Origin: an uncultured Paracoccaceae bacterium
GTDB taxonomy: Bacteria > Pseudomonadota > Alphaproteobacteria > Rhodobacterales > Rhodobacteraceae
Direction of reading: 5' to 3'
NCBI GenBank assembly: GCA_947495795.1
Contig: CANMAI010000009.1
Span: 124,001-188,000, forward strand
DNA length: 64,000 nt
A program made the position numbers and the translations under genes. Positions 1 to 64,000 of the stretch are shown here, one piece after another. How positions within the stretch are numbered: the first letter of the stretch is position 1; every line of letters begins with the position of its first letter. A model generated the notes under the pieces. The model ran no database searches. It was not told the DNA's origin and saw nothing but the letters and a program-made list of their open reading frames with translations.

Positions 1-81
1 CAGCGCAACAGCCCGCAGCGAGTTTGCCCATATGATGGCCAGCATCACGGCAATCGAGGGCGGTTTTCGCGTGCGGGTCAT
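1..81 (-). CDS. N-terminal fragment of a membrane protein, possibly VanZ-like
   Basis: An open frame begins with ATG at 81 and reads leftward out of the window for 27 codons. It starts MTRTRKPPS, followed by a hydrophobic stretch (IAVMLAIIWANSL). A basic N-terminus followed by a hydrophobic helix containing 'WANSL' resembles the first helix of VanZ-family proteins, but 27 residues cannot settle a family. The gene would be transcribed away from the tRNA. It could also be an unrelated inner-membrane protein. Confidence 0.35.
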   Translation of the reverse strand, partial: MTRTRKPPSIAVMLAIIWANSLRAVAL

Positions 82-194
82 GCGGTCTTTCGCAAAAACA
101 GCGCTCCATCACACACGGGATGCCATCCGCTCTGTGGCAGCTCAGCGCTCTTTGCCGAAGTAGAACAGCGCATCAAAACCTGATTTTGAAGAAA

Positions 195-271
195 TGGTAC
201 CAGCTCCCCGGCTCGAACGGGGGACCTCTTGATCCACAATCAAGCGCTCTAACCTACTGAGCTAAGCCGGC
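195..271 (-). tRNA. tRNA-His (anticodon GTG)
   Basis: Read on the minus strand, the sequence folds into a complete cloverleaf. The acceptor arms are GCCGGCT and AGCTGGT, the D arm is GCTC/GAGC, the anticodon stem is CTTGA/TCAAG around loop TTGTGGA (anticodon GTG), and the T stem is CCCCG/CGGGG around TTCGAGC. The discriminator is A73 and CCA is encoded. The base before G1 is T, so the extra G-1 found in almost all histidine tRNAs is not encoded. Loss of G-1 together with A73 is known from a clade of alphaproteobacteria that includes Rhodobacterales, which supports the taxonomic placement. Confidence 0.95.
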
Positions 272-376
272 ACCGTAGCCGGGGAGATACCGCCTCACCC
301 CAATGATTGCAAGCCCCAGATCGCTTGATCTTTGCGTTCTGTGGGGCTAGTCGAAAGGCGAAACGAGGAGGCTCGG

Positions 377-556
377 ATGGGTATCAATACAGAGAACGAT
401 CAGGAAACAGAGCTTCAGATCGGCCCCACGACAGAGGGCATGGTGCGCCTTTACGTAAAGGGGCAGGGCGTTGATCTGCCGATGGATTTTGAGCCTGAGG
501 AAGCCGAAGAAATAGCAGAGGAGTTGCGCGCCGCCGCTGCCAGAGCACGTAAGTAA
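377..556 (+). CDS. small acidic conserved protein (DUF6324-like)
   Basis: This 59-residue protein starts MGINTENDQE and ends in an acidic helix rich in Glu and Ala, followed by a basic tail. A strong AGGAGG Shine-Dalgarno lies at 366-371, just upstream of ATG 377; this argues against the longer in-frame GTG at 332. I recall near-identical short proteins in Rhodobacteraceae called DUF6324; their function is unknown. It is a single-gene unit convergent with mmcB. It has no membrane segment or signal peptide, so it is presumably cytoplasmic. Confidence 0.65.
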   Translation: MGINTENDQETELQIGPTTEGMVRLYVKGQGVDLPMDFEPEEAEEIAEELRAAAARARK

Positions 557-604
557 AGCCGCAAGGTCTTTGGACCGCTCGTTCCTTCCCCTGCAGTACC
601 CGCT

Positions 605-1066
605 TCAGATCCCCAATTCGGCAACACCTGGATCAAGCAACTGGCCAAGCCGCATCGAAGCTGTCCGCCCGACCTTCAGGGTCAGGGCCTTGCGCCGGGC
701 CGCCGCCAGCTTTTCCAGCGGAGCCTCACGAATGACCTCTGCATCGTACCCATCGGCTAAAATCACGCCGGTCTCCTCTGGAAGAAGCTCCAGCGGAAAA
801 TTCGCATCTACAGCCCAGAAAAACCGGTCGCACCACTCAAGATAACCGCCCCATTTATGATCCGATTGAAAATCCGCACGGCTTGATTTGCACTCCACAA
901 CCCAGATCTCTCCTGTCCTGTCGAGTGCCAGGACGTCCACCCGCAACCCCCTGCTTGGCATAAATTCCGTCAGGCAGGCATGCCCAATGCGGCTCAGATG
1001 ACGGCAGACACCGCGGGCAAGGATCTGGCCGGGCAACAGAGTGGGTGTAGCAAGAACTGTCTTCAT
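605..1066 (-). CDS. mmcB: MmcB-family DNA repair protein (PD-(D/E)XK nuclease fold)
   Basis: This 153-residue protein matches the MmcB family (COG5321 as recalled), which in Caulobacter belongs to the SOS-inducible mutagenesis genes. The nuclease core is visible: RVDVLAL gives an Asp near 44, and VVECKSS gives Glu58 and Lys60, preceded by a Glu near 34. The family signature WGGYLEWCDRF follows at about 72. ATG 1066 is preferred over an upstream TTG at 1084. The gene lies 33 bases after the glycosyltransferase start region's opposite end, on the same strand, and could be co-transcribed. The exact nuclease substrate is not established. Confidence 0.8.
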   Translation of the reverse strand: MKTVLATPTLLPGQILARGVCRHLSRIGHACLTEFMPSRGLRVDVLALDRTGEIWVVECKSSRADFQSDHKWGGYLEWCDRFFWAVDANFPLELLPEETGVILADGYDAEVIREAPLEKLAAARRKALTLKVGRTASMRLGQLLDPGVAELGI

Positions 1067-1099
1067 ACAGGCCAGTATGAACAATAGGAGAACATCTGG

Positions 1100-3442
1100 T
1101 CAAGCGCCCTGCTGCTCCCGCCCATTTTCAAAGTACTGAGTTCCGGTAACGAGGCCAAGCTGTTCCAGCCTGAGCCGGTAGCGCGTAGCCTGCGCCTCCA
1201 TACTGTATTCACTCTGCATCAGCTTTCGCCCGTGCCGCGCGCGTGCCAGCGCGGCCTCCGGGTTCTCTTTCACCCAAAGAAGGCTCTCGACAAGGGCATC
1301 ACCGTCAATCTCGGCCCATCTCGCGCCTGATGTTGGCAAGATGGAATGCTGGCGAGGCACGCGCCGCAGACGGTAGGGCACAGGTATGCAAGTGTTCTCC
1401 GTACAGAAATCCCGCGTGCCCGAGTAATCTGTTACAATCGTCGGACGGCCCAGCTTCAGGGCATAGGCCGGAAGATAGCCAAAGCCTTCAGCTCGGTGTG
1501 AAGAGATCAAGGCATCCGCGCTTGCGATTAGCTTCAAAAGCTGTGGAAAGGTGCAGTATCGGCAAACGGGCCTGATACGCGGGTCTTCTGCCGCAATCGC
1601 CGCGATCTCGGCCATCTGCCCTTCAGGATCGCCCCAATGCTCCTGCGCGACGGGTGTGGATTTGATGATCAGTTCGACGTCGTGCCGTTCCGGGCCAAAG
1701 GCTTGGCGGAATGCGCGCACTGCCGCCAGAGGATTTTTGCGAGATACGGAGGAGTTGGCGTCAAACGCCACCACAAACCGCGTCACACCAGCCTTTTTCT
1801 TCAGGTCCGCAGGCAAAGCTTCTGTTGCCACGTCAGGCACATCAATGCCCTTTCGCATCAGAATCACCCGGCCCGAAAATGCAGGCTGATAGATCTTTTG
1901 AAGAAAGGCCGAAGGCACCCAGATCTCATCCAGCATATCAAGGGCCAACCGATGTGCCTGAGGTATCCTGTCCAACTCCCAAAGCAGAAACCCGATCTGA
2001 TAGGCAGGCCGATGGCGATAGGCTTCGAAAATCGTAAGCGGTATCCGATCAGCGTTGACGTGGTGGAGGGCGACATCTCTGGTCAACAACTCGGGATTTG
2101 CCGTTGCGAGTGTGGGCAGCGATGTTGTGGACGATCCGTCAACTGGGCAAAGCTCTGCCGGTAGCCCACAGGATTTCAGAGCTTGCATGCTCATCCACAT
2201 GTTCTTGCCAAGCCCCGTGCCATCTGATGCAAATCCGTGAACGGATATACGATTTGTGTGGCGCTCGCCCCGGTCCGCTGGGCGTGCCGGGTGCCCCTCC
2301 GGAAGCAATCGCTCAACAACCTCCCGCCAAGCTGATCGTCGCCACGGCGCACGGAATGCCTCTGTGCTCTGCATCCGCGTACGGAGCGCAAAGAGAACCA
2401 CAGCCTCAAGCTCCGTCAGGTTGCCGTCATCTCCGGCCAAATGCCTATCAAGACCGGAAGACCCATCGGTATCAACGCCTGCGAGCCTTCTCTGCACGCG
2501 CAAAACATCAGAATTACCGGTTTGAGGTTCAGTGGCTCTGGTGAAGGCTTGTCTTGCCAGCTTGGCCAGTCCGATCATCCGCAGATGCTGTCCTAGCCGC
2601 GTAGATGATGGATCATCCGGGTCGGGCGCAATACATGCTCTGATGGCTCTGGAGGCATCTATGTCTTCAAGGCGGATATTCGCAAGCATCCGCTCCATTC
2701 GCGTGCGTCCGATGGCGTTTGCGATATACATGCAACGTCTCAAGTCTCTGTAAAGCAGAGAAAAATACTCCGTTTCCGCCTCGTCACACGTTTTCTCAAG
2801 GGCGTCTATCGCGCGGTTAATATGCCCCTCACTCAGCCGCAGTCCTTCCGGTCTTGTCGAGAGTATCTGCTGGAAAGCCTGCTCCTCTGCACGTGATCCT
2901 TGAACGGGCGTTGGCCACTTTCCGGTAAGCGCCGCAATCACGCGCGATGGATCCGGCTTTGCTCCAACTGCGCAAATGCGGTTGCCAAAGCGAAGCCGCA
3001 ATGTGCTCTCCAATGCCCATTCCGCAATGCCAGCAGCGCTAAACCGGAACGGAGATCGTACAAGCACAACCGGCCCGGGCTGGCGAAGCAGGCGCCAGAG
3101 GTGGGAAAGACGCCAAAGGTGCGTGCGAAGCCGCCGCAAGCCGGATGCTTGAGCCAGCCCCGGCGGCCGCGTGACACTGCGAAGATAGATCACAAGGCCC
3201 GCATCAGCCCCCGTGCGCGAGAGGTCAGGGCCAAGATACTCCTGGCAAAAGATGCGCGGCCCGTAGCCCACAAAAAGAGACCTCAAGCCAATGGAACCTG
3301 CCATCGCCGAGATCTGGGCGGCATGGCGGGGAAACTCCGCGCCCGTCATCGAAAAACTGCCGACCAGCCAGATCGCACGCAACCGGCGGCAAGTTGCATT
3401 GGGTTTGGCGCGCGCTGGCTTGTTGAATCGCAAGAGGAACAT
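1100..3442 (-). CDS. large glycosyltransferase with C-terminal GT4 domain
   Basis: About 780 residues. The C-terminal half (about 390-765) is a GT-B fold group 1 (GT4) transferase. It carries a phosphate-binding stretch near 555 (FDANSSVSRKNP), the acidic motif AEGFGYLPA near 658 and a nucleotide-contacting segment TIVTDYSGTRD near 678. The N-terminal half is Arg/Ala-rich and has no motif I recognise; it may be a second, degenerate transferase or a scaffold. The likely role is sugar transfer in surface polysaccharide synthesis, but donor and acceptor are unknown. The start is uncertain: GGAG lies upstream, with a GTG at 3448 and ATG at 3442 both usable. No other polysaccharide gene adjoins it. 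Confidence 0.75.
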   Translation of the reverse strand: MFLLRFNKPARAKPNATCRRLRAIWLVGSFSMTGAEFPRHAAQISAMAGSIGLRSLFVGYGPRIFCQEYLGPDLSRTGADAGLVIYLRSVTRPPGLAQASGLRRLRTHLWRLSHLWRLLRQPGPVVLVRSPFRFSAAGIAEWALESTLRLRFGNRICAVGAKPDPSRVIAALTGKWPTPVQGSRAEEQAFQQILSTRPEGLRLSEGHINRAIDALEKTCDEAETEYFSLLYRDLRRCMYIANAIGRTRMERMLANIRLEDIDASRAIRACIAPDPDDPSSTRLGQHLRMIGLAKLARQAFTRATEPQTGNSDVLRVQRRLAGVDTDGSSGLDRHLAGDDGNLTELEAVVLFALRTRMQSTEAFRAPWRRSAWREVVERLLPEGHPARPADRGERHTNRISVHGFASDGTGLGKNMWMSMQALKSCGLPAELCPVDGSSTTSLPTLATANPELLTRDVALHHVNADRIPLTIFEAYRHRPAYQIGFLLWELDRIPQAHRLALDMLDEIWVPSAFLQKIYQPAFSGRVILMRKGIDVPDVATEALPADLKKKAGVTRFVVAFDANSSVSRKNPLAAVRAFRQAFGPERHDVELIIKSTPVAQEHWGDPEGQMAEIAAIAAEDPRIRPVCRYCTFPQLLKLIASADALISSHRAEGFGYLPAYALKLGRPTIVTDYSGTRDFCTENTCIPVPYRLRRVPRQHSILPTSGARWAEIDGDALVESLLWVKENPEAALARARHGRKLMQSEYSMEAQATRYRLRLEQLGLVTGTQYFENGREQQGA

Positions 3443-3529
3443 ATGCACACGATGCTCCAAAACCGGTTAATACCGCCTTTATCTTACCTGCCAGCACGAA
3501 GCCCCTTTCAAATCTATCCTTTAATACCT

Positions 3530-3705
3530 AACTTGTTTCTCGGCGGGTGCTGCTCTTCTCGTGACGAGGACAACATCCTAGTGGCCTTAATTTTTCTTGA
3601 GGGAGCTGGCTCTGTGACTGGCCCTGGCCTATCGCACCTGGCGCCCACCTGGTTTTCCAGGCTCTCAAGGATAAGATCCCTCGACGGTTGCTGCGGGCCC
3701 GCCAC
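3530..3705 (+). ncRNA. ssrS: probable 6S RNA (SsrS)
   Basis: The 299-base gap upstream of the cyclo-ligase holds a long interrupted hairpin. A terminal stem GGCGGG (3542-3547) pairs with CCCGCC (3698-3703). After a large unpaired region, an apical stem CTTGAG (3596-3601) pairs with CTCAAG (3664-3669) and continues with AGC/GCT and TGG/CCA. A GC-rich outer stem, a central bubble and a long apical stem form the 6S RNA architecture, and 6S is linked to the 5-formyltetrahydrofolate cyclo-ligase gene in many proteobacteria. 6S RNA binds sigma70-RNA polymerase and dampens transcription in stationary phase. Ends are estimated by eye. Confidence 0.68.
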
Positions 3706-3741
3706 CTTGCACCCTGTTTTTCGCCGTGCAAACTTCCCCGC

Positions 3742-4311
3742 ATGAACACCGGTGAAAGCATAAAGGGCCAGAAGGCTGCGTGTCGCAAAGCCGCCTACAC
3801 AGTTCGCAAGGCAGCGCATGGCTTGGGTGAACAGGCCGAAGCTAACCGCAGGCTGCTCTGCCATCTCCGCGCGCTGGCATGTGTGGACGTCATCTCCGGT
3901 TACATGCCCATCCGCACCGAGATAAACCCGCTGCCCGTAATGCGGGCGCTTGTGGAAGAGGGCTACCGTGTGTGCCTGCCCGTGGTGGTGGGCGCGGGCC
4001 TTCCCCTTGTGTTTCGGGCCTGGATGCCCGGCTGCAAGATGGTGGAAGGTGCGTTTGGGGCCTTGGTTCCCGAAGCCGATATGCAACTGAAGCCCGAGGC
4101 GCTCATCACGCCTCTGCTGGCTTTCGACCAAAGCGGGTATCGCCTTGGCTATGGCGGCGGCTTTTACGATCGAACACTCGCTCTTCTCGGCCAAGAGCGA
4201 CGGGTCTACGCCATCGGCTTTGCCTACGATGCCCAGAGGTTAGAAAGCGTACCGCGTGAAGCGACAGACCAGCGCCTCGATGCCATTATTACGGAGAAAG
4301 CGACATACTGA
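3742..4311 (+). CDS. 5-formyltetrahydrofolate cyclo-ligase
   Basis: This 189-residue enzyme uses ATP to convert 5-formyl-THF into 5,10-methenyl-THF, recovering stored folate. The family motif GYGGGFYDR sits at 136-144, and the N-terminal basic stretch (QKAACRKAAYTVR) is where the family binds ATP phosphates. Length and motif order are normal. ATG 3742 is the first start that gives a family-like N-terminus. Its position directly after the 6S RNA candidate suggests that both may be read from one transcript, as seen in other proteobacteria. Confidence 0.92.
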   Translation: MNTGESIKGQKAACRKAAYTVRKAAHGLGEQAEANRRLLCHLRALACVDVISGYMPIRTEINPLPVMRALVEEGYRVCLPVVVGAGLPLVFRAWMPGCKMVEGAFGALVPEADMQLKPEALITPLLAFDQSGYRLGYGGGFYDRTLALLGQERRVYAIGFAYDAQRLESVPREATDQRLDAIITEKATY

Positions 4312-4389
4312 GCGGTGCCTGCGATCAAAATATCGCCTCCTCCTCCATCGCGACTTGTAAATAGCGCCTGCTGGCTCTAGCAGTCCTGC

Positions 4390-5208
4390 ATGAAATTACT
4401 CTTTCTCGGCGATATTGTCGGCCGTTCCGGCCGCGCCGCTCTTGTGGAACGGCTGCCTGAACTTCGAAAGCAATGGTCTCTCGATTTCGTCGTGGTGAAC
4501 GGCGAGAATGCTTCCGCCGGGATGGGGCTATCCGGCGCACATGCAAAACTGCTGCTCGATGCTGGTGTCGATTGCCTCACATTGGGCGATCATGCCTTCG
4601 ATCAGCGTGACATGATGGGCTTTATCGAGCAGGAGCAGCGGGTAATCCGCCCACTCAATTTCGCCAAAACAGCGCCGGGCAAAGGATCGCGGCTTTTCAC
4701 CACCGCACGCGGGGCGAAGGTTCTTGTGGTTCAGGTCCTCGGTCAGGTTTTCATGAAGCGCGCCTATGATGATCCGTTCAGCGCGGTTGATCGGGGGTTG
4801 AAAACGGCCCCAATCGGCGGCTTGGCCTCCGCCGTGATCGTCGATTTTCATACCGAGGCCACATCCGAGAAAATGGCGATGGGCCACTGGTGCGACGGGC
4901 GGGCAACACTCGTTGTGGGCACCCATACCCATGTGCCGACATCCGATGCGCAGGTCCTGCCGGGCGGCACAGCTTACATGACGGATGCAGGCATGTGCGG
5001 CGATTACAATTCGGTCATCGGTATGGATAAGGCCGAGCCGATGAACCGCTTTATCACCGGCATGCCGAAAGGCCGCTTCACACCCGCAACAGGAGAGGCA
5101 ACCCTTTCTGGCATCTATGTGGAAAGTAATGACAGAACAGGCCTGGCGGAGCGCGTGGTTCCGGTGCGGGTTGGTGGCAGGCTCTCGGAAAGCGGCCCGA
5201 ACCTGTGA
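4390..5208 (+). CDS. YmdB/TIGR00282-family metallophosphoesterase
   Basis: A 272-residue calcineurin-like phosphoesterase. Metal ligands typical of the family are visible: Asp8 in FLGDIVGR, the asparagine/glutamate motif VVNGENASAG near 36, GDHAFD near 66, FHTEATSEK near 151 and the double-histidine GTHTHVPTSD near 176. Characterised relatives (B. subtilis YmdB) hydrolyse 2',3'-cyclic nucleotides and affect RNA turnover and biofilm formation; the same activity is inferred here. The stop overlaps the GTG start of the following transporter by four bases, so the two are co-transcribed. Confidence 0.88.
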   Translation: MKLLFLGDIVGRSGRAALVERLPELRKQWSLDFVVVNGENASAGMGLSGAHAKLLLDAGVDCLTLGDHAFDQRDMMGFIEQEQRVIRPLNFAKTAPGKGSRLFTTARGAKVLVVQVLGQVFMKRAYDDPFSAVDRGLKTAPIGGLASAVIVDFHTEATSEKMAMGHWCDGRATLVVGTHTHVPTSDAQVLPGGTAYMTDAGMCGDYNSVIGMDKAEPMNRFITGMPKGRFTPATGEATLSGIYVESNDRTGLAERVVPVRVGGRLSESGPNL

Positions 5209-6110
5209 ACAAGGCCTTCCTCCTGCTGATCCTCTTCACAATCGGCCTCGCATGGGGGCTGACAGTTCCGCTCAACCGCATCGCCGTTCTAGGCGGGTAC
5301 AAGCCCTACGGCCTGATCGCATGGCAGACGGGTATCGGTGTTGTGGTCCTTTCCGCCACGTTGCTCCTTCGCCAGCAATCGTTTCCCGGCATTCGCCAGC
5401 ATCTCAAGCTCTTTCTTGTGGTCGGGCTCCTCGGCACGCTTCTGCCAAACAGCTTTTCCTATCTCGCGGCGGGTCACCTTCCCGGCGGTATTCTCGCGAT
5501 CGTCATAGCTCTGGTCCCGATGTTTGCCATGCCGATAGCGGCGATGCTTGGGCTGGACAGGTTTGAATGGCAGCGCAGCATTGGCCTTGCACTCGGAGCC
5601 GGTGCAGTGGCGCTCCTCTTTGGGCCATCGGCGGGCCTTCCGCCTGAAACCGCCCTTATCTGGATCGCCATCGCGCTGATCGCGCCCTTCTGCTACGCGC
5701 TGGAGGGCAACTACCTTTCCTGGCGTGGCGAAACCGGTATAGATCCCGTCGCAACCCTCTGGGGTGCAAGCCTTCTGGCCGCCGCCCTTTCCATTCCGCT
5801 TGCCTTCGGCACGGGGCAGGCCATCTCTCCTTTCAAGCCATGGGGGCCGCCGGAATGGGCGATCCTCGGCATCGGTCTCTGTCACTCCTTTGCCTATGTC
5901 GGATATATCTGGATGATCGGGCGCGCCGGTTCCGTCTTTGCATCGCAAGTGGCTTACACCGTTACGGGTACGGGCGTTCTCTGGTCTATGCTTCTTCTGG
6001 GCGAGCGGTACAGCAGTACGATCTGGATCGCACTGTTCCTCATGCTTGCGGGCCTCTCTCTCGTGCAGCCGCGGGTAGGCAGGAGCGTTCTGCGTAAACC
6101 CTCCGTGTAG
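5205..6110 (+). CDS. DMT/EamA-family transporter
   Basis: A 301-residue polytopic membrane protein with about ten hydrophobic helices arranged as two EamA repeats. Its opening AWGLTVPLNRIAV and its final helices are typical of the drug/metabolite transporter superfamily. The GTG start shares GTGA with the stop of the phosphoesterase gene. Substrate cannot be read from sequence. A second, distinct DMT gene lies at 60.0 kb. Confidence 0.85.
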   Translation: MNKAFLLLILFTIGLAWGLTVPLNRIAVLGGYKPYGLIAWQTGIGVVVLSATLLLRQQSFPGIRQHLKLFLVVGLLGTLLPNSFSYLAAGHLPGGILAIVIALVPMFAMPIAAMLGLDRFEWQRSIGLALGAGAVALLFGPSAGLPPETALIWIAIALIAPFCYALEGNYLSWRGETGIDPVATLWGASLLAAALSIPLAFGTGQAISPFKPWGPPEWAILGIGLCHSFAYVGYIWMIGRAGSVFASQVAYTVTGTGVLWSMLLLGERYSSTIWIALFLMLAGLSLVQPRVGRSVLRKPSV

Positions 6111-6188
6111 AAGACGCTTGAGGCGCCTCGCGCTATGCGCCATGCTTGATCTCAAAGCCAACGACGGCCAAAGGACCAGTGACCGTTC

Positions 6189-7970
6189 GTGATTGACCTT
6201 ATCCCCTTTGCCCATGCAGAAGCCGTACTCACTCTGGCAGTTGTGCTGGCTATGCTGGTGCTTTTCGTACGGGAAACCTATCCCACGGAAGTGGTTGCGC
6301 TGATCGGGGCGGCCATCCTGATCGTCACCGGCGTGATTGATACACCGGCCCTCCTCTCTGTCTTTTCCAACCCCGCACCCTGGACAATCGCGGCCATGTT
6401 CGTGATTTCCGGCGCATTGGTGCGCACTGGCGCTCTCACAGGGCTGACGGAGATTGTCGGCCGCCACGCAGCCGAGCGGCCCGCGCTTGTTCTGGGTGGC
6501 TTTGCGGCTCTGACCGTTGCGGCCTCTGCTTTCATGAACAACACACCTGTTGTGGTGATGCTCATCCCGATCGCCGTGCAACTCGCCAAATCACTGAACA
6601 TATCGGTCTCGAAACTGCTGATCCCGCTCTCCTATGCTGCCATTCTCGGCGGCATCTGCACACTCATCGGCACCTCGACAAACCTTCTGGTCGATGGCGT
6701 CGCCCGCCAGAACGGCCTTGCCCCCTTCACCCTCTTCGAGGTCACGCCCCTCGGCCTCTGCCTAGTGATCTACGGCCTGATCTATCTGCGCATCTTCGCA
6801 CCTCGCCTGCTACCCGACAGGGAAACCATGGCCGACCTTCTCTCGGACAGGAAAAACATGCGCTACTTTACGGAAGTCGCCGTGCCCGAAGGCTCTCCCC
6901 TCGTGGGCGAGCTTGTGTTTGGCGTCCCGCTTTTCCAGCGCTCGGGCATCCGGGTAATCGATGTGCTGCGGGGTGACGAATCCCTCCGTCGCCGCTTCCC
7001 GGACGTCACACTCGAAAAGGGCGACCGTGTCGTGCTGCGCACGGAGGTGGGCGAACTTCTGGGCTTGAAAGAGTCGGGCGATGTAAACATGGTCGATGCA
7101 CTGGCCTCTCGCTCGACCACGACGGTCGAGGCCCTTATCTCGCCGGGATGCCGCATGATCGGCCGTTCCCTCGGCGCCTTGCGCCTTCGCCGCCGCTACG
7201 GGGTCTACCCGCTTGCCGTGCATCGCAAGAACCAGAATATTGGCCGCCAGCTGGATGATGTAGTAGTACGTGTGGGCGATACCCTCCTTCTGGAAGGCGC
7301 GCCGGAGGATATTCGCAGGCTGGCGCTCGATATGGATCTCGGGGATATCACGGAGCCCACAGCCCGCTCCTACCGCCGGGCGCATGCCCCCCTCGTTCTC
7401 ACTATTCTCGCCGGTATCGTCCTCTTTGCAGCGGCCGGGATTGCTTCGATCTTCACGCTCGCGTTTCTGGGCGTGGTTCTGGTGCTGGCTGCCAGATGCA
7501 TCGATGCGGATGAGGCTTTCAACTTCGTTGACGGTCACCTTCTTGTCCTGATCTTCGCGATGCTCACAATCGGTATCGGGCTGGAGCAATCGGGCGCAGT
7601 GGAACTGATCGCAACCGCCCTCGCTCCCGTCCTCTCGGTTCTTCCAGCACCCCTGCTGGTTTGGGCAATCTATCTTCTTACATCGGTTCTCACAGAGCTT
7701 GTTTCCAACAACGCGGTGGCCGTGGTGGTAACGCCCGTCGCCATCGGCATCGCCACCGCATTGGGGGTGGATCCACGGCCACTTGTCGTGGCTGTCATGG
7801 TCGCGGCATCCGCCAGTTTCGCCACGCCGATCGGATATCAGACAAACACACTGGTCTATGGCCCGGGCGGGTACAGGTTCACGGATTTCATGGTGATCGG
7901 TATTCCCCTCAATCTCACCGTAGGGTTGCTGGCCAGCCTGCTCATACCACTGTTCTGGCCCCTTACCTGA
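6189..7970 (+). CDS. SLC13-family anion permease with two RCK-C domains
   Basis: 593 residues from a GTG start. Hydrophobic helices fill about 1-205, and the signature AASAFMNNTPVVVM (near 115) is typical of the divalent-anion:Na+ symporter/SLC13-ArsB fold. A soluble middle (about 215-395) contains two TrkA-C (RCK-C) modules, each ending near a GD.V.L.G pattern. A second helical bundle follows with the mirror motif LTELVSNNAVAVVV near 505. Proteins of this build carry sulfate or other dicarboxylate-like anions, sometimes under nucleotide control through RCK-C; the substrate here is not determined. The gene is convergent with the histidine kinase. Confidence 0.87.
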   Translation: MIDLIPFAHAEAVLTLAVVLAMLVLFVRETYPTEVVALIGAAILIVTGVIDTPALLSVFSNPAPWTIAAMFVISGALVRTGALTGLTEIVGRHAAERPALVLGGFAALTVAASAFMNNTPVVVMLIPIAVQLAKSLNISVSKLLIPLSYAAILGGICTLIGTSTNLLVDGVARQNGLAPFTLFEVTPLGLCLVIYGLIYLRIFAPRLLPDRETMADLLSDRKNMRYFTEVAVPEGSPLVGELVFGVPLFQRSGIRVIDVLRGDESLRRRFPDVTLEKGDRVVLRTEVGELLGLKESGDVNMVDALASRSTTTVEALISPGCRMIGRSLGALRLRRRYGVYPLAVHRKNQNIGRQLDDVVVRVGDTLLLEGAPEDIRRLALDMDLGDITEPTARSYRRAHAPLVLTILAGIVLFAAAGIASIFTLAFLGVVLVLAARCIDADEAFNFVDGHLLVLIFAMLTIGIGLEQSGAVELIATALAPVLSVLPAPLLVWAIYLLTSVLTELVSNNAVAVVVTPVAIGIATALGVDPRPLVVAVMVAASASFATPIGYQTNTLVYGPGGYRFTDFMVIGIPLNLTVGLLASLLIPLFWPLT

Positions 7971-8044
7971 GTGCAGGCTGTCCGGGTTTTGTCTGCGCCT
8001 TGAAAGGGGCTGCGGTGCATCATTGCGCACCACCATCACGCTGC

Positions 8045-9946
8045 TCAGTGCTTCTCCAAATGGCTGGGCAACCAGAAGCGGAAAGTCGATCCCTCCCCAG
8101 GCGTTGAGGTAAGATCAATCCGTCCGCCATGTCCCATCGCGACACGTGCGCAGATGCCGAGCCCTATTCCCGTTCCGTCAACATCATCCTGGCTGTGCAG
8201 TCTTTTGAACAGCTCGAACACGCGGTCATGGTATTTTGGCTCGATGCCAATTCCGTTATCCCCAACATTGATCACGCTCCAGCCTGGCTTCACTCCATCG
8301 TCATGCCAGACACGGATCTCTGGCTGTCTTTCGGGGTGCCTGTATTTCAGGGCGTTCGACAAGAGGTTGAGGAACAGCACATGCAAGAGCGTCGGATTGC
8401 CGGTGATCACCGGCAGGGGCGAGACGTGAATACTGGCGTCTGCTTGCTGTATCTGATTGGCAAGATCCTCGCGCACGTCATACAGCACATCGTTCAGGTC
8501 GCATTGCTCGACCTCATATGAGGCTTTCTTGTCTCCGACAATCTGGGCGAATGTCAGAACATCCCGGATCATGTTCTGCATTCGGGCGAGTGCTCCGCGG
8601 GCAGCGCCGATCAGTTCCTGCGCCTCCATCTGGTTCAGATCCTTTGTCTCAGCCAGTTCGGTCAAAACCATATCCACGGAATTCACGGGGCTTTTCAGAT
8701 CGTGGCTCGCAGCGTAGGTGAACGCGCTGAGATCAGCATTGGCATTTCGGAGGTTTGCATTGCTTTGAGATAGGTTTTCAGTCCGGCGCGCAAGAGAGGC
8801 GGCCAGCTTGTTGATAGATGCGCGAAGGTCGTTCACTTCCCGTGGCGCGCGGAGGGTTCCGATCTCCACAGCACCAAGGCTGGTGATGCCGTCTGCGCCG
8901 TCTTTCAGGCGCTGGATGGGAACCACAAGTATGCGGTGTCCCACAAAAAGGCTGAAGCCAAGTGCGAGCAGGCCTCCGAAAAGTAGGAATTGCGAGCTGT
9001 TGTCTTTGGCAAAGCGCGCCTGCGCCGTCATCTTGTTTTCAGGAATGCTGACAGCAAGAAAGATATTCTGCTCAGGATCCAGCACGGATGTCGCGTAAAT
9101 GCGCATCCTCCCGGTTGTATCGGCAAGCTCCAGCGCGGTCACTGCTTCAGGTTTCATTTCAGCATTGATCAGCGCGTCAGACCAGGCAGTGGGGTCCGGC
9201 GTTGTCAGGGTCTTCTGGCTGAAGCTGTCAAAGAGGCTTACGTTTATCTCTCCATCATCCAGTAAGAGAAGGTCTTTGGTTTCCAGCACTTTGCTGATCA
9301 GCCAATCCAGCTTGAGACCCGCAACAATCAAGCCGTCAAAGTTTCCCTGCGCATCTTGCAGCGGCAGAACCTGCATTTGAAGGGGTTGCCCCGATACACG
9401 CCCAACAAGGAGGTTACTGCCAAACGCTCTCGGAGTTCGCTCGGCGCGCCGAAAATATTCACGGTCCGATATGTTTATACTCGGCCCCAGGCTCCTTGCT
9501 TCGCAGATCACGTCACCATCGCGATCAACGGCTACAATATTGATCAGCTCGTCGGCGGTTGCCAGCATGTCGGCAAAGTTCGTCTGGCAAGAGGCCGGAT
9601 CGTTGCCCGCAAAGACGCTTGCCAATACTTCCAGCCGCCGAAAGCTCGCCTGTTGGATCGTACTGTAAAGTACCCGGAAATTGCCGGAAATCACCTCCAC
9701 CTGAGCGCGATCCTTTGCGATCAGGGCGTCCGCAGTCTGTCGTATCTGTCCTGCCAGTAGGATGGCCATCGGAAGAAAGACGGAAAGGATCACCAACGAC
9801 ACAACGATGGAGATCGGCAAGCCGCTTCTCTTGAGCTTGCTCGGGGTCTGTGCTGCGGCACCTTCTTCCCTGCCAGATATGGTGAAGGAATCGTCCATTT
9901 CCTCAATCATCACGTCTGAGCTGTTTCGAAGGTCAAGATCAGCCAT
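8045..9946 (-). CDS. membrane sensor histidine kinase, orphan
   Basis: 633 residues. TM1 lies at about 43-66, then a periplasmic sensor region to about 315 with Cache-like features (a dCache-type ligand domain is likely), TM2 at about 320-342, a HAMP-like linker and a coiled coil. The kinase core follows: H-box ASHDLKSP near 415, N-box NLLSNALKY near 525, GDNGIGIEP near 560 and GTGIGLG near 591. The N-terminal 40 residues are acidic and cytoplasmic. No response regulator is adjacent, so the partner is unknown. The core resembles bacteriophytochrome-type HWE-free kinases of the HisKA class. Confidence 0.88.
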   Translation of the reverse strand: MADLDLRNSSDVMIEEMDDSFTISGREEGAAAQTPSKLKRSGLPISIVVSLVILSVFLPMAILLAGQIRQTADALIAKDRAQVEVISGNFRVLYSTIQQASFRRLEVLASVFAGNDPASCQTNFADMLATADELINIVAVDRDGDVICEARSLGPSINISDREYFRRAERTPRAFGSNLLVGRVSGQPLQMQVLPLQDAQGNFDGLIVAGLKLDWLISKVLETKDLLLLDDGEINVSLFDSFSQKTLTTPDPTAWSDALINAEMKPEAVTALELADTTGRMRIYATSVLDPEQNIFLAVSIPENKMTAQARFAKDNSSQFLLFGGLLALGFSLFVGHRILVVPIQRLKDGADGITSLGAVEIGTLRAPREVNDLRASINKLAASLARRTENLSQSNANLRNANADLSAFTYAASHDLKSPVNSVDMVLTELAETKDLNQMEAQELIGAARGALARMQNMIRDVLTFAQIVGDKKASYEVEQCDLNDVLYDVREDLANQIQQADASIHVSPLPVITGNPTLLHVLFLNLLSNALKYRHPERQPEIRVWHDDGVKPGWSVINVGDNGIGIEPKYHDRVFELFKRLHSQDDVDGTGIGLGICARVAMGHGGRIDLTSTPGEGSTFRFWLPSHLEKH

Positions 9947-10112
9947 GTGAGTGCTACAGACCCATTTTTTGAAGCGTTTCTCAAAAACTTCTAAACAGCC
10001 TGGGTAAACCAGAGCTTAATCGGCCCGGTCAATCTGGCAGTCCCTATCTTGAAAGCCCCGTTCGCCATGGCCTATAAACGGCCGAAATCAGAACTCATGA
10101 AGGATCGGATAC

Positions 10113-10853
10113 ATGGCTGGGCATTCCAAATGGGCCAACATCCAGCACCGCAAGGGCCGGCAGGATGCAGCGCGATCCAAGCTCTTCTCCAAGCTTTCCA
10201 AAGAGATAACGGTGGCCGCAAAGATGGGCGATCCTGATCCGGAGAAAAACCCGCGCCTCAGGCTGGCCGTCAAGGAAGCCAAATCGCAGTCCGTCCCAAA
10301 GGATGTGATCGAGCGTGCAATCAAGAAAAGCGAAGGTGGCGATGCGGAGACCTATGATGAAATCCGCTACGAGGGATATGGGCCCGAAGGCGTTGCCGTG
10401 ATCGTCGAGGCGATGACGGACAACCGCAACCGAACAGCTTCAAACGTCCGCTCCATCTTTTCCAAGTCCGGCGGCAATCTTGCCGAGACCGGCGCCGTCA
10501 GCTTCATGTTCGATCGCAAGGGCCTTGTCGTCTACACGGCTGAGGCTGGCGATGCCGATGCCGTCTTTGAAGCCGCAATCGAAGCAGGTGCCGAGGATGT
10601 GGAAAGCGGTGAGGAGGGCCACGAAATATTCTGTGAGGCCACAGATCTCAACGATGTCTCAAACGCTCTGGAAGCAAACCTGGGTGAGAGCGAGACGACC
10701 AAGCTGATCTGGAAACCTCAGACGACCACCCCGCTCGATCTTGAAGGAGCGGAAAAACTGATGCGCCTGATTGATGCACTGGAAGACGACGATGATGTTC
10801 AGACAGTCACAGCCAATTTCGAGATTTCCGATGAGGTGATGGCACAGCTTTAA
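10113..10853 (+). CDS. yebC: YebC/PmpR-family translation or transcription factor
   Basis: A 246-residue protein with the family opening [17 protein letters not shown] and the conserved RYEGYGPEG and [13 protein letters not shown] segments. YebC proteins were first described as transcriptional regulators; more recent work assigns some of them a role in relieving ribosome stalling at proline-rich stretches. Length and start are standard, with GAAGGA upstream of the ATG. The gene stands alone, transcribed divergently from the histidine kinase. Confidence 0.93.
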
Positions 10854-10981
10854 GAGGCGCATTTCTTCAAAGAAAAGACACATTCCAAATCTACCAAAGG
10901 TGCCGCAGCCGGGGAAACCCAACAGAACGATAATACAGCCAGGCCCCGGCCCGGCGTTATGAAACAGGCGGCCGAACCAGA

Positions 10982-12454
10982 ATGCTTTTTTTCGAAGCCC
11001 GTTTTGTATTGTTCTTTTCGGTGTTCTTCGCCGCCTACTGGGCGCTCACACCACAGCGCCGCCCTCTCCTGATCACTCTGTTCAGCTACATCTTTTACGG
11101 TGCGTGGGATTGGCGCTTTCTCTCCCTCCTTCTCATCTCAACCTGTGTGGATTACCTCGTGTCGCATCGGGTGGAGCGGGCAGGGCCCCGCACACAAGGT
11201 GCGCGCCGCTGGCTCTGGGTCTCCATCGCGGCCAATCTCGGAATGCTGGGTGTTTTCAAGTATTTTGATTTCTTCTCAACATCCTTCGCGGCCCTCTTTG
11301 GCATCTCTGCGGAAAACACGCTTCTTCTCAACGTCATCCTGCCAGCAGGCATATCATTCTACACATTTCAGACGTTGGGTTATGTGATCGACGTCTACTA
11401 CGGCCGCCAGAAGGCTGAGCGCAGCATCGTCAACTTCGCGGCTTTCGTCGCCTTCTTTCCACAGCTTGTGGCCGGCCCGATTGAGCGGGCGGGCGATCTT
11501 CTTATCCAGATCAAGGCACCGCAAGAATTCTCGTGGGTTAACATGCATCACGGCGCCCGCCTCTTCTGTATGGGGCTCTTCAAGAAGCTTGTCATCGCCG
11601 ACAACATGGCGCTCTTCGTCGATCCGGTTTTCGCTGATCCGGCGGCATATGACCCTCTTACGCTCCTCTTCGCCGCCTACGCGTTCTCCTTCCAGATTTA
11701 TTGCGATTTCTCGGGCTACACCGATATGGCGCGAGGTATCGCCAAGACAATGGGCATCAATCTCTCACTCAATTTCAACCTGCCCTACATGGCCACCAGC
11801 GTGCGCCAGTTCTGGCAACGCTGGCACATGACGCTCTACCGCTGGTTCAACGATTACATCTACATTCCGCTGGGCGGCAGCCGGGCAGGGGTGGCCACCA
11901 CTTACCGCAACATCCTGATTGTCTTCACGATCTCGGGGCTCTGGCACGGTGCGGGCTGGAATTTCATCATCTGGGGCACGTTGCACGGCGTCTGGATCTG
12001 CGCTGAAAGAGCGCTCGAACCCACTGCCATCGGCACAATCATCGGCAAACTCCCGGCATGGCTTCGTGCGATCCTTGTGTTTCACCTGATCACGCTCACA
12101 TGGATCGTGTTTCGCTGTCAGGATCTTTCGCAACTCACGGCCTATGCTGCCACCCTGGCCGATCTTCGCCCCGCCCATCTGGTCCCCGGCCTTGAGATGC
12201 TCACCGGAGCGTTCGGAAGCCTCACCCTCCCAAGCTTTGGCGGTTCTATCCAGCCAGCGCTGTATGGCCTCGCCGTTGCACTCTTCTGCGGCCCCCTCGT
12301 CGCCATGCAGATCTGGCGCGCGCGCCATGCTGACGACATGTTCGAAGCCACATGGCCCCGCGACGTGCAGCTCATGTTCTGGTTCACCCTTGTTGCCGCC
12401 TCGTACCTCCTCAGCGGGGATGAAGTGCAGCAGTTCATCTACTTTCAGTTCTAG
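10982..12454 (+). CDS. MBOAT-family O-acyltransferase (AlgI-like)
   Basis: 490 residues with about ten or more membrane helices. The MBOAT core is present: QRWHMTLYRWFNDYIYIPLG near 280-300, and the presumed catalytic histidine in ISGLWHGAGW near 321. AlgI-like proteins pass acetyl groups across the inner membrane for O-acetylation of exported polysaccharides. The following gene, nine bases downstream, encodes a secreted SGNH-like protein, the usual partner that completes the transfer in the periplasm. No alginate genes are nearby, so the acceptor polymer is unknown. Confidence 0.88.
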   Translation: MLFFEARFVLFFSVFFAAYWALTPQRRPLLITLFSYIFYGAWDWRFLSLLLISTCVDYLVSHRVERAGPRTQGARRWLWVSIAANLGMLGVFKYFDFFSTSFAALFGISAENTLLLNVILPAGISFYTFQTLGYVIDVYYGRQKAERSIVNFAAFVAFFPQLVAGPIERAGDLLIQIKAPQEFSWVNMHHGARLFCMGLFKKLVIADNMALFVDPVFADPAAYDPLTLLFAAYAFSFQIYCDFSGYTDMARGIAKTMGINLSLNFNLPYMATSVRQFWQRWHMTLYRWFNDYIYIPLGGSRAGVATTYRNILIVFTISGLWHGAGWNFIIWGTLHGVWICAERALEPTAIGTIIGKLPAWLRAILVFHLITLTWIVFRCQDLSQLTAYAATLADLRPAHLVPGLEMLTGAFGSLTLPSFGGSIQPALYGLAVALFCGPLVAMQIWRARHADDMFEATWPRDVQLMFWFTLVAASYLLSGDEVQQFIYFQF

Positions 12455-12463
12455 GAGGCGGAC

Positions 12464-13480
12464 ATGCTCAAACCCATTCTTCGCATCTTGGCCTTCTGCG
12501 CAGTGATCTTCGCGCTCAACATTGGCGCGAACGTCCTTTTTGAACCGATTGAGGGGAACAGCGAACTTTCCCGTTCGCTCAGCGACCGCATCGAGCATAT
12601 CGGCCACAACGGCGATGTGATCTTCATGGGCGATAGCCGCACCCATCAAGGCCTTTCCCCCCGCACCTTCGAAGCGGCCGTTCGTGAAAGCACAGGCGAG
12701 CAGCTCACGGCGGTCAATCTCGGCAGGCCAGGCATGCAAACCCCGTTTTTCTACTACGCGCTGCAAAACTACCTTAATACGACGGAAAAGAAGCCGAAGG
12801 TGCTGATCATGAATGTCAGTTACTACCTTCTTCACGGGCGCGACTGGATGGATAAGATATACTTCCTCGGTTTCACGCCCACGTGGGATCAGACAGTCGA
12901 TAGCGTAAGAAGCGGCCTGCAAAACCCGTGGCAGGCGTTCATGTGGAACCTGCGCACGCGCACGCCCCTGCTCCAGTACCGTTGGCCCTTTAAGAGCGTC
13001 TTCATGAATCTCTGGGCAAGCCCCGTTTCCGAAATCAAGGAGGGGCTGAATTTTCATCACAGGGTCGAGGCAACGCTTTATGACGGAGAAACCGGTGGTT
13101 TCCTCTCCCGGGGGCCAAGCCATATCGGCCCGACAACCAAGCAGATAGGTCCCATATTTAATCCCGGCCTCGCAGACCCGCTACACCTGCGCTATCTGCA
13201 ACGTGTCATGCAGATGGCTCGCGAAAACGATATCGAGATCATTATCTACGAATATCCTTGGCCTGAATATCAGAAGTCGGATCACGATGTTGCGACGATT
13301 GCGCACTACACCGAGATCATCACAAAAATTGCGGCGCCTTTCGAGAACGTCCATCTCGTCGAGCACGCACATTTCTGGGAGCACACATTCTTTGTCGATC
13401 CGCTGCATGTGAACGATTCAGGCGCGGACCGGCTCTCGAAGCTCGCAGCCAAGTGGTATATGGAACTTCCGGCAAAGTAA
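12464..13480 (+). CDS. membrane-anchored SGNH/AlgX-like protein, partner of the MBOAT transferase
   Basis: 338 residues. An N-terminal hydrophobic helix (about 5-25) should anchor it facing the periplasm. VIFMGDSRTHQGLSP near 50 supplies the block I Ser in a GDS-like context, and DPLHVNDSGADRL near 308 supplies the paired Asp and His of SGNH hydrolases. An AGGAGG-type site overlaps the preceding MBOAT stop region, so the pair is translated from one message. A role in O-acetyl transfer to a surface polymer is inferred from pairing. Confidence 0.72.
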   Translation: MLKPILRILAFCAVIFALNIGANVLFEPIEGNSELSRSLSDRIEHIGHNGDVIFMGDSRTHQGLSPRTFEAAVRESTGEQLTAVNLGRPGMQTPFFYYALQNYLNTTEKKPKVLIMNVSYYLLHGRDWMDKIYFLGFTPTWDQTVDSVRSGLQNPWQAFMWNLRTRTPLLQYRWPFKSVFMNLWASPVSEIKEGLNFHHRVEATLYDGETGGFLSRGPSHIGPTTKQIGPIFNPGLADPLHLRYLQRVMQMARENDIEIIIYEYPWPEYQKSDHDVATIAHYTEIITKIAAPFENVHLVEHAHFWEHTFFVDPLHVNDSGADRLSKLAAKWYMELPAK

Positions 13481-13557
13481 CGGGCCCTTCGAACAATAAA
13501 ATTGCGTGACACAAGGCCAACCCCACCGCTAGGCTCGTTGAAAAGGGGATGGGATGT

Positions 13558-14661
13558 ATGGGCGACAGGCCGGTTTTGACACTTGGGATCGAGGAAGAAT
13601 ACCTCATCGTCGATAAGACGTCGCGCGAATTGGTGCGTGAACCTGATCCCGAATTCCTCACGGCGTGCCACTCCGAGGTTGGGGACCAGGTCACCAATGA
13701 ATTTCTGCAGTGTCAAGTCGAGGTCGGCACCAAGGCACATCGCTCGGTGGCCGATGCTGTGCGCGAACTGGCGCATCTGCGCGCGTGTGTCGCCAAGGCA
13801 GCGGAGCCGTTTGGCTACGCACCCATAGCGGCTTCCACGCATCCTTTTAGCCAGTGGCGTGATCAGACGAATACAAAGAAACCACGCTATGAGGGCCTGA
13901 AGTCGGATCTTGGCCAGGCCGTGCGGCGCATGCTCATTGGCGGCATGCATATCCACATCGGGGTGGATGACGATGATCTTCGCATCGATCTGATGAATCA
14001 GATGGCCTACTTCCTGCCGCACCTTCTGGCGCTGTCCTGCTCCTCTCCCTTCTGGGAAGGCGAGGATACGGGACTGGCCTCCTACCGTCTCACTGTCTTC
14101 GATGCGCTCCCGCGCACGGGCCTCCCCGACCTCCTGAACTCGCATGCCGAATATCGCCGCCTTGTCGGCCACCTGATCGATGCGGGCTGCATCGAGGACG
14201 CCACCAAGATCTGGTGGGATATCCGCCCCTCCGACAAGTTCCCGACGCTGGAGCAGCGCGTCACAGATGTCTGCCCGCTGCTGGCCGACACCGCTGCCAT
14301 CGCTGCTCTTTACCAGTCGCTCATGGCATATCTCTACCGTCTCAAGGCGCGCAACCAGCGTTGGCGGCTCTACCCCCGCACGATGATAATGGAAAATCGC
14401 TGGCGGGCGCAGCGCTACGGCGCGACCGGCAAGCTGGTTGATCACGGGCGTTCAACGCTCACACCCTTCACGGCACTGATCGAAGAACTGATCGATATGG
14501 TAGGCCCTGAGGCCGAATTGCTGGGATGCGCAGCGGAATTGCGCCATCTGCGGGAGATCGCCCGCAACGGCACCTCTGCCGACCGTCAGCGCAAGGCCTT
14601 CGCCGAGGGCGGCAAGACTGCTGTGGTGGATCAGCTGATCGAGGAATTCGGCAAGGCGTGA
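13558..14661 (+). CDS. carboxylate-amine ligase (GCS2/YbdK family)
   Basis: 367 residues. It opens with the hallmark LTLGIEEEYLIVD and contains GGMHIHIGVDD near 125, both typical of the glutamate-cysteine ligase 2/YbdK family. These ligases form an amide bond between a glutamate gamma-carboxylate and an amine at the expense of ATP; YbdK itself has weak gamma-glutamylcysteine ligase activity. ATG 13558 is chosen over ATG 13549 because the AAGGGG site ends at 13548 and only 13558 has workable spacing. The true substrate is not known. Confidence 0.88.
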   Translation: MGDRPVLTLGIEEEYLIVDKTSRELVREPDPEFLTACHSEVGDQVTNEFLQCQVEVGTKAHRSVADAVRELAHLRACVAKAAEPFGYAPIAASTHPFSQWRDQTNTKKPRYEGLKSDLGQAVRRMLIGGMHIHIGVDDDDLRIDLMNQMAYFLPHLLALSCSSPFWEGEDTGLASYRLTVFDALPRTGLPDLLNSHAEYRRLVGHLIDAGCIEDATKIWWDIRPSDKFPTLEQRVTDVCPLLADTAAIAALYQSLMAYLYRLKARNQRWRLYPRTMIMENRWRAQRYGATGKLVDHGRSTLTPFTALIEELIDMVGPEAELLGCAAELRHLREIARNGTSADRQRKAFAEGGKTAVVDQLIEEFGKA

Positions 14662-14679
14662 CGGCGTGTGCAGACCACT

Positions 14680-15084
14680 CTAATGCCCCCGCAATTCCTT
14701 GCGGATAACCAGCTTTAGGCCAGACCATACAGCATCCACAGCGCAGACCTTGATATCCACCAGTCCAAGGGGCAGGGCGAGAGTGCGGATGACATCCTCG
14801 GTAATATCCGTGGGCACCTTGCTGGCCTTCTTGGGCCAGCTCACCCAGATCTGGCCATCCTGCGCAATCTCGTGCCGTCCGAGCGAAAGGAATCCCTCCA
14901 GCGCGTCAGCGTCTTCGGTAAAAATGTGTAGCGTATCCCACGGCTTGGCATCCGCGTTTTCCAGCACCACGCCGGATGCCTCAATCTCCGCGCGCACCGC
15001 TTGCGGCATCCCGTCAAAACGCACGCGCATCCCGTCCTTTAGGCTCAGCTTTTTTGCAAGCGGTGTGCCGGAATAGCCTGCCAT
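14680..15084 (-). CDS. DUF3052-family protein
   Basis: 134 residues beginning MAGYSGTPLAKKL, with WVSWPKKASKVPTDI in the middle and a C-terminal VDIKVCAVDAVWSGLKLV. These match the DUF3052 family as I recall it. Function is unknown. It follows the DinB gene with a one-base gap on the same strand, so the two are translationally coupled. The pairing of DUF3052 and DinB recurs in my memory of alphaproteobacterial genomes, but that was not checked. Confidence 0.8.
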   Translation of the reverse strand: MAGYSGTPLAKKLSLKDGMRVRFDGMPQAVRAEIEASGVVLENADAKPWDTLHIFTEDADALEGFLSLGRHEIAQDGQIWVSWPKKASKVPTDITEDVIRTLALPLGLVDIKVCAVDAVWSGLKLVIRKELRGH

Positions 15085-15085
15085 T

Positions 15086-15592
15086 TCAAACGCCCGGCAT
15101 CACGAACAGATCCGTGTCTTCGGTCTTCACGCCCGCCGCTGTCAGCATCGCGTGCATCTGCCCGCGATGGTGCGTCTGATGATTGAAGAAATGCATCACG
15201 CAGAGCGCCGTGGGCTTCGTAACCTCGCGCCCCAATGCGCCAGAGAACCAGGTTAAATCACAGACCAGATCCGCATCCGTCACCTGCTCCCCCCAAGCAA
15301 GTATTGCGGCATCCACTTCGCGCCGCGCCACCTCGAATGCGGCACGATCCACTGTCTCTTCGATACTCAGGGTAATTGAGGGCTGAACAGGTTTTGGCGT
15401 GCCCGCAAACCGGCTCAGCCAGATCCGATCCGCCCAAAGGAGATGATTGGCCGTTTTGAAGAGCGAGCCAAAAAAGCCGCCCCGCTCGGCCTCCAGCGCA
15501 TCGTCCGAAAGCGCCGCCATCGCCGATAGATGCGCTGCATTCTGCCAGACGCAATACCGGCTCATCATCTTCACGTACGTCCCGTCAATCAT
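15086..15592 (-). CDS. DinB-family metal-dependent hydrolase-like protein
   Basis: 168 residues forming a predicted four-helix bundle. The DinB/YfiT metal site can be traced in TANHLLWADRIW (first His, near 47) and in HFFNHQTHHRGQMH (near 130-143) with its paired histidines. Family members act as thiol-dependent transferases or hydrolases; the reaction here is unknown. ATG 15592 is selected because GGGAGGTGAC lies directly upstream; a longer ATG start at 15637 adds an unlike tail. It heads a two-gene unit with the DUF3052 gene. Confidence 0.85.
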   Translation of the reverse strand: MIDGTYVKMMSRYCVWQNAAHLSAMAALSDDALEAERGGFFGSLFKTANHLLWADRIWLSRFAGTPKPVQPSITLSIEETVDRAAFEVARREVDAAILAWGEQVTDADLVCDLTWFSGALGREVTKPTALCVMHFFNHQTHHRGQMHAMLTAAGVKTEDTDLFVMPGV

Positions 15593-15624
15593 TGTCACCT
15601 CCCGTTTGCCCTCCCCTCCATAGC

Positions 15625-15658
15625 AAAAAACCGCCACCCGGGTATCCCCGGATGGCGG
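15625..15658 (-). terminator. rho-independent terminator on the minus strand
   Basis: CCGCCA (15631-15636) and TGGCGG (15653-15658) form the outer stem, and CCGGG pairs with CCCGG inside. On the minus strand the hairpin is followed by six T residues (15630-15625). It lies between the YiaA/B gene end and the DinB gene start, so it should end transcripts coming from the psp unit. About 150 bases of untranslated RNA would precede it. Confidence 0.8.
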
Positions 15659-15812
15659 CCTGTGAAGTGCTGATGCGTGCGTTACACGAGCAATCGTTAA
15701 GCGACAGATTAAAGCTCATTACCCCCCACTCAGGGAAACTCGGAAAGCATTGTTACCCCACCACACGCTGGTTACTCTTTACTCAAGGGGCTCCCTTCGG
15801 GTGCCACGCCCC

Positions 15813-16079
15813 TCATTTGTCGGCTACATAATCTTCCAGCATCTTCTCAGTTCTGGCCGCTTCGATCTGGTTGATCCGATCCCGGGACGCCCGGTCATCG
15901 ATGCGGTATTTCACAAAATTCACGAGGGAAAGCGTTAGAAGGAAAACACCCATGCCCCAGAACCCTTTGGTCGAAAGATCCACCGGCGCCAGCCAGATGG
16001 ACAGGGCGAGCATGCCGTAAGCCACTGCGATACCAGCCATGTTGAATGTTACGTAGATTGCGTTGGATTCGTCTTTCAT
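15813..16079 (-). CDS. YiaA/YiaB-type two-helix inner membrane protein
   Basis: 88 residues with two hydrophobic helices (about 8-31 and 38-57) followed by a charged amphipathic tail rich in Arg, Asp and Glu. This layout fits the YiaA/B two-helix domain. It lies 27 bases after pspA on the same strand, so it probably works with PspA at the inner membrane, perhaps replacing the PspB/PspC partners that are absent here. Confidence 0.72.
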   Translation of the reverse strand: MKDESNAIYVTFNMAGIAVAYGMLALSIWLAPVDLSTKGFWGMGVFLLTLSLVNFVKYRIDDRASRDRINQIEAARTEKMLEDYVADK

Positions 16080-16106
16080 GGGTCTTCTCCTCTTTGGGGG
16101 CTTTAG

Positions 16107-16790
16107 TCAGTCTGTTTTCTTGGATTTAAGGCGGGCGAGCACATCATCCGCACTGGTTTTCAGCTTTGGTCCGAACCCGGCGGCGGCCAGATCGTCCCGC
16201 GCACCCTTGCCGGTCAGCCCGGAATCGATCTCGGTCAGGATCTGATCTTCCTCGAAAGGATCACTCGCACCCATGATCCGCTCCACCAGTTCCTCGGCTT
16301 CGGTCATGTCCGATGTCCGGATGATCGTGTTGGAAAAGCGCTTCTGCGCGCGGCGTTCCTGATCCGTCGCGCGGGCCAGCGTGGCGGCCTGCCGCAAATC
16401 CAGCACCCGGCGATGCGCGCGTTCCAGCGAAAGGCGCATCCGCTCCACCCGTGCCGTCACGCTGTCATAGCATTGCTGCCGCGTGGCCAGCTCGTTTTCC
16501 AGATCGGCAATCACCTGCGCGGCCTTCAGCACCATCTCCTCGGCACCGGCCTGCAGCGCTTCCTCGGCGCGCTGGGTCATATCCTTCACCTGCGCTCTTA
16601 CCGAGTTCAACTGCCGCTCTTCCGTGCGCTGCTTCTGGATCAGCGCGGCCAGAGTGGCCTTTGCGGCCTTCAGGTTCGTCTCGCAATCGCGCACCTTCTG
16701 ATCCAGAAGATCGACGGCAAAGCGGTCCGTCAGCGCCTCCTCCTGCCGTGCGGCAGCCCCGCGCATCAGTGTATTAAGTGTTCTCAACAT
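16107..16790 (-). CDS. pspA: phage-shock protein A (PspA/IM30 family)
   Basis: 227 residues, almost entirely predicted alpha-helical coiled coil, as in the ESCRT-III-like PspA/Vipp1 family. The N-terminal helix is amphipathic and membrane-binding in the family. PspA scaffolds oligomerise on stressed membranes to preserve integrity. No pspF or sigma54 enhancer gene is nearby. Instead, a TetR gene lies directly upstream on the same strand, and three TetR-type palindromes fill the 129-base gap, one of them over a plausible -35 box. Confidence 0.88.
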   Translation of the reverse strand: MLRTLNTLMRGAAARQEEALTDRFAVDLLDQKVRDCETNLKAAKATLAALIQKQRTEERQLNSVRAQVKDMTQRAEEALQAGAEEMVLKAAQVIADLENELATRQQCYDSVTARVERMRLSLERAHRRVLDLRQAATLARATDQERRAQKRFSNTIIRTSDMTEAEELVERIMGASDPFEEDQILTEIDSGLTGKGARDDLAAAGFGPKLKTSADDVLARLKSKKTD

Positions 16791-16816
16791 CCCCGTCTCC
16801 TTCTTCTTTAGCGCCT

Positions 16817-16886
16817 TGAACGCTGTTCATGAAATAGAGATAGCGAATTCGTGAACGCCGTTCAACAATAAAATGAACACCGTTCA
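16817..16886. promoter_or_regulatory. three TGAACNNNGTTCA operators upstream of pspA
   Basis: Perfect 5-3-5 palindromes occur at 16817-16829 (spacer GCT), 16852-16864 (GCC) and 16874-16886 (ACC). Read toward pspA, the middle site contributes TTGAAC as a -35 box, with TATCTC 17 bases on as a -10. The first site then covers the start region. The same palindrome occurs once more in front of tetR. The natural reading is repression of pspA-yiaAB and autorepression by the adjacent TetR protein. Confidence 0.85.
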
Positions 16887-16919
16887 ATATTACGTAACGT
16901 CAACGGCAATTTTGGGTAT

Positions 16920-17513
16920 TCACATCATCCGTACTGAAGAGCCAACAAGCAGCTCGATAACCCTCGGCACATCATCCTTGGCGACGGCGGAAATCCTGTC
17001 TTCCACCGAAAGCAGCACGATCCCATGCACGGAGGCAAAAAGCCCGCGCGTCAGAAGCCTGATATCCGCCTCGTCCAGATCCGTGCGCAGCTGAGAGAGT
17101 GGCACCGCGATGATCATGAAAAGCTGCTTCACCTGATCATTGTACCATTCCGGCACATCCGCCGTGCGCGACATCTCGATATCAAAAACGGCAGACCAGC
17201 GCTTGGGATGCAAAGCCGCGAACTCCGCGTAGGCCAGCCCCATCGCCACAAGCTGTTCCTTGAAAGCATCCCTTGGCTTACCCTTCACCGCACCCATCAC
17301 ATGCGCGCCGAGATCCCGGAAGGTGGCGGAGTTCACCTCCAGCACCAGCGCCTCCAGATCCTTGAAGATCGTGTAGATACTGCCCACAGCACAGCCCACA
17401 TCTCCCGCAAGGTCGCGCGCCCGCAGGCTGTTCAGCCCATCCTGCTTTATCCGTGTGGTGGCCGCCTCAATCAGGTTTTCCCGCAAAGCGGCGCGCCTGT
17501 CCTTGGTACTCAT
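16920..17513 (-). CDS. TetR/AcrR-family regulator of the pspA unit
   Basis: 197 residues. The N-terminal helix-turn-helix is clear: ARDLAGDVGCAVGSIYTIFKD at about 34-54 has the usual G-x-IY-x-F pattern. The C-terminal domain (about 70-190), with YAEFAALHPKRWSAVF, resembles the WHG-type TetR ligand domain. The ligand is unknown, but control of a membrane-stress unit suggests a membrane-active or lipid-like inducer. One operator copy lies 13 bases upstream of the ATG, consistent with autoregulation. Confidence 0.87.
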   Translation of the reverse strand: MSTKDRRAALRENLIEAATTRIKQDGLNSLRARDLAGDVGCAVGSIYTIFKDLEALVLEVNSATFRDLGAHVMGAVKGKPRDAFKEQLVAMGLAYAEFAALHPKRWSAVFDIEMSRTADVPEWYNDQVKQLFMIIAVPLSQLRTDLDEADIRLLTRGLFASVHGIVLLSVEDRISAVAKDDVPRVIELLVGSSVRMM

Positions 17514-17525
17514 GCAATGTCTCCT

Positions 17526-17538
17526 TGAACGCGGTTCA
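17526..17538. promoter_or_regulatory. autoregulatory operator upstream of tetR
   Basis: A fourth TGAACNNNGTTCA palindrome (spacer GCG) abuts the AAGGAGA ribosome binding site of tetR. A TTGCGT/TATGCC pair with a 17-base spacer lies just upstream on the minus strand. Binding here would block initiation. Confidence 0.8.
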
Positions 17539-17570
17539 AGGCATAGTCAGGGTGCTTCGAAAACGCAACC

Positions 17571-18965
17571 TCACTGAAGCGAGTAAGGCAAAACACCGCG
17601 GCCCATAGGATCCACCCGAACGCTGCGATCCATCGGAGGGAGGGCGCGCTGATGGCAATCGGGCCTTTCACACATGCGGCAGGAGATGCCGATGGGCTCA
17701 AAGGCCGCATCCGAGCCCAGATCCATTCCATCGGCATAAACCAGCGCACTTGCATGCTGCACCTCGCAGCCAAGTCCGATGGCATAGCGCCGCACAGGCG
17801 CTGCAAAACTGCCGCCCGGCTTGGAAACATCACGCGCAAGGCAGAAATAGCGCACTCCGTCGGGTGTTTCTGCCGCCTGCCGCAAAAATTGCCCAGGTGT
17901 CTCAAACGCACGGTGCACATTCCATAGCGGGCAGGCCCCGCCGAAACGCGCGAATTGCAACCGTGTGGCCGAATGGCGTTTGGTGATCGTACCCGCCTGA
18001 TCCACGCGCACAAAGAAAAACGGCACTCCCTTGTTGCCGACGCGCTGCAAAGTGGAAAGCCGGTGCGCCACCTGCTCCAGCGAAGCGCCGAACCGCATTG
18101 CCAACCGCTCCAGATCGTGCCGCGTTTCCGCAGCTGCCTCCAGAAACTGGCCATAGGGCAACGTAACGGCCCCTGCAAAATAGTTGGCCAGCCCGATCCG
18201 GCAGATCTCCCGCGCGGGTGCGCTCTGAAAGTCGGCAAGATCCAGCGTTGCCTCGATCAACTCCCTTTGCGAGATAAGCGCAATCTGATGCGCGATCTGA
18301 AAGGCCTGCGTCGCCGCACCCGCCTCCGCCGCCAAAGTCAGCACACCGGCCTCTGCATCATAGGCCCGCATGCGCCCGCCAAAGGCGATCCGCACCGTCA
18401 CCCCGTGCCGCTCTTCCAAGGCGCTGCCAAGGGCCGCCACCGGCGCTCCGCTCAAGCCCTCGGCAAAACGCTCCGCCGCCCTGTCCACCGCATCGATATA
18501 GTTGTCGCAATAGTGGAAGAAATCCCGCACCTCCTCCCAAGGCTGCGGCGCTAGGCCGGAACCCTCTTCACCCAGCACATCGGATAGAGAGGCGATTTGC
18601 TCCACCCGCTGCCGATGCGTGCGGTAAAGGTCAAGGAATGCCCTGGAAAGCCCCGGCGCGTTTGTCGCCACAAGTTGCAGTTCCGCCAATGTCGGCCCAG
18701 CCCCGGCAAATACCGGGTCCACCAGTGCCTCCCGCATATCCGCCACCATCCGGTCCGCCTCATCCACGGCCAGCGTACCCACATCAAAGCCGAATTCCCG
18801 CGCCAGCCCCAGTACCACAGCCGCAGAGGTCGGCCGCGCGTTGTTTTCCATCTGGTTTAGATAGGAAAGCGAAATCCCAAGCCGCGCCGCGAAATCCTTC
18901 TGCGTCAGGCGCGAGGCGAGGCGTACGTCCCGCAGCGCCACACCGGCATATAGTTTTCTGCTCAT
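17571..18965 (-). CDS. pccR: short-chain acyl-CoA regulator, PccR/ScfR type
   Basis: 464 residues. An XRE-type HTH sits at about 8-62 (TQKDFAARLGISLSYLNQME), then an IrrE/DUF955-like middle domain, then a C-terminal DUF2083 domain with cysteines (CRMCERPDCHQRA near 440). This is the ScfR architecture. In Rhodobacter sphaeroides PccR activates pccB in response to propionate or acetate and depends on TTTGCAAA motifs. It lies divergent to pccB with such motifs between them. ATG 18965 is preferred; the longer frame to 19046 would read through the operator and adds an unlike N-terminus. Confidence 0.92.
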   Translation of the reverse strand: MSRKLYAGVALRDVRLASRLTQKDFAARLGISLSYLNQMENNARPTSAAVVLGLAREFGFDVGTLAVDEADRMVADMREALVDPVFAGAGPTLAELQLVATNAPGLSRAFLDLYRTHRQRVEQIASLSDVLGEEGSGLAPQPWEEVRDFFHYCDNYIDAVDRAAERFAEGLSGAPVAALGSALEERHGVTVRIAFGGRMRAYDAEAGVLTLAAEAGAATQAFQIAHQIALISQRELIEATLDLADFQSAPAREICRIGLANYFAGAVTLPYGQFLEAAAETRHDLERLAMRFGASLEQVAHRLSTLQRVGNKGVPFFFVRVDQAGTITKRHSATRLQFARFGGACPLWNVHRAFETPGQFLRQAAETPDGVRYFCLARDVSKPGGSFAAPVRRYAIGLGCEVQHASALVYADGMDLGSDAAFEPIGISCRMCERPDCHQRALPPMDRSVRVDPMGRGVLPYSLQ

Positions 18966-18980
18966 CTCAAACTCCGCAAT

Positions 18981-19020
18981 TTTGCAAAACGCAATATATT
19001 TGCATCCAATAGTTTGCAAA
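18981..19020. promoter_or_regulatory. PccR operator region (TTTGCAAA motifs)
   Basis: The pccR-pccB gap contains perfect TTTGCAAA palindromes at 18981-18988 and 19013-19020, 32 bases apart (about three helical turns), with a degenerate ATTTGCAT at 18998-19005 between them. In R. sphaeroides mutation of TTTGCAAA-X4-TTTGCAAA abolishes PccR control of pccB. Here the perfect pair is more widely spaced, and the 12-base-phased partners are degenerate. Confidence 0.85.
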
Positions 19021-19087
19021 TACACCAAAAACACCTTCGCGCCCACCCTGATCAGCGTTAGAGTTGCGCAAAATCAGGGAGCGCTCC

Positions 19088-20620
19088 ATGAAAGACATCC
19101 TCGCAGAGCTGGAAACCCGCCGCGATCAGGCTCGCCTTGGCGGCGGCCAAAAGCGGATCGACGCGCAGCACAGCAAGGGCAAACTCACGGCCCGGGAACG
19201 GCTGGACGTGCTGCTCGACGAAGGCTCCTTTGAGGAATTCGATATGTTCGTCGCCCACCGCGCGACAGATTTCGGCATGGGCCAGCACAAATTCCCCGGC
19301 GACGGTGTCGTAACCGGCTGGGGCACCATCAATGGCCGCATGGTCTATGTCTTCTCACAGGATTTTACCGTTCTCGGCGGCTCGCTTTCTGAGACCCATG
19401 CCCAAAAGATCTGCAAGATCATGGATATGGCCGTGAAAAACGGCGCGCCCGTCATCGGTCTCAACGATTCCGGCGGCGCCCGCATTCAGGAAGGGGTCGC
19501 ATCCCTCGCAGGCTATGCCGACGTGTTCCAGCGCAACATCACCGCCTCCGGTGTCGTCCCGCAGATCTCCGTCATCATGGGCCCCTGCGCGGGCGGGGCG
19601 GTCTACTCTCCGGCGATGACCGACTTCATCTTCATGGTCCGCGACTCGTCCTACATGTTCGTCACCGGCCCCGACGTTGTGAAAACCGTCACGAACGAGG
19701 TTGTCACGGCAGAGGAACTGGGTGGCGCCAAGACGCACACCTCCAAATCCTCCGTCGCGGACGAAGCTTTCGAGAACGATGTCGAAGCCCTCTTGGAAAC
19801 GCGCCGCCTCGTCGATCTTCTCCCCCTGAACAACCGCGAAAAGCCCCCCTCGCGCCCGGTGTTTGATGCACCAGACCGCGTGGAAATGAGCCTCGACACG
19901 CTGATCCCCGATAACCCGAATACGCCCTACGACATGAAGGAACTGATCACGAAAACCGCTGACGAAGGCGACTTCTACGAGATCCAGAAGGACTTTGCCA
20001 AAAACATCCTCACCGGTTTCATCCGCCTCGATGGGTCCACCGTGGGCGTTGTCGCCAACCAGCCCATGGTGCTGGCCGGTTGCCTCGATATCGACAGTTC
20101 CCGCAAAGCCGCCCGCTTCGTCCGCTTCTGCGACGCGTTCGAGATCCCCATCCTCACGCTCGTCGACGTCCCGGGCTTCCTGCCAGGCACAGGCCAGGAA
20201 TATGGCGGCGTCATCAAGCACGGTGCCAAACTCCTCTTTGCCTATGGCGAGGCCACCGTTCCCAAAGTCACCGTCATCACCCGCAAAGCCTATGGCGGCG
20301 CTTATGACGTGATGTCCTCCAAACACCTCCGGGGAGACTTCAACTACGCTTGGCCCACAGCTGAAATCGCGGTAATGGGTGCCAAGGGCGCGGTGGAGAT
20401 CATCTACCGCCAGGATCTGGGCGACGCCGACAAAATAGCGGGCCACACCAAAGAATACGAAGACCGTTTCGCCAACCCCTTCGTTGCTGCCGAAAAGGGC
20501 TTCATCGACGAGGTCATCATGCCCCATTCCACCCGCCGCCGCATCACCCGCGCTTTCGCATCGCTCCGCAACAAGAGCCTTGAGAACCCGTGGAAGAAAC
20601 ATGATAACATCCCGCTTTAG
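19088..20620 (+). CDS. pccB: propionyl-CoA carboxylase beta subunit
   Basis: 510 residues, the carboxyltransferase subunit that moves CO2 from biotin to propionyl-CoA, giving (S)-methylmalonyl-CoA. The crotonase-fold N domain contains [15 protein letters not shown] (about 119-133) and [12 protein letters not shown]; the C domain contains [20 protein letters not shown] (about 365-384), both diagnostic for acyl-CoA carboxyltransferases. ATG 19088 follows a GGGAG site; eight extra in-frame residues upstream are unlikely to be translated. PccR sites control it, and pccA follows 2.1 kb later after five small genes. Confidence 0.97.
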
Positions 20621-20632
20621 GGCCACGCGCAC

Positions 20633-21301
20633 ATGAAAAAGCTGCTGCTTCTCCCTCTCCTGGCCTTCCTCGCAGCCTGCACCGATCCGCTGGCTGATGT
20701 TCCCGTGAGCTCGGGCGAAGTCTACGTAATCAACAGTGTCGCCACTTTCAGCGCCGGGTTTCTGCGCCCTGAAAAAAGCGCTGTGCCCCGCTTCTGTCCG
20801 GTGGATGGTGCTGGCCGCGTTGCCAATTGCCGCACGCGTGATGCCGTGCCAACGCCGGGGCAAACGACCAGCCGCAATGTCACGCTTGATGGCACAGCCT
20901 ATGCTGTTCATCGCAGCCTTCTCGCTGCACCCGGTCGCTATGCCTTTGTGCGGGCCCGCGTGAATGCCAGAACCTCAGATTTCCGCACCAGAGCCGAGTT
21001 TGCTGCAAATACGGGCACCACAGTGATCGACGCTACACCCAACAGCGTTATCATCTTCCCGAGCGCGCGGGTGGACGCTCAGGCCGTGCTGCAAGCGATG
21101 GTTGCCGGAACGCCCCCTGCACAGGCGCTGGAACGCAACGCCGAGATCCTGAGCGATGCGGAAAATATCGCCATCGCGCGCGCGGCCATGCGGAGCCTTT
21201 ACGGAACCGCTGCAGATACACTCACCTACCGCGTGGCTGAAGCTTGGGAGATCGAGAAACTGGAGGGCGGCGCACTGCAACTGCGCCGTAAGCTGAATTG
21301 A
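20633..21301 (+). CDS. putative lipoprotein
   Basis: 222 residues beginning MKKLLLLPLLAFLAAC, a textbook signal with lipobox LAAC, so the mature protein starts at Cys16 and is membrane anchored. The rest shows no domain I can name. Four further cysteines lie in pairs (CPVDGAGRVANC). It begins 12 bases after pccB and is probably co-transcribed, but its role in the pathway is unknown. Confidence 0.7.
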   Translation: MKKLLLLPLLAFLAACTDPLADVPVSSGEVYVINSVATFSAGFLRPEKSAVPRFCPVDGAGRVANCRTRDAVPTPGQTTSRNVTLDGTAYAVHRSLLAAPGRYAFVRARVNARTSDFRTRAEFAANTGTTVIDATPNSVIIFPSARVDAQAVLQAMVAGTPPAQALERNAEILSDAENIAIARAAMRSLYGTAADTLTYRVAEAWEIEKLEGGALQLRRKLN

Positions 21302-21669
21302 AATCCCATTCTGCATGGCAGATCTCTCGCGAGCGGAATGCGTTGCGGCTCTCGCGGCCCGGCCGTACGCGGTTGGATGTGTCCGCAGAAACGGAACTCT
21401 CCAGTGCCGGGCCGGTGTCCCTCACCCGAATTGCCCATCAGATCCGGCAGGATATCTGGCGCGCTTTGCGCCGCCAGCGCGGATTCTCGCCGATTGTGCG
21501 TGTGGCTCTGCAGCCAGACAGCCTGAAGGTTACCGCAGGCGGCATGCTGACAATCCCCAACGCGGCCAAAGCACACTTGGAAAAGACGATTGAAGAGGTG
21601 CTGCAAAAGCCCGCCAATCGTCTCCGCTGGTGCCGTTTTGCAAGACTGAAGGAAACGCGTCATGGCTAA
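21298..21669 (+). CDS. hypothetical basic protein
   Basis: 123 residues, rich in Arg and Leu, from a TTG that overlaps the preceding stop (TTGA). The C-terminal half (TVIRVAL-like strand, then LTIPNAAKAHLEKTIEEVLQ) reads like genuine folded protein, and the frame is kept without stops to 21669. I do not recognise a family. The overlap with the lipoprotein gene suggests coupled translation. An internal start is possible. Confidence 0.5.
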   Translation: MKSHSAWQISRERNALRLSRPGRTRLDVSAETELSSAGPVSLTRIAHQIRQDIWRALRRQRGFSPIVRVALQPDSLKVTAGGMLTIPNAAKAHLEKTIEEVLQKPANRLRWCRFARLKETRHG

Positions 21670-21777
21670 TGCACTTCGGGTGATTGATTTTTGTGGTCAA
21701 GCGGTTACGGTTAATAGCGGTGGGGTGCTCAAGCGCCGCTGCCTGCTTAATAACAACTTCCCTGGAAGGACACATCA

Positions 21778-21906
21778 ATGGCAACTGCGCTTAAATTCAG
21801 CGTCATCGTACTCGCACTCGGCCTCGCAGCCTGTGCCCGCGCTCCCGAGCCGGAGCCCGCACCGGTTATCCCGCCCGAGCCCGTATTCACAGGCAAAGGC
21901 TCCTAA
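21778..21906 (+). CDS. tiny proline-rich lipoprotein (42 residues)
   Basis: ATG 21778 follows GGAAGGACAC. The product MATALKFSVIVLALGLAAC ends its signal with lipobox LAAC at Cys19, leaving only about 24 mature residues rich in Pro and Glu (PEPEPAPVIPPEP) and ending FTGKGS. Small lipoproteins with Pro/Glu tails sit in many Rhodobacterales genomes; function is unknown. Confidence 0.75.
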   Translation: MATALKFSVIVLALGLAACARAPEPEPAPVIPPEPVFTGKGS

Positions 21907-21990
21907 GCCTAAATTTCGCTGCGCGGCCGCGCCTTCTAGGGGCGGCCGGCAGCAAACACCCGTTGCCCCCTGCTTCTGGAGGGCCGCGCA

Positions 21991-22344
21991 ATGCTGAAAC
22001 ACAAGGGCTTTCCGGGCCGTATGCCCAGCTCGGATTTTCAGTTCACAATCCGCCGTCCGGCCAAGGATGCGCCTACCAAACTCTCCCACCGCGAACGTTT
22101 CCGCGATCGTCGCCCCGCAGACAGGCGTGCCGACGAAGCCTTTCTCGGTGCCCTTTGGGATTACTTCGGAGAGGAGCCTTTTCAGCGCGGCAATCTCGAT
22201 GCCGGTAGGCTCAGCTGGCTCTTCGGAAGAGAGGTCATTCCCGCCGAAGATCCCTTCGATCCGCAATCCTATGACGCGCTTCTGAAAATCGACGTTCAGG
22301 CTGCTGCGGCCAGCTTTCCGGATGCCATTGAGGTCACGGAATAA
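21991..22344 (+). CDS. hypothetical cytoplasmic protein
   Basis: 117 residues, charged and without membrane segments. It contains an Arg/Asp-rich stretch (KLSHRERFRDRRPADRRAD, about 30-48) followed by an aromatic segment (FLGALWDYFGEEPFQ). No family recognised. A TGGAGG site lies upstream. It belongs to the string of small same-strand genes between pccB and pccA. Confidence 0.6.
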   Translation: MLKHKGFPGRMPSSDFQFTIRRPAKDAPTKLSHRERFRDRRPADRRADEAFLGALWDYFGEEPFQRGNLDAGRLSWLFGREVIPAEDPFDPQSYDALLKIDVQAAAASFPDAIEVTE

Positions 22345-22465
22345 TGTCAAACCTGTTGCAATCTAAGCGCCTTTCCGCCGATCCTCTTCAATCACCGCCG
22401 CGTGATCTCCATGTGTGTACTGCCGACAATAAAAACAGAGGCACGTCAAACACAGGAGTGAGATC

Positions 22466-22660
22466 ATGTTTGCTTACAAATTTGCAGCCGGTGCAGCCCT
22501 TCTGCTCACCCTTGCCGCCTGCGGCGATACGGATCTGGAGAGGGGAGCCACGGGCGCAGCAGCCGGGGCCGTCACAGCCGAACTTCTCGGCGGCAATGTC
22601 GTCACAGGGGCCGTTCTTGGCGGCGCTGCGGGTGTCATTTCAGACGATATCCGCCGCTAA
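22466..22660 (+). CDS. glycine-zipper lipoprotein
   Basis: 64 residues. The signal MFAYKFAAGAALLLTLAAC ends in lipobox LAAC (Cys19). The mature part has a glycine-zipper-like repeat (GATGAAAGAVTAELLGGN and a second GAVLGGAAG), resembling short outer-membrane lipoproteins of the SlyB/OsmB kind. AGGAGTGAG precedes the ATG. A clear terminator hairpin follows, separating it from pccA. Confidence 0.78.
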   Translation: MFAYKFAAGAALLLTLAACGDTDLERGATGAAAGAVTAELLGGNVVTGAVLGGAAGVISDDIRR

Positions 22661-22680
22661 AGACACGCATACATACCAAA

Positions 22681-22704
22681 AAGGCCAGCCATCAGGCTGG
22701 CCTT
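22681..22704 (+). terminator. rho-independent terminator after the glycine-zipper gene
   Basis: AAGGCCAGCC and GGCTGGCCTT form a perfect 10-bp stem around loop ATCA, with A-rich sequence before it and only two T residues in the stem end. It works in either orientation. It implies that pccA, starting 64 bases later, has its own promoter or depends on read-through. Confidence 0.8.
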
Positions 22705-22767
22705 CCACGCCCCGCATGGGGGCGGGCGCGCAGGCTGCCACAACGCCTCTCTCCAAAGGACAAATCG

Positions 22768-24855
22768 ATGTTTAACAAGATCCTGATCGCAAATCGGGGC
22801 GAAATCGCCTGTCGTGTCATCAAAACCGCCCGTAAAATGGGGATCGCCACCGTCGCCGTCTATTCAGACGCGGACCGCAATGCCCTCCACGTGGAAATGG
22901 CTGATGAGGCTATCCACATCGGCCCACCCGCCGCCGCTGAAAGCTATCTTCAGATCGAAAAGATTATCGCTGCCTGCAAGGAAACGGGTGCCGAGGCCGT
23001 GCATCCCGGCTACGGCTTCCTGTCAGAAAACAAGGCTTTTCCCGAAGCGTTGGAAGCTGCGGGCCTCACCTTCATCGGCCCACCGTCCGGCGCGATCGAG
23101 GCGATGGGGGACAAGATCACCTCCAAGAAGCTTGCAGCCGAAGCAGGCGTCTCCACCGTGCCCGGCTATATGGGCCTGATCGAAGACGCCGCCGAGGCCG
23201 TGAAAATCGCGGGCGAAGTTGGCTACCCCGTGATGATCAAGGCGTCCGCAGGCGGCGGCGGTAAGGGGATGCGCATCGCATGGGACGAGTCCGAAGTTGC
23301 AGAAGGCTTCCAGTCCTCCAAGAACGAAGCCAAGTCGAGTTTCGGCGACGACCGCATCTTCATCGAGAAATTCGTCACCCAACCCCGCCATATCGAGATC
23401 CAGGTGCTGGGCGACGCCCATGGCAACTGCATCTATCTGGGCGAGCGGGAATGCTCCATCCAGCGCCGCAACCAGAAAGTCATCGAAGAGGCCCCGAGCC
23501 CTTTCCTTGATGAGGCCACCCGCAAGGCCATGGGCGAACAGTCCGTGGCGCTCGCTAAAGCGGTGAATTACGCCTCCGCAGGCACGGTAGAGTTCATCGT
23601 GGACGGCGACCGCAATTTCTACTTCCTTGAGATGAACACCCGCCTCCAGGTCGAACATCCCGTGACGGAACTGATCACGGGCATCGACCTCGTGGAGCAA
23701 ATGCTCCGCGTCGCCGCAGGCGAACCCCTCTCGCTTACGCAAGACGACATCAAACTCAACGGCTGGGCCATGGAAAGCCGCCTCTATGCCGAGGACCCGT
23801 ACCGCAACTTCCTCCCCTCCATAGGTCGCCTCACCCGCTACCGCCCGCCAGAGGAAAGCGCCACGGAAACCGCCGTCGTCCGCAACGACACCGGCGTCTA
23901 TGAGGGCGGCGAAATCTCGATGTACTACGACCCGATGATCGCCAAGCTCTGCACATGGGCGCCTGACCGCCTGACCGCGATCAACGAGATGGAGAACGCC
24001 CTCGACGCTTTCGAGGTTGAAGGCATCGGCCACAACATCCCCTTCCTCTCGGCCGTGATGGGCCACGAACGCTTCCGCTCCGGCAACATCACAACGGCTT
24101 TCATCGCGGAGGAGTATCCCGAGGGGTTTGAGGGCGCGCAATTACCTTCCGTGATCCTCGCCGAAATCGCAAAATACGCAGCTGCCATGCAGTCCATATC
24201 CGACGACAGGGATCTGCGGATCTCGGGCCGGATGCGTCCGCAGGGTTCCGACATCGAGCGGAGCTATGTCGTCAAGGTCGGAGACCATACATCCACATAC
24301 CGCGTCGATTTTGAGCCTGACGCCTACTTTTCGCCGGTCGAGGATCCATCACATCCCGATCTGGTAAACCTGATCGTGGGATCGGAACGCGTTGACATCA
24401 ACATTGCGTGGAAACCTGGACAGACGCTGGCCCGTATTCACGCCGAAAACCGGTCAGAGGCGGACGAAAGTGGCTTCGCCTACGCCGAATGGTGGGGCGA
24501 CGTTATGGCCATCCTGAAGGTGGACCAGCGCACCGATGGCTTCCGCATCCGCTACCGCGGCGCCGATCTCAACGTCAAGGTATACACCGAACGCCAGGCC
24601 GAACTCGCGGCTCTGATGCCCGAAAAACTCCCGCCCGACACCTCCAAGATGCTTCTCTGCCCAATGCCGGGCCTCGTCGTCTCCATCGCGGTGGAGGAGG
24701 GGCAAGAGGTCCAGGAAGGCCAAACGCTCTGCACCGTGGAGGCCATGAAGATGGAAAACGTCCTCCGCGCCGAGAGGAAATCGAAAGTCACCAAAATCAA
24801 TGCTGCCCCCGGCGCATCGCTGGCCGTGGATGATGTGATCATGGAGTTCGAATGA
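22768..24855 (+). CDS. pccA: propionyl-CoA carboxylase alpha subunit
   Basis: 695 residues. The biotin carboxylase domain fills about 1-450, with the ATP-binding glycine loop KASAGGGGKGM near 160, and EMNTRLQVEHPVTE near 290. A BT linker domain follows, then a C-terminal biotinyl domain with the acceptor lysine in VEAMKMENV at Lys661. The subunit carboxylates biotin using ATP and bicarbonate and passes CO2 to PccB. It is slightly longer than some homologues because of the linker. The start and the lead sequence FNKILIANRGEIACRV are standard. Confidence 0.97.
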   Translation: MFNKILIANRGEIACRVIKTARKMGIATVAVYSDADRNALHVEMADEAIHIGPPAAAESYLQIEKIIAACKETGAEAVHPGYGFLSENKAFPEALEAAGLTFIGPPSGAIEAMGDKITSKKLAAEAGVSTVPGYMGLIEDAAEAVKIAGEVGYPVMIKASAGGGGKGMRIAWDESEVAEGFQSSKNEAKSSFGDDRIFIEKFVTQPRHIEIQVLGDAHGNCIYLGERECSIQRRNQKVIEEAPSPFLDEATRKAMGEQSVALAKAVNYASAGTVEFIVDGDRNFYFLEMNTRLQVEHPVTELITGIDLVEQMLRVAAGEPLSLTQDDIKLNGWAMESRLYAEDPYRNFLPSIGRLTRYRPPEESATETAVVRNDTGVYEGGEISMYYDPMIAKLCTWAPDRLTAINEMENALDAFEVEGIGHNIPFLSAVMGHERFRSGNITTAFIAEEYPEGFEGAQLPSVILAEIAKYAAAMQSISDDRDLRISGRMRPQGSDIERSYVVKVGDHTSTYRVDFEPDAYFSPVEDPSHPDLVNLIVGSERVDINIAWKPGQTLARIHAENRSEADESGFAYAEWWGDVMAILKVDQRTDGFRIRYRGADLNVKVYTERQAELAALMPEKLPPDTSKMLLCPMPGLVVSIAVEEGQEVQEGQTLCTVEAMKMENVLRAERKSKVTKINAAPGASLAVDDVIMEFE

Positions 24856-24859
24856 GAGC

Positions 24860-25282
24860 TTACCCGCCCGAGCGCTGCGCCTCGATCTCCTGCTGCCGCA
24901 TCGGCATCCGGTCGATCAGCCGCATGATCTCGCGCACGGGCACAGGGTCGGGCTTGCGATACTTCACCTGCCCATCCTTGCCGATCAGCACGAACTGGAA
25001 ATCGCGCGGGTGCAAAGCTGATCGAATCGGCCCTTTCGCGGCCGGATCCGTGTCCACAACCACCACAACATCCCGCTCCGCCATCTCTTCAGCACGGTCC
25101 TCCAGCATATCAAGCTGCTGGCGAACACGCGGGTCTGCGGCATTGTCCGCGAAAATGACAATCGGGCGCGCCACCCATTTCAGCTCATCCAGCGTCTTCG
25201 CCCCATCGGAAACCGAAAGATCCGCCGCACTCGCGAAGCCCGCAACCCCCAGCATTGCCAGAACGGACAGTACTTTTTCCAT
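24860..25282 (-). CDS. DUF4174 secreted protein
   Basis: 140 residues. MEKVLSVLAMLGVAGFASA is a cleavable signal peptide ending in ASA. The body has the DUF4174 core: WVARPIVIFADNAADPRV, then DVVVVVDTD, then FQFVLIGKDGQVKYRKPDP, a thioredoxin-like fold lacking catalytic cysteines. ATG 25282 has GGGAGAGG upstream; the longer GTG form adds eight residues. Convergent with pccA, four bases apart. Confidence 0.85.
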   Translation of the reverse strand: MEKVLSVLAMLGVAGFASAADLSVSDGAKTLDELKWVARPIVIFADNAADPRVRQQLDMLEDRAEEMAERDVVVVVDTDPAAKGPIRSALHPRDFQFVLIGKDGQVKYRKPDPVPVREIMRLIDRMPMRQQEIEAQRSGG

Positions 25283-25384
25283 CAACCTCTCCCTCAACCG
25301 ATACACAGAACATATGGTGTGTTTTCAATCGTTTCAAACGCCACGAGAAGGGGGAGAAGCAACTTCTGGTGATGATCGGGCGGT

Positions 25385-25957
25385 TTATGCGTGGCGGAGT
25401 AGCCGCCGCCGCCGAAGGCAGGCCGCCAGCGTCGCCGCCACCAGAGCCGCACCAAGAATGATCGTCCCGAAGATATTGAAAAGCATGTGCCCTTCCATCA
25501 CCCGAAACGCGCTGATCGTGCCGAGCAACATGGCGGATCCCCAGCATCCGGCGGAAATGCCGATCACCGCCCCAATCGCCGTGCGCTCCAGAAACGGCAG
25601 ATCCAGTATCGTGCGCCCCTCCGCCCATGCTAGGCGGCGCATCAACAACGCATCTATGGCAAACATGTTCAGTGTCAGCAGCGCCACCACGCAGAACTTC
25701 GCCATCAGCTTCGGTGTGAACGCCTCCACCGAAAGCCCGTTGCGCATCACAAAAAGCCCAAGCCCGCTTACCCAAAGCCCTGCCAGCGCAAACCGCACAA
25801 GCCGGTGGCCCGCGGCGATCATGCCAAGCTGCGCCCGGCCAAGCACGGCGAAAGGATCGCGCAGCAGCATAATCTCCAGAAGAGCGGCAACACCGATGCC
25901 AAGCGCCAGACATACCAAATGCACCAGGCGAATCGCGTCCAGCAGAAGGTTGTCCAT
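25385..25957 (-). CDS. hypothetical five-helix membrane protein
   Basis: 190 residues with about five hydrophobic segments and a basic C-terminal tail ([11 protein letters not shown]). It starts [17 protein letters not shown]; an N-terminal histidine in the first helix is reminiscent of small haem or copper membrane proteins, but nothing firm supports this. Much longer in-frame extension to 26311 overlaps the mutase gene antisense and is rejected. Function unknown; it is divergent from the mutase gene. Confidence 0.65.
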
Positions 25958-26089
25958 CAAGTCCCACCCATTCAGTCTGGGCCCCCGCCTCAGGCTAGCG
26001 CCAATGCACCGCTTCTCGCAAACAAGCCCCTGCCGTGTAGGCGGAATGTCTCTCATGGCCGGAAGCCGCCCCGAAAACAGGAGAGCCCG

Positions 26090-28225
26090 ATGACCGACCC
26101 AGATTGGAAAGCCCTCGCCGAAAAGGAACTCCGCGGAAAACCGGTGGAAAGCCTTGTGTGGCAAACGCCCGAGGGCCTGCCCATCCAGCCGGTCTACGGC
26201 CCGGAAGCCCTGGATGGCCTCGATCACCTCGGCGCAATGCCGGGCCAGAACCCCTTTGTTCGCGGTCCCCGCGCCACAATGTATACCGGCCGCCCATGGA
26301 CGATCCGCCAATACGCAGGCTTCTCAACGGCCGAAGAATCAAACGCCTTCTACCGCAAGGGCCTCGCCGCAGGCCAACAGGGCGTCTCTGTCGCCTTCGA
26401 TCTCGCCACCCACAGGGGGTACGATTCAGATCATCCCCGCGTCGAGGGCGATGTCGGCAAGGCGGGCGTCGCCATCGATTCAGTCGAAGACATGAAGATC
26501 CTCTTTGACGGCATCCCGTTGGAAAAAATCTCCGTTTCGATGACGATGAACGGCGCGGTCATCCCGGTTCTGGCAAGCTTCATCGTCGCAGGTGAAGAAC
26601 AGGGCGTGCCCCGCGCGGCCCTCTCCGGCACCATCCAGAACGACATCCTGAAGGAGTTCATGGTCCGCAACACCTATATCTATCCGCCCGAACCTTCGAT
26701 GCGCATCGTCTCGGATATCATTGCCTACACAGCCGCCGAGATGCCCAAATTCAACTCCATCTCCATCTCCGGCTACCACATGCAGGAAGCCGGCGCGAAC
26801 CTCGTGCAGGAACTGGCCTTCACCCTGGCCGACGGCAAGGAATACGTCCGCGCCGCCGTAGCTCGCGGCATGGATATCGACAAATTCGCCCCGCGCCTCT
26901 CCTTCTTCTTCGCCATCGGCATGAACGTCTTCATGGAAGCCGCAAAGCTGCGCGCCGCCCGCCTCCTCTGGACGCGCATCATGGAAGGCGAGGGCGCCAA
27001 AGATCCCAAAAGCCTCATGCTCCGCACCCATTGCCAAACTTCCGGGGTTAGCCTTCAGGAGCAGGATCCTTACAACAACATCGTTCGCACGGCCTATGAG
27101 GCGATGGCCGCGGTGCTTGGCGGCACCCAGTCACTCCACACCAACAGTTTCGATGAAGCGATAGCGCTGCCCACGGAGTTCTCCGCCCGCATCGCACGCA
27201 ACACGCAGTTGATCCTTCAGGAGGAAACGGGCGTCACCAAAGTGGTCGATCCGCTTGCGGGCAGCTACTATATCGAAAAGCTTACTGCCGATCTGGCCGA
27301 AGCCGCATGGAAGCTGATCGAAGAAGTGGACGAGATGGGCGGCATGACCAAGGCCGTCGCCTCCGGCATGCCCAAGCTTCGCATAGAGGAAGCCGCCGCC
27401 CGCCGTCAGGCGGCTGTGGATCGCGGCGAAGAGGTGATTGTCGGCGTCAACAAGTACAAGCTGGAACGCCAGGATGATCTGGAGATCCGCGAGGTCGATA
27501 ACGTGGCTGTGCGCGGCAGCCAGATCGCGCGCCTCCAGTCGATCAGGGAAACTCGTGATGCCAGCGCCTGCGAAACAGCCCTGGAAGCGCTTGAGGCGGC
27601 GGCGCAAAACAACACCGGCAACCTGCTGGAGCTTGCCGTCACCGCCGCCCGCGTCCGCGCCACAGTAGGGGAGATATCAGACGCCATGGAAAAAGCCTTT
27701 GGCCGCCACCGCGCGGAAGTCAAAACACTCGCAGGCGTCTACGGTGCGGCTTACGAAGGCGATGCCGGTTTCGCCCAGATCCAGAAAGATGTGGAAGCCT
27801 TCGCGGAAACAGAAGGCCGCCGTCCCCGCATGCTCGTGGTGAAAATGGGGCAGGACGGCCACGACCGAGGGGCGAAAGTCATCGCCACAGCCTTTGCCGA
27901 CATAGGTTTCGACGTCGATGTCGGCCCGCTTTTCCAGACGCCGGAGGAAGCCGCGCAGGATGCCATCGACAACGATGTCCACGTTATCGGTATCTCCTCT
28001 CAGGCTGCAGGCCACAAGACGCTTGCGCCCAAGCTCATCGAAGCGCTCAAGGCGGCCAAGGCCGAAGACATCCTCGTGATCTGCGGCGGCGTCATCCCCG
28101 CGCAGGATTATGATTTCCTGAAGCGGGCAGGCGTGAAGGCCATCTTTGGTCCCGGCACCAACATCCCCGCCGCCGCCAAGGATATCCTCGGGCTCATCGC
28201 CACCGCCCGCAGCACGGCCGCCTGA
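26090..28225 (+). CDS. scpA: methylmalonyl-CoA mutase (B12-dependent)
   Basis: 711 residues, the single-chain form. The TIM-barrel substrate domain is at about 30-560, with [12 protein letters not shown] near 146 and [19 protein letters not shown] near 312. The C-terminal cobalamin domain (about 575-705) has the B12-binding DGHDRG with His591, then GISSQ and CGGVIP. It interconverts (R)-methylmalonyl-CoA and succinyl-CoA, completing propionyl-CoA use with PccA/PccB. A GGAGAG site precedes ATG 26090. No MeaB-type chaperone, epimerase or cobalamin riboswitch is seen nearby. Confidence 0.97.
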
Positions 28226-28230
28226 CGCCT

Positions 28231-29085
28231 GTGCCCCGCGATATCGCCGCCTACGCCGCGTTTCTCGTCTCGCTCCACGAAAGCTTTGCGGCGGCCACGG
28301 GCACGCGGGTTTCGGATCCGAACCATGGCACGAAGGGCCTTCTTCGCCGCCTCAAGGGCCGTGCGCCAGATGCCAAACCGTGGAGCCAGATCCTGGATGC
28401 GGCCCTCGCAGCCGCCCGTCCTGAGGGCCTGATCCTGGAATTCGGTGTCTTCGAGGGGCGCTCAATTCGCCACATGGCCGCAAAACGGCCGGGCAGCAAA
28501 TTCCACGGGTTCGACAGTTTCGAAGGCTTTCCAGCCGATGGGCGCCACGATTGGCAGGTTGATTTCAGAGTGGCAGCGCTGCCGGAAGTGCCCCCCAACG
28601 TCACCCTTCACCAAGGCTATTTCGAGGAAACGCTGCCCGCTTTCACCCGCAGCTTCACAGCACCGCCCAGCCTCGCCCTCGTCCACATCGATTGCGACAT
28701 CTACTCCTCCACCGCAACCGTCTTCCGCGAAATCGGGCCGTGGCTGCAACCCGCTGATATTCTCGTATTCGACGAACTCTTGAACTACGCAGAATGTGCC
28801 GAGAATGAGCTTCTGGCCTTCTTTGATTTCCTCGAAGAACGGGAACTGGATTTCGAATGGGTGGCAACCGTCGGCAAGGCCTACCCCTTTCTCGCCTCAG
28901 AAGGGTCGCTTCCAGGCATGGGCTTCAACGAATATCGCCGGGCAGGCTACTACCAAAATCAGGCAGTCCGCCTCATCAAGCGTGACCAAGAAGGCCATTT
29001 TGGCCTTCAATCCGCTCCGCAGGGTCTCACGGCACGCCTCGCTGCAAAACTCGAATCCGCCGAAAAAGGCGCTCGAAAGGACTGA
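28231..29085 (+). CDS. SAM-dependent methyltransferase (TylF/MycF-like)
   Basis: 284 residues from a GTG five bases after the mutase stop, so probably co-transcribed. The Rossmann SAM site is LILEFGVFEGRSIRHMA near 69-85, and the acidic loop FHGFDSFEGFP near 91. LVHIDCDIYSSTATVF (near 150) provides the metal-ligand aspartates seen in the TylF/macrocin O-methyltransferase group. The acceptor is unknown; sugars or small phenols are typical for the family. Confidence 0.78.
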   Translation: MPRDIAAYAAFLVSLHESFAAATGTRVSDPNHGTKGLLRRLKGRAPDAKPWSQILDAALAAARPEGLILEFGVFEGRSIRHMAAKRPGSKFHGFDSFEGFPADGRHDWQVDFRVAALPEVPPNVTLHQGYFEETLPAFTRSFTAPPSLALVHIDCDIYSSTATVFREIGPWLQPADILVFDELLNYAECAENELLAFFDFLEERELDFEWVATVGKAYPFLASEGSLPGMGFNEYRRAGYYQNQAVRLIKRDQEGHFGLQSAPQGLTARLAAKLESAEKGARKD

Positions 29086-29108
29086 ACCGGCCTCTCCGCC
29101 TTCAAGGG

Positions 29109-29444
29109 TCACATGCGCTTGTGCGGGCCCCGCATATCACCGCGCTCCACCCGTACCGGCACAAGCTCAGGTGCCTGCCCGAAAGCCCAATCACGGATGC
29201 CGTCATCGCGCCCACCAGGCTTTTCCTCGCCCAACCCCATAACGGCAATGCCGATCTGAGCGGCAGAGAATGTAAGGCCAAGGAAGAACGTGAGAAGCGC
29301 GCCAGCCATCAGGCCCGCATCGGAACCCAGCAGCAATTCCCGCAAATGCGCGATATCAAATATCAGGATCGCCGCCATCGCGGCAAAAGCCAAAGCAAAA
29401 CCGGCCACACAATTCCGCACAATCAGTGCTTTCATTTCCGCCAT
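29109..29444 (-). CDS. hypothetical small membrane protein
   Basis: 111 residues with two hydrophobic helices (about 9-30 and 44-72), the second rich in Leu, Gly and Ala, followed by a hydrophilic C-terminus. ATG 29444 has GAGGAG eight bases upstream and is preferred over ATG 29507. No family recognised. It converges with the methyltransferase gene. Confidence 0.6.
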   Translation of the reverse strand: MAEMKALIVRNCVAGFALAFAAMAAILIFDIAHLRELLLGSDAGLMAGALLTFFLGLTFSAAQIGIAVMGLGEEKPGGRDDGIRDWAFGQAPELVPVRVERGDMRGPHKRM

Positions 29445-29656
29445 CCGTCCGCTCCTCGTGTCCGTATTCGCCCAGCTTACGCCGCATATCTTAATCATCT
29501 GTTGCACAAGAAGGAAAAGACAAGGGCCACTTAGCGTTTGCCAGAATGCAAAGGATCTGATGCGAACGCCACATCTCTTCGTCCCAAATGGCAGTCCGGC
29601 CGCGCGGATAGAACGGACATTGCCAGATATCGGTGCGGCGCTAACATGCGTTCATC

Positions 29657-30241
29657 ATGTTGAACCAATTTCTTCTGAGCATCGGTCAAGGATCGACAAT
29701 AGCATCGTTTGCCGCACTGTTGGCTATGGCCGTCCTGTTAGTGCCAAAACCCGGTTTCGCAGAAGAAAACCGTGTGAGCCGTCTGGCTGGTTCGCACCTG
29801 ATCAAAAGCCTTGAAAGAGACGGGAACTGGACAGCGGAGGTTTCCGCTTCAAGGATCGAGTATACTTGTTTGAAGTGTGGTGGAAAGGTTGAGGCAATTG
29901 TCGAGGTCATTTCCCCCTATACATCCGAAAACCATGCAAGTTTGGGGCAACGGTTTCTGGCAGAACGCAAACTGCTCTGTGCACAACTTACGACACTTGG
30001 AACCGGAAGATGCGTTCGAACCGATCCGACAGGCATGCGCGGTGGCGCATTAACGGGCTTTCGCTCTGATATTGAAATGACGGGAAGAAAGGAGATCGAG
30101 ATTGCCTTCTTCTACCATGAAGAAGGGTTGGATCCGGAACTGATTAGAGCAACCGTCGTGATTGAGAGCGGGGCCGTTCTGCCGCAAAACAGTATAGAGA
30201 TGTTTCGCTGGCACATGGCAAGGCTGACCAATCCTTGGTGA
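29657..30241 (+). CDS. hypothetical exported protein with a CxxC motif
   Basis: 194 residues. A hydrophobic segment (about 13-31) ending near GFAEE is a probable signal peptide. The mature part contains YTCLKCGGKV (CxxC near 70), single cysteines at LLCAQL and GRCVRT, and beta-rich stretches. No domain name can be given. It stands alone between divergent and convergent neighbours. Confidence 0.6.
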   Translation: MLNQFLLSIGQGSTIASFAALLAMAVLLVPKPGFAEENRVSRLAGSHLIKSLERDGNWTAEVSASRIEYTCLKCGGKVEAIVEVISPYTSENHASLGQRFLAERKLLCAQLTTLGTGRCVRTDPTGMRGGALTGFRSDIEMTGRKEIEIAFFYHEEGLDPELIRATVVIESGAVLPQNSIEMFRWHMARLTNPW

Positions 30242-30444
30242 CCGTGTCCAAGCCCTGAAACGGTCAAACTGAGCTCAGTACAAACCTCCGGATCCCGGAT
30301 AAGAAACCGCAGCCAAAGCCAGCATATCCACATGATTGCGAAAATCAGCGTCATGCAATAATTGCGCGAGCCCAAAGGCTTGCGTAAGGTCAACGAACCT
30401 CGGGCTGTCCAGTGCGGGGCGTGTCCCTCTGTTCAGGATCCACC

Positions 30445-32730
30445 ATGACCGATCGCTCAACCGACCCAAATGTTCAGGCAGCCCTTCAATACCATCGCCA
30501 CCCAAAGCCCGGAAAGCTGGAGGTGCGCGCCACCAAGCCGCTGGCCAATGGCCGCGATCTTGCGCGGGCCTATTCGCCCGGCGTGGCGGAGGCCTGTCTG
30601 GAGATCAAGGCCGATCCCGCGACTGTTTCGGAATACACGACACGTGGCAATCTGGTGGCTGTTGTCACCAACGGTTCGGCCGTTCTGGGCCTCGGCAATA
30701 TAGGCGCGCTGGCCTCCAAGCCGGTGATGGAGGGCAAGGCTGTCCTTTTCAAGAAATTCGCCAATATTGATTGCTTCGATATCGAGGTGAACGAGAGCGA
30801 TCCCGAGAAGCTGGCCGATATCGTCACGAGCCTTGAGCCCACCTTCGGCGCGATAAATCTCGAGGATATCAAGGCACCCGATTGCTTCATTGTGGAAGCG
30901 CTCTGCCGCGAGCGGATGAACATCCCCGTTTTTCACGACGATCAGCACGGCACGGCCATCGTGGTGGGCGCCGCTGCCTTCAATGCGCTGAAGCTTGCGG
31001 GCAAGAATTTCGAGGATATCAAGATCGTCTCCACCGGTGGCGGGGCGGCGGGCATCGCTTGCCTCAACATGCTGCTGAAGCTGGGTGTGAGGCGTGAAAA
31101 TGTGTGGCTCTGCGATATTCACGGGCTGGTTTACGAAGGCCGCGCGGAGGATATGAACCCGCAAAAGGCGGAGTTTGCTCAGGCCTCCGATTTGCGCACA
31201 CTCGATGATGTGATCGACGGCGCCGATCTCTTCCTCGGCCTCTCGGGCGGCGGTGTGCTGAAGCCCGAAATGGTGGCGAAGATGTCCAAGGCACCCATCA
31301 TCATGGCGCTCGCAAACCCCAACCCCGAAATCATGCCGGAGGAGGCGCGCAAGGTCGCCCCCGATGCAATCATCGCAACGGGCCGCAGCGATTACCCCAA
31401 TCAGGTGAACAATGTCCTCTGCTTTCCGTTCATCTTCCGCGGTGCGCTGGATATCGGCGCAACAGAGATCAACGACGCGATGGAGATCGCCTGCGTTGAG
31501 GGCATCGCGGCTCTTGCCCGTACCTCCTCCTCCGCAGAGGCGGCAGCGGCCTATCAGGGCGAGAAGATGGTTTTCGGGCCGGAATACCTTATCCCCAAAC
31601 CCTTCGATCCACGGCTGCTGGCCATCGTCGCCGGAGCTGTGGCCAAGGCAGGTTGCGAAAGCGGGGTTGCCACCAAGCCCATTGCGGATATCAAGGCCTA
31701 CAAGGCGGAGCTGGACCGTTCCGTCTTCAAATCCGCCTTCATCATGCGCCGCGTGTTCGAGGCCGCGCTGTCTGCCTCCCGCCGCATCGTTTTTGCCGAA
31801 GGGGAGGATGAACGCGTGCTGAGGGCCGCGCATGCGATGCTGGAAGACACGGGCGATGTGCCCATCCTGATCGGGCGGCCGGAAGTGATCGATATGCGGC
31901 TGGAACGGGCAGGGCTGCCGGAAAAGGCGGGCCGGGAGTTCGAGATCGTGAACCCCGAGAACGACCCCCGCTACCGCGAATACTGGGGCACCTATCACAG
32001 CCTGATGGCGCGGCGCGGTGTAACGCCCGATCTTGCCCGGGCGATCATCCGCACCAATACCACGGCCATCGGCAGCATCATGGTGCATCGCGATGAGGCC
32101 GACAGCATGATCTGCGGCACCTTCGGCCAGTATCTCTGGCACCTCAAATATGTGGAAGAGCTTCTGGGCGGCGGGCCGGGCAAGCTGCACCCCATCGGCG
32201 CGCTCTCTCTGATGATCCAGGAAAGCGGGCCGCTGTTTATTGCGGACACGCAGGTGCATCCGGTGCCGACAGGAGAAGAGATTGCCGATGTGGTGGTGGC
32301 CGCGGCACGGCACGTTCGGCGGTTCGGCGTGGAGCCCAAGATCGCGCTCTGTTCGCACAGCCAGTTCGGCAATCTCGATACGGATACGGGCCGCAGGATG
32401 CGTGCTGCACTCGCGATCCTTGATGCTCGGCCGCGCGATTTCATCTATGAGGGCGAGATGCATTCGGACGCCGCACTCGATCAGGATCTGCGGGACCGCA
32501 TCTTCCCCAACAGCCGCCTTGACGGGCCAGCGAACACCCTGATTTTTGCCAATACGGATGCAAGCTCGGGTGTGCGCAACATTCTGAAGATGGTGGCGGG
32601 CGGGCTGGAGGTTGGTCCGATCCTGATGGGGATGGGCAACAAGGCGCATATCGTGACCCCTTCGATCACGGCACGCGGACTGCTGAACATCGCGGCACTC
32701 GCAGGAACGCCCGTCCACCACTACGGCTGA
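30445..32730 (+). CDS. maeB: NADP-dependent malic enzyme with phosphotransacetylase domain
   Basis: 761 residues. The N-terminal malic enzyme part (about 1-430) has [12 protein letters not shown] near 47, the metal/substrate segment [12 protein letters not shown] near 160, and a Rossmann loop [12 protein letters not shown] near 200. The C-terminal part (about 445-755) resembles phosphotransacetylase but in this enzyme family is regulatory, often sensing acetyl-CoA. It oxidatively decarboxylates malate to pyruvate and NADPH. ATG 30445 is used; 11 further in-frame residues upstream are unlike the family. A hairpin repeat follows. Confidence 0.95.
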
Positions 32731-32735
32731 GGGGG

Positions 32736-32800
32736 GCGGAAGAAGGGCGGCATTGAGCCCCCCTTCTTCCGCGTCACACGCGTGCCGCGGTTCCGGTGCC
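32736..32800. repeat. intergenic palindromic repeat, copy 1
   Basis: GCGGAAGAAGGG (32736-32747) pairs perfectly with CCCTTCTTCCGC (32761-32772) around a 13-base loop. The similarity to a second copy at 37679-37744 extends to 32800, including a shared GTTCCGGTGCC end. It lies 6 bases after the maeB stop and could act as its transcription terminator or an RNA-stabilising element. Confidence 0.8.
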
Positions 32801-32917
32801 TGGGGCGGGCCGCGGGGCAATGGCATGGCCACGGGCTTGCACGGGCGCGATTGCCCCGGCAAACTAGCCCATAGAGTGGCAGAGTTTGTGGCAGAGTTTA
32901 CGGAATGGGAGATGCGC

Positions 32918-34087
32918 ATGAAGGACAACGTGGCCAGCCCTTCCGGCTATTTCGGCGAATCCGATTGTGATCTAGCGGTCTTTGCGGCGCTCTGTGAGCA
33001 GACGCCGCATCCTCAGGGTCTCACCTTTGCGGCAGGCATCGAAGCGGCCGTACCGTATTACGACATGGCCGCGCTGGATGTCGTGCTTGCAGGGCCTCAA
33101 CGGGCGGCACTTCTTTCGGAATGGGCGCATGTTCTGGGCCGCTCAAGCGGTGCGCTCGTTCTGAAACGTGCATTGCCGGAGACCGGCCCTCTGGATGCTG
33201 CCACAGCGATTTACCACCGGATCATCGCGGAGGAAGCGGGGCAGGGTGGAGGAGATCATTTTGCCCGGGCCGGTTCCAACGCGCGCATCTGGAACGCCCT
33301 TCAGAAGCTGTGTCTCCGGGCGCCGGAGGTTTTTACGGCCTATTTTGGCAATCCGGCCGTCACGGCCGTTGCCGAAGCCTGGCTTGGCCCAGGGTTTCAG
33401 ATGACAGCGCAGATCAACCTCGTGCGTCCCGGCGGAGCGGCGCAGGATGCGCACCGGGATTATCACCTCGGCTTCCAGTCCGCCGAAGAGGCCGCCCGGT
33501 TCCCCGCTCATATCCATGCACTTTCACCGGCGCTTACCCTGCAGGGCGGTATCGCGCATGTGAATATGCCCGTGGAGACCGGCCCGACCAAGCTGCTCCC
33601 CTTCTCTCAGCTTTTTGGCCCCGGCTACCTTGCCTTCCACCAGCCCGCGTTTCGCGCCTATTTCGAGGCGCATCACATCCAGCTACCCCTTCAGAAGGGG
33701 GATGCGCTTTTCTTCAATCCCGCACTCTTCCATGCAGCGGGCGAGAACCGAAGCGCGGAGACCGAGCGCATGGTCAACCTCCTTCAGATCTCCAGCGCGT
33801 TCGGCCGGGCAATGGAAAACGTGGACCGGAATGCGATGAGTGCCGCCGTCTTCCCTGCGCTCAAGGCGGCAAAGGCTTCGGGTATGCCGCCCGCGCAACT
33901 CGCTGCTGCCATCGCCTGCACGGCCGAGGGCTATGCCTTTCCCACCAATCTGGATACGGATCCGCCCGCTGGCAGCACTGCACCACCCTCCCAACAAGCG
34001 CTGCTGATCAGGGCGCTGGCGGAGGGGTGGCCGCAGGATCGGCTGGAAGCAGCGCTGTCAGAGCAGGCGGCGAGACGCCGTGCATAA
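32918..34087 (+). CDS. phytanoyl-CoA dioxygenase (PhyH)-like protein
   Basis: 389 residues. A Fe(II)/2-oxoglutarate site can be traced: DAHRDYHLGF (near 170, giving His-x-Asp), the distal His in NPALFHAAGENR (near 267), and an Arg shortly after that would hold 2-oxoglutarate. This matches the PhyH superfamily, which includes hydroxylases of lipids, phosphonates and ectoine. ATG 32918 is preferred because GGGAG at 32907-32911 has proper spacing only to it. The substrate is unknown. Confidence 0.8.
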   Translation: MKDNVASPSGYFGESDCDLAVFAALCEQTPHPQGLTFAAGIEAAVPYYDMAALDVVLAGPQRAALLSEWAHVLGRSSGALVLKRALPETGPLDAATAIYHRIIAEEAGQGGGDHFARAGSNARIWNALQKLCLRAPEVFTAYFGNPAVTAVAEAWLGPGFQMTAQINLVRPGGAAQDAHRDYHLGFQSAEEAARFPAHIHALSPALTLQGGIAHVNMPVETGPTKLLPFSQLFGPGYLAFHQPAFRAYFEAHHIQLPLQKGDALFFNPALFHAAGENRSAETERMVNLLQISSAFGRAMENVDRNAMSAAVFPALKAAKASGMPPAQLAAAIACTAEGYAFPTNLDTDPPAGSTAPPSQQALLIRALAEGWPQDRLEAALSEQAARRRA

Positions 34088-34418
34088 GTGTCGCGAGAGT
34101 GTCGCGAGTCAGTGATTTTGGCCTTCTTGGCGAATCATAGCTCATTGAAACACACCCATGGTTGAATCGGTGATTAGCCCTTTTTCCTCAATACAAGTTC
34201 CCTATAGCAGACCTTCACAGCACCGACGCTGAACGTCGCCAGTGCGGGACTTAGCGGTCATCCGTCGATTCAGCATGGAGGTCTGCTTTGCGAAATTTAC
34301 CGCGGCGTGGGTAGGGGCAAGCAACTGAACTCACTCGAGTGTTTCGATGGCTAGCTTGCGGTAGCTTTTGTTATTTGCGAAGATACCTTAACCCCGAAAG
34401 GTTCCGCTGATATCAGCA
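34088..34418. other. gene-free, AT-richer spacer with a large inverted repeat
   Basis: No coding frame is convincing here. The notable structure is AGCAGACCT (34206-34214) with its exact complement AGGTCTGCT (34279-34287), and inside it GCTGAA (34228-34233) with TTCAGC (34269-34274). Together they would form a cruciform or an RNA hairpin of about 80 bases. Composition shifts toward AT from here to about 36.4 kb. It may be a small non-autonomous repeat or the scar of an insertion. Confidence 0.55.
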
Positions 34419-34847
34419 ATGTCTCACTATCCAAACATGCTCCATATGCAGTTTCACACGCATGCCTTCGCAGATCCAGAAGATGTGATAGCCCAGCATA
34501 TGAATGAAAATGAAGGTCTAGTGTTAGCGACCGCAGTTCAAACCGCAATGAAGGCAGCCGGATTTGATGCTTGTGACCCTTTTGAGGAAGATTTCGGGTA
34601 CTACTTCAGCTTACTGCATGATGACAGAATATATGGGATTGCGGTAACTCGAATCAGGGCCAATGCTAGAGACATCCGGCAAACTGCAGAGTGTCACCTG
34701 ACTATCGATATGAAGAAGCCAGGCTTTTGGGCGCTTTTTTTCAATAAGGAAGTGTTGACCGAACAGAATAAAGTCGTGAAGGCAAAAGTGAACTTTGTGA
34801 AGTCTTCTCCAGAAATGTCTGACCTTGAGATAGGTCTCGTTCTTTAG
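34419..34847 (+). CDS. hypothetical protein of an accessory region
   Basis: 142 residues, with no signal peptide or helix long enough for the membrane. The N-terminal part is His/Met-rich (MLHMQFHTHAF), followed by an acidic segment (DPFEEDFGYYF) and a basic C-terminal half. Codon use is clearly AT-richer than the surrounding chromosome (many AAA, AAT and TTT codons), which points to a different origin. I do not recognise it. The ATG at 34419 is supported weakly by GAAAGG. Confidence 0.5.
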   Translation: MSHYPNMLHMQFHTHAFADPEDVIAQHMNENEGLVLATAVQTAMKAAGFDACDPFEEDFGYYFSLLHDDRIYGIAVTRIRANARDIRQTAECHLTIDMKKPGFWALFFNKEVLTEQNKVVKAKVNFVKSSPEMSDLEIGLVL

Positions 34848-35078
34848 AAAATGTAGCGGGCGTATGAGCGTATAAGCCGCGTAGTACGTGTCGCTATCCC
34901 TGTCATTCGGGCAAATCGCAGCTTCGGTCACTCAGAGTCCTTCGACAAGCAACTGAAGGCTATGCGCCTTGGATATGTGCAACGGTATAGCCTCGGCATC
35001 GGAGCCGTCACGATTGCGCTTGAGAAGTTGGACTGGCGTACCTATCGTTTTTGCCGCGATGGCCTACATGGAGACCGC

Positions 35079-36011
35079 GTGTCAGATGCTTTGAAAGACC
35101 TTTCCGGACTCCAATTTACGCTGATCCTACTTGGTATCGGGGCGGTCACTATTGTCTTGCTTGCCGCCTATGCGTCTTGGCGTGATAAGCGGAAAATGGA
35201 TACCGCCCCACCTATTACCAAGGCCGAGGTAGACGCGATGCTGGATCGGATGGAGAGCTTGAAATTGCCGCTCGCCCGGCTGGTTGTGACCGAAGGCCAG
35301 CCCGGGCCACTGGACACGAAAATCGGCGGGCACCCCTGGTCACCGTCGGAAGATGAAAAATGGCCCAAAACAAAAAATGCAGAACCGTTGTCCTTTCTGG
35401 CGCAAATCAACTTTGCCCAGATGCCCGAGATAGCTGATTTTCCGTCACAAGGCATCCTGCAGCTGTTTTTCGCGGATTTTGACCCGTTTGGCGAAGAAGA
35501 TGATGGCGGCCTTGCGCATACGCTGCGCTGGTATCCCAATCCAAAAGGCACCTTGCAGCATTCCCTGCCAGCAAATTTACCGAAACCAAAGAAACGAAGT
35601 TTTTTTCAAACTGAAGCCGCGCAAAGGGTCGGGCTATCGGTGCGGCCCGAACATGATGTGGCGCGGGCATCATGCTACCATTGGCCGCTTGACGAAGCGG
35701 TTGATTTGTCTTTGGTCCAGCGACACCCTGAAAATGAAGAGGTGCGCGAAATTCTGGATGGCTGGGGACAGATGAACGACGATATTATGGCGATGCACGG
35801 CACCCACTGGGTTGGTGGTCATCCCAATTTTACGCAAGGTGACTTTCGCGGTGATGACGACGAACACCACCTTGACCGCGTCCTGCTTCATCTGGGGACA
35901 GATGACCACTTCATGTTTGGTGATGCTGGCATGCTGAACCTGCTGATCAACCAAGAAGATCTGCGGGCAACGCGGTTCGAGCGAGCCTACCTGACGCTTG
36001 ATTGCCACTAG
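35079..36011 (+). CDS. membrane-anchored DUF1963 (YwqG-like) protein
   Basis: 310 residues from GTG 35079 with GGAG just upstream. A helix (about 13-34) anchors it. The soluble domain resembles DUF1963/YwqG: KIGGHPWSPSEDEKWP near 80, LSFLAQINFAQMPEI near 105, LQLFFADFD near 130, and HWVGGHPNFTQGD near 240, ending in LDRVLLHLG and MFGDAGMLNLLI. Function of the family is unknown. The in-frame extension to 34962 is doubtful because it repeats part of the anchor sequence. Composition is AT-richer than the genome average. Confidence 0.72.
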   Translation: MSDALKDLSGLQFTLILLGIGAVTIVLLAAYASWRDKRKMDTAPPITKAEVDAMLDRMESLKLPLARLVVTEGQPGPLDTKIGGHPWSPSEDEKWPKTKNAEPLSFLAQINFAQMPEIADFPSQGILQLFFADFDPFGEEDDGGLAHTLRWYPNPKGTLQHSLPANLPKPKKRSFFQTEAAQRVGLSVRPEHDVARASCYHWPLDEAVDLSLVQRHPENEEVREILDGWGQMNDDIMAMHGTHWVGGHPNFTQGDFRGDDDEHHLDRVLLHLGTDDHFMFGDAGMLNLLINQEDLRATRFERAYLTLDCH

Positions 36012-36418
36012 AAATTTCGCGGAGTACCTGAACCGGCATTTTGCTGTCTCTACCTTCGATCAAACGCCAAAATCGGAATGTGAAGTTTAACGTTAAGCCT
36101 AAAACGCCTTTTAGTGACTTTTCAAGCCGCAATGCAAAGATGGAGCCTCTGTCAGAGATGGCAGATTGAAGCGGCGTGTGGATCGGCACCTACGTGATCT
36201 TCGCTGACATTCGTGCACAGCGTAGCGTCAAGCAGTTTGGGCTCTCACCCTCCATTCGCTGCGATCCGCGCGAACGGCTGGTTTCGCTAACGTACTATCA
36301 TGCCCCCTACCAGAGCAGACCCCTCACAGGGCATTTCCATTGAAAACAAGCCATCTCTATCGAAGCTGACAAAAAGGTTTTCGGGGGCTCCTCGGGTGCC
36401 GCGCGAGGGCTAACGGCT
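36012..36418. other. gene-free spacer
   Basis: I see no gene or recognisable RNA. Short stretches (around 36195 and 36265, with 'cattcg' and 'gctgcg' phrases) resemble degraded repeat remnants common in proteobacterial spacers, and 'agcagacc' recurs at 36313. It closes the AT-richer patch that began near 34.1 kb. Confidence 0.5.
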
Positions 36419-37561
36419 CTAGCCAAGGCTGCGCAGGAGCGCCAGCGAAGGCTCGCCCGTCACGGCAAGCCCGCGGTTTGCCTGATAGGCGCTGATAGCC
36501 TTGCGGGTGTTGGGGCCGATCACGCCGTCGGCTCCGTCTGTATCGAAGCCCCGGGCTGTCAGTCGTTCCTGAAGCGCCTTCCGATCGTCCTTGGTCAACC
36601 CGTTTTCATCGGGCGGGAACGGGGTGCGGAGCGGCCCGCCTCCGCCGATACGGTCTGCCAGATGGCCCACGCCGATGGCGTAGGCATCCGAGTTGTTGTA
36701 GCGCTTGATCGCCCGAAAATTGCCGGTGGTGGCAAAGCGTGGGCCGCCGGGCTGGGGCTGAAGGGCGTCCGGTGCCGCAGTGCCGGGCGCAAGCTCGCTG
36801 CCCCAGCGCTGCCCGCGGGTCCAGCCGCTCCGTGCAAGATAGGCTGCCGTGGACGCCAGCGCATCGCTTGGATCATCAGACCAGATATCGCGCCGCCCGT
36901 CGCCCGTGAAATCCACGGCATATGCCTGATAGGAGGTAGGGATGAACTGCGTGTGCCCCATCGCACCGGCCCAGCTGCCAACCATGCGGCCCGCTGTGAT
37001 ATCGCCGTTCTGCAGGATCCTGAGGGCTGCGATCAGCTGCTTTTCAAAGAAGGCACCGCGCCGCCCGTCATAGGCCAGTGTTGAGGTGGCGGAGATCACC
37101 GGAACATTGCCCCGGCGCTCACCGTAGAAACTCTCCAGCCCCCAGATCGCTGTGATGATCCCGGCATCGACCCCGTAGCGGGCTTCGAGAGCGGCGAGTG
37201 TGGACGCGTGGCGGGCGAAGGCTGCGCGGCCCTTGGCAACGCGTTCATCGGAGGCGGCGATGGAGAGGTAATCCTCAAGGCTGCGTTTGAATTCGGTCTG
37301 GTTGCGATCCCGTGTGATCACGCCGGGCAGGTAGCCCGCACCGCGAAACCCTGAGGCAAGTGTTGCCGGTGCGATGCCATCGGCACTGGCGCGGCTGCGA
37401 AACGCCGAAATCCAGGTATCATAGCCTGCATTGGGAACGGGCAGCAGATCCGATGGCACCCGGCTGGGCGGGGCGGAGATGCGCTCGGGCGTCCTGCTGC
37501 TGCATGCGGAAAGGCCGAGTGCGGCCATGCCGAGCGCGAACTGCCGTCTTGTGTTGCGCAT
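36419..37561 (-). CDS. lytic murein transglycosylase (MltB family) with peptidoglycan-binding domain
   Basis: 380 residues. The signal carries a lipobox (GMAALGLSAC), so the protein is a lipoprotein. The SLT/MltB-like domain has the catalytic Glu in AIWGLESFYGERRG near 140 and the GAMGHTQFIPTSYQAYAVDF stretch near 200. The C-terminus (about 315-378) is a PG_binding_1 domain (LTARGFDTDGADGVIGPNT). It cleaves glycan strands to 1,6-anhydro ends during wall growth. ATG 37561 gives the lipoprotein signal; the longer form to 37597 adds a polar tail. Confidence 0.92.
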   Translation of the reverse strand: MRNTRRQFALGMAALGLSACSSRTPERISAPPSRVPSDLLPVPNAGYDTWISAFRSRASADGIAPATLASGFRGAGYLPGVITRDRNQTEFKRSLEDYLSIAASDERVAKGRAAFARHASTLAALEARYGVDAGIITAIWGLESFYGERRGNVPVISATSTLAYDGRRGAFFEKQLIAALRILQNGDITAGRMVGSWAGAMGHTQFIPTSYQAYAVDFTGDGRRDIWSDDPSDALASTAAYLARSGWTRGQRWGSELAPGTAAPDALQPQPGGPRFATTGNFRAIKRYNNSDAYAIGVGHLADRIGGGGPLRTPFPPDENGLTKDDRKALQERLTARGFDTDGADGVIGPNTRKAISAYQANRGLAVTGEPSLALLRSLG

Positions 37562-37678
37562 GAGTGGTTCCCGCCTGTCGTTTCTGTCTTGAGACACCCT
37601 AGCGCATCAGGTTTGGCACGAAAACCTCAGACATGGGTGCCAGCCTTTGCACGCTGTATCGAGCCTGTGCAAAGGGGA

Positions 37679-37744
37679 GCGGAGAAAGGGCGGCATTGAG
37701 CCCCCCTTCCTCCGCGTCACACCGCTTGCGCGGGTTCCGGTGCC
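37679..37744. repeat. intergenic palindromic repeat, copy 2
   Basis: GCGGAGAAAGGG (37679-37690) pairs with CCCTTCCTCCGC (37704-37715) apart from one mismatch. It is a close relative of 32736-32800, with the same GGCATTGAGCCC loop region and the same GTTCCGGTGCC tail. It lies between the 5' end of the transglycosylase gene and the 3' end of the next minus-strand gene. Confidence 0.8.
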
Positions 37745-37787
37745 CTGTGCCGGCGGAGTGCACCACATCTGGAGCGTCGGTGTTGGT

Positions 37788-39146
37788 CTATTGCTCAGCG
37801 TCCCCTGCGTCTGCTGCCGCCGCCTCGGTCAGAGCTTCCACTGAAACATCATCCGCGGTCTCCCGCTCCGCCTTGATCTTTGGCGCGGCCTTTTGCCAGA
37901 CGCTCAGCGATTGCCCCACTGCCCGGTAGAATTCGGGCACCACGGTTTCGAGATCGCTTATGAAATTCACCTGCTGTGTGAAACGCCCGCCGAGCCTGCG
38001 CGAGATGAAGACGTGAAAGCTTGCCACCTGCAAGCCCGCCTTTCCCTGCTCTGTCAGCCCGGGCTCTGCAGCAAGATCCTTGCAGGCAAACTGCGTCGCC
38101 TCGCTCCGCCCGGGCAAGTTGAGCCGGATCTGCAGATCGTCCGGCATCTCTCCCTTGAGCTGGCGGAGCAGCCATGTCATCCGCGCCCTGGAGGATTTCC
38201 GATCCTCGGGCGCGCGCAGCGTCATGCCCACATCAACGGTACGCCGCGCAAGGTCCGCCACCACATCCAGCGGTGCCGCCGCATCCGGTATCAGGAACGT
38301 GCTGAGAAGCCGCGCGGATTGGCAGAGCTCGGCCAGCTCATCCTTCATGCGCTGTGCCGGGTCCGCCATATGCTTGCGGGCCAGCCGCTCCGTCACACGC
38401 GTTTCCGTCTGTGGTGAAAGGATCAGCGAGAGATCCTTGCTCTCCTGATGCCAGGCACCAAGCACTGCCGCCGCATCCTCGGATCTGGAGGGGATCTTGC
38501 CGCCCGCAGAGACGAGCCGGTTCACTTCCGACCATTCGGGCGGCATCCTGTCAAACCCGCGCACGCCCGTGCTTTCATGGCTGAGAAACCGGCGCAATTC
38601 CCGGAGCAGCATCACCTGATCCCGATCTTCCACCGCATCATTGGCCAACTGAAGATCGGCAATCGTCAGGATATACATCCAAGACCAGTGGAAGACGGGA
38701 ATGCGCGAGCGGCTCTTGCGGATATCGGGCAAAGGGTGGCTCTCGGGGCGCGTGGCAAACTGATTTGAAATTGTGATCACGCAATCTATTGCATGCGCCT
38801 TCGCCAACGCACGGTACCGCTCCACCTGATCCGCGTCGAGCGTGGCATTGCCCACTTTCGCCTCCACCAGCGCCCGCCATTCGCTCTTGCCCGATTGCAG
38901 CACAATCAGCCCGTCCGGCCGGTCGTGGCTCGGGGCCTGTTCGCGGAAAACGGGCTCCGTAAAGGCCTCGATCCGGCTCCGCTTTCCGGCACGCGCCCCC
39001 AGAGAATGCAGCAATTCACGGGCAAACTCATCGATATGAACAAGGCATGCCAGCACGATCGAGGTGCACCGCCCCTCCTTGGAGGTGGTCGCAAGCACCG
39101 GGAACAATCTCGCAGGCTCACCCTGCGCCAGATAATCGGGTTTCAC
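37788..39146 (-). CDS. protein with PD-(D/E)XK-like nuclease motif
   Basis: 452 residues from a GTG. The N-terminal third contains HDRPDGLIVL (Asp near 77) and ALVEAKVGNATLDADQVERY (Glu94, Lys96, and a downstream Gln). This D-E-x-K-Q order marks a PD-(D/E)XK fold as in restriction and repair enzymes. The rest is helical with no named domain. No methylase or helicase adjoins it, so it is not a classical restriction unit. It is divergent from prpE. I do not know a family name. Confidence 0.65.
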   Translation of the reverse strand: MKPDYLAQGEPARLFPVLATTSKEGRCTSIVLACLVHIDEFARELLHSLGARAGKRSRIEAFTEPVFREQAPSHDRPDGLIVLQSGKSEWRALVEAKVGNATLDADQVERYRALAKAHAIDCVITISNQFATRPESHPLPDIRKSRSRIPVFHWSWMYILTIADLQLANDAVEDRDQVMLLRELRRFLSHESTGVRGFDRMPPEWSEVNRLVSAGGKIPSRSEDAAAVLGAWHQESKDLSLILSPQTETRVTERLARKHMADPAQRMKDELAELCQSARLLSTFLIPDAAAPLDVVADLARRTVDVGMTLRAPEDRKSSRARMTWLLRQLKGEMPDDLQIRLNLPGRSEATQFACKDLAAEPGLTEQGKAGLQVASFHVFISRRLGGRFTQQVNFISDLETVVPEFYRAVGQSLSVWQKAAPKIKAERETADDVSVEALTEAAAADAGDAEQ

Positions 39147-39258
39147 TTCGAAAACACTCCACAGTGTATATGCACTACGCGTTCATACACGTATAACGTG
39201 CATTCCGCATTTTCCCAACCGGCACAGAATACCTTTCTCTGCTTGCGCTCGGGCGTGG

Positions 39259-39280
39259 CAAACGTGCAAATAACGCAAAA
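39259..39280. promoter_or_regulatory. candidate PccR half-sites in front of prpE
   Basis: Three GCAAA words occur at 39259-39263, 39267-39271 and 39276-39280, 8 and 9 bases apart, 29 bases before prpE. GCAAA is the right half of the TTTGCAAA motif used by PccR. The spacing and half-site nature make this only a candidate. It is functionally attractive because PrpE makes the propionyl-CoA that PccA/B consume. Confidence 0.35.
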
Positions 39281-39308
39281 GAAAAAGCGTTGTAGAAGGG
39301 GAGATGTC

Positions 39309-41198
39309 ATGGGTTACCGCGAGACGTATCAATCGTGGCAAGACGATCCGGAAGCCTTTTGGATGAAGGCGGCGGAGGCGATCAGCTGGTCCAAAAAACC
39401 CACCAAGGCCCTCAACGATGCAAATGCACCCTTCTACCAGTGGTTTTCCGATGGCGAGATGAACACCTGCTACAATGCGGTGGATCGGCATGTGGAGGAC
39501 GGGCGCGGTGATCAGGCCGCCATCATCTACGACAGTCCGGTAACAGACACCAAGCGCACCCTCACCTATGCCGAGTTGCAGGAGGCAACCGCCCGGCTTG
39601 GCGGTGCGCTGCAGGCCAAAGGCGTGGCCAAGGGCGATCGGGTGATCATCTACATGCCGATGGTGCCGGAAGCGCTCGTCGCCATGCTCGCCTGCGCCCG
39701 GATCGGAGCCGTCCACTCGGTTGTCTTCGGCGGCTTCGCCGCGCACGAACTGGCCGTCCGCATAGATGATGCCACACCCAAGGCCATCATCGCAGGCTCC
39801 TGCGGCATAGAACCCGGCCGCATCGTGCCCTACAAGCCACTGCTGGACGATGCCATAGAACAATCCGCCCATAATCCGGAGTTCTGCGTCATCCTCCAGC
39901 GCGAAGAGTGCCGCGCCGATATGACCGCGCGCGATCACGATTGGAACGCTTTCCAGCAGGATGCGCCGCACGCAGCCCCTGTTGCCACCAAGGGCGACGA
40001 TCCACTCTATATCCTCTACACCTCCGGCACCACCGGCCAGCCCAAGGGCGTGCTTCGCCCCGCAGGCGGCCATGCCGTGGCGCTCCACTGGACGATGTCC
40101 AATATCTACGACATCAAACCCGGAGAGGTGTTCTGGGCCGCATCCGATGTCGGCTGGGTCGTCGGCCACAGTTATATCTGTTACGCGCCTCTGATCTATG
40201 GTGCCACCACCATCGTCTTCGAAGGCAAACCGGTCGGCACACCCGACGCAGGCACCTTCTGGCGCGTGATCTCGGAGCATAAGGCCGTCGCCCTCTTCAC
40301 CGCGCCCACCGCCTTCCGTGCCATCAAACGCGTCGATCCCGATGGCAGCTTTATCGGCAACTACGATCTTTCCCACTTCCGCACGCTCTTCCTCGCAGGC
40401 GAACGCGCAGACCCCGATACCATCGAATGGGCGCAAGCCCGGCTCGGTGTGCCGGTGATAGACCATTGGTGGCAAACGGAAACCGGCTACACGATGGTCG
40501 GCAACCCGATGGGGCTGGAGCCTCTGCCCGTCAAGATCGGCTCCCCCACCGTGCCCATGCCTGGCTACCGGATCGAGGTGCTGGACGAGGCGGGCCACCC
40601 CGTGCCCTCGGGCACGCTGGGCACCATCGCGGCCAAGCTGCCCCTGCCACCGGGCACACTCTCGGGCCTCTGGCAGGCGCAGGACCGCTTCAAAAAATCC
40701 TATCTCACCAACTTCCCCGGCTATTATGAGACGGGCGATGCAGGCATGGTGGATGAGGACGGCTATGTCTACATCATGGCCCGCACAGACGACGTGATAA
40801 ACGTCGCGGGCCACAGGCTCTCCACCGGCGCGATGGAGGAGGTTCTCGCGGGCCTGCCGGATGTGGCCGAATGCGCCGTGATCGGTGTGAAGGATGAGCT
40901 CAAGGGCCAGCTTCCCATGGGCTTTCTCTGCCTTACCGATGGCATCACCCGCCCCCATGCAGATGTGGTGAAAGACGCGATTGCCCGCGTCCGCCAGGAA
41001 ATAGGCCCCGTCGCCGCATTCAAGCTCGCCTGCGTCGTGGATCGTCTCCCCAAAACCCGCTCAGGCAAGATCCTCCGCGCCACCATGGCAAAAATTGCCG
41101 ATGGCGAGGCGTTCAAGATGCCCGCCACAATAGATGATCCGGCCATTCTGGACGAGATGCGCGAAGCACTCCAAACACTTGGATACGCGCAAAACTGA
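39309..41198 (+). CDS. prpE: propionyl-CoA synthetase
   Basis: 629 residues, an AMP-forming acyl-CoA synthetase. The P-loop-like A3 motif YTSGTTGQPKG is near 236, HWWQTETGYT near 387, YETGDAG near 477 and the catalytic lysine in PKTRSGKILR near 587. Propionate or similar short acids are activated through an acyl-AMP. The sequence and length fit PrpE better than Acs because of the RPAGGHAV segment. ATG 39309 lies 5 bases after a GAGATG region with GGGGAGAT at 39298. Long upstream in-frame extension is rejected. Confidence 0.93.
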   Translation: MGYRETYQSWQDDPEAFWMKAAEAISWSKKPTKALNDANAPFYQWFSDGEMNTCYNAVDRHVEDGRGDQAAIIYDSPVTDTKRTLTYAELQEATARLGGALQAKGVAKGDRVIIYMPMVPEALVAMLACARIGAVHSVVFGGFAAHELAVRIDDATPKAIIAGSCGIEPGRIVPYKPLLDDAIEQSAHNPEFCVILQREECRADMTARDHDWNAFQQDAPHAAPVATKGDDPLYILYTSGTTGQPKGVLRPAGGHAVALHWTMSNIYDIKPGEVFWAASDVGWVVGHSYICYAPLIYGATTIVFEGKPVGTPDAGTFWRVISEHKAVALFTAPTAFRAIKRVDPDGSFIGNYDLSHFRTLFLAGERADPDTIEWAQARLGVPVIDHWWQTETGYTMVGNPMGLEPLPVKIGSPTVPMPGYRIEVLDEAGHPVPSGTLGTIAAKLPLPPGTLSGLWQAQDRFKKSYLTNFPGYYETGDAGMVDEDGYVYIMARTDDVINVAGHRLSTGAMEEVLAGLPDVAECAVIGVKDELKGQLPMGFLCLTDGITRPHADVVKDAIARVRQEIGPVAAFKLACVVDRLPKTRSGKILRATMAKIADGEAFKMPATIDDPAILDEMREALQTLGYAQN

Positions 41199-41220
41199 GA
41201 CGGCAGGGTGCCGCCGTCTC
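41197..41220. terminator. bidirectional hairpin between convergent genes
   Basis: GAGACGGC (41197-41204) pairs with GCCGTCTC (41213-41220) around an 8-base loop, starting inside the prpE stop codon. No T-tract follows on either side, so it may act with other factors. It separates prpE from the convergent gene ending at 41235. Confidence 0.5.
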
Positions 41221-41234
41221 CGGTATGAAGCGGC

Positions 41235-41750
41235 TCACAAATACTGGTTGAAGACCCGCCCGTTCACATCCATGCAGGCGGCACCGTTATGCGCAAACTG
41301 ACCTGCCACGACAAATCCGGCTGCCACCAGCGAATTGTAGGCCGCGTGCGCGGTCATATCCACACTGGCACTGAGCACCAGATAGGTGCTTGATGCCGCG
41401 ATCCCGGCCGCATTGTTCATGTTATAGTATCCAAGGACTTTCTGGAACATCGCCCCCGGGTCGCCGCCCCCGTCAAAATGGATCGCCGCGCCAATCGTAC
41501 CGTGTGCATGCGGGCAGCGCAGGAAAACGGCGCTGCAACAGCTCATCCCACCGGATGAAAAGACCTTGATGCCGTCCTTATCGGATACCGGCTTTATCCG
41601 CTGCGCAGGCGTTTTCATTTGGTGGGCCGTGGAATTGCCGTCGCCAAATTTCCCGTAAACACACTCAGCCTGCGAGCCCCCCGTCAGGCCTTTGTCATCC
41701 CACGTTGCAGGGGGTAAGGGCATCGGGGGAGGATAGCGGTTGAACGGCAT
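41235..41750 (-). CDS. unknown protein with a CheD/CNF-like Cys...His pattern
   Basis: 171 residues without signal peptide. The N-terminus is proline-rich (PFNRYPPPMPLPPATW). The core reads KVFSSGGMSCCSAVFL, then a 10-residue turn, then GTIGAAIHFDGG. A Ser-Gly-x-x-Ser-Cys followed 18 residues later by a strand ending in His is how the Cys-His glutamine deamidases (CheD, CNF1 C-terminus, BLF1) arrange their active site. Similarity is by eye only. No chemotaxis or secretion gene adjoins. ATG 41750 is chosen; the upstream extension to 41882 is unlike protein. Confidence 0.45.
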   Translation of the reverse strand: MPFNRYPPPMPLPPATWDDKGLTGGSQAECVYGKFGDGNSTAHQMKTPAQRIKPVSDKDGIKVFSSGGMSCCSAVFLRCPHAHGTIGAAIHFDGGGDPGAMFQKVLGYYNMNNAAGIAASSTYLVLSASVDMTAHAAYNSLVAAGFVVAGQFAHNGAACMDVNGRVFNQYL

Positions 41751-41914
41751 GTCAAGTCTCCAAAATGATAGCGTGCTCCGGTTGCGCGACGTTTGGCAAA
41801 ACAGCGTCGCAAAGCACGGCTGCGTTAAATATCTGAAATCTCTAGAGCAGAAGGGGCCACCAAACCGTTCTCCACAGAACAAAGCCGAACCGCAGATTGA
41901 ATCTCGGGCTCGCC

Positions 41915-43063
41915 TCAGGCTTTTTCAGACTTCTGAAGAAAATCCGAGCGCATGATGTAGGCGCAGTTTTCGGCCAGCATGTCCTGCCTGTGGCGGAGCA
42001 GCAGCAGTTCCGGCTTTCGCGTGCCATGCAACAGATGGGCGCTCAAAGCCGCATCCAGCTCTGCCTCAACCGGGGCCAATGCCTCCGTCAGAGGGCCGGA
42101 AAGGATGAAGGCTTCGGGATCAAAGAGGCTGGTCAGCGTCGAAAGGGCTGCCCCCATCACGGAAATCCAGGTTTCCATCACCTCGGCGGCCGGGGCAGCA
42201 CCTGCCATGATCGCCTCCACAAACTCGGCAAAATTCGCGGCACTGCCGCCGAGCGCCGCATGGCGCCGCAGTATCGCGATTTTACCCACAACGTCATCCA
42301 ACCGCACCGGCTGCCCCTGATCTCCCGAGGAGACAAAGATATGCCCCACTTCGCCGGCCCGCCCGCTGGAGCCAGAAAGCAGCCGCCCATCGAAAGCGAT
42401 GCCCGCGCCGATCCCGGAATCGAGCCAAAGGTATACCGCACTCTCCGCCGTCACGGTCTTGCGGATCAACTCGCCCCGCGCAAAGATATTCGCATCGTTG
42501 TCGAGCGTGATGTTCGCGTGCTCCCCAAGCGCCTGCTCCAGCATTTCGCGCAGGGGCACATCGCGCCAGCCTAGAAGGGGCAGGCGCACCACCACACCCT
42601 CGCGCGTCACGATACCGGGGACGGAGATGGAGATCCCGGCGATATCGACGCGGCCCCGCGCGAGGTCGCGGATCTGCTCCACGATCAGGGCGCACATATG
42701 CGCGGGCACCTGCTCCTCTGGCGGGATACGCAGGCTTGTCTGCCGCAGCGGGTTGCACTGCATGTCTGTCAGGATCACCCGCAAATGGCCCACGCCGAAA
42801 TCCACACCGATAAAGCTGCAATAGGCCGGGTCCAGCTCCACCGCCTCGCCGGGGCGTCCGATGCCTTGCCGTCCGCGCTCCGCATCCGCGGTTTTGGCGA
42901 TCCGGATCAGCCCTCTCCCGAACATCCGATTTACCTGCGTGCCAACGGTGGACCGCATCACCCCCAGCTTGCGCGCCAGATCCGCACGGCTCTGCGCTCC
43001 CTCCCGTGCGAGGACGCGCAGCACATTCGCCTCCGTCTCGTTCCTGATGGCTTCAAATTCCAA
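41915..43063 (-). CDS. ROK-family transcriptional repressor
   Basis: 382 residues. An N-terminal winged HTH (about 5-55, SRADLARKLGVMRSTVGTQVNRM) is followed by a ROK domain: IGVDFGVGHLRV near 80, LDNDANIFARGE near 185 with the sugar-contacting Asp, and SGSSGRAGEVGHIFV near 225. The cysteine-rich zinc motif usually after GH is absent (GHIFVSSGDQGQPV). Start is a TTG with an AGGG site; no ATG is available. It diverges from the transporter genes with a perfect inverted repeat between them, so it probably represses them until sugar binds. Confidence 0.85.
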   Translation of the reverse strand: MEFEAIRNETEANVLRVLAREGAQSRADLARKLGVMRSTVGTQVNRMFGRGLIRIAKTADAERGRQGIGRPGEAVELDPAYCSFIGVDFGVGHLRVILTDMQCNPLRQTSLRIPPEEQVPAHMCALIVEQIRDLARGRVDIAGISISVPGIVTREGVVVRLPLLGWRDVPLREMLEQALGEHANITLDNDANIFARGELIRKTVTAESAVYLWLDSGIGAGIAFDGRLLSGSSGRAGEVGHIFVSSGDQGQPVRLDDVVGKIAILRRHAALGGSAANFAEFVEAIMAGAAPAAEVMETWISVMGAALSTLTSLFDPEAFILSGPLTEALAPVEAELDAALSAHLLHGTRKPELLLLRHRQDMLAENCAYIMRSDFLQKSEKA

Positions 43064-43082
43064 TGGGCCGCCCTGTGCGCTA

Positions 43083-43112
43083 TTGACTTGTCGGGTGCAC
43101 TGCTTTTGTATT
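43083..43112 (+). promoter_or_regulatory. promoter of the sugar transport operon
   Basis: TTGACT (43083-43088) and TGTATT (43107-43112) are 18 bases apart and match sigma70 -35 and -10 elements, 48 bases upstream of the substrate-binding protein ATG. The -10 lies inside the left arm of the inverted repeat, so repressor binding would occlude it. Confidence 0.65.
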
Positions 43113-43128
43113 CTGGAAATACAAAAGC
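43102..43128. promoter_or_regulatory. ROK repressor operator
   Basis: GCTTTTGTATT (43102-43112) and AATACAAAAGC (43118-43128) form a perfect 11-bp inverted repeat around CTGGA. It sits midway between the ROK and SBP starts, as expected for control of both. ROK repressors such as NagC and XylR commonly bind AT-rich inverted repeats of this type. Confidence 0.85.
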
Positions 43129-43160
43129 AAAAAACAACAAACGTCAACGTGGAGGAAAAC

Positions 43161-44402
43161 ATGAAACTTACAAGCAAGATGGCATTCATCGCCTGCACCA
43201 CAGCGCTCGCCACACCCACACTCGCCGATGAGGTGGAGGTGCTGCACTGGTGGACATCCGGCGGCGAGGCCGCCGCCGTTTCCGTGCTGAAGGATGATCT
43301 GGAAAGCAAAGGCACCGGCTGGGTCGATATGGCGGTTGCGGGCGGCGGCGGCGATGCCGCGATGACAACGCTGCGTGCGCGCGTTACCGCAGGCGATCCG
43401 CCAACAGCCGCACAGATGCTCGGCATGTCCGTGCGCGAATGGGCCGATGAGGGCTTTCTCGGCAACCTCAACGAAGTGGCTGCCGCAGAAGGTTGGGATG
43501 ATGTGGTGCCAACCGCCGTACAGGCCTTCGGCAAGTATGATGGCAACTGGGTCGCCGCACCGGTGAACATGCACCGCCCCCACTGGATCTGGGGGTCCGC
43601 CAAGATCTTCGAGGAACTCAACCTCGAACTTCCCGCCACATGGGATGAGTTCTTTGCCGCAGCCGATGCGATGGAAGCCGCAGGCTATGTCGCCGTGGCG
43701 CAGGGCGGGCAGGCATGGCAGGAGGCCACCGTATGGGAGGCCGTCGTCCTCGGCATCTCTCCCGATCTCTACAAATCCGCGATCATCGACGCCGATGAAG
43801 ATGCACTCCGCTCGGCCGAGATCGTCGAAAGCTTCGAGATCATGCGCAGGATCCGCGGCTATGTGGATCCCAACTTCGCCGGGCGCGATTGGAACCTCGC
43901 CACCGCGATGGTCATCAATGGCGAGGCGGGCATGCAGATCATGGGCGATTGGGCCAAGGGAGAGGTTATCAATGCGGGCCTCACACCGGGTGTGGAAGTG
44001 CTCTGTGGCGTCTCCCCGGGCACGCAAGGCGCGTTCCTCTTCAACACCGATTTCTTCGCGATGTTCGATGTCGGCGGCGATAAGGCGGCCGCTCAACAGA
44101 ACATGGCCGCATCGGCAATGTCGGTGACGTTCCAGGAGGCATTCAACCTTGCCAAGGGCTCTATCCCTGCGCGAACGGATGTTCCCGGTGACAAGTTCGA
44201 TACCTGTGCGCAGAAGTCGATGGCCGATCTGGCAGAGGCGACAGCCGCCGGAACGCTCTTTGGCTCCCTTGCGCATGGCCACGGCCAGCCCGCCGCCATT
44301 CAGGCCGCCTATCTCGATGTGGTCACGCAGCACTTCAATTCGGATATGTCCGCAGAAGATGCCGCCGCCGCACTGGCCGATAGCGTGATGGCCGCGAAGT
44401 AG
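43161..44402 (+). CDS. sugar ABC transporter substrate-binding protein
   Basis: 413 residues with a signal peptide (KMAFIACTTALATPTLADE). The family 1 extracellular solute-binding fold is clear: VEVLHWWTSGGEAAAV near 25, and many binding-pocket tryptophans (HWIWGS, WQEATVWEA, GDWAKGE). The group resembles glucose/mannose binding proteins of the GtsA/glucose type, but substrate is not certain. GGAGG precedes the ATG. It is the first gene of the operon, followed by a strong hairpin. Confidence 0.92.
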   Translation: MKLTSKMAFIACTTALATPTLADEVEVLHWWTSGGEAAAVSVLKDDLESKGTGWVDMAVAGGGGDAAMTTLRARVTAGDPPTAAQMLGMSVREWADEGFLGNLNEVAAAEGWDDVVPTAVQAFGKYDGNWVAAPVNMHRPHWIWGSAKIFEELNLELPATWDEFFAAADAMEAAGYVAVAQGGQAWQEATVWEAVVLGISPDLYKSAIIDADEDALRSAEIVESFEIMRRIRGYVDPNFAGRDWNLATAMVINGEAGMQIMGDWAKGEVINAGLTPGVEVLCGVSPGTQGAFLFNTDFFAMFDVGGDKAAAQQNMAASAMSVTFQEAFNLAKGSIPARTDVPGDKFDTCAQKSMADLAEATAAGTLFGSLAHGHGQPAAIQAAYLDVVTQHFNSDMSAEDAAAALADSVMAAK

Positions 44403-44414
44403 TCCACACTCAAT

Positions 44415-44437
44415 CCGGGCGGCACCGCGCCGCCCGG
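44415..44437 (+). terminator. attenuating hairpin between SBP and permease genes
   Basis: CCGGGCGGC (44415-44423) and GCCGCCCGG (44429-44437) form a perfect 9-bp GC stem around ACCGC, followed by GCTTT. Such hairpins after substrate-binding protein genes protect the upstream mRNA and cut read-through, giving excess binding protein relative to permease. Confidence 0.75.
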
Positions 44438-44469
44438 GCTTTCGCACCCGCATCACTGGCGTTTCCCTC

Positions 44470-45339
44470 ATGCGAACCCTCCGCCGCTACCTGCCTCAGC
44501 TTACATTGCTGCCCAGCCTCATCCTCGTGGCGGTCACCGTCTACGGCTTCATTGCGCTTACGGTGGTGCTCTCTCTCACACGCTCCAAAATGCTGCCCCG
44601 CTTCGATCGGTGGGAGGGTTTTTCCAACTACGCCAAGGTCTGGAACCACCCCCGCTGGGAAGTCGCGATGGAGAATTTCGCGATTTTCGGGGTGCTCTAT
44701 ATCGGGGGCACGATGCTCATCGGGCTGATGCTCGCCATTCTGATCGATCAGCGCGTCCGGGCCGAAGGGGCGCTTCGCACCATCTACCTCTACCCCATGG
44801 CGCTCAGCTTCATCGTCACCGGCGTCGCGTGGCAATGGATCATGGCGCCCGATCTCGGGCTCGAACGCGCGTTTCAGATCTGGGGCTGGGAAAGCTTCCG
44901 CTTCGATTGGATCAAGCAATCCGATATGGCGATCTACTGCGTGGTGATCGCCGGAGTCTGGCAGGCCAGCGGGTTCGTGATGGCACTCTTTCTCGCAGCG
45001 CTCCGCGGCATCAACCCGGAGATCCTTTCCGCTGCGCGGATGGATGGTGCTTCCGCGCCCCGCATCTACTGGCACGTGATCATCCCGGCACTCCGTCCCG
45101 CCTTCCTCACGGCCATCGTTGTGCAGGGCCACCTTGCCATCAAGAGCTACGATCTGGTTGTGGCGCTCACGCGCGGCGGGCCAGGCTATTCCACCGAACT
45201 GCCCTCCACCTTCATGTACGAGTTCACCTTCTCGCGGAACGAGATGGCGCTCGGCGCGTCCAGCGCGGTGATGATGCTGATCCTCGTTACCGTCCTGATC
45301 GTGCCCTACCTCTATTCGGAGCTGCGCAATGACCGTTGA
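44470..45339 (+). CDS. sugar ABC transporter permease 1
   Basis: 289 residues with six predicted helices. The MalF/UgpA-type loop for ATPase contact is AALRGINPEILSAARMDGASAPRIYW (near 180-205), containing the EAA-type signature. It is part of the ABC cassette encoded in order SBP-permease-permease-ATPase and overlaps the next gene by 11 bases. Confidence 0.92.
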   Translation: MRTLRRYLPQLTLLPSLILVAVTVYGFIALTVVLSLTRSKMLPRFDRWEGFSNYAKVWNHPRWEVAMENFAIFGVLYIGGTMLIGLMLAILIDQRVRAEGALRTIYLYPMALSFIVTGVAWQWIMAPDLGLERAFQIWGWESFRFDWIKQSDMAIYCVVIAGVWQASGFVMALFLAALRGINPEILSAARMDGASAPRIYWHVIIPALRPAFLTAIVVQGHLAIKSYDLVVALTRGGPGYSTELPSTFMYEFTFSRNEMALGASSAVMMLILVTVLIVPYLYSELRNDR

Positions 45340-46219
45340 GGCAGCCCGCACCCCCGGCACCCTGCAAAGAGTCCTCATCTACGCCGTACTCCTTCTTGCA
45401 GCGCTCTTCTTCCTGATGCCGCTCGCCGCGATGGTGTTTACCTCGCTCAAAACCATGCCGGAGATTACCGGAGCCGCCGGGTTCGAGAGCAACACGATCC
45501 TCACGCCCCCCCAGGCTCCGAGCACGGAAGCTTGGGGCACAGCATGGCAATCGGCCTGTATCGCCGTGGCATGCGAGGGGCTGCGCGGCTATTTCTGGAA
45601 CTCCATCGTGATGGTCGTCTTCGCGGTGTTCTTCTCGGTGATGTTCGGCGCGATAAACGGCTACGTTCTGGCCAAGTGGCGGTTTCGGGGGGATAACATC
45701 ATCTTCGGCATGCTCCTCTTCGGCTGCTTCATACCGTTCCAGATCGTGCTGATCCCGATGGCCCGGCTTCTTGGCTTCCTCGATATGGCAGGCACGCTCC
45801 ACGGCCTCATCTTTGTCCATCTCTGCTACGGTATCCCCTTCACCACACTCTTCTTCCGCAATTTTTACGTCACCATCCCCGATGAGCTCATCTCCGCAGG
45901 CCGGATTGACGGGGCCGGTTTCTGGTCGATCTTCTTTCTCATCCTCATGCCGATCTCCCTGCCTATCTTTGTTGTGGCAATCATCTGGCAGTTCACAAAT
46001 GTCTGGAACGATTTCCTCTTTGGCGCGTCGTTCGCCGGGGCAGATGCGCGCCCGCTCATGGTGGCGCTCAACAATCTGGTCAACACCTCAACAGGCACCA
46101 AAGCCTACAACGTGGATATGGCCGGCGCGATGATCGCGGCCCTGCCCACGATCCTCGTCTATGTGGTGGGCGGGCGTTACTTCGTGCGCGGCCTCACCTC
46201 CGGCGCAGTGAAAGGATAA
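45329..46219 (+). CDS. sugar ABC transporter permease 2
   Basis: 296 residues with six helices, the MalG/UgpE-type partner. The EAA-type loop is DELISAGRIDGAGFWSIFF near 190. A large periplasmic insert between helices 1 and 2 (about 35-85) is typical of the glucose/mannose-type subgroup. Translation starts inside permease 1. Confidence 0.92.
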   Translation: MTVEAARTPGTLQRVLIYAVLLLAALFFLMPLAAMVFTSLKTMPEITGAAGFESNTILTPPQAPSTEAWGTAWQSACIAVACEGLRGYFWNSIVMVVFAVFFSVMFGAINGYVLAKWRFRGDNIIFGMLLFGCFIPFQIVLIPMARLLGFLDMAGTLHGLIFVHLCYGIPFTTLFFRNFYVTIPDELISAGRIDGAGFWSIFFLILMPISLPIFVVAIIWQFTNVWNDFLFGASFAGADARPLMVALNNLVNTSTGTKAYNVDMAGAMIAALPTILVYVVGGRYFVRGLTSGAVKG

Positions 46220-46222
46220 CCC

Positions 46223-47305
46223 ATGGCAGCGCTTTCCATCGAGGGTGTGGGCAAGGTTTTCGGCGAGGCCGAGGTTCTGCGCGACATCAACATCGAGATC
46301 GAGGCAGGCGAGTTCCTCGTGCTTGTCGGCCCGTCAGGCTGCGGAAAATCCACGCTTCTCAACATGGTGGCGGGGCTCCTCAGCATCTCCAGCGGGCGGA
46401 TCAGCTTCGATGGCCAGCGGATCGACAATCTCGAACCGAAGGATCGCAACATCGCGATGGTCTTCCAGTCCTACGCGCTTTATCCCGCGATGAGCGTGGA
46501 GAAAAATATCGCCTTTCCGCTGCGCATGGCAGGCCTGCCCAAGGACGCACAGATGCAAAAGGTCGGCGAGGTTTGCGCGCTGTTGCAGATCGAGCATCTG
46601 CGCAAACGCAAACCCGCAGCGCTCTCGGGCGGCCAACGCCAGCGCGTTGCAATGGGCCGCGCACTGGTGCGTGATCCCAAGCTCTTTCTCTTCGATGAAC
46701 CCCTCTCCAACCTCGATGCGAAACTCCGCGTCGATATGCGCACGGAAATCAAGCGCCTGCACCAGCGGCTTGGCACCACGATCATCTACGTCACCCACGA
46801 TCAGGTTGAAGCGATGACAATGGCCAACAGGATCGCAGTGATGGAAGGCGGCATCGTCCAGCAATTCGGCACACCGGCCGAGATCTATGATCGTCCCGCC
46901 AACACGTTCGTTGCCACCTTCATGGGCTCGCCTGCGATGAACCTGCTCGATGCGGTGGTGGATGAAAGCGGCACTGCTTTGGCCCTCGGCGATCTCCGCG
47001 TGCCGATACCGCCCATAGCAGCTGCCCCCCCACCCGGCACACCCGTCAAGCTTGGCCTCCGCCCGGAATGGTTCGATGTGGGCGGCGCAGGGGAGGGCAG
47101 GGTGGCCTTGCCCGGCCACATAGATCTGATCGAGCCCACTGGCCCCGATATCTACGCCTCCGTCGAAATGGTGGGCCAAAGGCTGGTCACCCGCCTTCCC
47201 GCAGGCACCGATGTCACGCAGAACACCGCCTGCACCCTGAGCGTCTCCATTGAAAACGCCCCTCTCTTCGATGCCCAAACCGGCCTCGCCCTCTACGCGG
47301 ACTGA
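46223..47305 (+). CDS. ABC transporter ATP-binding protein (UgpC/MsmK type)
   Basis: 360 residues. Walker A GPSGCGKST near 36, signature LSGGQRQRVAMGRAL near 134, Walker B LFLFDEPLSNLD near 155 and the switch THDQVEAM near 189 are all intact. The C-terminal third (about 240-355) is the OB/TOBE regulatory domain found in carbohydrate importers, where EIIA-type control can act. Begins three bases after the permease stop. Confidence 0.94.
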   Translation: MAALSIEGVGKVFGEAEVLRDINIEIEAGEFLVLVGPSGCGKSTLLNMVAGLLSISSGRISFDGQRIDNLEPKDRNIAMVFQSYALYPAMSVEKNIAFPLRMAGLPKDAQMQKVGEVCALLQIEHLRKRKPAALSGGQRQRVAMGRALVRDPKLFLFDEPLSNLDAKLRVDMRTEIKRLHQRLGTTIIYVTHDQVEAMTMANRIAVMEGGIVQQFGTPAEIYDRPANTFVATFMGSPAMNLLDAVVDESGTALALGDLRVPIPPIAAAPPPGTPVKLGLRPEWFDVGGAGEGRVALPGHIDLIEPTGPDIYASVEMVGQRLVTRLPAGTDVTQNTACTLSVSIENAPLFDAQTGLALYAD

Positions 47306-47347
47306 AGAGACGCGCCAAAGGCGAGACCAACAACAAGGACACATTCC

Positions 47348-48076
47348 ATGCCGACCTTCGATAAAGGCCCCATCCTCGTCACCGGCGCCAGCGGCGGGAT
47401 CGGTGGCGCCACTGTCCGCCAACTCTGCGATACAGGCGCCGCGGTGATCGCCAGCGGCCGCAACACCGAGGCGCTGGACGCTCTGGCAAACGAAACAGGC
47501 TGCCGCACACTCGCATTCGATCTCACCTCCGAAGAGAGCGTGAAGGCAGCACTGGAAGGGCTCGATCTCTGGGGCGTCGTAAATTGCGGCGGCTTCGGCG
47601 GCGAGATCGCCACGCCGATGGAGACCGACATCGAAGTTTTCGACAAGGTGATTGCGATCAACACCCGGGGCGCGCTGCTCGTCACGAAATATGCCGCCCG
47701 CGCGATGATCCGGCTCGGCAAGGGGGGCGCTATCGTCAACGTCTCCAGTCAGGCGTCGCTCGTCGCGCTCAGGGGCCACATCTCCTACGGCGCATCCAAA
47801 GCCGCACTCGATAACATCACCCGCGTCTCGGCAATGGAACTCGGCCCCCACAATATCCGCGTCAACGGCGTGCACCCCACCGTCGTGATGACGGAAATGT
47901 CGGCCTTCTACTGGGGCCGCCCCGATATCGCAGAACCCTTCCTCAGCCAGATGCCCCTCGGCCGCTGGGCCACCGAAGACGAAATAGCAGCCCCCATCGT
48001 CTTCCTCCTGAGCGATGCCGCCTCCATGATCACCGGCGTGGCCCTCCCGATCGATGGCGGCTTCACCGCCTGCTGA
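47348..48076 (+). CDS. SDR oxidoreductase, L-xylulose-reductase (DCXR)-like
   Basis: 242 residues. The nucleotide loop is TGASGGIG at about 12-19, the catalytic tetrad includes Ser in NVSSQAS and Tyr-x-x-x-Lys in YGASKAA near 141, and the C-terminus has VALPIDGGF. The segment AMELGPHNIRVNGVHPTVVMT closely follows that of dicarbonyl/L-xylulose reductases, which interconvert ketopentoses and pentitols. Downstream of a sugar importer and ROK regulator, this suggests catabolism of a polyol or ketose. The exact substrate is inferred. Confidence 0.82.
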   Translation: MPTFDKGPILVTGASGGIGGATVRQLCDTGAAVIASGRNTEALDALANETGCRTLAFDLTSEESVKAALEGLDLWGVVNCGGFGGEIATPMETDIEVFDKVIAINTRGALLVTKYAARAMIRLGKGGAIVNVSSQASLVALRGHISYGASKAALDNITRVSAMELGPHNIRVNGVHPTVVMTEMSAFYWGRPDIAEPFLSQMPLGRWATEDEIAAPIVFLLSDAASMITGVALPIDGGFTAC

Positions 48077-48474
48077 CAGCCGCTGGTCAGTTTTCGAACA
48101 TCGGCGCTTGCAGCCTTTAGGGGATCCACCGTGTACCGGAAACTGATTTGCGATCGGGCCCCATGGGGCAGTGCATAGCTTTCAGTTTCGGCATTGGGGG
48201 CGCTGGCAGCGGTCAACCGCTGGTATGCTCGGCCCTATCTTCCAATCGGGTTCAGGGGCGTGACCATCGATGGCAGGGGCGTTGCATGGCGTGACGATGG
48301 CAAGGGTGGCCTCGTCTTTTGCCAACTGACGGGAAACCGGGCCGTTGAGATCAATCAGTTTGCCGGGAAGTCGGCGAATAACGGGCACAGGTTGAGGGCA
48401 GTTCCCTTGGATTTGGCGGGGCGGTGGGCGAAATCGCCCACCCTACAGGCGGCCTTGGTGGCATTGCCACGCGA
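48077..48474. other. gene-free spacer with a stem-loop repeat
   Basis: No credible gene was found; a short plus-strand frame at 48194-48544 lacks a ribosome binding site and runs antisense into the VOC gene. The only clear structure is the palindrome at 48423-48442. The VOC gene ends at 48475. Confidence 0.6.
48423..48442. repeat. REP-like palindrome
   Basis: GGTGGGCGA and TCGCCCACC form a perfect 9-bp stem around AA, followed by CTAC. Variants of this 'gtgggcgaaatcgcccac' palindrome are dispersed in many proteobacterial genomes. Here it may also end the convergent SDR and VOC transcripts. Confidence 0.75.
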
Positions 48475-48861
48475 TCAGTCCTTGTACTGGATCAGATCCC
48501 AGAGATTGCCCCACGGATCGGCCCATTGGGCGACCTTGCCGTAAGGCTCCACACGTGGCTCTTCGAGGAAGTTCACATCCTTGGCCAGCATGGCGGCATG
48601 GTCCCTGTCAAAATCATCGGTCTGGAGGAAGAAGCCGACGCGCCCGCCTGTCTGCTTGCCGATGGCGGCGGTCTGGGCCGCACTCGTGGCCTCAGCCAGA
48701 AGAAGCCCCGCTCCCCCGCCTGAAGGGCGCACCACAACCCAGCGTTTATGGCCCTGAGGGATATCCTCGACCAACGTGAAGCGCAGTGTTTGCGTGAAAA
48801 ACGCAATGGCCGCGTCGTAGTCCGGCACGACGAATGTGGCGAGGGCGAGCGTCTGTTTCAT
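48475..48861 (-). CDS. VOC-superfamily (glyoxalase-like) protein
   Basis: 128 residues with the paired beta-alpha-beta-beta-beta pattern: TFVVPDYDAAIAFFTQTLRF at the start, GHKRWVVVRP near 42, GAGLLLAEA near 54, and the C-terminal WADPWGNLWDLIQY with a possible metal-ligand pattern. Such proteins include dioxygenases, lyases and antibiotic-binding proteins; the reaction is not predictable. Confidence 0.85.
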   Translation of the reverse strand: MKQTLALATFVVPDYDAAIAFFTQTLRFTLVEDIPQGHKRWVVVRPSGGGAGLLLAEATSAAQTAAIGKQTGGRVGFFLQTDDFDRDHAAMLAKDVNFLEEPRVEPYGKVAQWADPWGNLWDLIQYKD

Positions 48862-48979
48862 GGGCCCGGTGTGGGGCGTTCCGGGGCAGGGGTCAAGGCC
48901 CGCGCTGATGGTTAACGGTTTCTTTCACGGTGGGCTGTGCTACCAGATCAAAAGCCCGCAATCAGAGACGGAGTTCAAA

Positions 48980-50185
48980 ATGCTTGCCCGATCCATTCCC
49001 CTCACTCTGGGCGCCTGCCTTCTGGGAACCAGCACATTTGCACAGGCCATTTGCGAAGGGGGCATCTGGGTTTCCGGTGCGGAGGAAAGCTCCGATATTG
49101 CCGTGGCCGAAGCCTTTGTTGATCGTCAGGTGGCGGTGGTGGCCAACGGCGCGGATGCCACGCTGTTCACGCTGAGTGCCCCGGCAAGCCTGCGGCTGGA
49201 GGCTGCGGGCATTGGCGGTGGCGATACGGTGCTGGCACTTCGGAATGCCGAGGGGCGGACCCTGGCGGAGGATGATGATGGCGGCGGGCAACTGACCTCC
49301 CGCATCGAAACGGAGCTCGAGCCCGGGCGCTATTGCCTGATCACACGGGCCATCGGCGACGATGCGATCTCTGCCATGGTGCGGATCGGCCGCCAGGAGC
49401 ATGATGCTCTGACGGCAGGTTCCGGCGGGGGGAGCGACGGATCCGAGGCGTGCAGGCCGGACGCAGAGGCGGAGACGCTGGCAATTGTCAATGCTGCCGA
49501 TCTGAAGGGCGCAGGCGTGGCGGGCACAGCCCCCGCGCGGGATGTTTCGGCCTACCGCTTCACGTTGCCTGAACCTTCCGCCCTCTCGATCACGGCCACC
49601 GGCAATGATGCGGATCCCGCGATCCGGCTTTTCGATAGAGCAGGCACGCTGGTGGCGGAGAATGATGATGCAGACGGGCTGAATGCGCGGATATCGCTGC
49701 CCGATGCGCTGGCGGCGGGGGATTACTGCCTTGCTGTGCGCGCCGTTTCCGATGCTGCGGTGCCGATCACGGTGAGCGTGGCGGCGTTCAACATCGCAGC
49801 AGCCGCGCGGCGGCTTTATGCGTCAGGCGAGGCGAGCCCGCAGATAGACAGCAGCTACCCAATCACGGATCTCGGCGCAGTGGAGACGATTGTGAGCAGG
49901 GATTTCGTGGCCAAAAGCGAGATGGCGTGGTTTGCCTTCGATATGCAGGCGCCGGGCCTGATGCTGGTGGAGGGGCTCGGTGTGGGCCCGGTGGATCCGC
50001 AGATCGTGCTCTTCGATGTGGTGGGGCGCAGGATCGGCGCCGATACGGATGGCGGCCTCGGCACGAATGCCCGGCTGGCCGCCCCCCTGCAGCCCGGGCG
50101 CTACCTGGTGGGGATCGGGCGCGAGGGCAGCGGTGGGTTCGGCCTTTTGCGGCTGGTGCTGCAACGCTATGTGGCGGCGGAGTAA
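48980..50185 (+). CDS. secreted protein with PPC-type beta-sandwich repeats
   Basis: 401 residues. MLARSIPLTLGACLLGTSTFA is a signal peptide. Three repeats (about 40-125, 180-265 and 295-400) follow the pre-peptidase C-terminal pattern: a YRFTL or FTLSAPA strand, a DPAIRLFD or TVLALRN strand, then EDDDGGG/ENDDADG and a closing PGRYCL or AGDYCL. PPC domains occur in secreted enzymes as cleaved or accessory modules, but here no catalytic domain remains. It may be a periplasmic adhesive or binding protein. ATG 48980 gives the clean signal. Confidence 0.72.
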   Translation: MLARSIPLTLGACLLGTSTFAQAICEGGIWVSGAEESSDIAVAEAFVDRQVAVVANGADATLFTLSAPASLRLEAAGIGGGDTVLALRNAEGRTLAEDDDGGGQLTSRIETELEPGRYCLITRAIGDDAISAMVRIGRQEHDALTAGSGGGSDGSEACRPDAEAETLAIVNAADLKGAGVAGTAPARDVSAYRFTLPEPSALSITATGNDADPAIRLFDRAGTLVAENDDADGLNARISLPDALAAGDYCLAVRAVSDAAVPITVSVAAFNIAAAARRLYASGEASPQIDSSYPITDLGAVETIVSRDFVAKSEMAWFAFDMQAPGLMLVEGLGVGPVDPQIVLFDVVGRRIGADTDGGLGTNARLAAPLQPGRYLVGIGREGSGGFGLLRLVLQRYVAAE

Positions 50186-50323
50186 CAGGGCGGGCCACAA
50201 GCGATAGCTCTTGGCAAGGCCTGCACAAGCCACCGGAAAAGGGGGCGCCGCGCTTTGCCCCGGACAGAGCCCGGATTTTGTGGTATGATCAGGGCTCACC
50301 TTTCACAGTCAAGGAGAGTTGCG

Positions 50324-50539
50324 ATGTTCAAGCGTTCCTGGCCTGTACAAAGACCCTCACGCCGCTGGCCCCCGACACCACTGGCTGCCCATGTGGAAGA
50401 CCGCATGATGTGCGGGCGCTGCATCGGCACCGGGCGTGTCTCCCGCCCCGATAGCCAGCTGCTGGCCGCCGCGATCAGCGAAACACTGATGCCATGCCCT
50501 GTGTGCCACGGCGCAGGCAGTGTGTTGCAGCACCACTAA
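50324..50539 (+). CDS. small protein with two CxxCxGxG motifs
   Basis: 71 residues. After an Arg/Pro-rich start, CGRCIGTGR (near 30) and CPVCHGAGS (near 58) are two DnaJ-type zinc-binding motifs, enough for one small zinc ribbon. AAGGAGAG precedes ATG 50324. Relatives may act as redox or chaperone helpers. It stands alone; I recall short DnaJ-zinc-like proteins annotated as hypothetical in this order. Confidence 0.65.
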   Translation: MFKRSWPVQRPSRRWPPTPLAAHVEDRMMCGRCIGTGRVSRPDSQLLAAAISETLMPCPVCHGAGSVLQHH

Positions 50540-51295
50540 GGCTGCCGCAACAACAGAGGCTGATGCGCGCCCGCCAAACGCCATGAGACTCTGCTGCCAT
50601 TGGGGCCGCAGATATAGGGTGCTTGCGGTCGCCACCACTTGGCCCAACTTGAAGCGGCAGACGGTTTTAATCTGAATGTCAAAGCTCTACCTCGCGGAAC
50701 GGGCTGTAAACGTTCCTACTGCGGTGTGGATTGAACTGGTGGTTGCACCAATTCCGTCCTTTCTCCCAAGATGGAGTGTTGAGATACGAAGCACCAAACC
50801 CAGACGTCTTGCACCCAGACTTGAGGTCAGCGCCCCAGAAAATCTTCGCCTGCCAAATTGTCCAAAAGGGCGCTCAACGCCCGTGATCAAATCTCGAACT
50901 TTGAAAGATAGTCCGGGTTGAGTTCCGCAATTTCGATCAACGTTTCGATGTTCTCAAGCCGAACACAGTCCTTCGCCTTCGTGATCGAACCCTTTTGGCG
51001 CAGCGATTTCAGACTGCGATTGGTGTGGACCAGACCCATATCTAACGTATGCCCCCCGGACGGGATATCCGCCTACGCTCCCCTGCCGTGATCGCAATGC
51101 CCGATCTCACCTCGTTCGTTGATGAAAAAACGGTATGCTCCGCCCATCAGATCAACGCGTCCGCCGGGCAGGATCTCCCGGCATCTGAATCTGTTTCTGG
51201 CCCTCGATCCCTTATCTTGCGGGGCAGTTCTGCGCCCGGTCTATCGGGCGTGTTCGCCAGTATTCAAATGCAGAGTCGTATTGGTCAAATATGGC
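50540..51295. other. degraded spacer
   Basis: Apart from the Crp/Fnr remnant, this stretch holds no frame I would call a gene. Short open frames on both strands here have no ribosome binding sites or protein-like composition. It appears to be decaying sequence between the zinc protein and the small gene at 51.3 kb. Confidence 0.5.
50887..51039 (-). pseudogene. C-terminal remnant of a Crp/Fnr-family regulator
   Basis: The minus strand encodes 50 residues starting MGLVHTNRSLKSLRQKGSI and ending in AELNPDYLSKFEI. HTNRSLKSLRQKG matches the DNA-recognition helix and following turn of Crp/Fnr proteins, and the rest fits their usual last strand and helix. The cyclic-nucleotide-like domain and the first HTH helix are missing upstream. 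This is a remnant, not a working regulator. It was too short for routine gene calling. Confidence 0.65.
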
Positions 51296-51586
51296 TCACA
51301 GCCGGCCCTCGTTGCTCACGGGAGAGAGCCGTATCGGAACCCCTGCCATCAAAGCCTCATACTCTGCCGCGAGAAGCGCCCGCTCTTCGGGCCCTGCTTC
51401 CAGAAAGGCGGCACTCAGCGCCGCGATCCGCGCTGCCTTCGGATCGTGCGCGAAAACGGCGCACATCGTGCCTGTCCGGCCATGATGCATGGCGCATGCC
51501 TCTTGCAAAAGAATGAACCGGAAAGGTTCGGGGGGAACAACGTCATCCTGCACAAAAGAGGCTAAATTAGGGTAAAGAGGCCGCAC
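51296..51586 (-). CDS. small hypothetical protein
   Basis: Up to 96 residues. The C-terminal two thirds (KAARIAALSAAFLEAGPEERALLAAEYEALMAG) is helical and protein-like. The start is unclear: the farthest GTG lies inside a terminator hairpin, and ATG 51490 or GTG 51553 are alternatives. No family recognised. Confidence 0.4.
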   Translation of the reverse strand: MRPLYPNLASFVQDDVVPPEPFRFILLQEACAMHHGRTGTMCAVFAHDPKAARIAALSAAFLEAGPEERALLAAEYEALMAGVPIRLSPVSNEGRL

Positions 51587-51596
51587 GCTGGCGGCC
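51579..51596 (-). terminator. terminator of the haem peroxidase gene
   Basis: GGCCGC (51579-51584) and GCGGCC (51591-51596) pair around ACGCTG. On the minus strand the stem is followed by TCTTTA, 20 bases after the peroxidase stop. The T-tract is weak. Confidence 0.6.
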
Positions 51597-51615
51597 CTTC
51601 CCCAAGAGTATTTAC

Positions 51616-53025
51616 CTATTTGTAGCTCAGGATATGCCCCACTGTATCCAGCATCACACCCGCATGATCACCGTTCTCCATTGGCCGCCAGTTACGGTTG
51701 GCCCCCAACCATGAGCGCGGGTCAAGCTCAATCAGTCCGATCACAACTTCCGCCACGATCTGCGCCCCCACGGGCCCCAGCCCCTCACCGGGCTCAAAGC
51801 GCCCGTCTGCCGCCTCACGGCCCACAATTTCGGCTTCCTTCAACAGGTAATACCAAAGCGGCGTGCCTCCCGTCAGCCCCGGCTCATCCGCCCGCGCCGC
51901 ATCCGAGATCCGCTCGATCTCGTCTTCAGGCCGCGCGCAAAGGCCTGCGACAGTCTCACCCGATGGCAACAGAAAGCTCTGCCCCCGCACGAGGTTGCGT
52001 GTGGCAAGCGAGGCCTCGGAAAGCCCCACCACGTCCATCGGCAGCTTCAGCAAGTCACTCGCAAGCTTGCCGTCCAGCTTCTCAGCCGTCTGCACCTTCC
52101 GCCCGGCATGGGTGTGAAAGAGCTCGTACATATCCGCCACGGCCCGCGCATCTCCAACGGCCGAGAAGCCCTTGCCCATCACATCGCCAAACAGCTCGAA
52201 ATGCTTGGCGCCCTTCTGCATCTGCACCTTCATCGGCACCATGGAATGGCCAAAGCGGTAGGCCGCCACGGAAAACTCCACAGGCATGTAGGGCACCTTT
52301 GGGCAATAGATCTTCCGCCCCTCCGCCAGCACACGCCGCACCACACCTGCCCCACAGATGCTCTCCAGAAAATCATGCACCACACACCACTGATAATGCC
52401 AGGTGGTCAGCCGCCGCGCCTCCTCATAAAGCGCATGCCCCTCGTAAAGCCCGCTCAGATCCTCGCAGAGCCGGTTATGGAAACGGATAATGCCCAGCTG
52501 GATCTGGCTCACCACCCGGTTCTCATCGTTACGCGGGTCGCCGATCACAGCCCGCCCCATCACGCGCGCCAGATCATCGGCGGCAAAGGCGTGGTCTGCC
52601 GTTTCTGCCCCCGTCAGCAGCTTCACGCCCGCATAGTCGCCAGATGTGTGGTACATGAAGGGCATCGCCTCCGGCCCCGTGCCATACACACAATCGAGGT
52701 CCAGCGTCGGGGTGCGCATGTTCTGGATGTGCTCCGGCGTATTCACCCGCTCAAAGCTGGAAGTGGTATCAAGCGTGATGTCGTGATCCACGAACTGCCC
52801 GAAGAACACCTGCCCCACGGCAACGGAATGCGTGCGCCGCGTGGTGCCGCCATCATCCATCGCGCCACCGGGTGCGCCCAGCCGCTCCAGCGTCATCGGA
52901 TTGGTGAAAAGCGGTGCTGCCTCTGGAAAGAGTCGCCCGAACCTGTCTCCCGCCGCATGCGCATGGTCCCGGCTGCAATAGGCCTCCAGCCCGTGCAACG
53001 CATTCATCCCGTGTGATCGTGCCAT
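51616..53025 (-). CDS. animal-type haem peroxidase
   Basis: 469 residues. It has the peroxidase-cyclooxygenase superfamily layout: distal His in FGQFVDHDITLD near 77, IGDPRNDENRVVSQIQLGIIRF near 160-180 and proximal His in AAYRFGHSMV near 260. These enzymes oxidise halides or organic substrates with hydrogen peroxide. No signal peptide is seen; in bacteria many are exported by unusual routes or stay inside. AGGAG lies eight bases upstream of the ATG. Neighbours give no hint of substrate. Confidence 0.88.
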   Translation of the reverse strand: MARSHGMNALHGLEAYCSRDHAHAAGDRFGRLFPEAAPLFTNPMTLERLGAPGGAMDDGGTTRRTHSVAVGQVFFGQFVDHDITLDTTSSFERVNTPEHIQNMRTPTLDLDCVYGTGPEAMPFMYHTSGDYAGVKLLTGAETADHAFAADDLARVMGRAVIGDPRNDENRVVSQIQLGIIRFHNRLCEDLSGLYEGHALYEEARRLTTWHYQWCVVHDFLESICGAGVVRRVLAEGRKIYCPKVPYMPVEFSVAAYRFGHSMVPMKVQMQKGAKHFELFGDVMGKGFSAVGDARAVADMYELFHTHAGRKVQTAEKLDGKLASDLLKLPMDVVGLSEASLATRNLVRGQSFLLPSGETVAGLCARPEDEIERISDAARADEPGLTGGTPLWYYLLKEAEIVGREAADGRFEPGEGLGPVGAQIVAEVVIGLIELDPRSWLGANRNWRPMENGDHAGVMLDTVGHILSYK

Positions 53026-53135
53026 CGTTAAAACTCCTGAACCAAATATGCTGCTGTGGCGATATGATAGTCGCGGAGTCTAGGTCGAAAAACTGGGGGC
53101 TGCCTGTGACAATCGCCACTGGGCCTCTGCTGGCA

Positions 53136-53212
53136 CTGTATGGAATCCATTACCTCAAATTGCGGGCTGTACGGTTTTCATTACCTCAGAGGTTATCAAA
53201 TCCGTTACCTCA
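53136..53212. repeat. three imperfect direct repeats in front of the nucleoside operon
   Basis: Two 22-base units (53136-53157 and 53167-53188) share CTGTA.GG and CATTACCTCA; a third partial unit (53199-53212) shares AATCC and TTACCTCA. Starts of the shared core are 31 and 24 bases apart. They lie 165-240 bases upstream of cdd in an AT-rich 351-base spacer with no other gene. They could be operators, an attachment-site scar, or part of a lost element. On the minus strand a short frame (about 56 residues from GTG) crosses them. Confidence 0.6.
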
Positions 53213-53376
53213 GGAAAAACGTGCTCTCTTTTCCGCGAAAAGGCGCTGAATTGGGGATTTTTGCACTCCCAAAACGGTACCAAAACCATACCAAATCCAG
53301 CCTCTCGTTTTGGCTTCGCTTGCATCACCCCGAAACCCGCGCGATAGTCCCCAAATCACCCCATCGGAGATCCTGA

Positions 53377-53775
53377 GTGACCCTGTTTGAAGCCGCGAAA
53401 GCCGCAAGAGAAAACGCCTATGCACCCTACTCCAATTTCAAGGTGGGTGCTGCCGTCCGAACGGATGCGGGAGAGGTTTTTACAGGCTGCAATGTAGAGA
53501 ATGTGGCCTATCCCGAAGGCACCTGTGCAGAGGCCGGGGCGCTTGCTGCAATGGCAGTGGCGGGGGGGCGAAAAGTGGTGGAAGTGCTTGTAATTGCAGA
53601 TAGTTCTGATCCGATCCCACCTTGCGGAGGGTGCCGCCAGAAGCTTGCGGAATTCGCATCCGGCGACGTTCCGGTGACCCTTGCGGATCTTCACGGCCCC
53701 CGCACGAAAACAACGGTGGCAGCCCTCCTTCCGGGCGCTTTCACCACGCACCATCTGGAGGATCGCGATGTCTGA
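53377..53775 (+). CDS. cdd: cytidine deaminase
   Basis: 132 residues, the homotetrameric type. Zinc ligands are visible: the HAE-equivalent is CAEAGALAAM (Cys/Glu near 50) and PPCGGCRQKL near 84 supplies two cysteines. It converts cytidine and deoxycytidine to uridine and deoxyuridine. GTG start with a GGAGA site. First gene of a six-gene salvage operon; its end overlaps deoC by eight bases. Confidence 0.94.
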   Translation: MTLFEAAKAARENAYAPYSNFKVGAAVRTDAGEVFTGCNVENVAYPEGTCAEAGALAAMAVAGGRKVVEVLVIADSSDPIPPCGGCRQKLAEFASGDVPVTLADLHGPRTKTTVAALLPGAFTTHHLEDRDV

Positions 53776-54529
53776 TCTCAAAATCGCAGCCGCCCGCGCG
53801 CTCGCGTGCCTTGACCTGACGAACCTGAATGATGATTGCACGTCAGAGGACGTTAAGTCTCTGTGCCAAAAGGCAAACACCCGGCACGGCCCCACCGCCG
53901 CAGTGTGTATCTGGCCGCAATTTGTAGAGGAGGCCAAGGGCCATCTCCTCGGCACGGGTATCCGTATCGCAACGGTCGTAAACTTCCCTGGCGGCGACGA
54001 ACCGGCAGAACAAGTGCTTGATATGACAGAGAAAGCCATCGCCGATGGGGCTGACGAGATCGACATGGTAATCCCCTACAAAGCTCTGATGGAAGGCAGC
54101 CCCGAGCTCACCTCGGCACTCGTCTCCCGGGTCACCAATGCGGCCGGCAACGCCCGCGTAAAAACCATTCTGGAAACAGGCATTCTCGGCGACGCCGAAC
54201 TGATCCAAGAGGCTTGCAAAGAGGCCCTGGAAGGGGGCGCAGATTTCCTGAAAACCTCCACCGGCAAAGTGGCTGTCAACGCTACTCCCGTGGCTGCAAG
54301 GCTCTTGCTGGAGGCTATCCGGGATAGTGGCAAGCCGGTTGGCTTTAAACCTGCGGGTGGCGTGAAAAATACAGCAGATGCAGCGGCTTACCTTGAACTA
54401 TGTGATGAGATCATGGGGCGAGAATGGGCGTCGCCCAGCACATTCCGCATCGGCGCATCCGGCGTTCTCACAGCACTTCTCGCAACACTTGATGGGGTAG
54501 ATACACCCGTTGAAACAGCAGGCTACTGA
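53768..54529 (+). CDS. deoC: deoxyribose-phosphate aldolase
   Basis: 253 residues. The class I aldolase barrel has the Schiff-base lysine in FLKTSTGK near 160-167 and the proton-relay lysine in GFKPAGGVK near 193. It splits 2-deoxyribose-5-phosphate to acetaldehyde and glyceraldehyde-3-phosphate, so deoxynucleosides can feed glycolysis. Overlaps cdd and the start of deoA. Confidence 0.94.
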
Positions 54530-55836
54530 TGCTGCCCGCCGAGATCATCGCCCTAAAGAGAGACGGCAAAACCCTGCCGCGCGAAGCCATCGAAGCCTTC
54601 GCAAAAGGCCTCGTGGACGAAACCTTCAGCGAAGGCCAAGCCGCGGCAATGGCCATGGCAATCTTCCTGAAGGGCATGTCCCAACCGGAGCGCGTGCACC
54701 TCACCGAAGCCATGCGAGACAGCGGCACCGTCCTCTTTTGGGACCTCCCGGGCCCGGTGATTGACAAGCATTCCACCGGCGGCGTGGGCGATAACGTTTC
54801 CCTCATACTTGGCCCCGCGCTGGCTGCATGCGGTGCCTACATCCCCATGATTTCCGGGCGTGGCCTTGGCCATACAGGGGGCACGCTGGATAAGTTCGAC
54901 GCTATCCCCGGCTATCAAACAACGCCAAATCTTGATCTTTTACAAAAGGTTACGCGGGAAGTTGGCTGTGCGATCATCGGTCAGACTTCCGATATTGCAC
55001 CGGCCGACAAGCGCCTCTATGCGATCCGCGATGTTACTGGAACTGTCGAGAGCATCGACCTTATTACTGCTTCGATCCTTTCAAAAAAGCTTGCGGCTGG
55101 CCTTGATACGCTGGTGCTGGATGTGAAGTTTGGTAACGGGGCGTTTATGCGTGATCAGGAGGAAGCCAAAAACCTTGCTGAAGCCCTCGTAAAAGTTGCC
55201 AACGATGCGGGCTGCCAGACAAGCGCATTGCTGAGCGACATGAATGAGCCACTCGCTTCGGCCGCGGGCAATGCGCTGGAAGTGCGAAACGCGGTCGATT
55301 TCCTCAGAGGAGAGGAGATCGACACGCGCCTCTGGGACGTTGTGGTGGCGCTCGGAGCAGAGGCACTGACAACCGCCGGATTGGCCACGGATAATACAGC
55401 CGGATCAGAGATGATGCAGACCGCACTGCAATCGGGCAAGGCGGCGGAGGTGTTTGGGCAGATGGTAACGGCGCTGGGCGGGCCTTCTGACCTTTTGGAG
55501 AAACCTCAATACCATCTTCATGAGGCTCCGGTTGTTGAGGAAATTTATCAACCAGATCAAGGGTTTGTATCATCGGTGGAAACACGATCCCTTGGCCTGA
55601 TCGTGATCGGGCTGGGTGGCGGGCGCAAGAAGGCCAACGACAGGATTGACTATCGAGTCGGCCTCGACTGGATCGCGGGAACCGGGCGATTTGTGGATGC
55701 AGAAACGCCGGTGGCGCGCATCCACGCGGCAAGCCCGGATGCAGCTGAAAAGGCGAAGGCAGATATCATCGGCGCGATTGCGATAAGCGAAAAGCCACCC
55801 GAAGAACGGCCTCTGATAGCGGAGCGTATTGCGTGA
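54529..55836 (+). CDS. deoA: thymidine phosphorylase
   Basis: 435 residues. The family 3 phosphoribosyltransferase-like fold shows [14 protein letters not shown] (near 83), [13 protein letters not shown] (near 112) and the lysine/aspartate KFGNGAFM near 202. It phosphorolyses thymidine and deoxyuridine to base plus 2-deoxyribose-1-phosphate. ATG overlaps the deoC stop by one base, and its end overlaps deoB by four. Confidence 0.95.
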
Positions 55837-57038
55837 CGAGGCGTGCCATACTTTGTGTTCTGGATTCTGTAGGATGCGGCGGAGCACCCGATGCAGATGC
55901 CTTTGGCGATGCTGGGGCGAACACATTGGGCCATATCGCCGAAGCCTGCGCAAACGGTCAGGCAGATGAAGGCCGCTCAGGCCCGCTTCACGTGCCAAAT
56001 CTCGATACGCTGGGCCTCGGTGCCGCAATCGCCCTCGCATCGGGCCTTCAACCGCCGGGGCTGACCGCACAGCCTGAAGGATTGTGGGGCGCGGCAACGG
56101 AGCTTTCCAACGGCAAGGATACACCCTCGGGCCATTGGGAACTGAGCGGCGTGCCCGTTCCGTTCGACTGGCACTACTTTCCGCAAACCGTTCCAACCTT
56201 CCCCACCTCGATAACCGATGCCCTCATTACGCGGGGCAAGCTTCCCGGCCTTCTGGGCAATTGCCACGCATCAGGAATGCCGATCATCCGAGATCTTGGC
56301 GAAGAGCATATCAGTAGTGGTAAGCCCATCTGCTACACATCTGTAGATAGTGTTTTTCAGATTGCAGCCCATGAAGAGACATTTGGCCTTCAGCGCCTGC
56401 TGGATCTCTGTGAGATTGCAGCAGAACTGGTGCATCCAATGCGGGTTGGCCGAGTGATCGCCCGCCCGTTTCTGGGCAAAAGTCCTGATACCTTCGAGCG
56501 AACGTCAAACCGCCGCGATTTTGCTATCCCCCCACCGGAACCTACACTTTGCGACCGGGTGGTGGCCTCTGGTGGGCGTGTTGTTGGCATCGGAAAGATC
56601 GGAGACATTTTTGCTCATCAGGGCATCAGTGAAGTGCGCAAGGCCACGAACGATATGGGCCTCTTTGATGAATTGCTGCAAGCCTTTGACACCCTTGAGT
56701 CAAGCGATTTGATCTTTGCCAATTTCGTTGAGTTTGACACGCTCTATGGTCATCCGAGGGATGTTGCGGGCTATGCCAGAGCGCTGGAGCAATTTGATGC
56801 CCGCATTCCGGAGCTGTTTGCGAAATTGCGAGAGGGCGATCTTCTGGTCTTTACTGCTGATCATGGGAATGACCCGACTTGGCGGGGGAACGATCATACC
56901 CGCGAGCGCGTTCCTGTTCTGATGACAGGAAGCGTTTCCGCCGGAGAGATAGGACATTGCGGCTTTGCGGATGTCGGTGAAAGTGTTGCCGCTCACCTGG
57001 AGCTGGAGCCCGGTGCACATGGAAAAAACTTGCTATGA
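55833..57038 (+). CDS. deoB: phosphopentomutase
   Basis: 401 residues, an alkaline-phosphatase superfamily mutase. Metal ligands show at [14 protein letters not shown] near 10, and [19 protein letters not shown] near 345 has the DHGND/H pair. It converts deoxyribose-1-phosphate to deoxyribose-5-phosphate, linking DeoA to DeoC. GTG start overlapping deoA (GTGA). Confidence 0.95.
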
Positions 57039-58024
57039 CAGATTGGTCGAAACTCCCGAAAACAGAATTGCATCTCCATCTTGAAGGTGCAGCACAACCG
57101 GACTTCATCCGCATGTTGGCGGCGGAGAAGTCGGTTGACCTTTCGGGCGTATTTGATGCGGATGGGGCTTATAAGTGGACTGACTTTGCTGAGTTTCTGA
57201 AAACCTATGAAGCGGCTTGCGAGGTTCTGAAAAGCCCGGAGGATTTCAGGCGGCTAACGGAGGCGGTGCTTGCCAAGTCTGCGGCAGATGGTGTCGTTTA
57301 TACGGAGATATTCATTGCCCCGGATATCTGCGGTGCGGGGGATGCCGTGGCATGGCGTGAATACCTTGATGCATTGTTTCAGGCGGCACGAAATGCCGAG
57401 GCGGCACATGGTATCGCGGCGCGGTTCATTTCAACATGCATCCGGAATCACGGGGCGGAGGCGGCGGAAAACGCCGCACGTCTTACGGCCGGTGCGGCCG
57501 GCGGGCTGCTGACGGGCTTTGGTATGGGCGGGGAAGAGCGTAATGGCTCGGCGCAGGACTTTGTGAAAGCCTTCGCCATCGCAGCGGAGGCTGGGCTGGG
57601 TATCACCAGCCATGCAGGCGAGTTGTGCGGTGCTTCGAGTGTAACGGAAACCCTCGACCATCTTCCGGTCAGCCGAATAGGGCACGGAGTGCGCGCTATA
57701 GAGGATCCGGCGCTCGTCGAAAGACTGGCGGAGGAGGGCATTGTGCTGGAAGTGAACCCGGGCTCGAACATAGCCCTTTCAGTTTTTGAAGATTGGACCG
57801 CGCATCCAGTCAAGCATCTGCGAGATGCAGGTGTGCCCGTAACAATTTCTACGGATGATCCGCCCTATTTTCATACTGATTTGCCACGTGAATACGAGAT
57901 GCTGGCTCAGACGTTTGGATGGCACAGTGAAGATTTTCTGGCTATGAACCTGACTGCCGCACACGCTGCTTTCTGCGATGAACAAACCCGCAGCACCATG
58001 ATCACACGCCTCACCGGAGCCTGA
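57035..58024 (+). CDS. add: adenosine deaminase
   Basis: 329 residues. [13 protein letters not shown] near 6-18 carries the zinc-binding HxH, then HAGE near 195, SRIGHGVRA near 215 and STDDPPYF near 272. It deaminates adenosine to inosine. Prokaryotic length and motif order are normal. The ATG overlaps the deoB stop by four bases. Downstream upp follows with a four-base gap. Confidence 0.93.
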
Positions 58025-58028
58025 GAGA

Positions 58029-58661
58029 ATGCCCAAGCATCTGACAATCGTAAATCATCCCCTGGTTCAGCATAAGCTTACCCTGATGCGCGAGAGGGCG
58101 ACCTCTACTGCTGTCTTTCGGCAGCTGTTGCGGGAGATAAGCCATCTACTGGCCTATGAAGTGACACGTGATCTGCCGACCACCACCAAGACCATAGACA
58201 CCCCGCTTGTGGAAATGGAAGCGCCGACGCTAAAGGGCAAAAAACTCGCACTTATATCCATTTTGCGGGCGGGCAATGGACTTTTGGATGGCGTGCTGGA
58301 TCTCATTCCATCCGCTAGGGTTGGATTTGTTGGCCTTTACCGCGATGAGGCAACTCTGAAGCCTGTGCAGTACTACTTTAAGGTGCCGGGTGAGCTTTCG
58401 TCTCGCGTAGTGATCGCTGTCGATCCGATGCTCGCGACGGGTAATTCGAGTGCGGCTGCAGTCGATCTTCTGAAGGGTGCGGGAGCAACGGACATCCGCT
58501 TCCTTTGTCTGCTTGCGGCGCCCGAGGGAGTTGAGCGGATGAAAGAAGCGCATCCGGATGTTCCCATCATCACCGCAGCTATGGATGAACGTCTGAATGA
58601 GAAGGGCTACATTCTTCCGGGTCTTGGCGATGCTGGAGACAGGATGTTTGGCACCAAGTAG
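58029..58661 (+). CDS. upp: uracil phosphoribosyltransferase
   Basis: 210 residues. The PRPP loop [15 protein letters not shown] near 130 and the C-terminal [16 protein letters not shown] near 197 are diagnostic for Upp. It makes UMP from uracil and PRPP, capturing base released by DeoA or by uridine breakdown. It ends the operon two bases from the convergent pyrD; no terminator hairpin is visible. Confidence 0.96.
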
Positions 58662-58663
58662 TT

Positions 58664-59674
58664 CTATCCCGCCTTGGCGGCGAGATGTGCGTCAATGCCC
58701 TTGAGTATGCGGGGCACGAGGCGCATCCCTTCATAGACAAGAGCGGAATAGAGTTGGAGTGCTGTCGCCCCTGCTTCGAGTTTTGCAATGGCGTCTTCGG
58801 CTGTGGATATCCCGCCGACGCCTATCAAAGGCAATGCCGTCCGCGCATTCAGGGCGCGAAGCACTTCCGTTGATCGACGAAAGAGCGGTGCTCCGGATAG
58901 TCCTCCGGATTCTGTTCTTTGGCGGTCAATGACGTTCTCGCGGGACAGCGTTGTATTGGTTGCGATAATTCCCGCAAGTCCCGCCTCCTCCGATACAGAG
59001 ACAATATCATCCAGATCCGAAAGTGCGAGATCAGGTGCAATTTTGAGAAACAACGGAACCGGGTTGGTGAGAGCAGCATTGGCATTTGATGCAACAGTCA
59101 GCACAGCACGTAGTGCATCCTTTCCCTGTAGGTCTCTCAGCTGTTCCGTATTGGGTGAAGATACGTTGATCGTCGCGAAATCCACATGATCGCCACAGCG
59201 CGTAAGGACCTTCCCGTAGTCAGCAGCGCGGTCCTCGCTGTCCTTGTTAGCACCGAGATTAATACCAAGCACACCGCCCTTGGGGCGCTGCTCAAGTCGT
59301 TCGGCAACGAACTCCATACCCTCGTTGTTGAAGCCGAACCGATTGATGACCGCGCGGTCTTTAGTAAGCCGGAAGAGCCGTGGCTTCGGATTGCCCGGCT
59401 GGGGCCGGGGGGTAACCGCGCCGATCTCGATAAATCCGAACCCGGCGGCCATCAACGGACGGATGACCTCCGCATTTTTGTCGAACCCGGCGGCAAGACC
59501 GAGGGGATTGGGCAGTTTGAGATCCGCGAGCTTGGTTTCAAGGCGCGGCCTGCGGAGAGGTGAGGGAAGTGGTGCAATACCTGCCTTCAGCGCTGTGATT
59601 GCCAAAGTGTGCGCACGTTCAGGATCCAGCTGTCGGAGTGCGGCAAGCCCCATTCTTTCAATAAGATCCCTCAC
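58664..59674 (-). CDS. pyrD: dihydroorotate dehydrogenase, quinone type
   Basis: 336 residues, class 2. An N-terminal amphipathic helix (about 1-25) binds the membrane; GLAAGFDKNAEV near 60 and INVSSPNTEQLR near 170 with the class 2 catalytic Ser are present, and the FMN phosphate site GVGGISTAEDA is near 290. It oxidises dihydroorotate in pyrimidine synthesis, passing electrons to ubiquinone. Its ATG overlaps the DUF952 stop region by four bases. Confidence 0.95.
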   Translation of the reverse strand: MRDLIERMGLAALRQLDPERAHTLAITALKAGIAPLPSPLRRPRLETKLADLKLPNPLGLAAGFDKNAEVIRPLMAAGFGFIEIGAVTPRPQPGNPKPRLFRLTKDRAVINRFGFNNEGMEFVAERLEQRPKGGVLGINLGANKDSEDRAADYGKVLTRCGDHVDFATINVSSPNTEQLRDLQGKDALRAVLTVASNANAALTNPVPLFLKIAPDLALSDLDDIVSVSEEAGLAGIIATNTTLSRENVIDRQRTESGGLSGAPLFRRSTEVLRALNARTALPLIGVGGISTAEDAIAKLEAGATALQLYSALVYEGMRLVPRILKGIDAHLAAKAG

Positions 59675-60003
59675 AACAAGCCTGAGAAATCATGGGTGCC
59701 GTCGCTCAAAGGCAAGGGTTTGGCCCAAAGCACGTCATCAATTTTCAAGACGCGATAAAGATGTGGAAAGAGCGCTCCACCGCGTGAAGGTTCCCACTTT
59801 AGCCCGCTCAACCCTTCGCTCTCCACTGCCAGCAATACCAAGCCTTCTTCCGCCGCAAAATGCTTCGCTGCCGTTTCTTCCGCCTGCTCTGAAGTGGAGA
59901 AGTGAATGAAGCCATCCATGACGTCAATCGGGGCGCCCATAGTCTTTCCTTCAGCTTCGAAAGCATCCCACTCTGGCCCTCGGAAAATCTTGTATATCAA
60001 CAT
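59671..60003 (-). CDS. DUF952-family protein
   Basis: 110 residues with the DUF952 pattern: MLIYKIFRGPEWDAF, DGFIHFSTSEQAEETAAKHF near 30 and LKWEPSRGGALFPHLYR near 70. This small fold resembles glutathione-S-transferase-adjacent or ADP-ribosyl-like domains and has no known reaction. It is coupled to pyrD by a four-base overlap, an arrangement I recall as common in Rhodobacterales. Confidence 0.88.
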   Translation of the reverse strand: MLIYKIFRGPEWDAFEAEGKTMGAPIDVMDGFIHFSTSEQAEETAAKHFAAEEGLVLLAVESEGLSGLKWEPSRGGALFPHLYRVLKIDDVLWAKPLPLSDGTHDFSGLL

Positions 60004-60034
60004 GTGTTATCTATCCGTCTTGTCTGGATGTGCG

Positions 60035-60967
60035 TTACCCTTGTGGGGTCATGGCGGGGCGTGCTCGGCCGCGTTCCAGGCCAAGCTGTCGTTCGCGCCA
60101 TATGATGAAAAGGCCTGCCACCATGATCAGGCCCGCGCCTGCCATCGTCTGACTTGTCGGGATCTCCTGGAAGAGCACATAGCCGAGTGCCAGCGCCATC
60201 AGCATCGAAACGTACTCGAAAGGAGCGATCACGGATGTTGGTGCCCCACGATAGGCGCTGGTAAGGAAAATCTGACCGAGCCCCCCGAAGAGCCCTGACA
60301 GCACGAGCACAACTGATACCCACCAACCCGGCCATACCCAACCAAACGGGATCGTTGTGAGGGACAGCAGTGTCGTGCTGAGCGAGAAATAGAAGACGAT
60401 CGCCGCGGTTGTTTCAGACCTGACAAGCTTGCGCACAAAGACCTGCGCCAATGCCGCCAGAACAGCTCCCATCAAAGCTATAATCGCACCAAGCGCCTCT
60501 CCTTCGGAGACCTCTTCGACCCCCGAGACGGAGAGCCTCGGCAGGAGGATGATTATCACGCCGATCAGACCTATGAAAACGGCGGTGAGGCGAAAGATCC
60601 GCACCTCCTCTCCTAGAAACATCGCCGCAAAGATCACAATAAGAAGGGGTGTTGCATATCCGATAGCTGTGACTTCTGGCAGCGGTAAAAGCCCGAGCGC
60701 TGTGAAGCCACACGCCATCGCGCTTGCACCCACCAGCCCCCGCCATACGTGACCGAAGGGATTTTTTGTCTCCAATCCATGTGCGAGATCGTGCCGTACC
60801 AGAAGCCAAACAATAATTACCGGAATGGCGAAGAAAGAGCGAAAGAAGATGCTCTCACCTGGCGGAACACCTGTGCCAGCCGCGTATTTGATGCATGTCG
60901 CCATGGCCATGAAACAGGCAACGGAGAGGATTTTAAGGCCGATGGAGGGCAGTGTGGACATGGACAA
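60035..60967 (-). CDS. DMT/EamA-family transporter (second)
   Basis: 310 residues with ten hydrophobic helices in two EamA halves. The arginine-rich end (RERQLGLERGRARP) is cytoplasmic. It resembles the S-adenosylmethionine or riboflavin-type exporter group only in layout; substrate is unknown. It lies 31 bases upstream-side of the DUF952 gene on the same strand and could be co-transcribed with it and pyrD. Confidence 0.85.
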   Translation of the reverse strand: MSMSTLPSIGLKILSVACFMAMATCIKYAAGTGVPPGESIFFRSFFAIPVIIVWLLVRHDLAHGLETKNPFGHVWRGLVGASAMACGFTALGLLPLPEVTAIGYATPLLIVIFAAMFLGEEVRIFRLTAVFIGLIGVIIILLPRLSVSGVEEVSEGEALGAIIALMGAVLAALAQVFVRKLVRSETTAAIVFYFSLSTTLLSLTTIPFGWVWPGWWVSVVLVLSGLFGGLGQIFLTSAYRGAPTSVIAPFEYVSMLMALALGYVLFQEIPTSQTMAGAGLIMVAGLFIIWRERQLGLERGRARPAMTPQG

Positions 60968-61018
60968 CCTTTCAGCGCGACCCTAGGTGCGCTTTTTGCT
61001 GATTGCCAGAGCCTTTAC

Positions 61019-61387
61019 TCAGCCTACTGACTTCCATCGGGAGAGGGCGGTTTGGGGGATATGAGCCTCCACAGCGGCTGTGGCGACAATATGGACCGTG
61101 CCATCGGCCTCATCTGCCACGTTCAAACCGCCGAGTTTTACCTGCACGCTTGCCTGCCCGTGCGGCAAAACATTAGTGACCCGCGCCCTGTCTACCTCTT
61201 CAGGCTTTTGCACGCCGATCGTTACCTTGATGCGCATTTCATCCGGGCTGATATCGAGATGCCGAAAGAGTGTGATGGAGCTATGGTGTAAAGCATCTTC
61301 CACGGCGCGGCAGGCGGCCTTTGTATAATCCTGGCCGTAAAGGTCATTGCCTGTGCCCACCTCTATGATAACGCGGTGAAGGCTCAT
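61019..61387 (-). CDS. Lin0512-family protein (second of a tandem pair)
   Basis: 122 residues. VIIEVGTGNDLYGQDYTKAA at the start, ALHHSSITLF, then IGVQKPEEVDRARVTNVLPHG are the Lin0512 (conserved hypothetical) pattern. It aligns over its full length with the upstream neighbour at 61384 while differing at about half of positions. The function of the family is not known. The start overlaps the neighbour's stop by four bases. Confidence 0.82.
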   Translation of the reverse strand: MSLHRVIIEVGTGNDLYGQDYTKAACRAVEDALHHSSITLFRHLDISPDEMRIKVTIGVQKPEEVDRARVTNVLPHGQASVQVKLGGLNVADEADGTVHIVATAAVEAHIPQTALSRWKSVG

Positions 61388-61734
61388 TCTTCAGTCTCGA
61401 GATCGAGTGAAACGATAATTGCGGCGTTGGCCATGATCGTCATCCCGGAGCCATCTGGCTTGGGTACATCCAGCCCTCCACTAGACACCTCAATCTCCAC
61501 CGTCCCGTAGGGGAAAACCGCCTTCAAACGGGTTTTGTCCACAGCATCCGGGCTCTGCACGCCGATCTCGGCTCTGATCTGCATTTTGTCCTTCGGTGCG
61601 CCGAACGCTTCAGCCAGTGAAATGGAATTGTGCCAGAGCGCATCCCGCAAGGCGCGAATTGCGGCCTCAGTGTAGTCACCCCTGCGAAGAGATGTGCCCA
61701 GCCCAAACTCCACCAAAAGGCGCTTCATCGCCAT
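61384..61734 (-). CDS. Lin0512-family protein (first of a tandem pair)
   Basis: 116 residues, same family: LLVEFGLGTSLRRGDYTEAA, ALWHNSISLAEAF, IGVQSPDAVDKTRLKAVFPYG. It starts 37 bases after the aminotransferase stop and is likely co-transcribed with it. As an overlapping paralogue pair the two proteins may form a heteromer. Confidence 0.83.
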   Translation of the reverse strand: MAMKRLLVEFGLGTSLRRGDYTEAAIRALRDALWHNSISLAEAFGAPKDKMQIRAEIGVQSPDAVDKTRLKAVFPYGTVEIEVSSGGLDVPKPDGSGMTIMANAAIIVSLDLETEE

Positions 61735-61771
61735 CGTTTCTGCTCCCGGTAGTGTTCAGGGCTGCCAAAGG

Positions 61772-63151
61772 TCAACTAAGATGCCCCTCCTCTTTGGCCC
61801 AGTTCAGCGTAGCATCCAGCGCTGCCTCCATAGGCGCAAAAAGCTCCTCCAGTTCGTCTTCTGTTATGATCATTGGGGGGCAGACGGCGATGATATCGCC
61901 AAGCGCTCGCATGATGCTGCCCCGCTTCAGCAATTCAGCGGAAAGGTAGGCGCCAACCTTGCCGGGCGCTTCAAAGCCATTTCTCCCTTCGGGTGCCAAC
62001 TCTAGGCATCCCATCAGGCCGCACATACGGGCCTCACCCACCAACGGGTGCTCCTCCGCCTTTCTCAGAAGGCGGTGCAATGCTGGTGATACGTCCCGCA
62101 CATGGCCGACGATGTTGCGCGTCTCGTAGATCTGCAGAGCCTTTATGCCAACTGCGCAGCCGAGGGGATGACCGCCATAGGTAAAACCATGCCCGAAAGT
62201 GCCGATCTTTCCGGTGTTGGCCTCAATTGCCTCCGCTACCTCGCGGTTGATCGCCACGGCGGAAAGCGGTGCGTACCCACCCGTCAGCTGTTTGGCCATA
62301 GAAACGGAAGTGGGGTTCATTCCGAGCGTTTCTGCACCGAACCAGTTTCCTGTACGTCCGAAGCCTGTGATCACCTCGTCATCAATCAGGAGAATGTCGT
62401 AGCGCGAAAGGATAGGCTCTATGGCTGCGAAATATCCTTCAGGCGGTACGATCACTCCGCCCGCACCCATCACGGGCTCCGCGATAAAGGCGGCGACGGT
62501 TTCCGGCCCTTCCCGCTCAATCAGCGCTTCCAGATCCGTTGCTAGACGGGCCACGAACTCTGCCTCGCTTTCGCCTGGCTTTCCCTCTTTCCAGTGATGA
62601 GGCGTGGTCGTGTGAAGAATGCGATCCACCGGTAAGTCGAAATCGCGATGATTGTACGGCAGGCCGGTGAGCGAACCAGAGACAATGGTGACCCCGTGAT
62701 AACCTTTGATGCGACTGATGATCTTCTTTTTTTCAGGCCGCCCTATTGCATTATTGTAGTACCAGACGAGTTTGATCTGCGTGTCGTTCGCCTCTGATCC
62801 AGAGGATTGATAGATCACCCGGGCCATATTGCCAGGTGCCTTCTCCTTGATCATCTCGGCCAGTTCCATCGCCGGCTCATGGCTGCGCCCCCCGAAGAGG
62901 TGGTAGTAGGGGAGCTTATCCATCTGCTCTTTGGCAGCATCGATAAGCTCAGGATCGGAAAACCCGAGGCCGCAACACCAGAGCCCGGCCATCCCTTCGA
63001 TATAGGATTTGCCTGCATCATCAAACACACGCACACCCTTGCCGCTAGCGATGATGTGGGCCCCGTTTTCCCGGAGATCAACGGCATTCGTGTAAGGATG
63101 CAGCAAGGCTTCAGCGTCGCGTTGCTGCATATTTGTCAGGATCGTGTTCAC
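61772..63151 (-). CDS. class III aminotransferase (omega-amino acid type)
   Basis: 459 residues. The PLP lysine is in VSMAKQLTGGYAPLSAV near 290, the cofactor aspartate in LLIDDEVITGFGRTG near 258 and the phosphate-contacting SSGSEANDTQIKLV near 116. It fits beta-alanine/omega-amino-acid:pyruvate or diamine transaminases; substrate is unresolved. GTG 63151 is selected: GGGAGG lies seven bases before it, inside the longer ATG form at 63166. Confidence 0.88.
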   Translation of the reverse strand: MNTILTNMQQRDAEALLHPYTNAVDLRENGAHIIASGKGVRVFDDAGKSYIEGMAGLWCCGLGFSDPELIDAAKEQMDKLPYYHLFGGRSHEPAMELAEMIKEKAPGNMARVIYQSSGSEANDTQIKLVWYYNNAIGRPEKKKIISRIKGYHGVTIVSGSLTGLPYNHRDFDLPVDRILHTTTPHHWKEGKPGESEAEFVARLATDLEALIEREGPETVAAFIAEPVMGAGGVIVPPEGYFAAIEPILSRYDILLIDDEVITGFGRTGNWFGAETLGMNPTSVSMAKQLTGGYAPLSAVAINREVAEAIEANTGKIGTFGHGFTYGGHPLGCAVGIKALQIYETRNIVGHVRDVSPALHRLLRKAEEHPLVGEARMCGLMGCLELAPEGRNGFEAPGKVGAYLSAELLKRGSIMRALGDIIAVCPPMIITEDELEELFAPMEAALDATLNWAKEEGHLS

Positions 63152-63382
63152 GGTGGCGCCTCCCATTAATTACGCCACCAAATCACGGGAACAGGGCTTC
63201 TGCAACGAGTTGCCTGCGGCTTGGGCAGATGAGCAAGATGATAGCTGCAACAAAAGATTGTAGGTATTGAGCCTTGGGGTTTTTCACTCGCGTAGCGTAA
63301 CCCCGCTTTCTCCGGGCTGGTCAGCAGGCAACGCCTTCGCTAGCATCTTGGCAGTTTGCGACTCTGACAGGGAAACTCAAAA

Positions 63383-64000
63383 ATGACAAAAACTCTTATG
63401 ACCACGGCCGCCTTGATCGGCCTTTCAACTGGAATGGCGGCGGCGGACTATTCGCTTACCATCCTGCACACCAATGACTTTCACGCGCGGTTCGAGCCGA
63501 TCAGCAAGTATGACGGCCCATGCTCCGCTGAAGACAACACAGCAGGCGAGTGCTTTGGTGGTTCGGCGCGTCTGGTAACGGCGATTGCCGATGCGCGCGC
63601 ACGCTCCAACAATTCGATCCTTGTGGATGGTGGTGATCAATTTCAGGGGACGCTGTTTTACACCTATTACAAAGGCGCTGTTGCGGCCGAGATGATGAAC
63701 AAGCTCGGCTATGATGGGATGACCGTGGGTAACCACGAGTTCGACGATGGGCCAGAAGTTCTGCGCGGTTTCATGGACACCGTTGAGTTCCCAGTTCTGA
63801 TGTCCAACGCTGATGTCTCGGCGGAGCCACTGCTGGCAGATGTTCTGCGGAAATCGATAGTCATTGAACGAGGTGGCGAAAAGCTTGGCCTGATTGGGCT
63901 CACTCCCGAAGATACGGATGACTTGGCAAGCCCGGGCAAAAATATTACCTTCTCCGACCCGATTGCTGCGGTGCAGACCGAAGTTGCCAAGCTGAGTGCA
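63383..64000 (+). CDS. 5'-nucleotidase/UshA-like metallophosphatase, N-terminal part
   Basis: 206 residues before the window ends. MTKTLMTTAALIGLSTGMAAA is a signal peptide for export. The metallophosphoesterase motifs follow: LTILHTNDFHARFEP near 25, VDGGDQFQG near 80 and TVGNHEFDDGPE near 113. The C-terminal nucleotidase domain would follow beyond 64000. In the periplasm such enzymes release nucleosides, which would supply the salvage operon at 53-58 kb. The ATG has AGGGAA upstream. Confidence 0.93.
   Translation, partial: MTKTLMTTAALIGLSTGMAAADYSLTILHTNDFHARFEPISKYDGPCSAEDNTAGECFGGSARLVTAIADARARSNNSILVDGGDQFQGTLFYTYYKGAVAAEMMNKLGYDGMTVGNHEFDDGPEVLRGFMDTVEFPVLMSNADVSAEPLLADVLRKSIVIERGGEKLGLIGLTPEDTDDLASPGKNITFSDPIAAVQTEVAKLSA

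Follow-up and report, generated by a model that had tools for sequence, protein, structure and literature searches.

A jointly inherited tandem pair of Lin0512 genes in Alphaproteobacteria, candidate subunits of one hetero-oligomer

Lin0512 proteins (PF09585) form a family on which no paper was found among open-licence PMC articles, the matches being unrelated by title. One member, Npun_R1471 of Nostoc punctiforme, has a structure (3c8l) labelled 'FtsZ-like protein of unknown function', and it belongs to the same family with a profile E of 2.5e-35. In Listeria, Azospirillum, Paenibacillus, Bradyrhizobium and others, Lin0512 members are present as one copy at the locus, whereas two diverged copies are found in the DNA studied here, a stretch of 64,000 nucleotides from an uncultured Paracoccaceae bacterium (hereafter the window). 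Among the best 80 named loci from a profile search of genome contigs, 71 were single-copy within the stretch and 9 carried two; named carriers of a pair include Thiotrichaceae, Chromatiales and Pseudomonadales.

The two copies, here called LinA (upstream) and LinB (downstream), sit in a same-strand run that continues past the pair into genes for an EamA transporter, a DUF952 protein and PyrD:

61772..63166, minus strand: class-III aminotransferase of the PRK06105 subfamily, 464 aa (Pfam and NCBIfam)
61384..61734, minus strand: LinA, upstream Lin0512 gene, 116 aa, ATG at 61734 (open reading frame and family profiles)
61384..61387, minus strand: ATGA overlap, the LinA stop with the LinB start (junction sequence)
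61019..61387, minus strand: LinB, downstream Lin0512 gene, 122 aa (open reading frame and family profiles)
60035..60967, minus strand: EamA-family transporter, downstream of the pair, in 3/3 genomes of the genus (open reading frame and Pfam)
59671..60003, minus strand: DUF952 protein, downstream, in 3/3 genomes of the genus (open reading frame and Pfam)
58664..59674, minus strand: dihydroorotate dehydrogenase pyrD, last gene of the same-strand run (named by reading the sequence)

The initial annotation had described two full-length Lin0512 members that overlap by four bases behind an aminotransferase, and this description was borne out. Both open reading frames are intact and share positions 61384-61387, with the junction reading ...GAATGAGCC. 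PF09585 matched LinA with E 8.3e-32 and LinB with E 1e-33 (110.1 and 116.2 bits, respectively, against a curated cut-off of 23.4), covering model positions 1-114 and 1-113 of 114. TIGR02058 of NCBIfam gave 64.4 bits for LinB and 57.7 for LinA, the latter narrowly above the cut-off of 56.85. The two proteins are 41% identical across 106 residues, and a search of the window's own genome returned no Lin0512 copy beyond them. Compared with the congener G984, LinA showed 55 silent codon changes and 27 replacements, and LinB 48 and 42; this excess of silent changes fits coding genes under constraint, LinB more loosely than LinA. The aminotransferase, whose best subfamily is PRK06105/NF004767, is separated from LinA by 37 bases. 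On the plus strand at 53681-58661 lies a nucleoside salvage run, by reading deoC, deoA, deoB, add and upp, which stops just short of the convergent pyrD-DUF952-EamA-linBA run.

AlphaFold2 models were obtained for LinB (pLDDT 91.8, mb1b4006c4bdc) and LinA (pLDDT 90.7, m81435885e440), both with a pTM of 0.85, and strands and helices follow nearly the same order in the two. The LinB model, with which the fold searches were run, aligned to 3c8l over 111 residues (VIA-align Z 16.5, rmsd 2.0). 3c8l contains a DQHGQ loop; LinA is without it. The C-terminal domain of FtsZ is similar in fold to the LinB model (Z 6.6-7.9 over about 83-101 residues, 8-15% identity), where, as the tool itself warns, a Z below 8 may mean a common arrangement only. 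FtsZ and tubulin have in addition an N-terminal GTPase domain that is missing from LinA and LinB, which, at 116 and 122 aa, consist of PF09585 only. AroH-type chorismate mutase, IspF and Rid proteins gave weak Foldseek matches to LinB with similar topology (TM about 0.3-0.4) and were absent from the sequence-search matches. In proteins of this general fold, active sites are often located between subunits.

The family was detected in 89 of the 149 genomes of a sample from the window's order, and exactly two copies were present in 88 of these 89. The lone exception, G044, had one copy, of LinA type. This gene (L330, 7287-7598) lies away from the contig end in a 99% complete draft, in which a second copy was not found. 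In a class sample, 29 of 385 genomes were positive, five of them order genomes already counted; two copies were found in 22 of the 24 positives outside the order, and one copy each in G492 and G505. The family is rare in Gammaproteobacteria (4/274 genomes): two copies in the sample centre G535 and in G1243, one copy in G1128 and one match under the cut-off, with the qualification that the phylum and class samples drawn around a centre genome, such as G530 or G535, include that genome, picked because it was family-positive. The single copy of G1128 is closer to LinB (130.6 bits with the B profile versus 118.1 with the A profile). Two positives, G341 of the class sample and the Rhodospirillaceae metagenome-assembled genome G537, have their two copies on different contigs and so may have them truly unlinked. 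G537 combines a LinA-type copy with a second D-x-H-G copy that neither profile claims (A 124.0, B 121.5 bits).

We also looked within the window's genus for relatives having a single copy with the same neighbours, the finding that would have counted against the initial annotation, and there were none, as all three genomes carry two copies. The congener G985, which is 77% complete, keeps LinA, LinB, the transporter, DUF952 and pyrD. Its LinB (L250, 1896-2534) is strongly diverged, scoring 69 bits and having DRTG in place of the loop, and is still paired with LinA and followed by the same downstream genes.

The arrangement of the pair is conserved as well. The two genes were adjacent in 88/88 pairs of the order (the window, 83 fetched loci and four pairs by coordinates) and, by coordinates, in 21/22 class-sample pairs outside it. 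With separate A and B profiles, the order was A then B in all 50 loci of a second set, in which the distance from the LinA stop to the start of the LinB domain match ranged from -8 to +27 bases. Conservation of the pair and of its order, which the initial annotation had named as a check, was thus observed. Among 67 loci, a LinB start candidate was found -11 to +16 bases from the LinA stop in 67/67; 43 of them allow a 4-base overlap and four more a 1-base overlap, the other 20 lying between -11 and +16. We infer that LinA and LinB may be translationally coupled through the ATGA overlap, and such coupling would favour LinA:LinB assembly at an equal ratio.

A tree of 148 rows placed the upstream genes in one clade (48/48, support 99/86) and the downstream genes in a second (47/48); it was built on 120 columns after 43 single-copy rows had been dropped by name as near duplicates, and its deep forks are partly unresolved. 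L074_B is the exception and falls among Bradyrhizobium singles. Rows from both Alpha- and Gammaproteobacteria fall within the LinA clade as well as the LinB clade, and Amylibacter and Silicimonas are near rows, which suggests Rhodobacterales as the window's order. A single duplication, after which the two genes were inherited jointly and were lost or transferred many times, would be enough for this tree. Collectively, the sequence comparisons point to the pair as an old unit, inherited jointly and in fixed order in many Alphaproteobacteria and a few Gammaproteobacteria. Its source would be a single-copy, presumably homomeric Lin0512 ancestor, duplicated in proteobacteria to give LinA and LinB.

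The two copies differ in the loop that corresponds to D-x-H-G. Position 15 is D in 51/51 single-copy proteins and 47/47 LinB but in 20/47 LinA, and position 18 is G in exactly the same proportions. Position 17 is H in 49/51 singles (R in two) and H or Y in 47/47 LinB, and it is R in 42/47 LinA. LinA has W at position 34 in 47/47 and N at position 36 in 47/47, the latter position being S in 47/47 LinB. These group counts leave out the L074 rows and L173, and they count sequences, not independent changes. In the window, LinA has S15-x-R17-R18 in place of D-x-H-G, with W34 present, and LinB retains D15-x-Y17-G18. LinA has not lost the loop completely: D15 and G18 each remain in 20/47, and H17 is still found in the LinA-type copies of L160 (among the 47), L173 and L251 (both outside the 47). 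The asymmetry is in keeping with a heteromer whose subunits have divided roles, and it is the strongest hint of such a division.

On these grounds, we propose with moderate confidence that LinA and LinB are obligate partners of one hetero-oligomer with a shared site. Near all-or-none inheritance, fixed order, near overlap, a tree compatible with one duplication and the weakened LinA loop all argue for the heteromer; of the two parts of the proposal, assembly of LinA with LinB is probably the safer and the shared-site detail the less likely. LinAB would then be a small hetero-oligomer with an FtsZ C-terminal-domain-like (AroH/IspF-like) alpha/beta fold. LinB may contribute the ancestral D-x-H/Y-G loop and LinA R17 and W34, to form one site across the subunit interface; this placement is suggested by analogy with fold relatives that have their sites between subunits.

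Two homomers with separate jobs, encoded in one transcript, would yield much of the same pattern. LinA and LinB would in that case have been sub- or neofunctionalised for different ligands and kept together by a shared promoter and pathway. Consistent with this are the identity of 41%, the residues peculiar to each lineage (W34 and N36 in LinA, S36 in LinB), the lone LinA-type copy of G044 and the lone copy nearer LinB of G1128. However, inheritance is nearly all-or-none in the order sample, and G537 keeps both copies although they lie on different contigs. We consider two homomers unlikely. The initial annotation had suggested an obligate heteromer, and its claim gains evolutionary support from two-copy counts of 88/89 and 22/24, the order of the genes and the loop asymmetry, with the lone copies in G044 and G1128 as exceptions. 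These two copies speak against the heteromer, as do the second copy of G537 that neither profile claims, the placement of L074_B, the diverged LinB of G985 and the partial retention of the loop in LinA.

The initial annotation had further tied the pair to amine or amino-acid metabolism through the adjacent aminotransferase, and this part of it was not supported. According to such a role, the pair would serve the class-III aminotransferase as an accessory factor, dealing for example with an unstable aldehyde or imine product. In its favour, the pair in G984 also has beside it an aminotransferase, 79% identical to that of the window. Over 117 pair loci, however, an adjacent orthologue was found in G984 and the window genome (G000) only, and in G985 (77% complete) the pair locus is without it, so that the link is kept in two of the three genomes of the genus. 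Class-III aminotransferases of any kind lay less than 1 kb from the pair in 6 of the 67 loci, none at 1-5 kb and one beyond. Since family-positive genomes contain 4-13 class-III aminotransferase matches per 3.6-5.6 Mb, we estimate that this density would put about 0.3 within 1 kb across the 67 loci, which makes a weak excess possible; the test was post hoc, prompted by the window, and its queries were drawn from the near cases. The six cases reduce to four at the genus level. In the second set of 50 loci, two lay within 1 kb (G029 g8 and G061 g39), in genera that the first set had already contributed, and a third at 3.4 kb (G084).

The aminotransferases near pairs also differ in kind. Those scanned belong to four subfamilies, with varying positions and strands; three of the four are omega-type by name or nearness (PRK06105, PRK07482 and AptA), which would suit the amine role, and the L174 case is ArgD. 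Rid-family and several AroH structures among the weak Foldseek matches also count in its favour. With linkage within the genus only and different subfamilies, positions and strands elsewhere, we rejected the aminotransferase as a conserved partner of the pair and regard the amine role as very unlikely.

Other neighbours did not recur strongly. Genes in unannotated loci were called by a crude script of our own, and neighbour lists may contain wrong starts or false open reading frames; of 72 same-strand neighbours, 63 were scanned and nine dropped as short, false-ORF-like or with overlong starts. With Pfam, no family had more than six members among the 63: ABC transporter ATPase 6, EamA 6 (three from the window's genus), CobO 5, nitroreductase (BluB-like by reading) 4, GATase_3 2 and Aminotran_3 3, the last of which would be 4 had the G984 aminotransferase not been among the nine.

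The CobO, BluB-like and GATase_3 neighbours raise the possibility that the pair assists corrinoid synthesis. Supporting this, cobO was found within about 3.2 kb of the pair in 16/67 and 16/50 loci, 32/117 altogether, and at some loci the pair is 0-30 bases away from cobO, cobQ or bluB. Tight cobO-linA-linB-cobQ runs are present in L061 (8096-11376), L257 (8985-11736), L279 and L288, and in other genera of the window's order bluB follows linB (cobO ... linA-linB-bluB). But all 32 loci come from one order and may stem from a single insertion next to cobO. In genomes from outside the order, cobQ was above the cut-off in 14/22 two-copy alphaproteobacterial genomes versus 16/26 family-negative ones, a rough comparison in which most of the smaller G149-G170 genomes had been dropped and the control rate was thereby raised. 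The comparison covered 54 family-positive genomes and 26 alphaproteobacterial genomes without the family (7 of the 21 negatives in G149-G170 and all of G171-G189); it left out the positives G687, G704, G712, G736, G737, G759 and G928, the below-cut-off G676 and G1129, and the order-sample genomes. Firmer than the rates, cobQ above the cut-off is missing from eight of the 22 pair genomes, six of which are at least 99% complete (G214, G227, G256, G332, G448 and G525). An obligate cobalamin role of the pair was rejected on this account, and we give little credence to assistance in corrinoid synthesis as such.

With no neighbour family above six members, and with the aminotransferase and cobalamin links failing, the pair is best seen as a self-contained module. 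LinAB would most likely act on small molecules, as an enzyme or a binding protein, and would stand alone, outside the aminotransferase pathway.

The single-copy loci offer a different setting. In the Desulfobacterota (the G530 phylum sample), genes for E1-alpha, E1-beta, E2 and an AcoX-like protein occur on the same strand near Lin0512 in 9/19 loci, and in seven of these nine Lin0512 lies exactly between E2 and E1-alpha. The same acoABCX-like setting was found at the named loci L155, L163, L165, L166, L169 and L172, three of which share their contigs with L215, L217 and L218. L155 (4277-11962) reads E2 - Lin0512 - E1-alpha - E1-beta - AcoX-like (NAD kinase domain) - DUF6506, together with a divergent sigma-54 regulator, and runs of this type are also seen in L163, L165, L169, L215, L216 and L220-L222, all Desulfobacterota. 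The function of AcoX in acetoin clusters is given as unknown in one report (PMC3543383). The other 10/19 Desulfobacterota loci showed no aco-type genes near Lin0512. In seven of these ten (L205, L208-L210 and L212-L214), a Lin0512 of DQHGQDN type stands beside a conserved 278-aa AAA ATPase, named by reading, and at least three of the ten contain a ferredoxin/ASKHA-like protein that, also by reading, may be a corrinoid-protein reactivator.

From this setting, the pair could be taken as an assembly or cofactor factor for 2-oxo acid or acetoin dehydrogenase complexes. The aco-type operons around single-copy Lin0512 speak for it; against it are the ten Desulfobacterota loci without aco genes and the surroundings of the pair itself, where aco-type genes were found in 0/20 order loci, not in the window and in 1/20 other alphaproteobacterial loci (L089, on the opposite strand). 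Moreover, AcoX was detected in just two of the 149 order genomes, each a carrier of the pair, while the family is in 89. An acetoin dehydrogenase link for the pair was rejected, as it holds for part of the Desulfobacterota single copies only, and a role of the pair in such complexes seems highly improbable. Acetolactate synthase-like thiamine enzymes were found beside Bradyrhizobium singles in 12/13 loci and near some order pairs also. As a common link these were set aside, the two that were scanned belonging to different subfamilies, PRK08322 and PRK08199.

A broader version of the heteromeric reading can be formulated, which we regard as unlikely. LinAB would be a heteromeric enzyme with its site between two unlike subunits, LinB being the 'catalytic' one (D-x-H/Y-G) and LinA the 'binding' one (R17, W34), and it would derive from a homomer whose role in Desulfobacterota is to serve acetoin-type dehydrogenase complexes. 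Members of the family would then act generally as accessory enzymes on the reactive intermediates that arise in chemistry with bound cofactors (thiamine, lipoyl, corrinoid, PLP).

The aminotransferase drops out as a misleading functional clue, and the aco-type operon of Desulfobacterota comes in as another for the family. Lin0512, an uncharacterised family for which one structure has been solved, also exists in a two-gene version in which loop residues are split between the copies. This would open a route to its function, through the study of LinA and LinB together, at two asymmetric sites.
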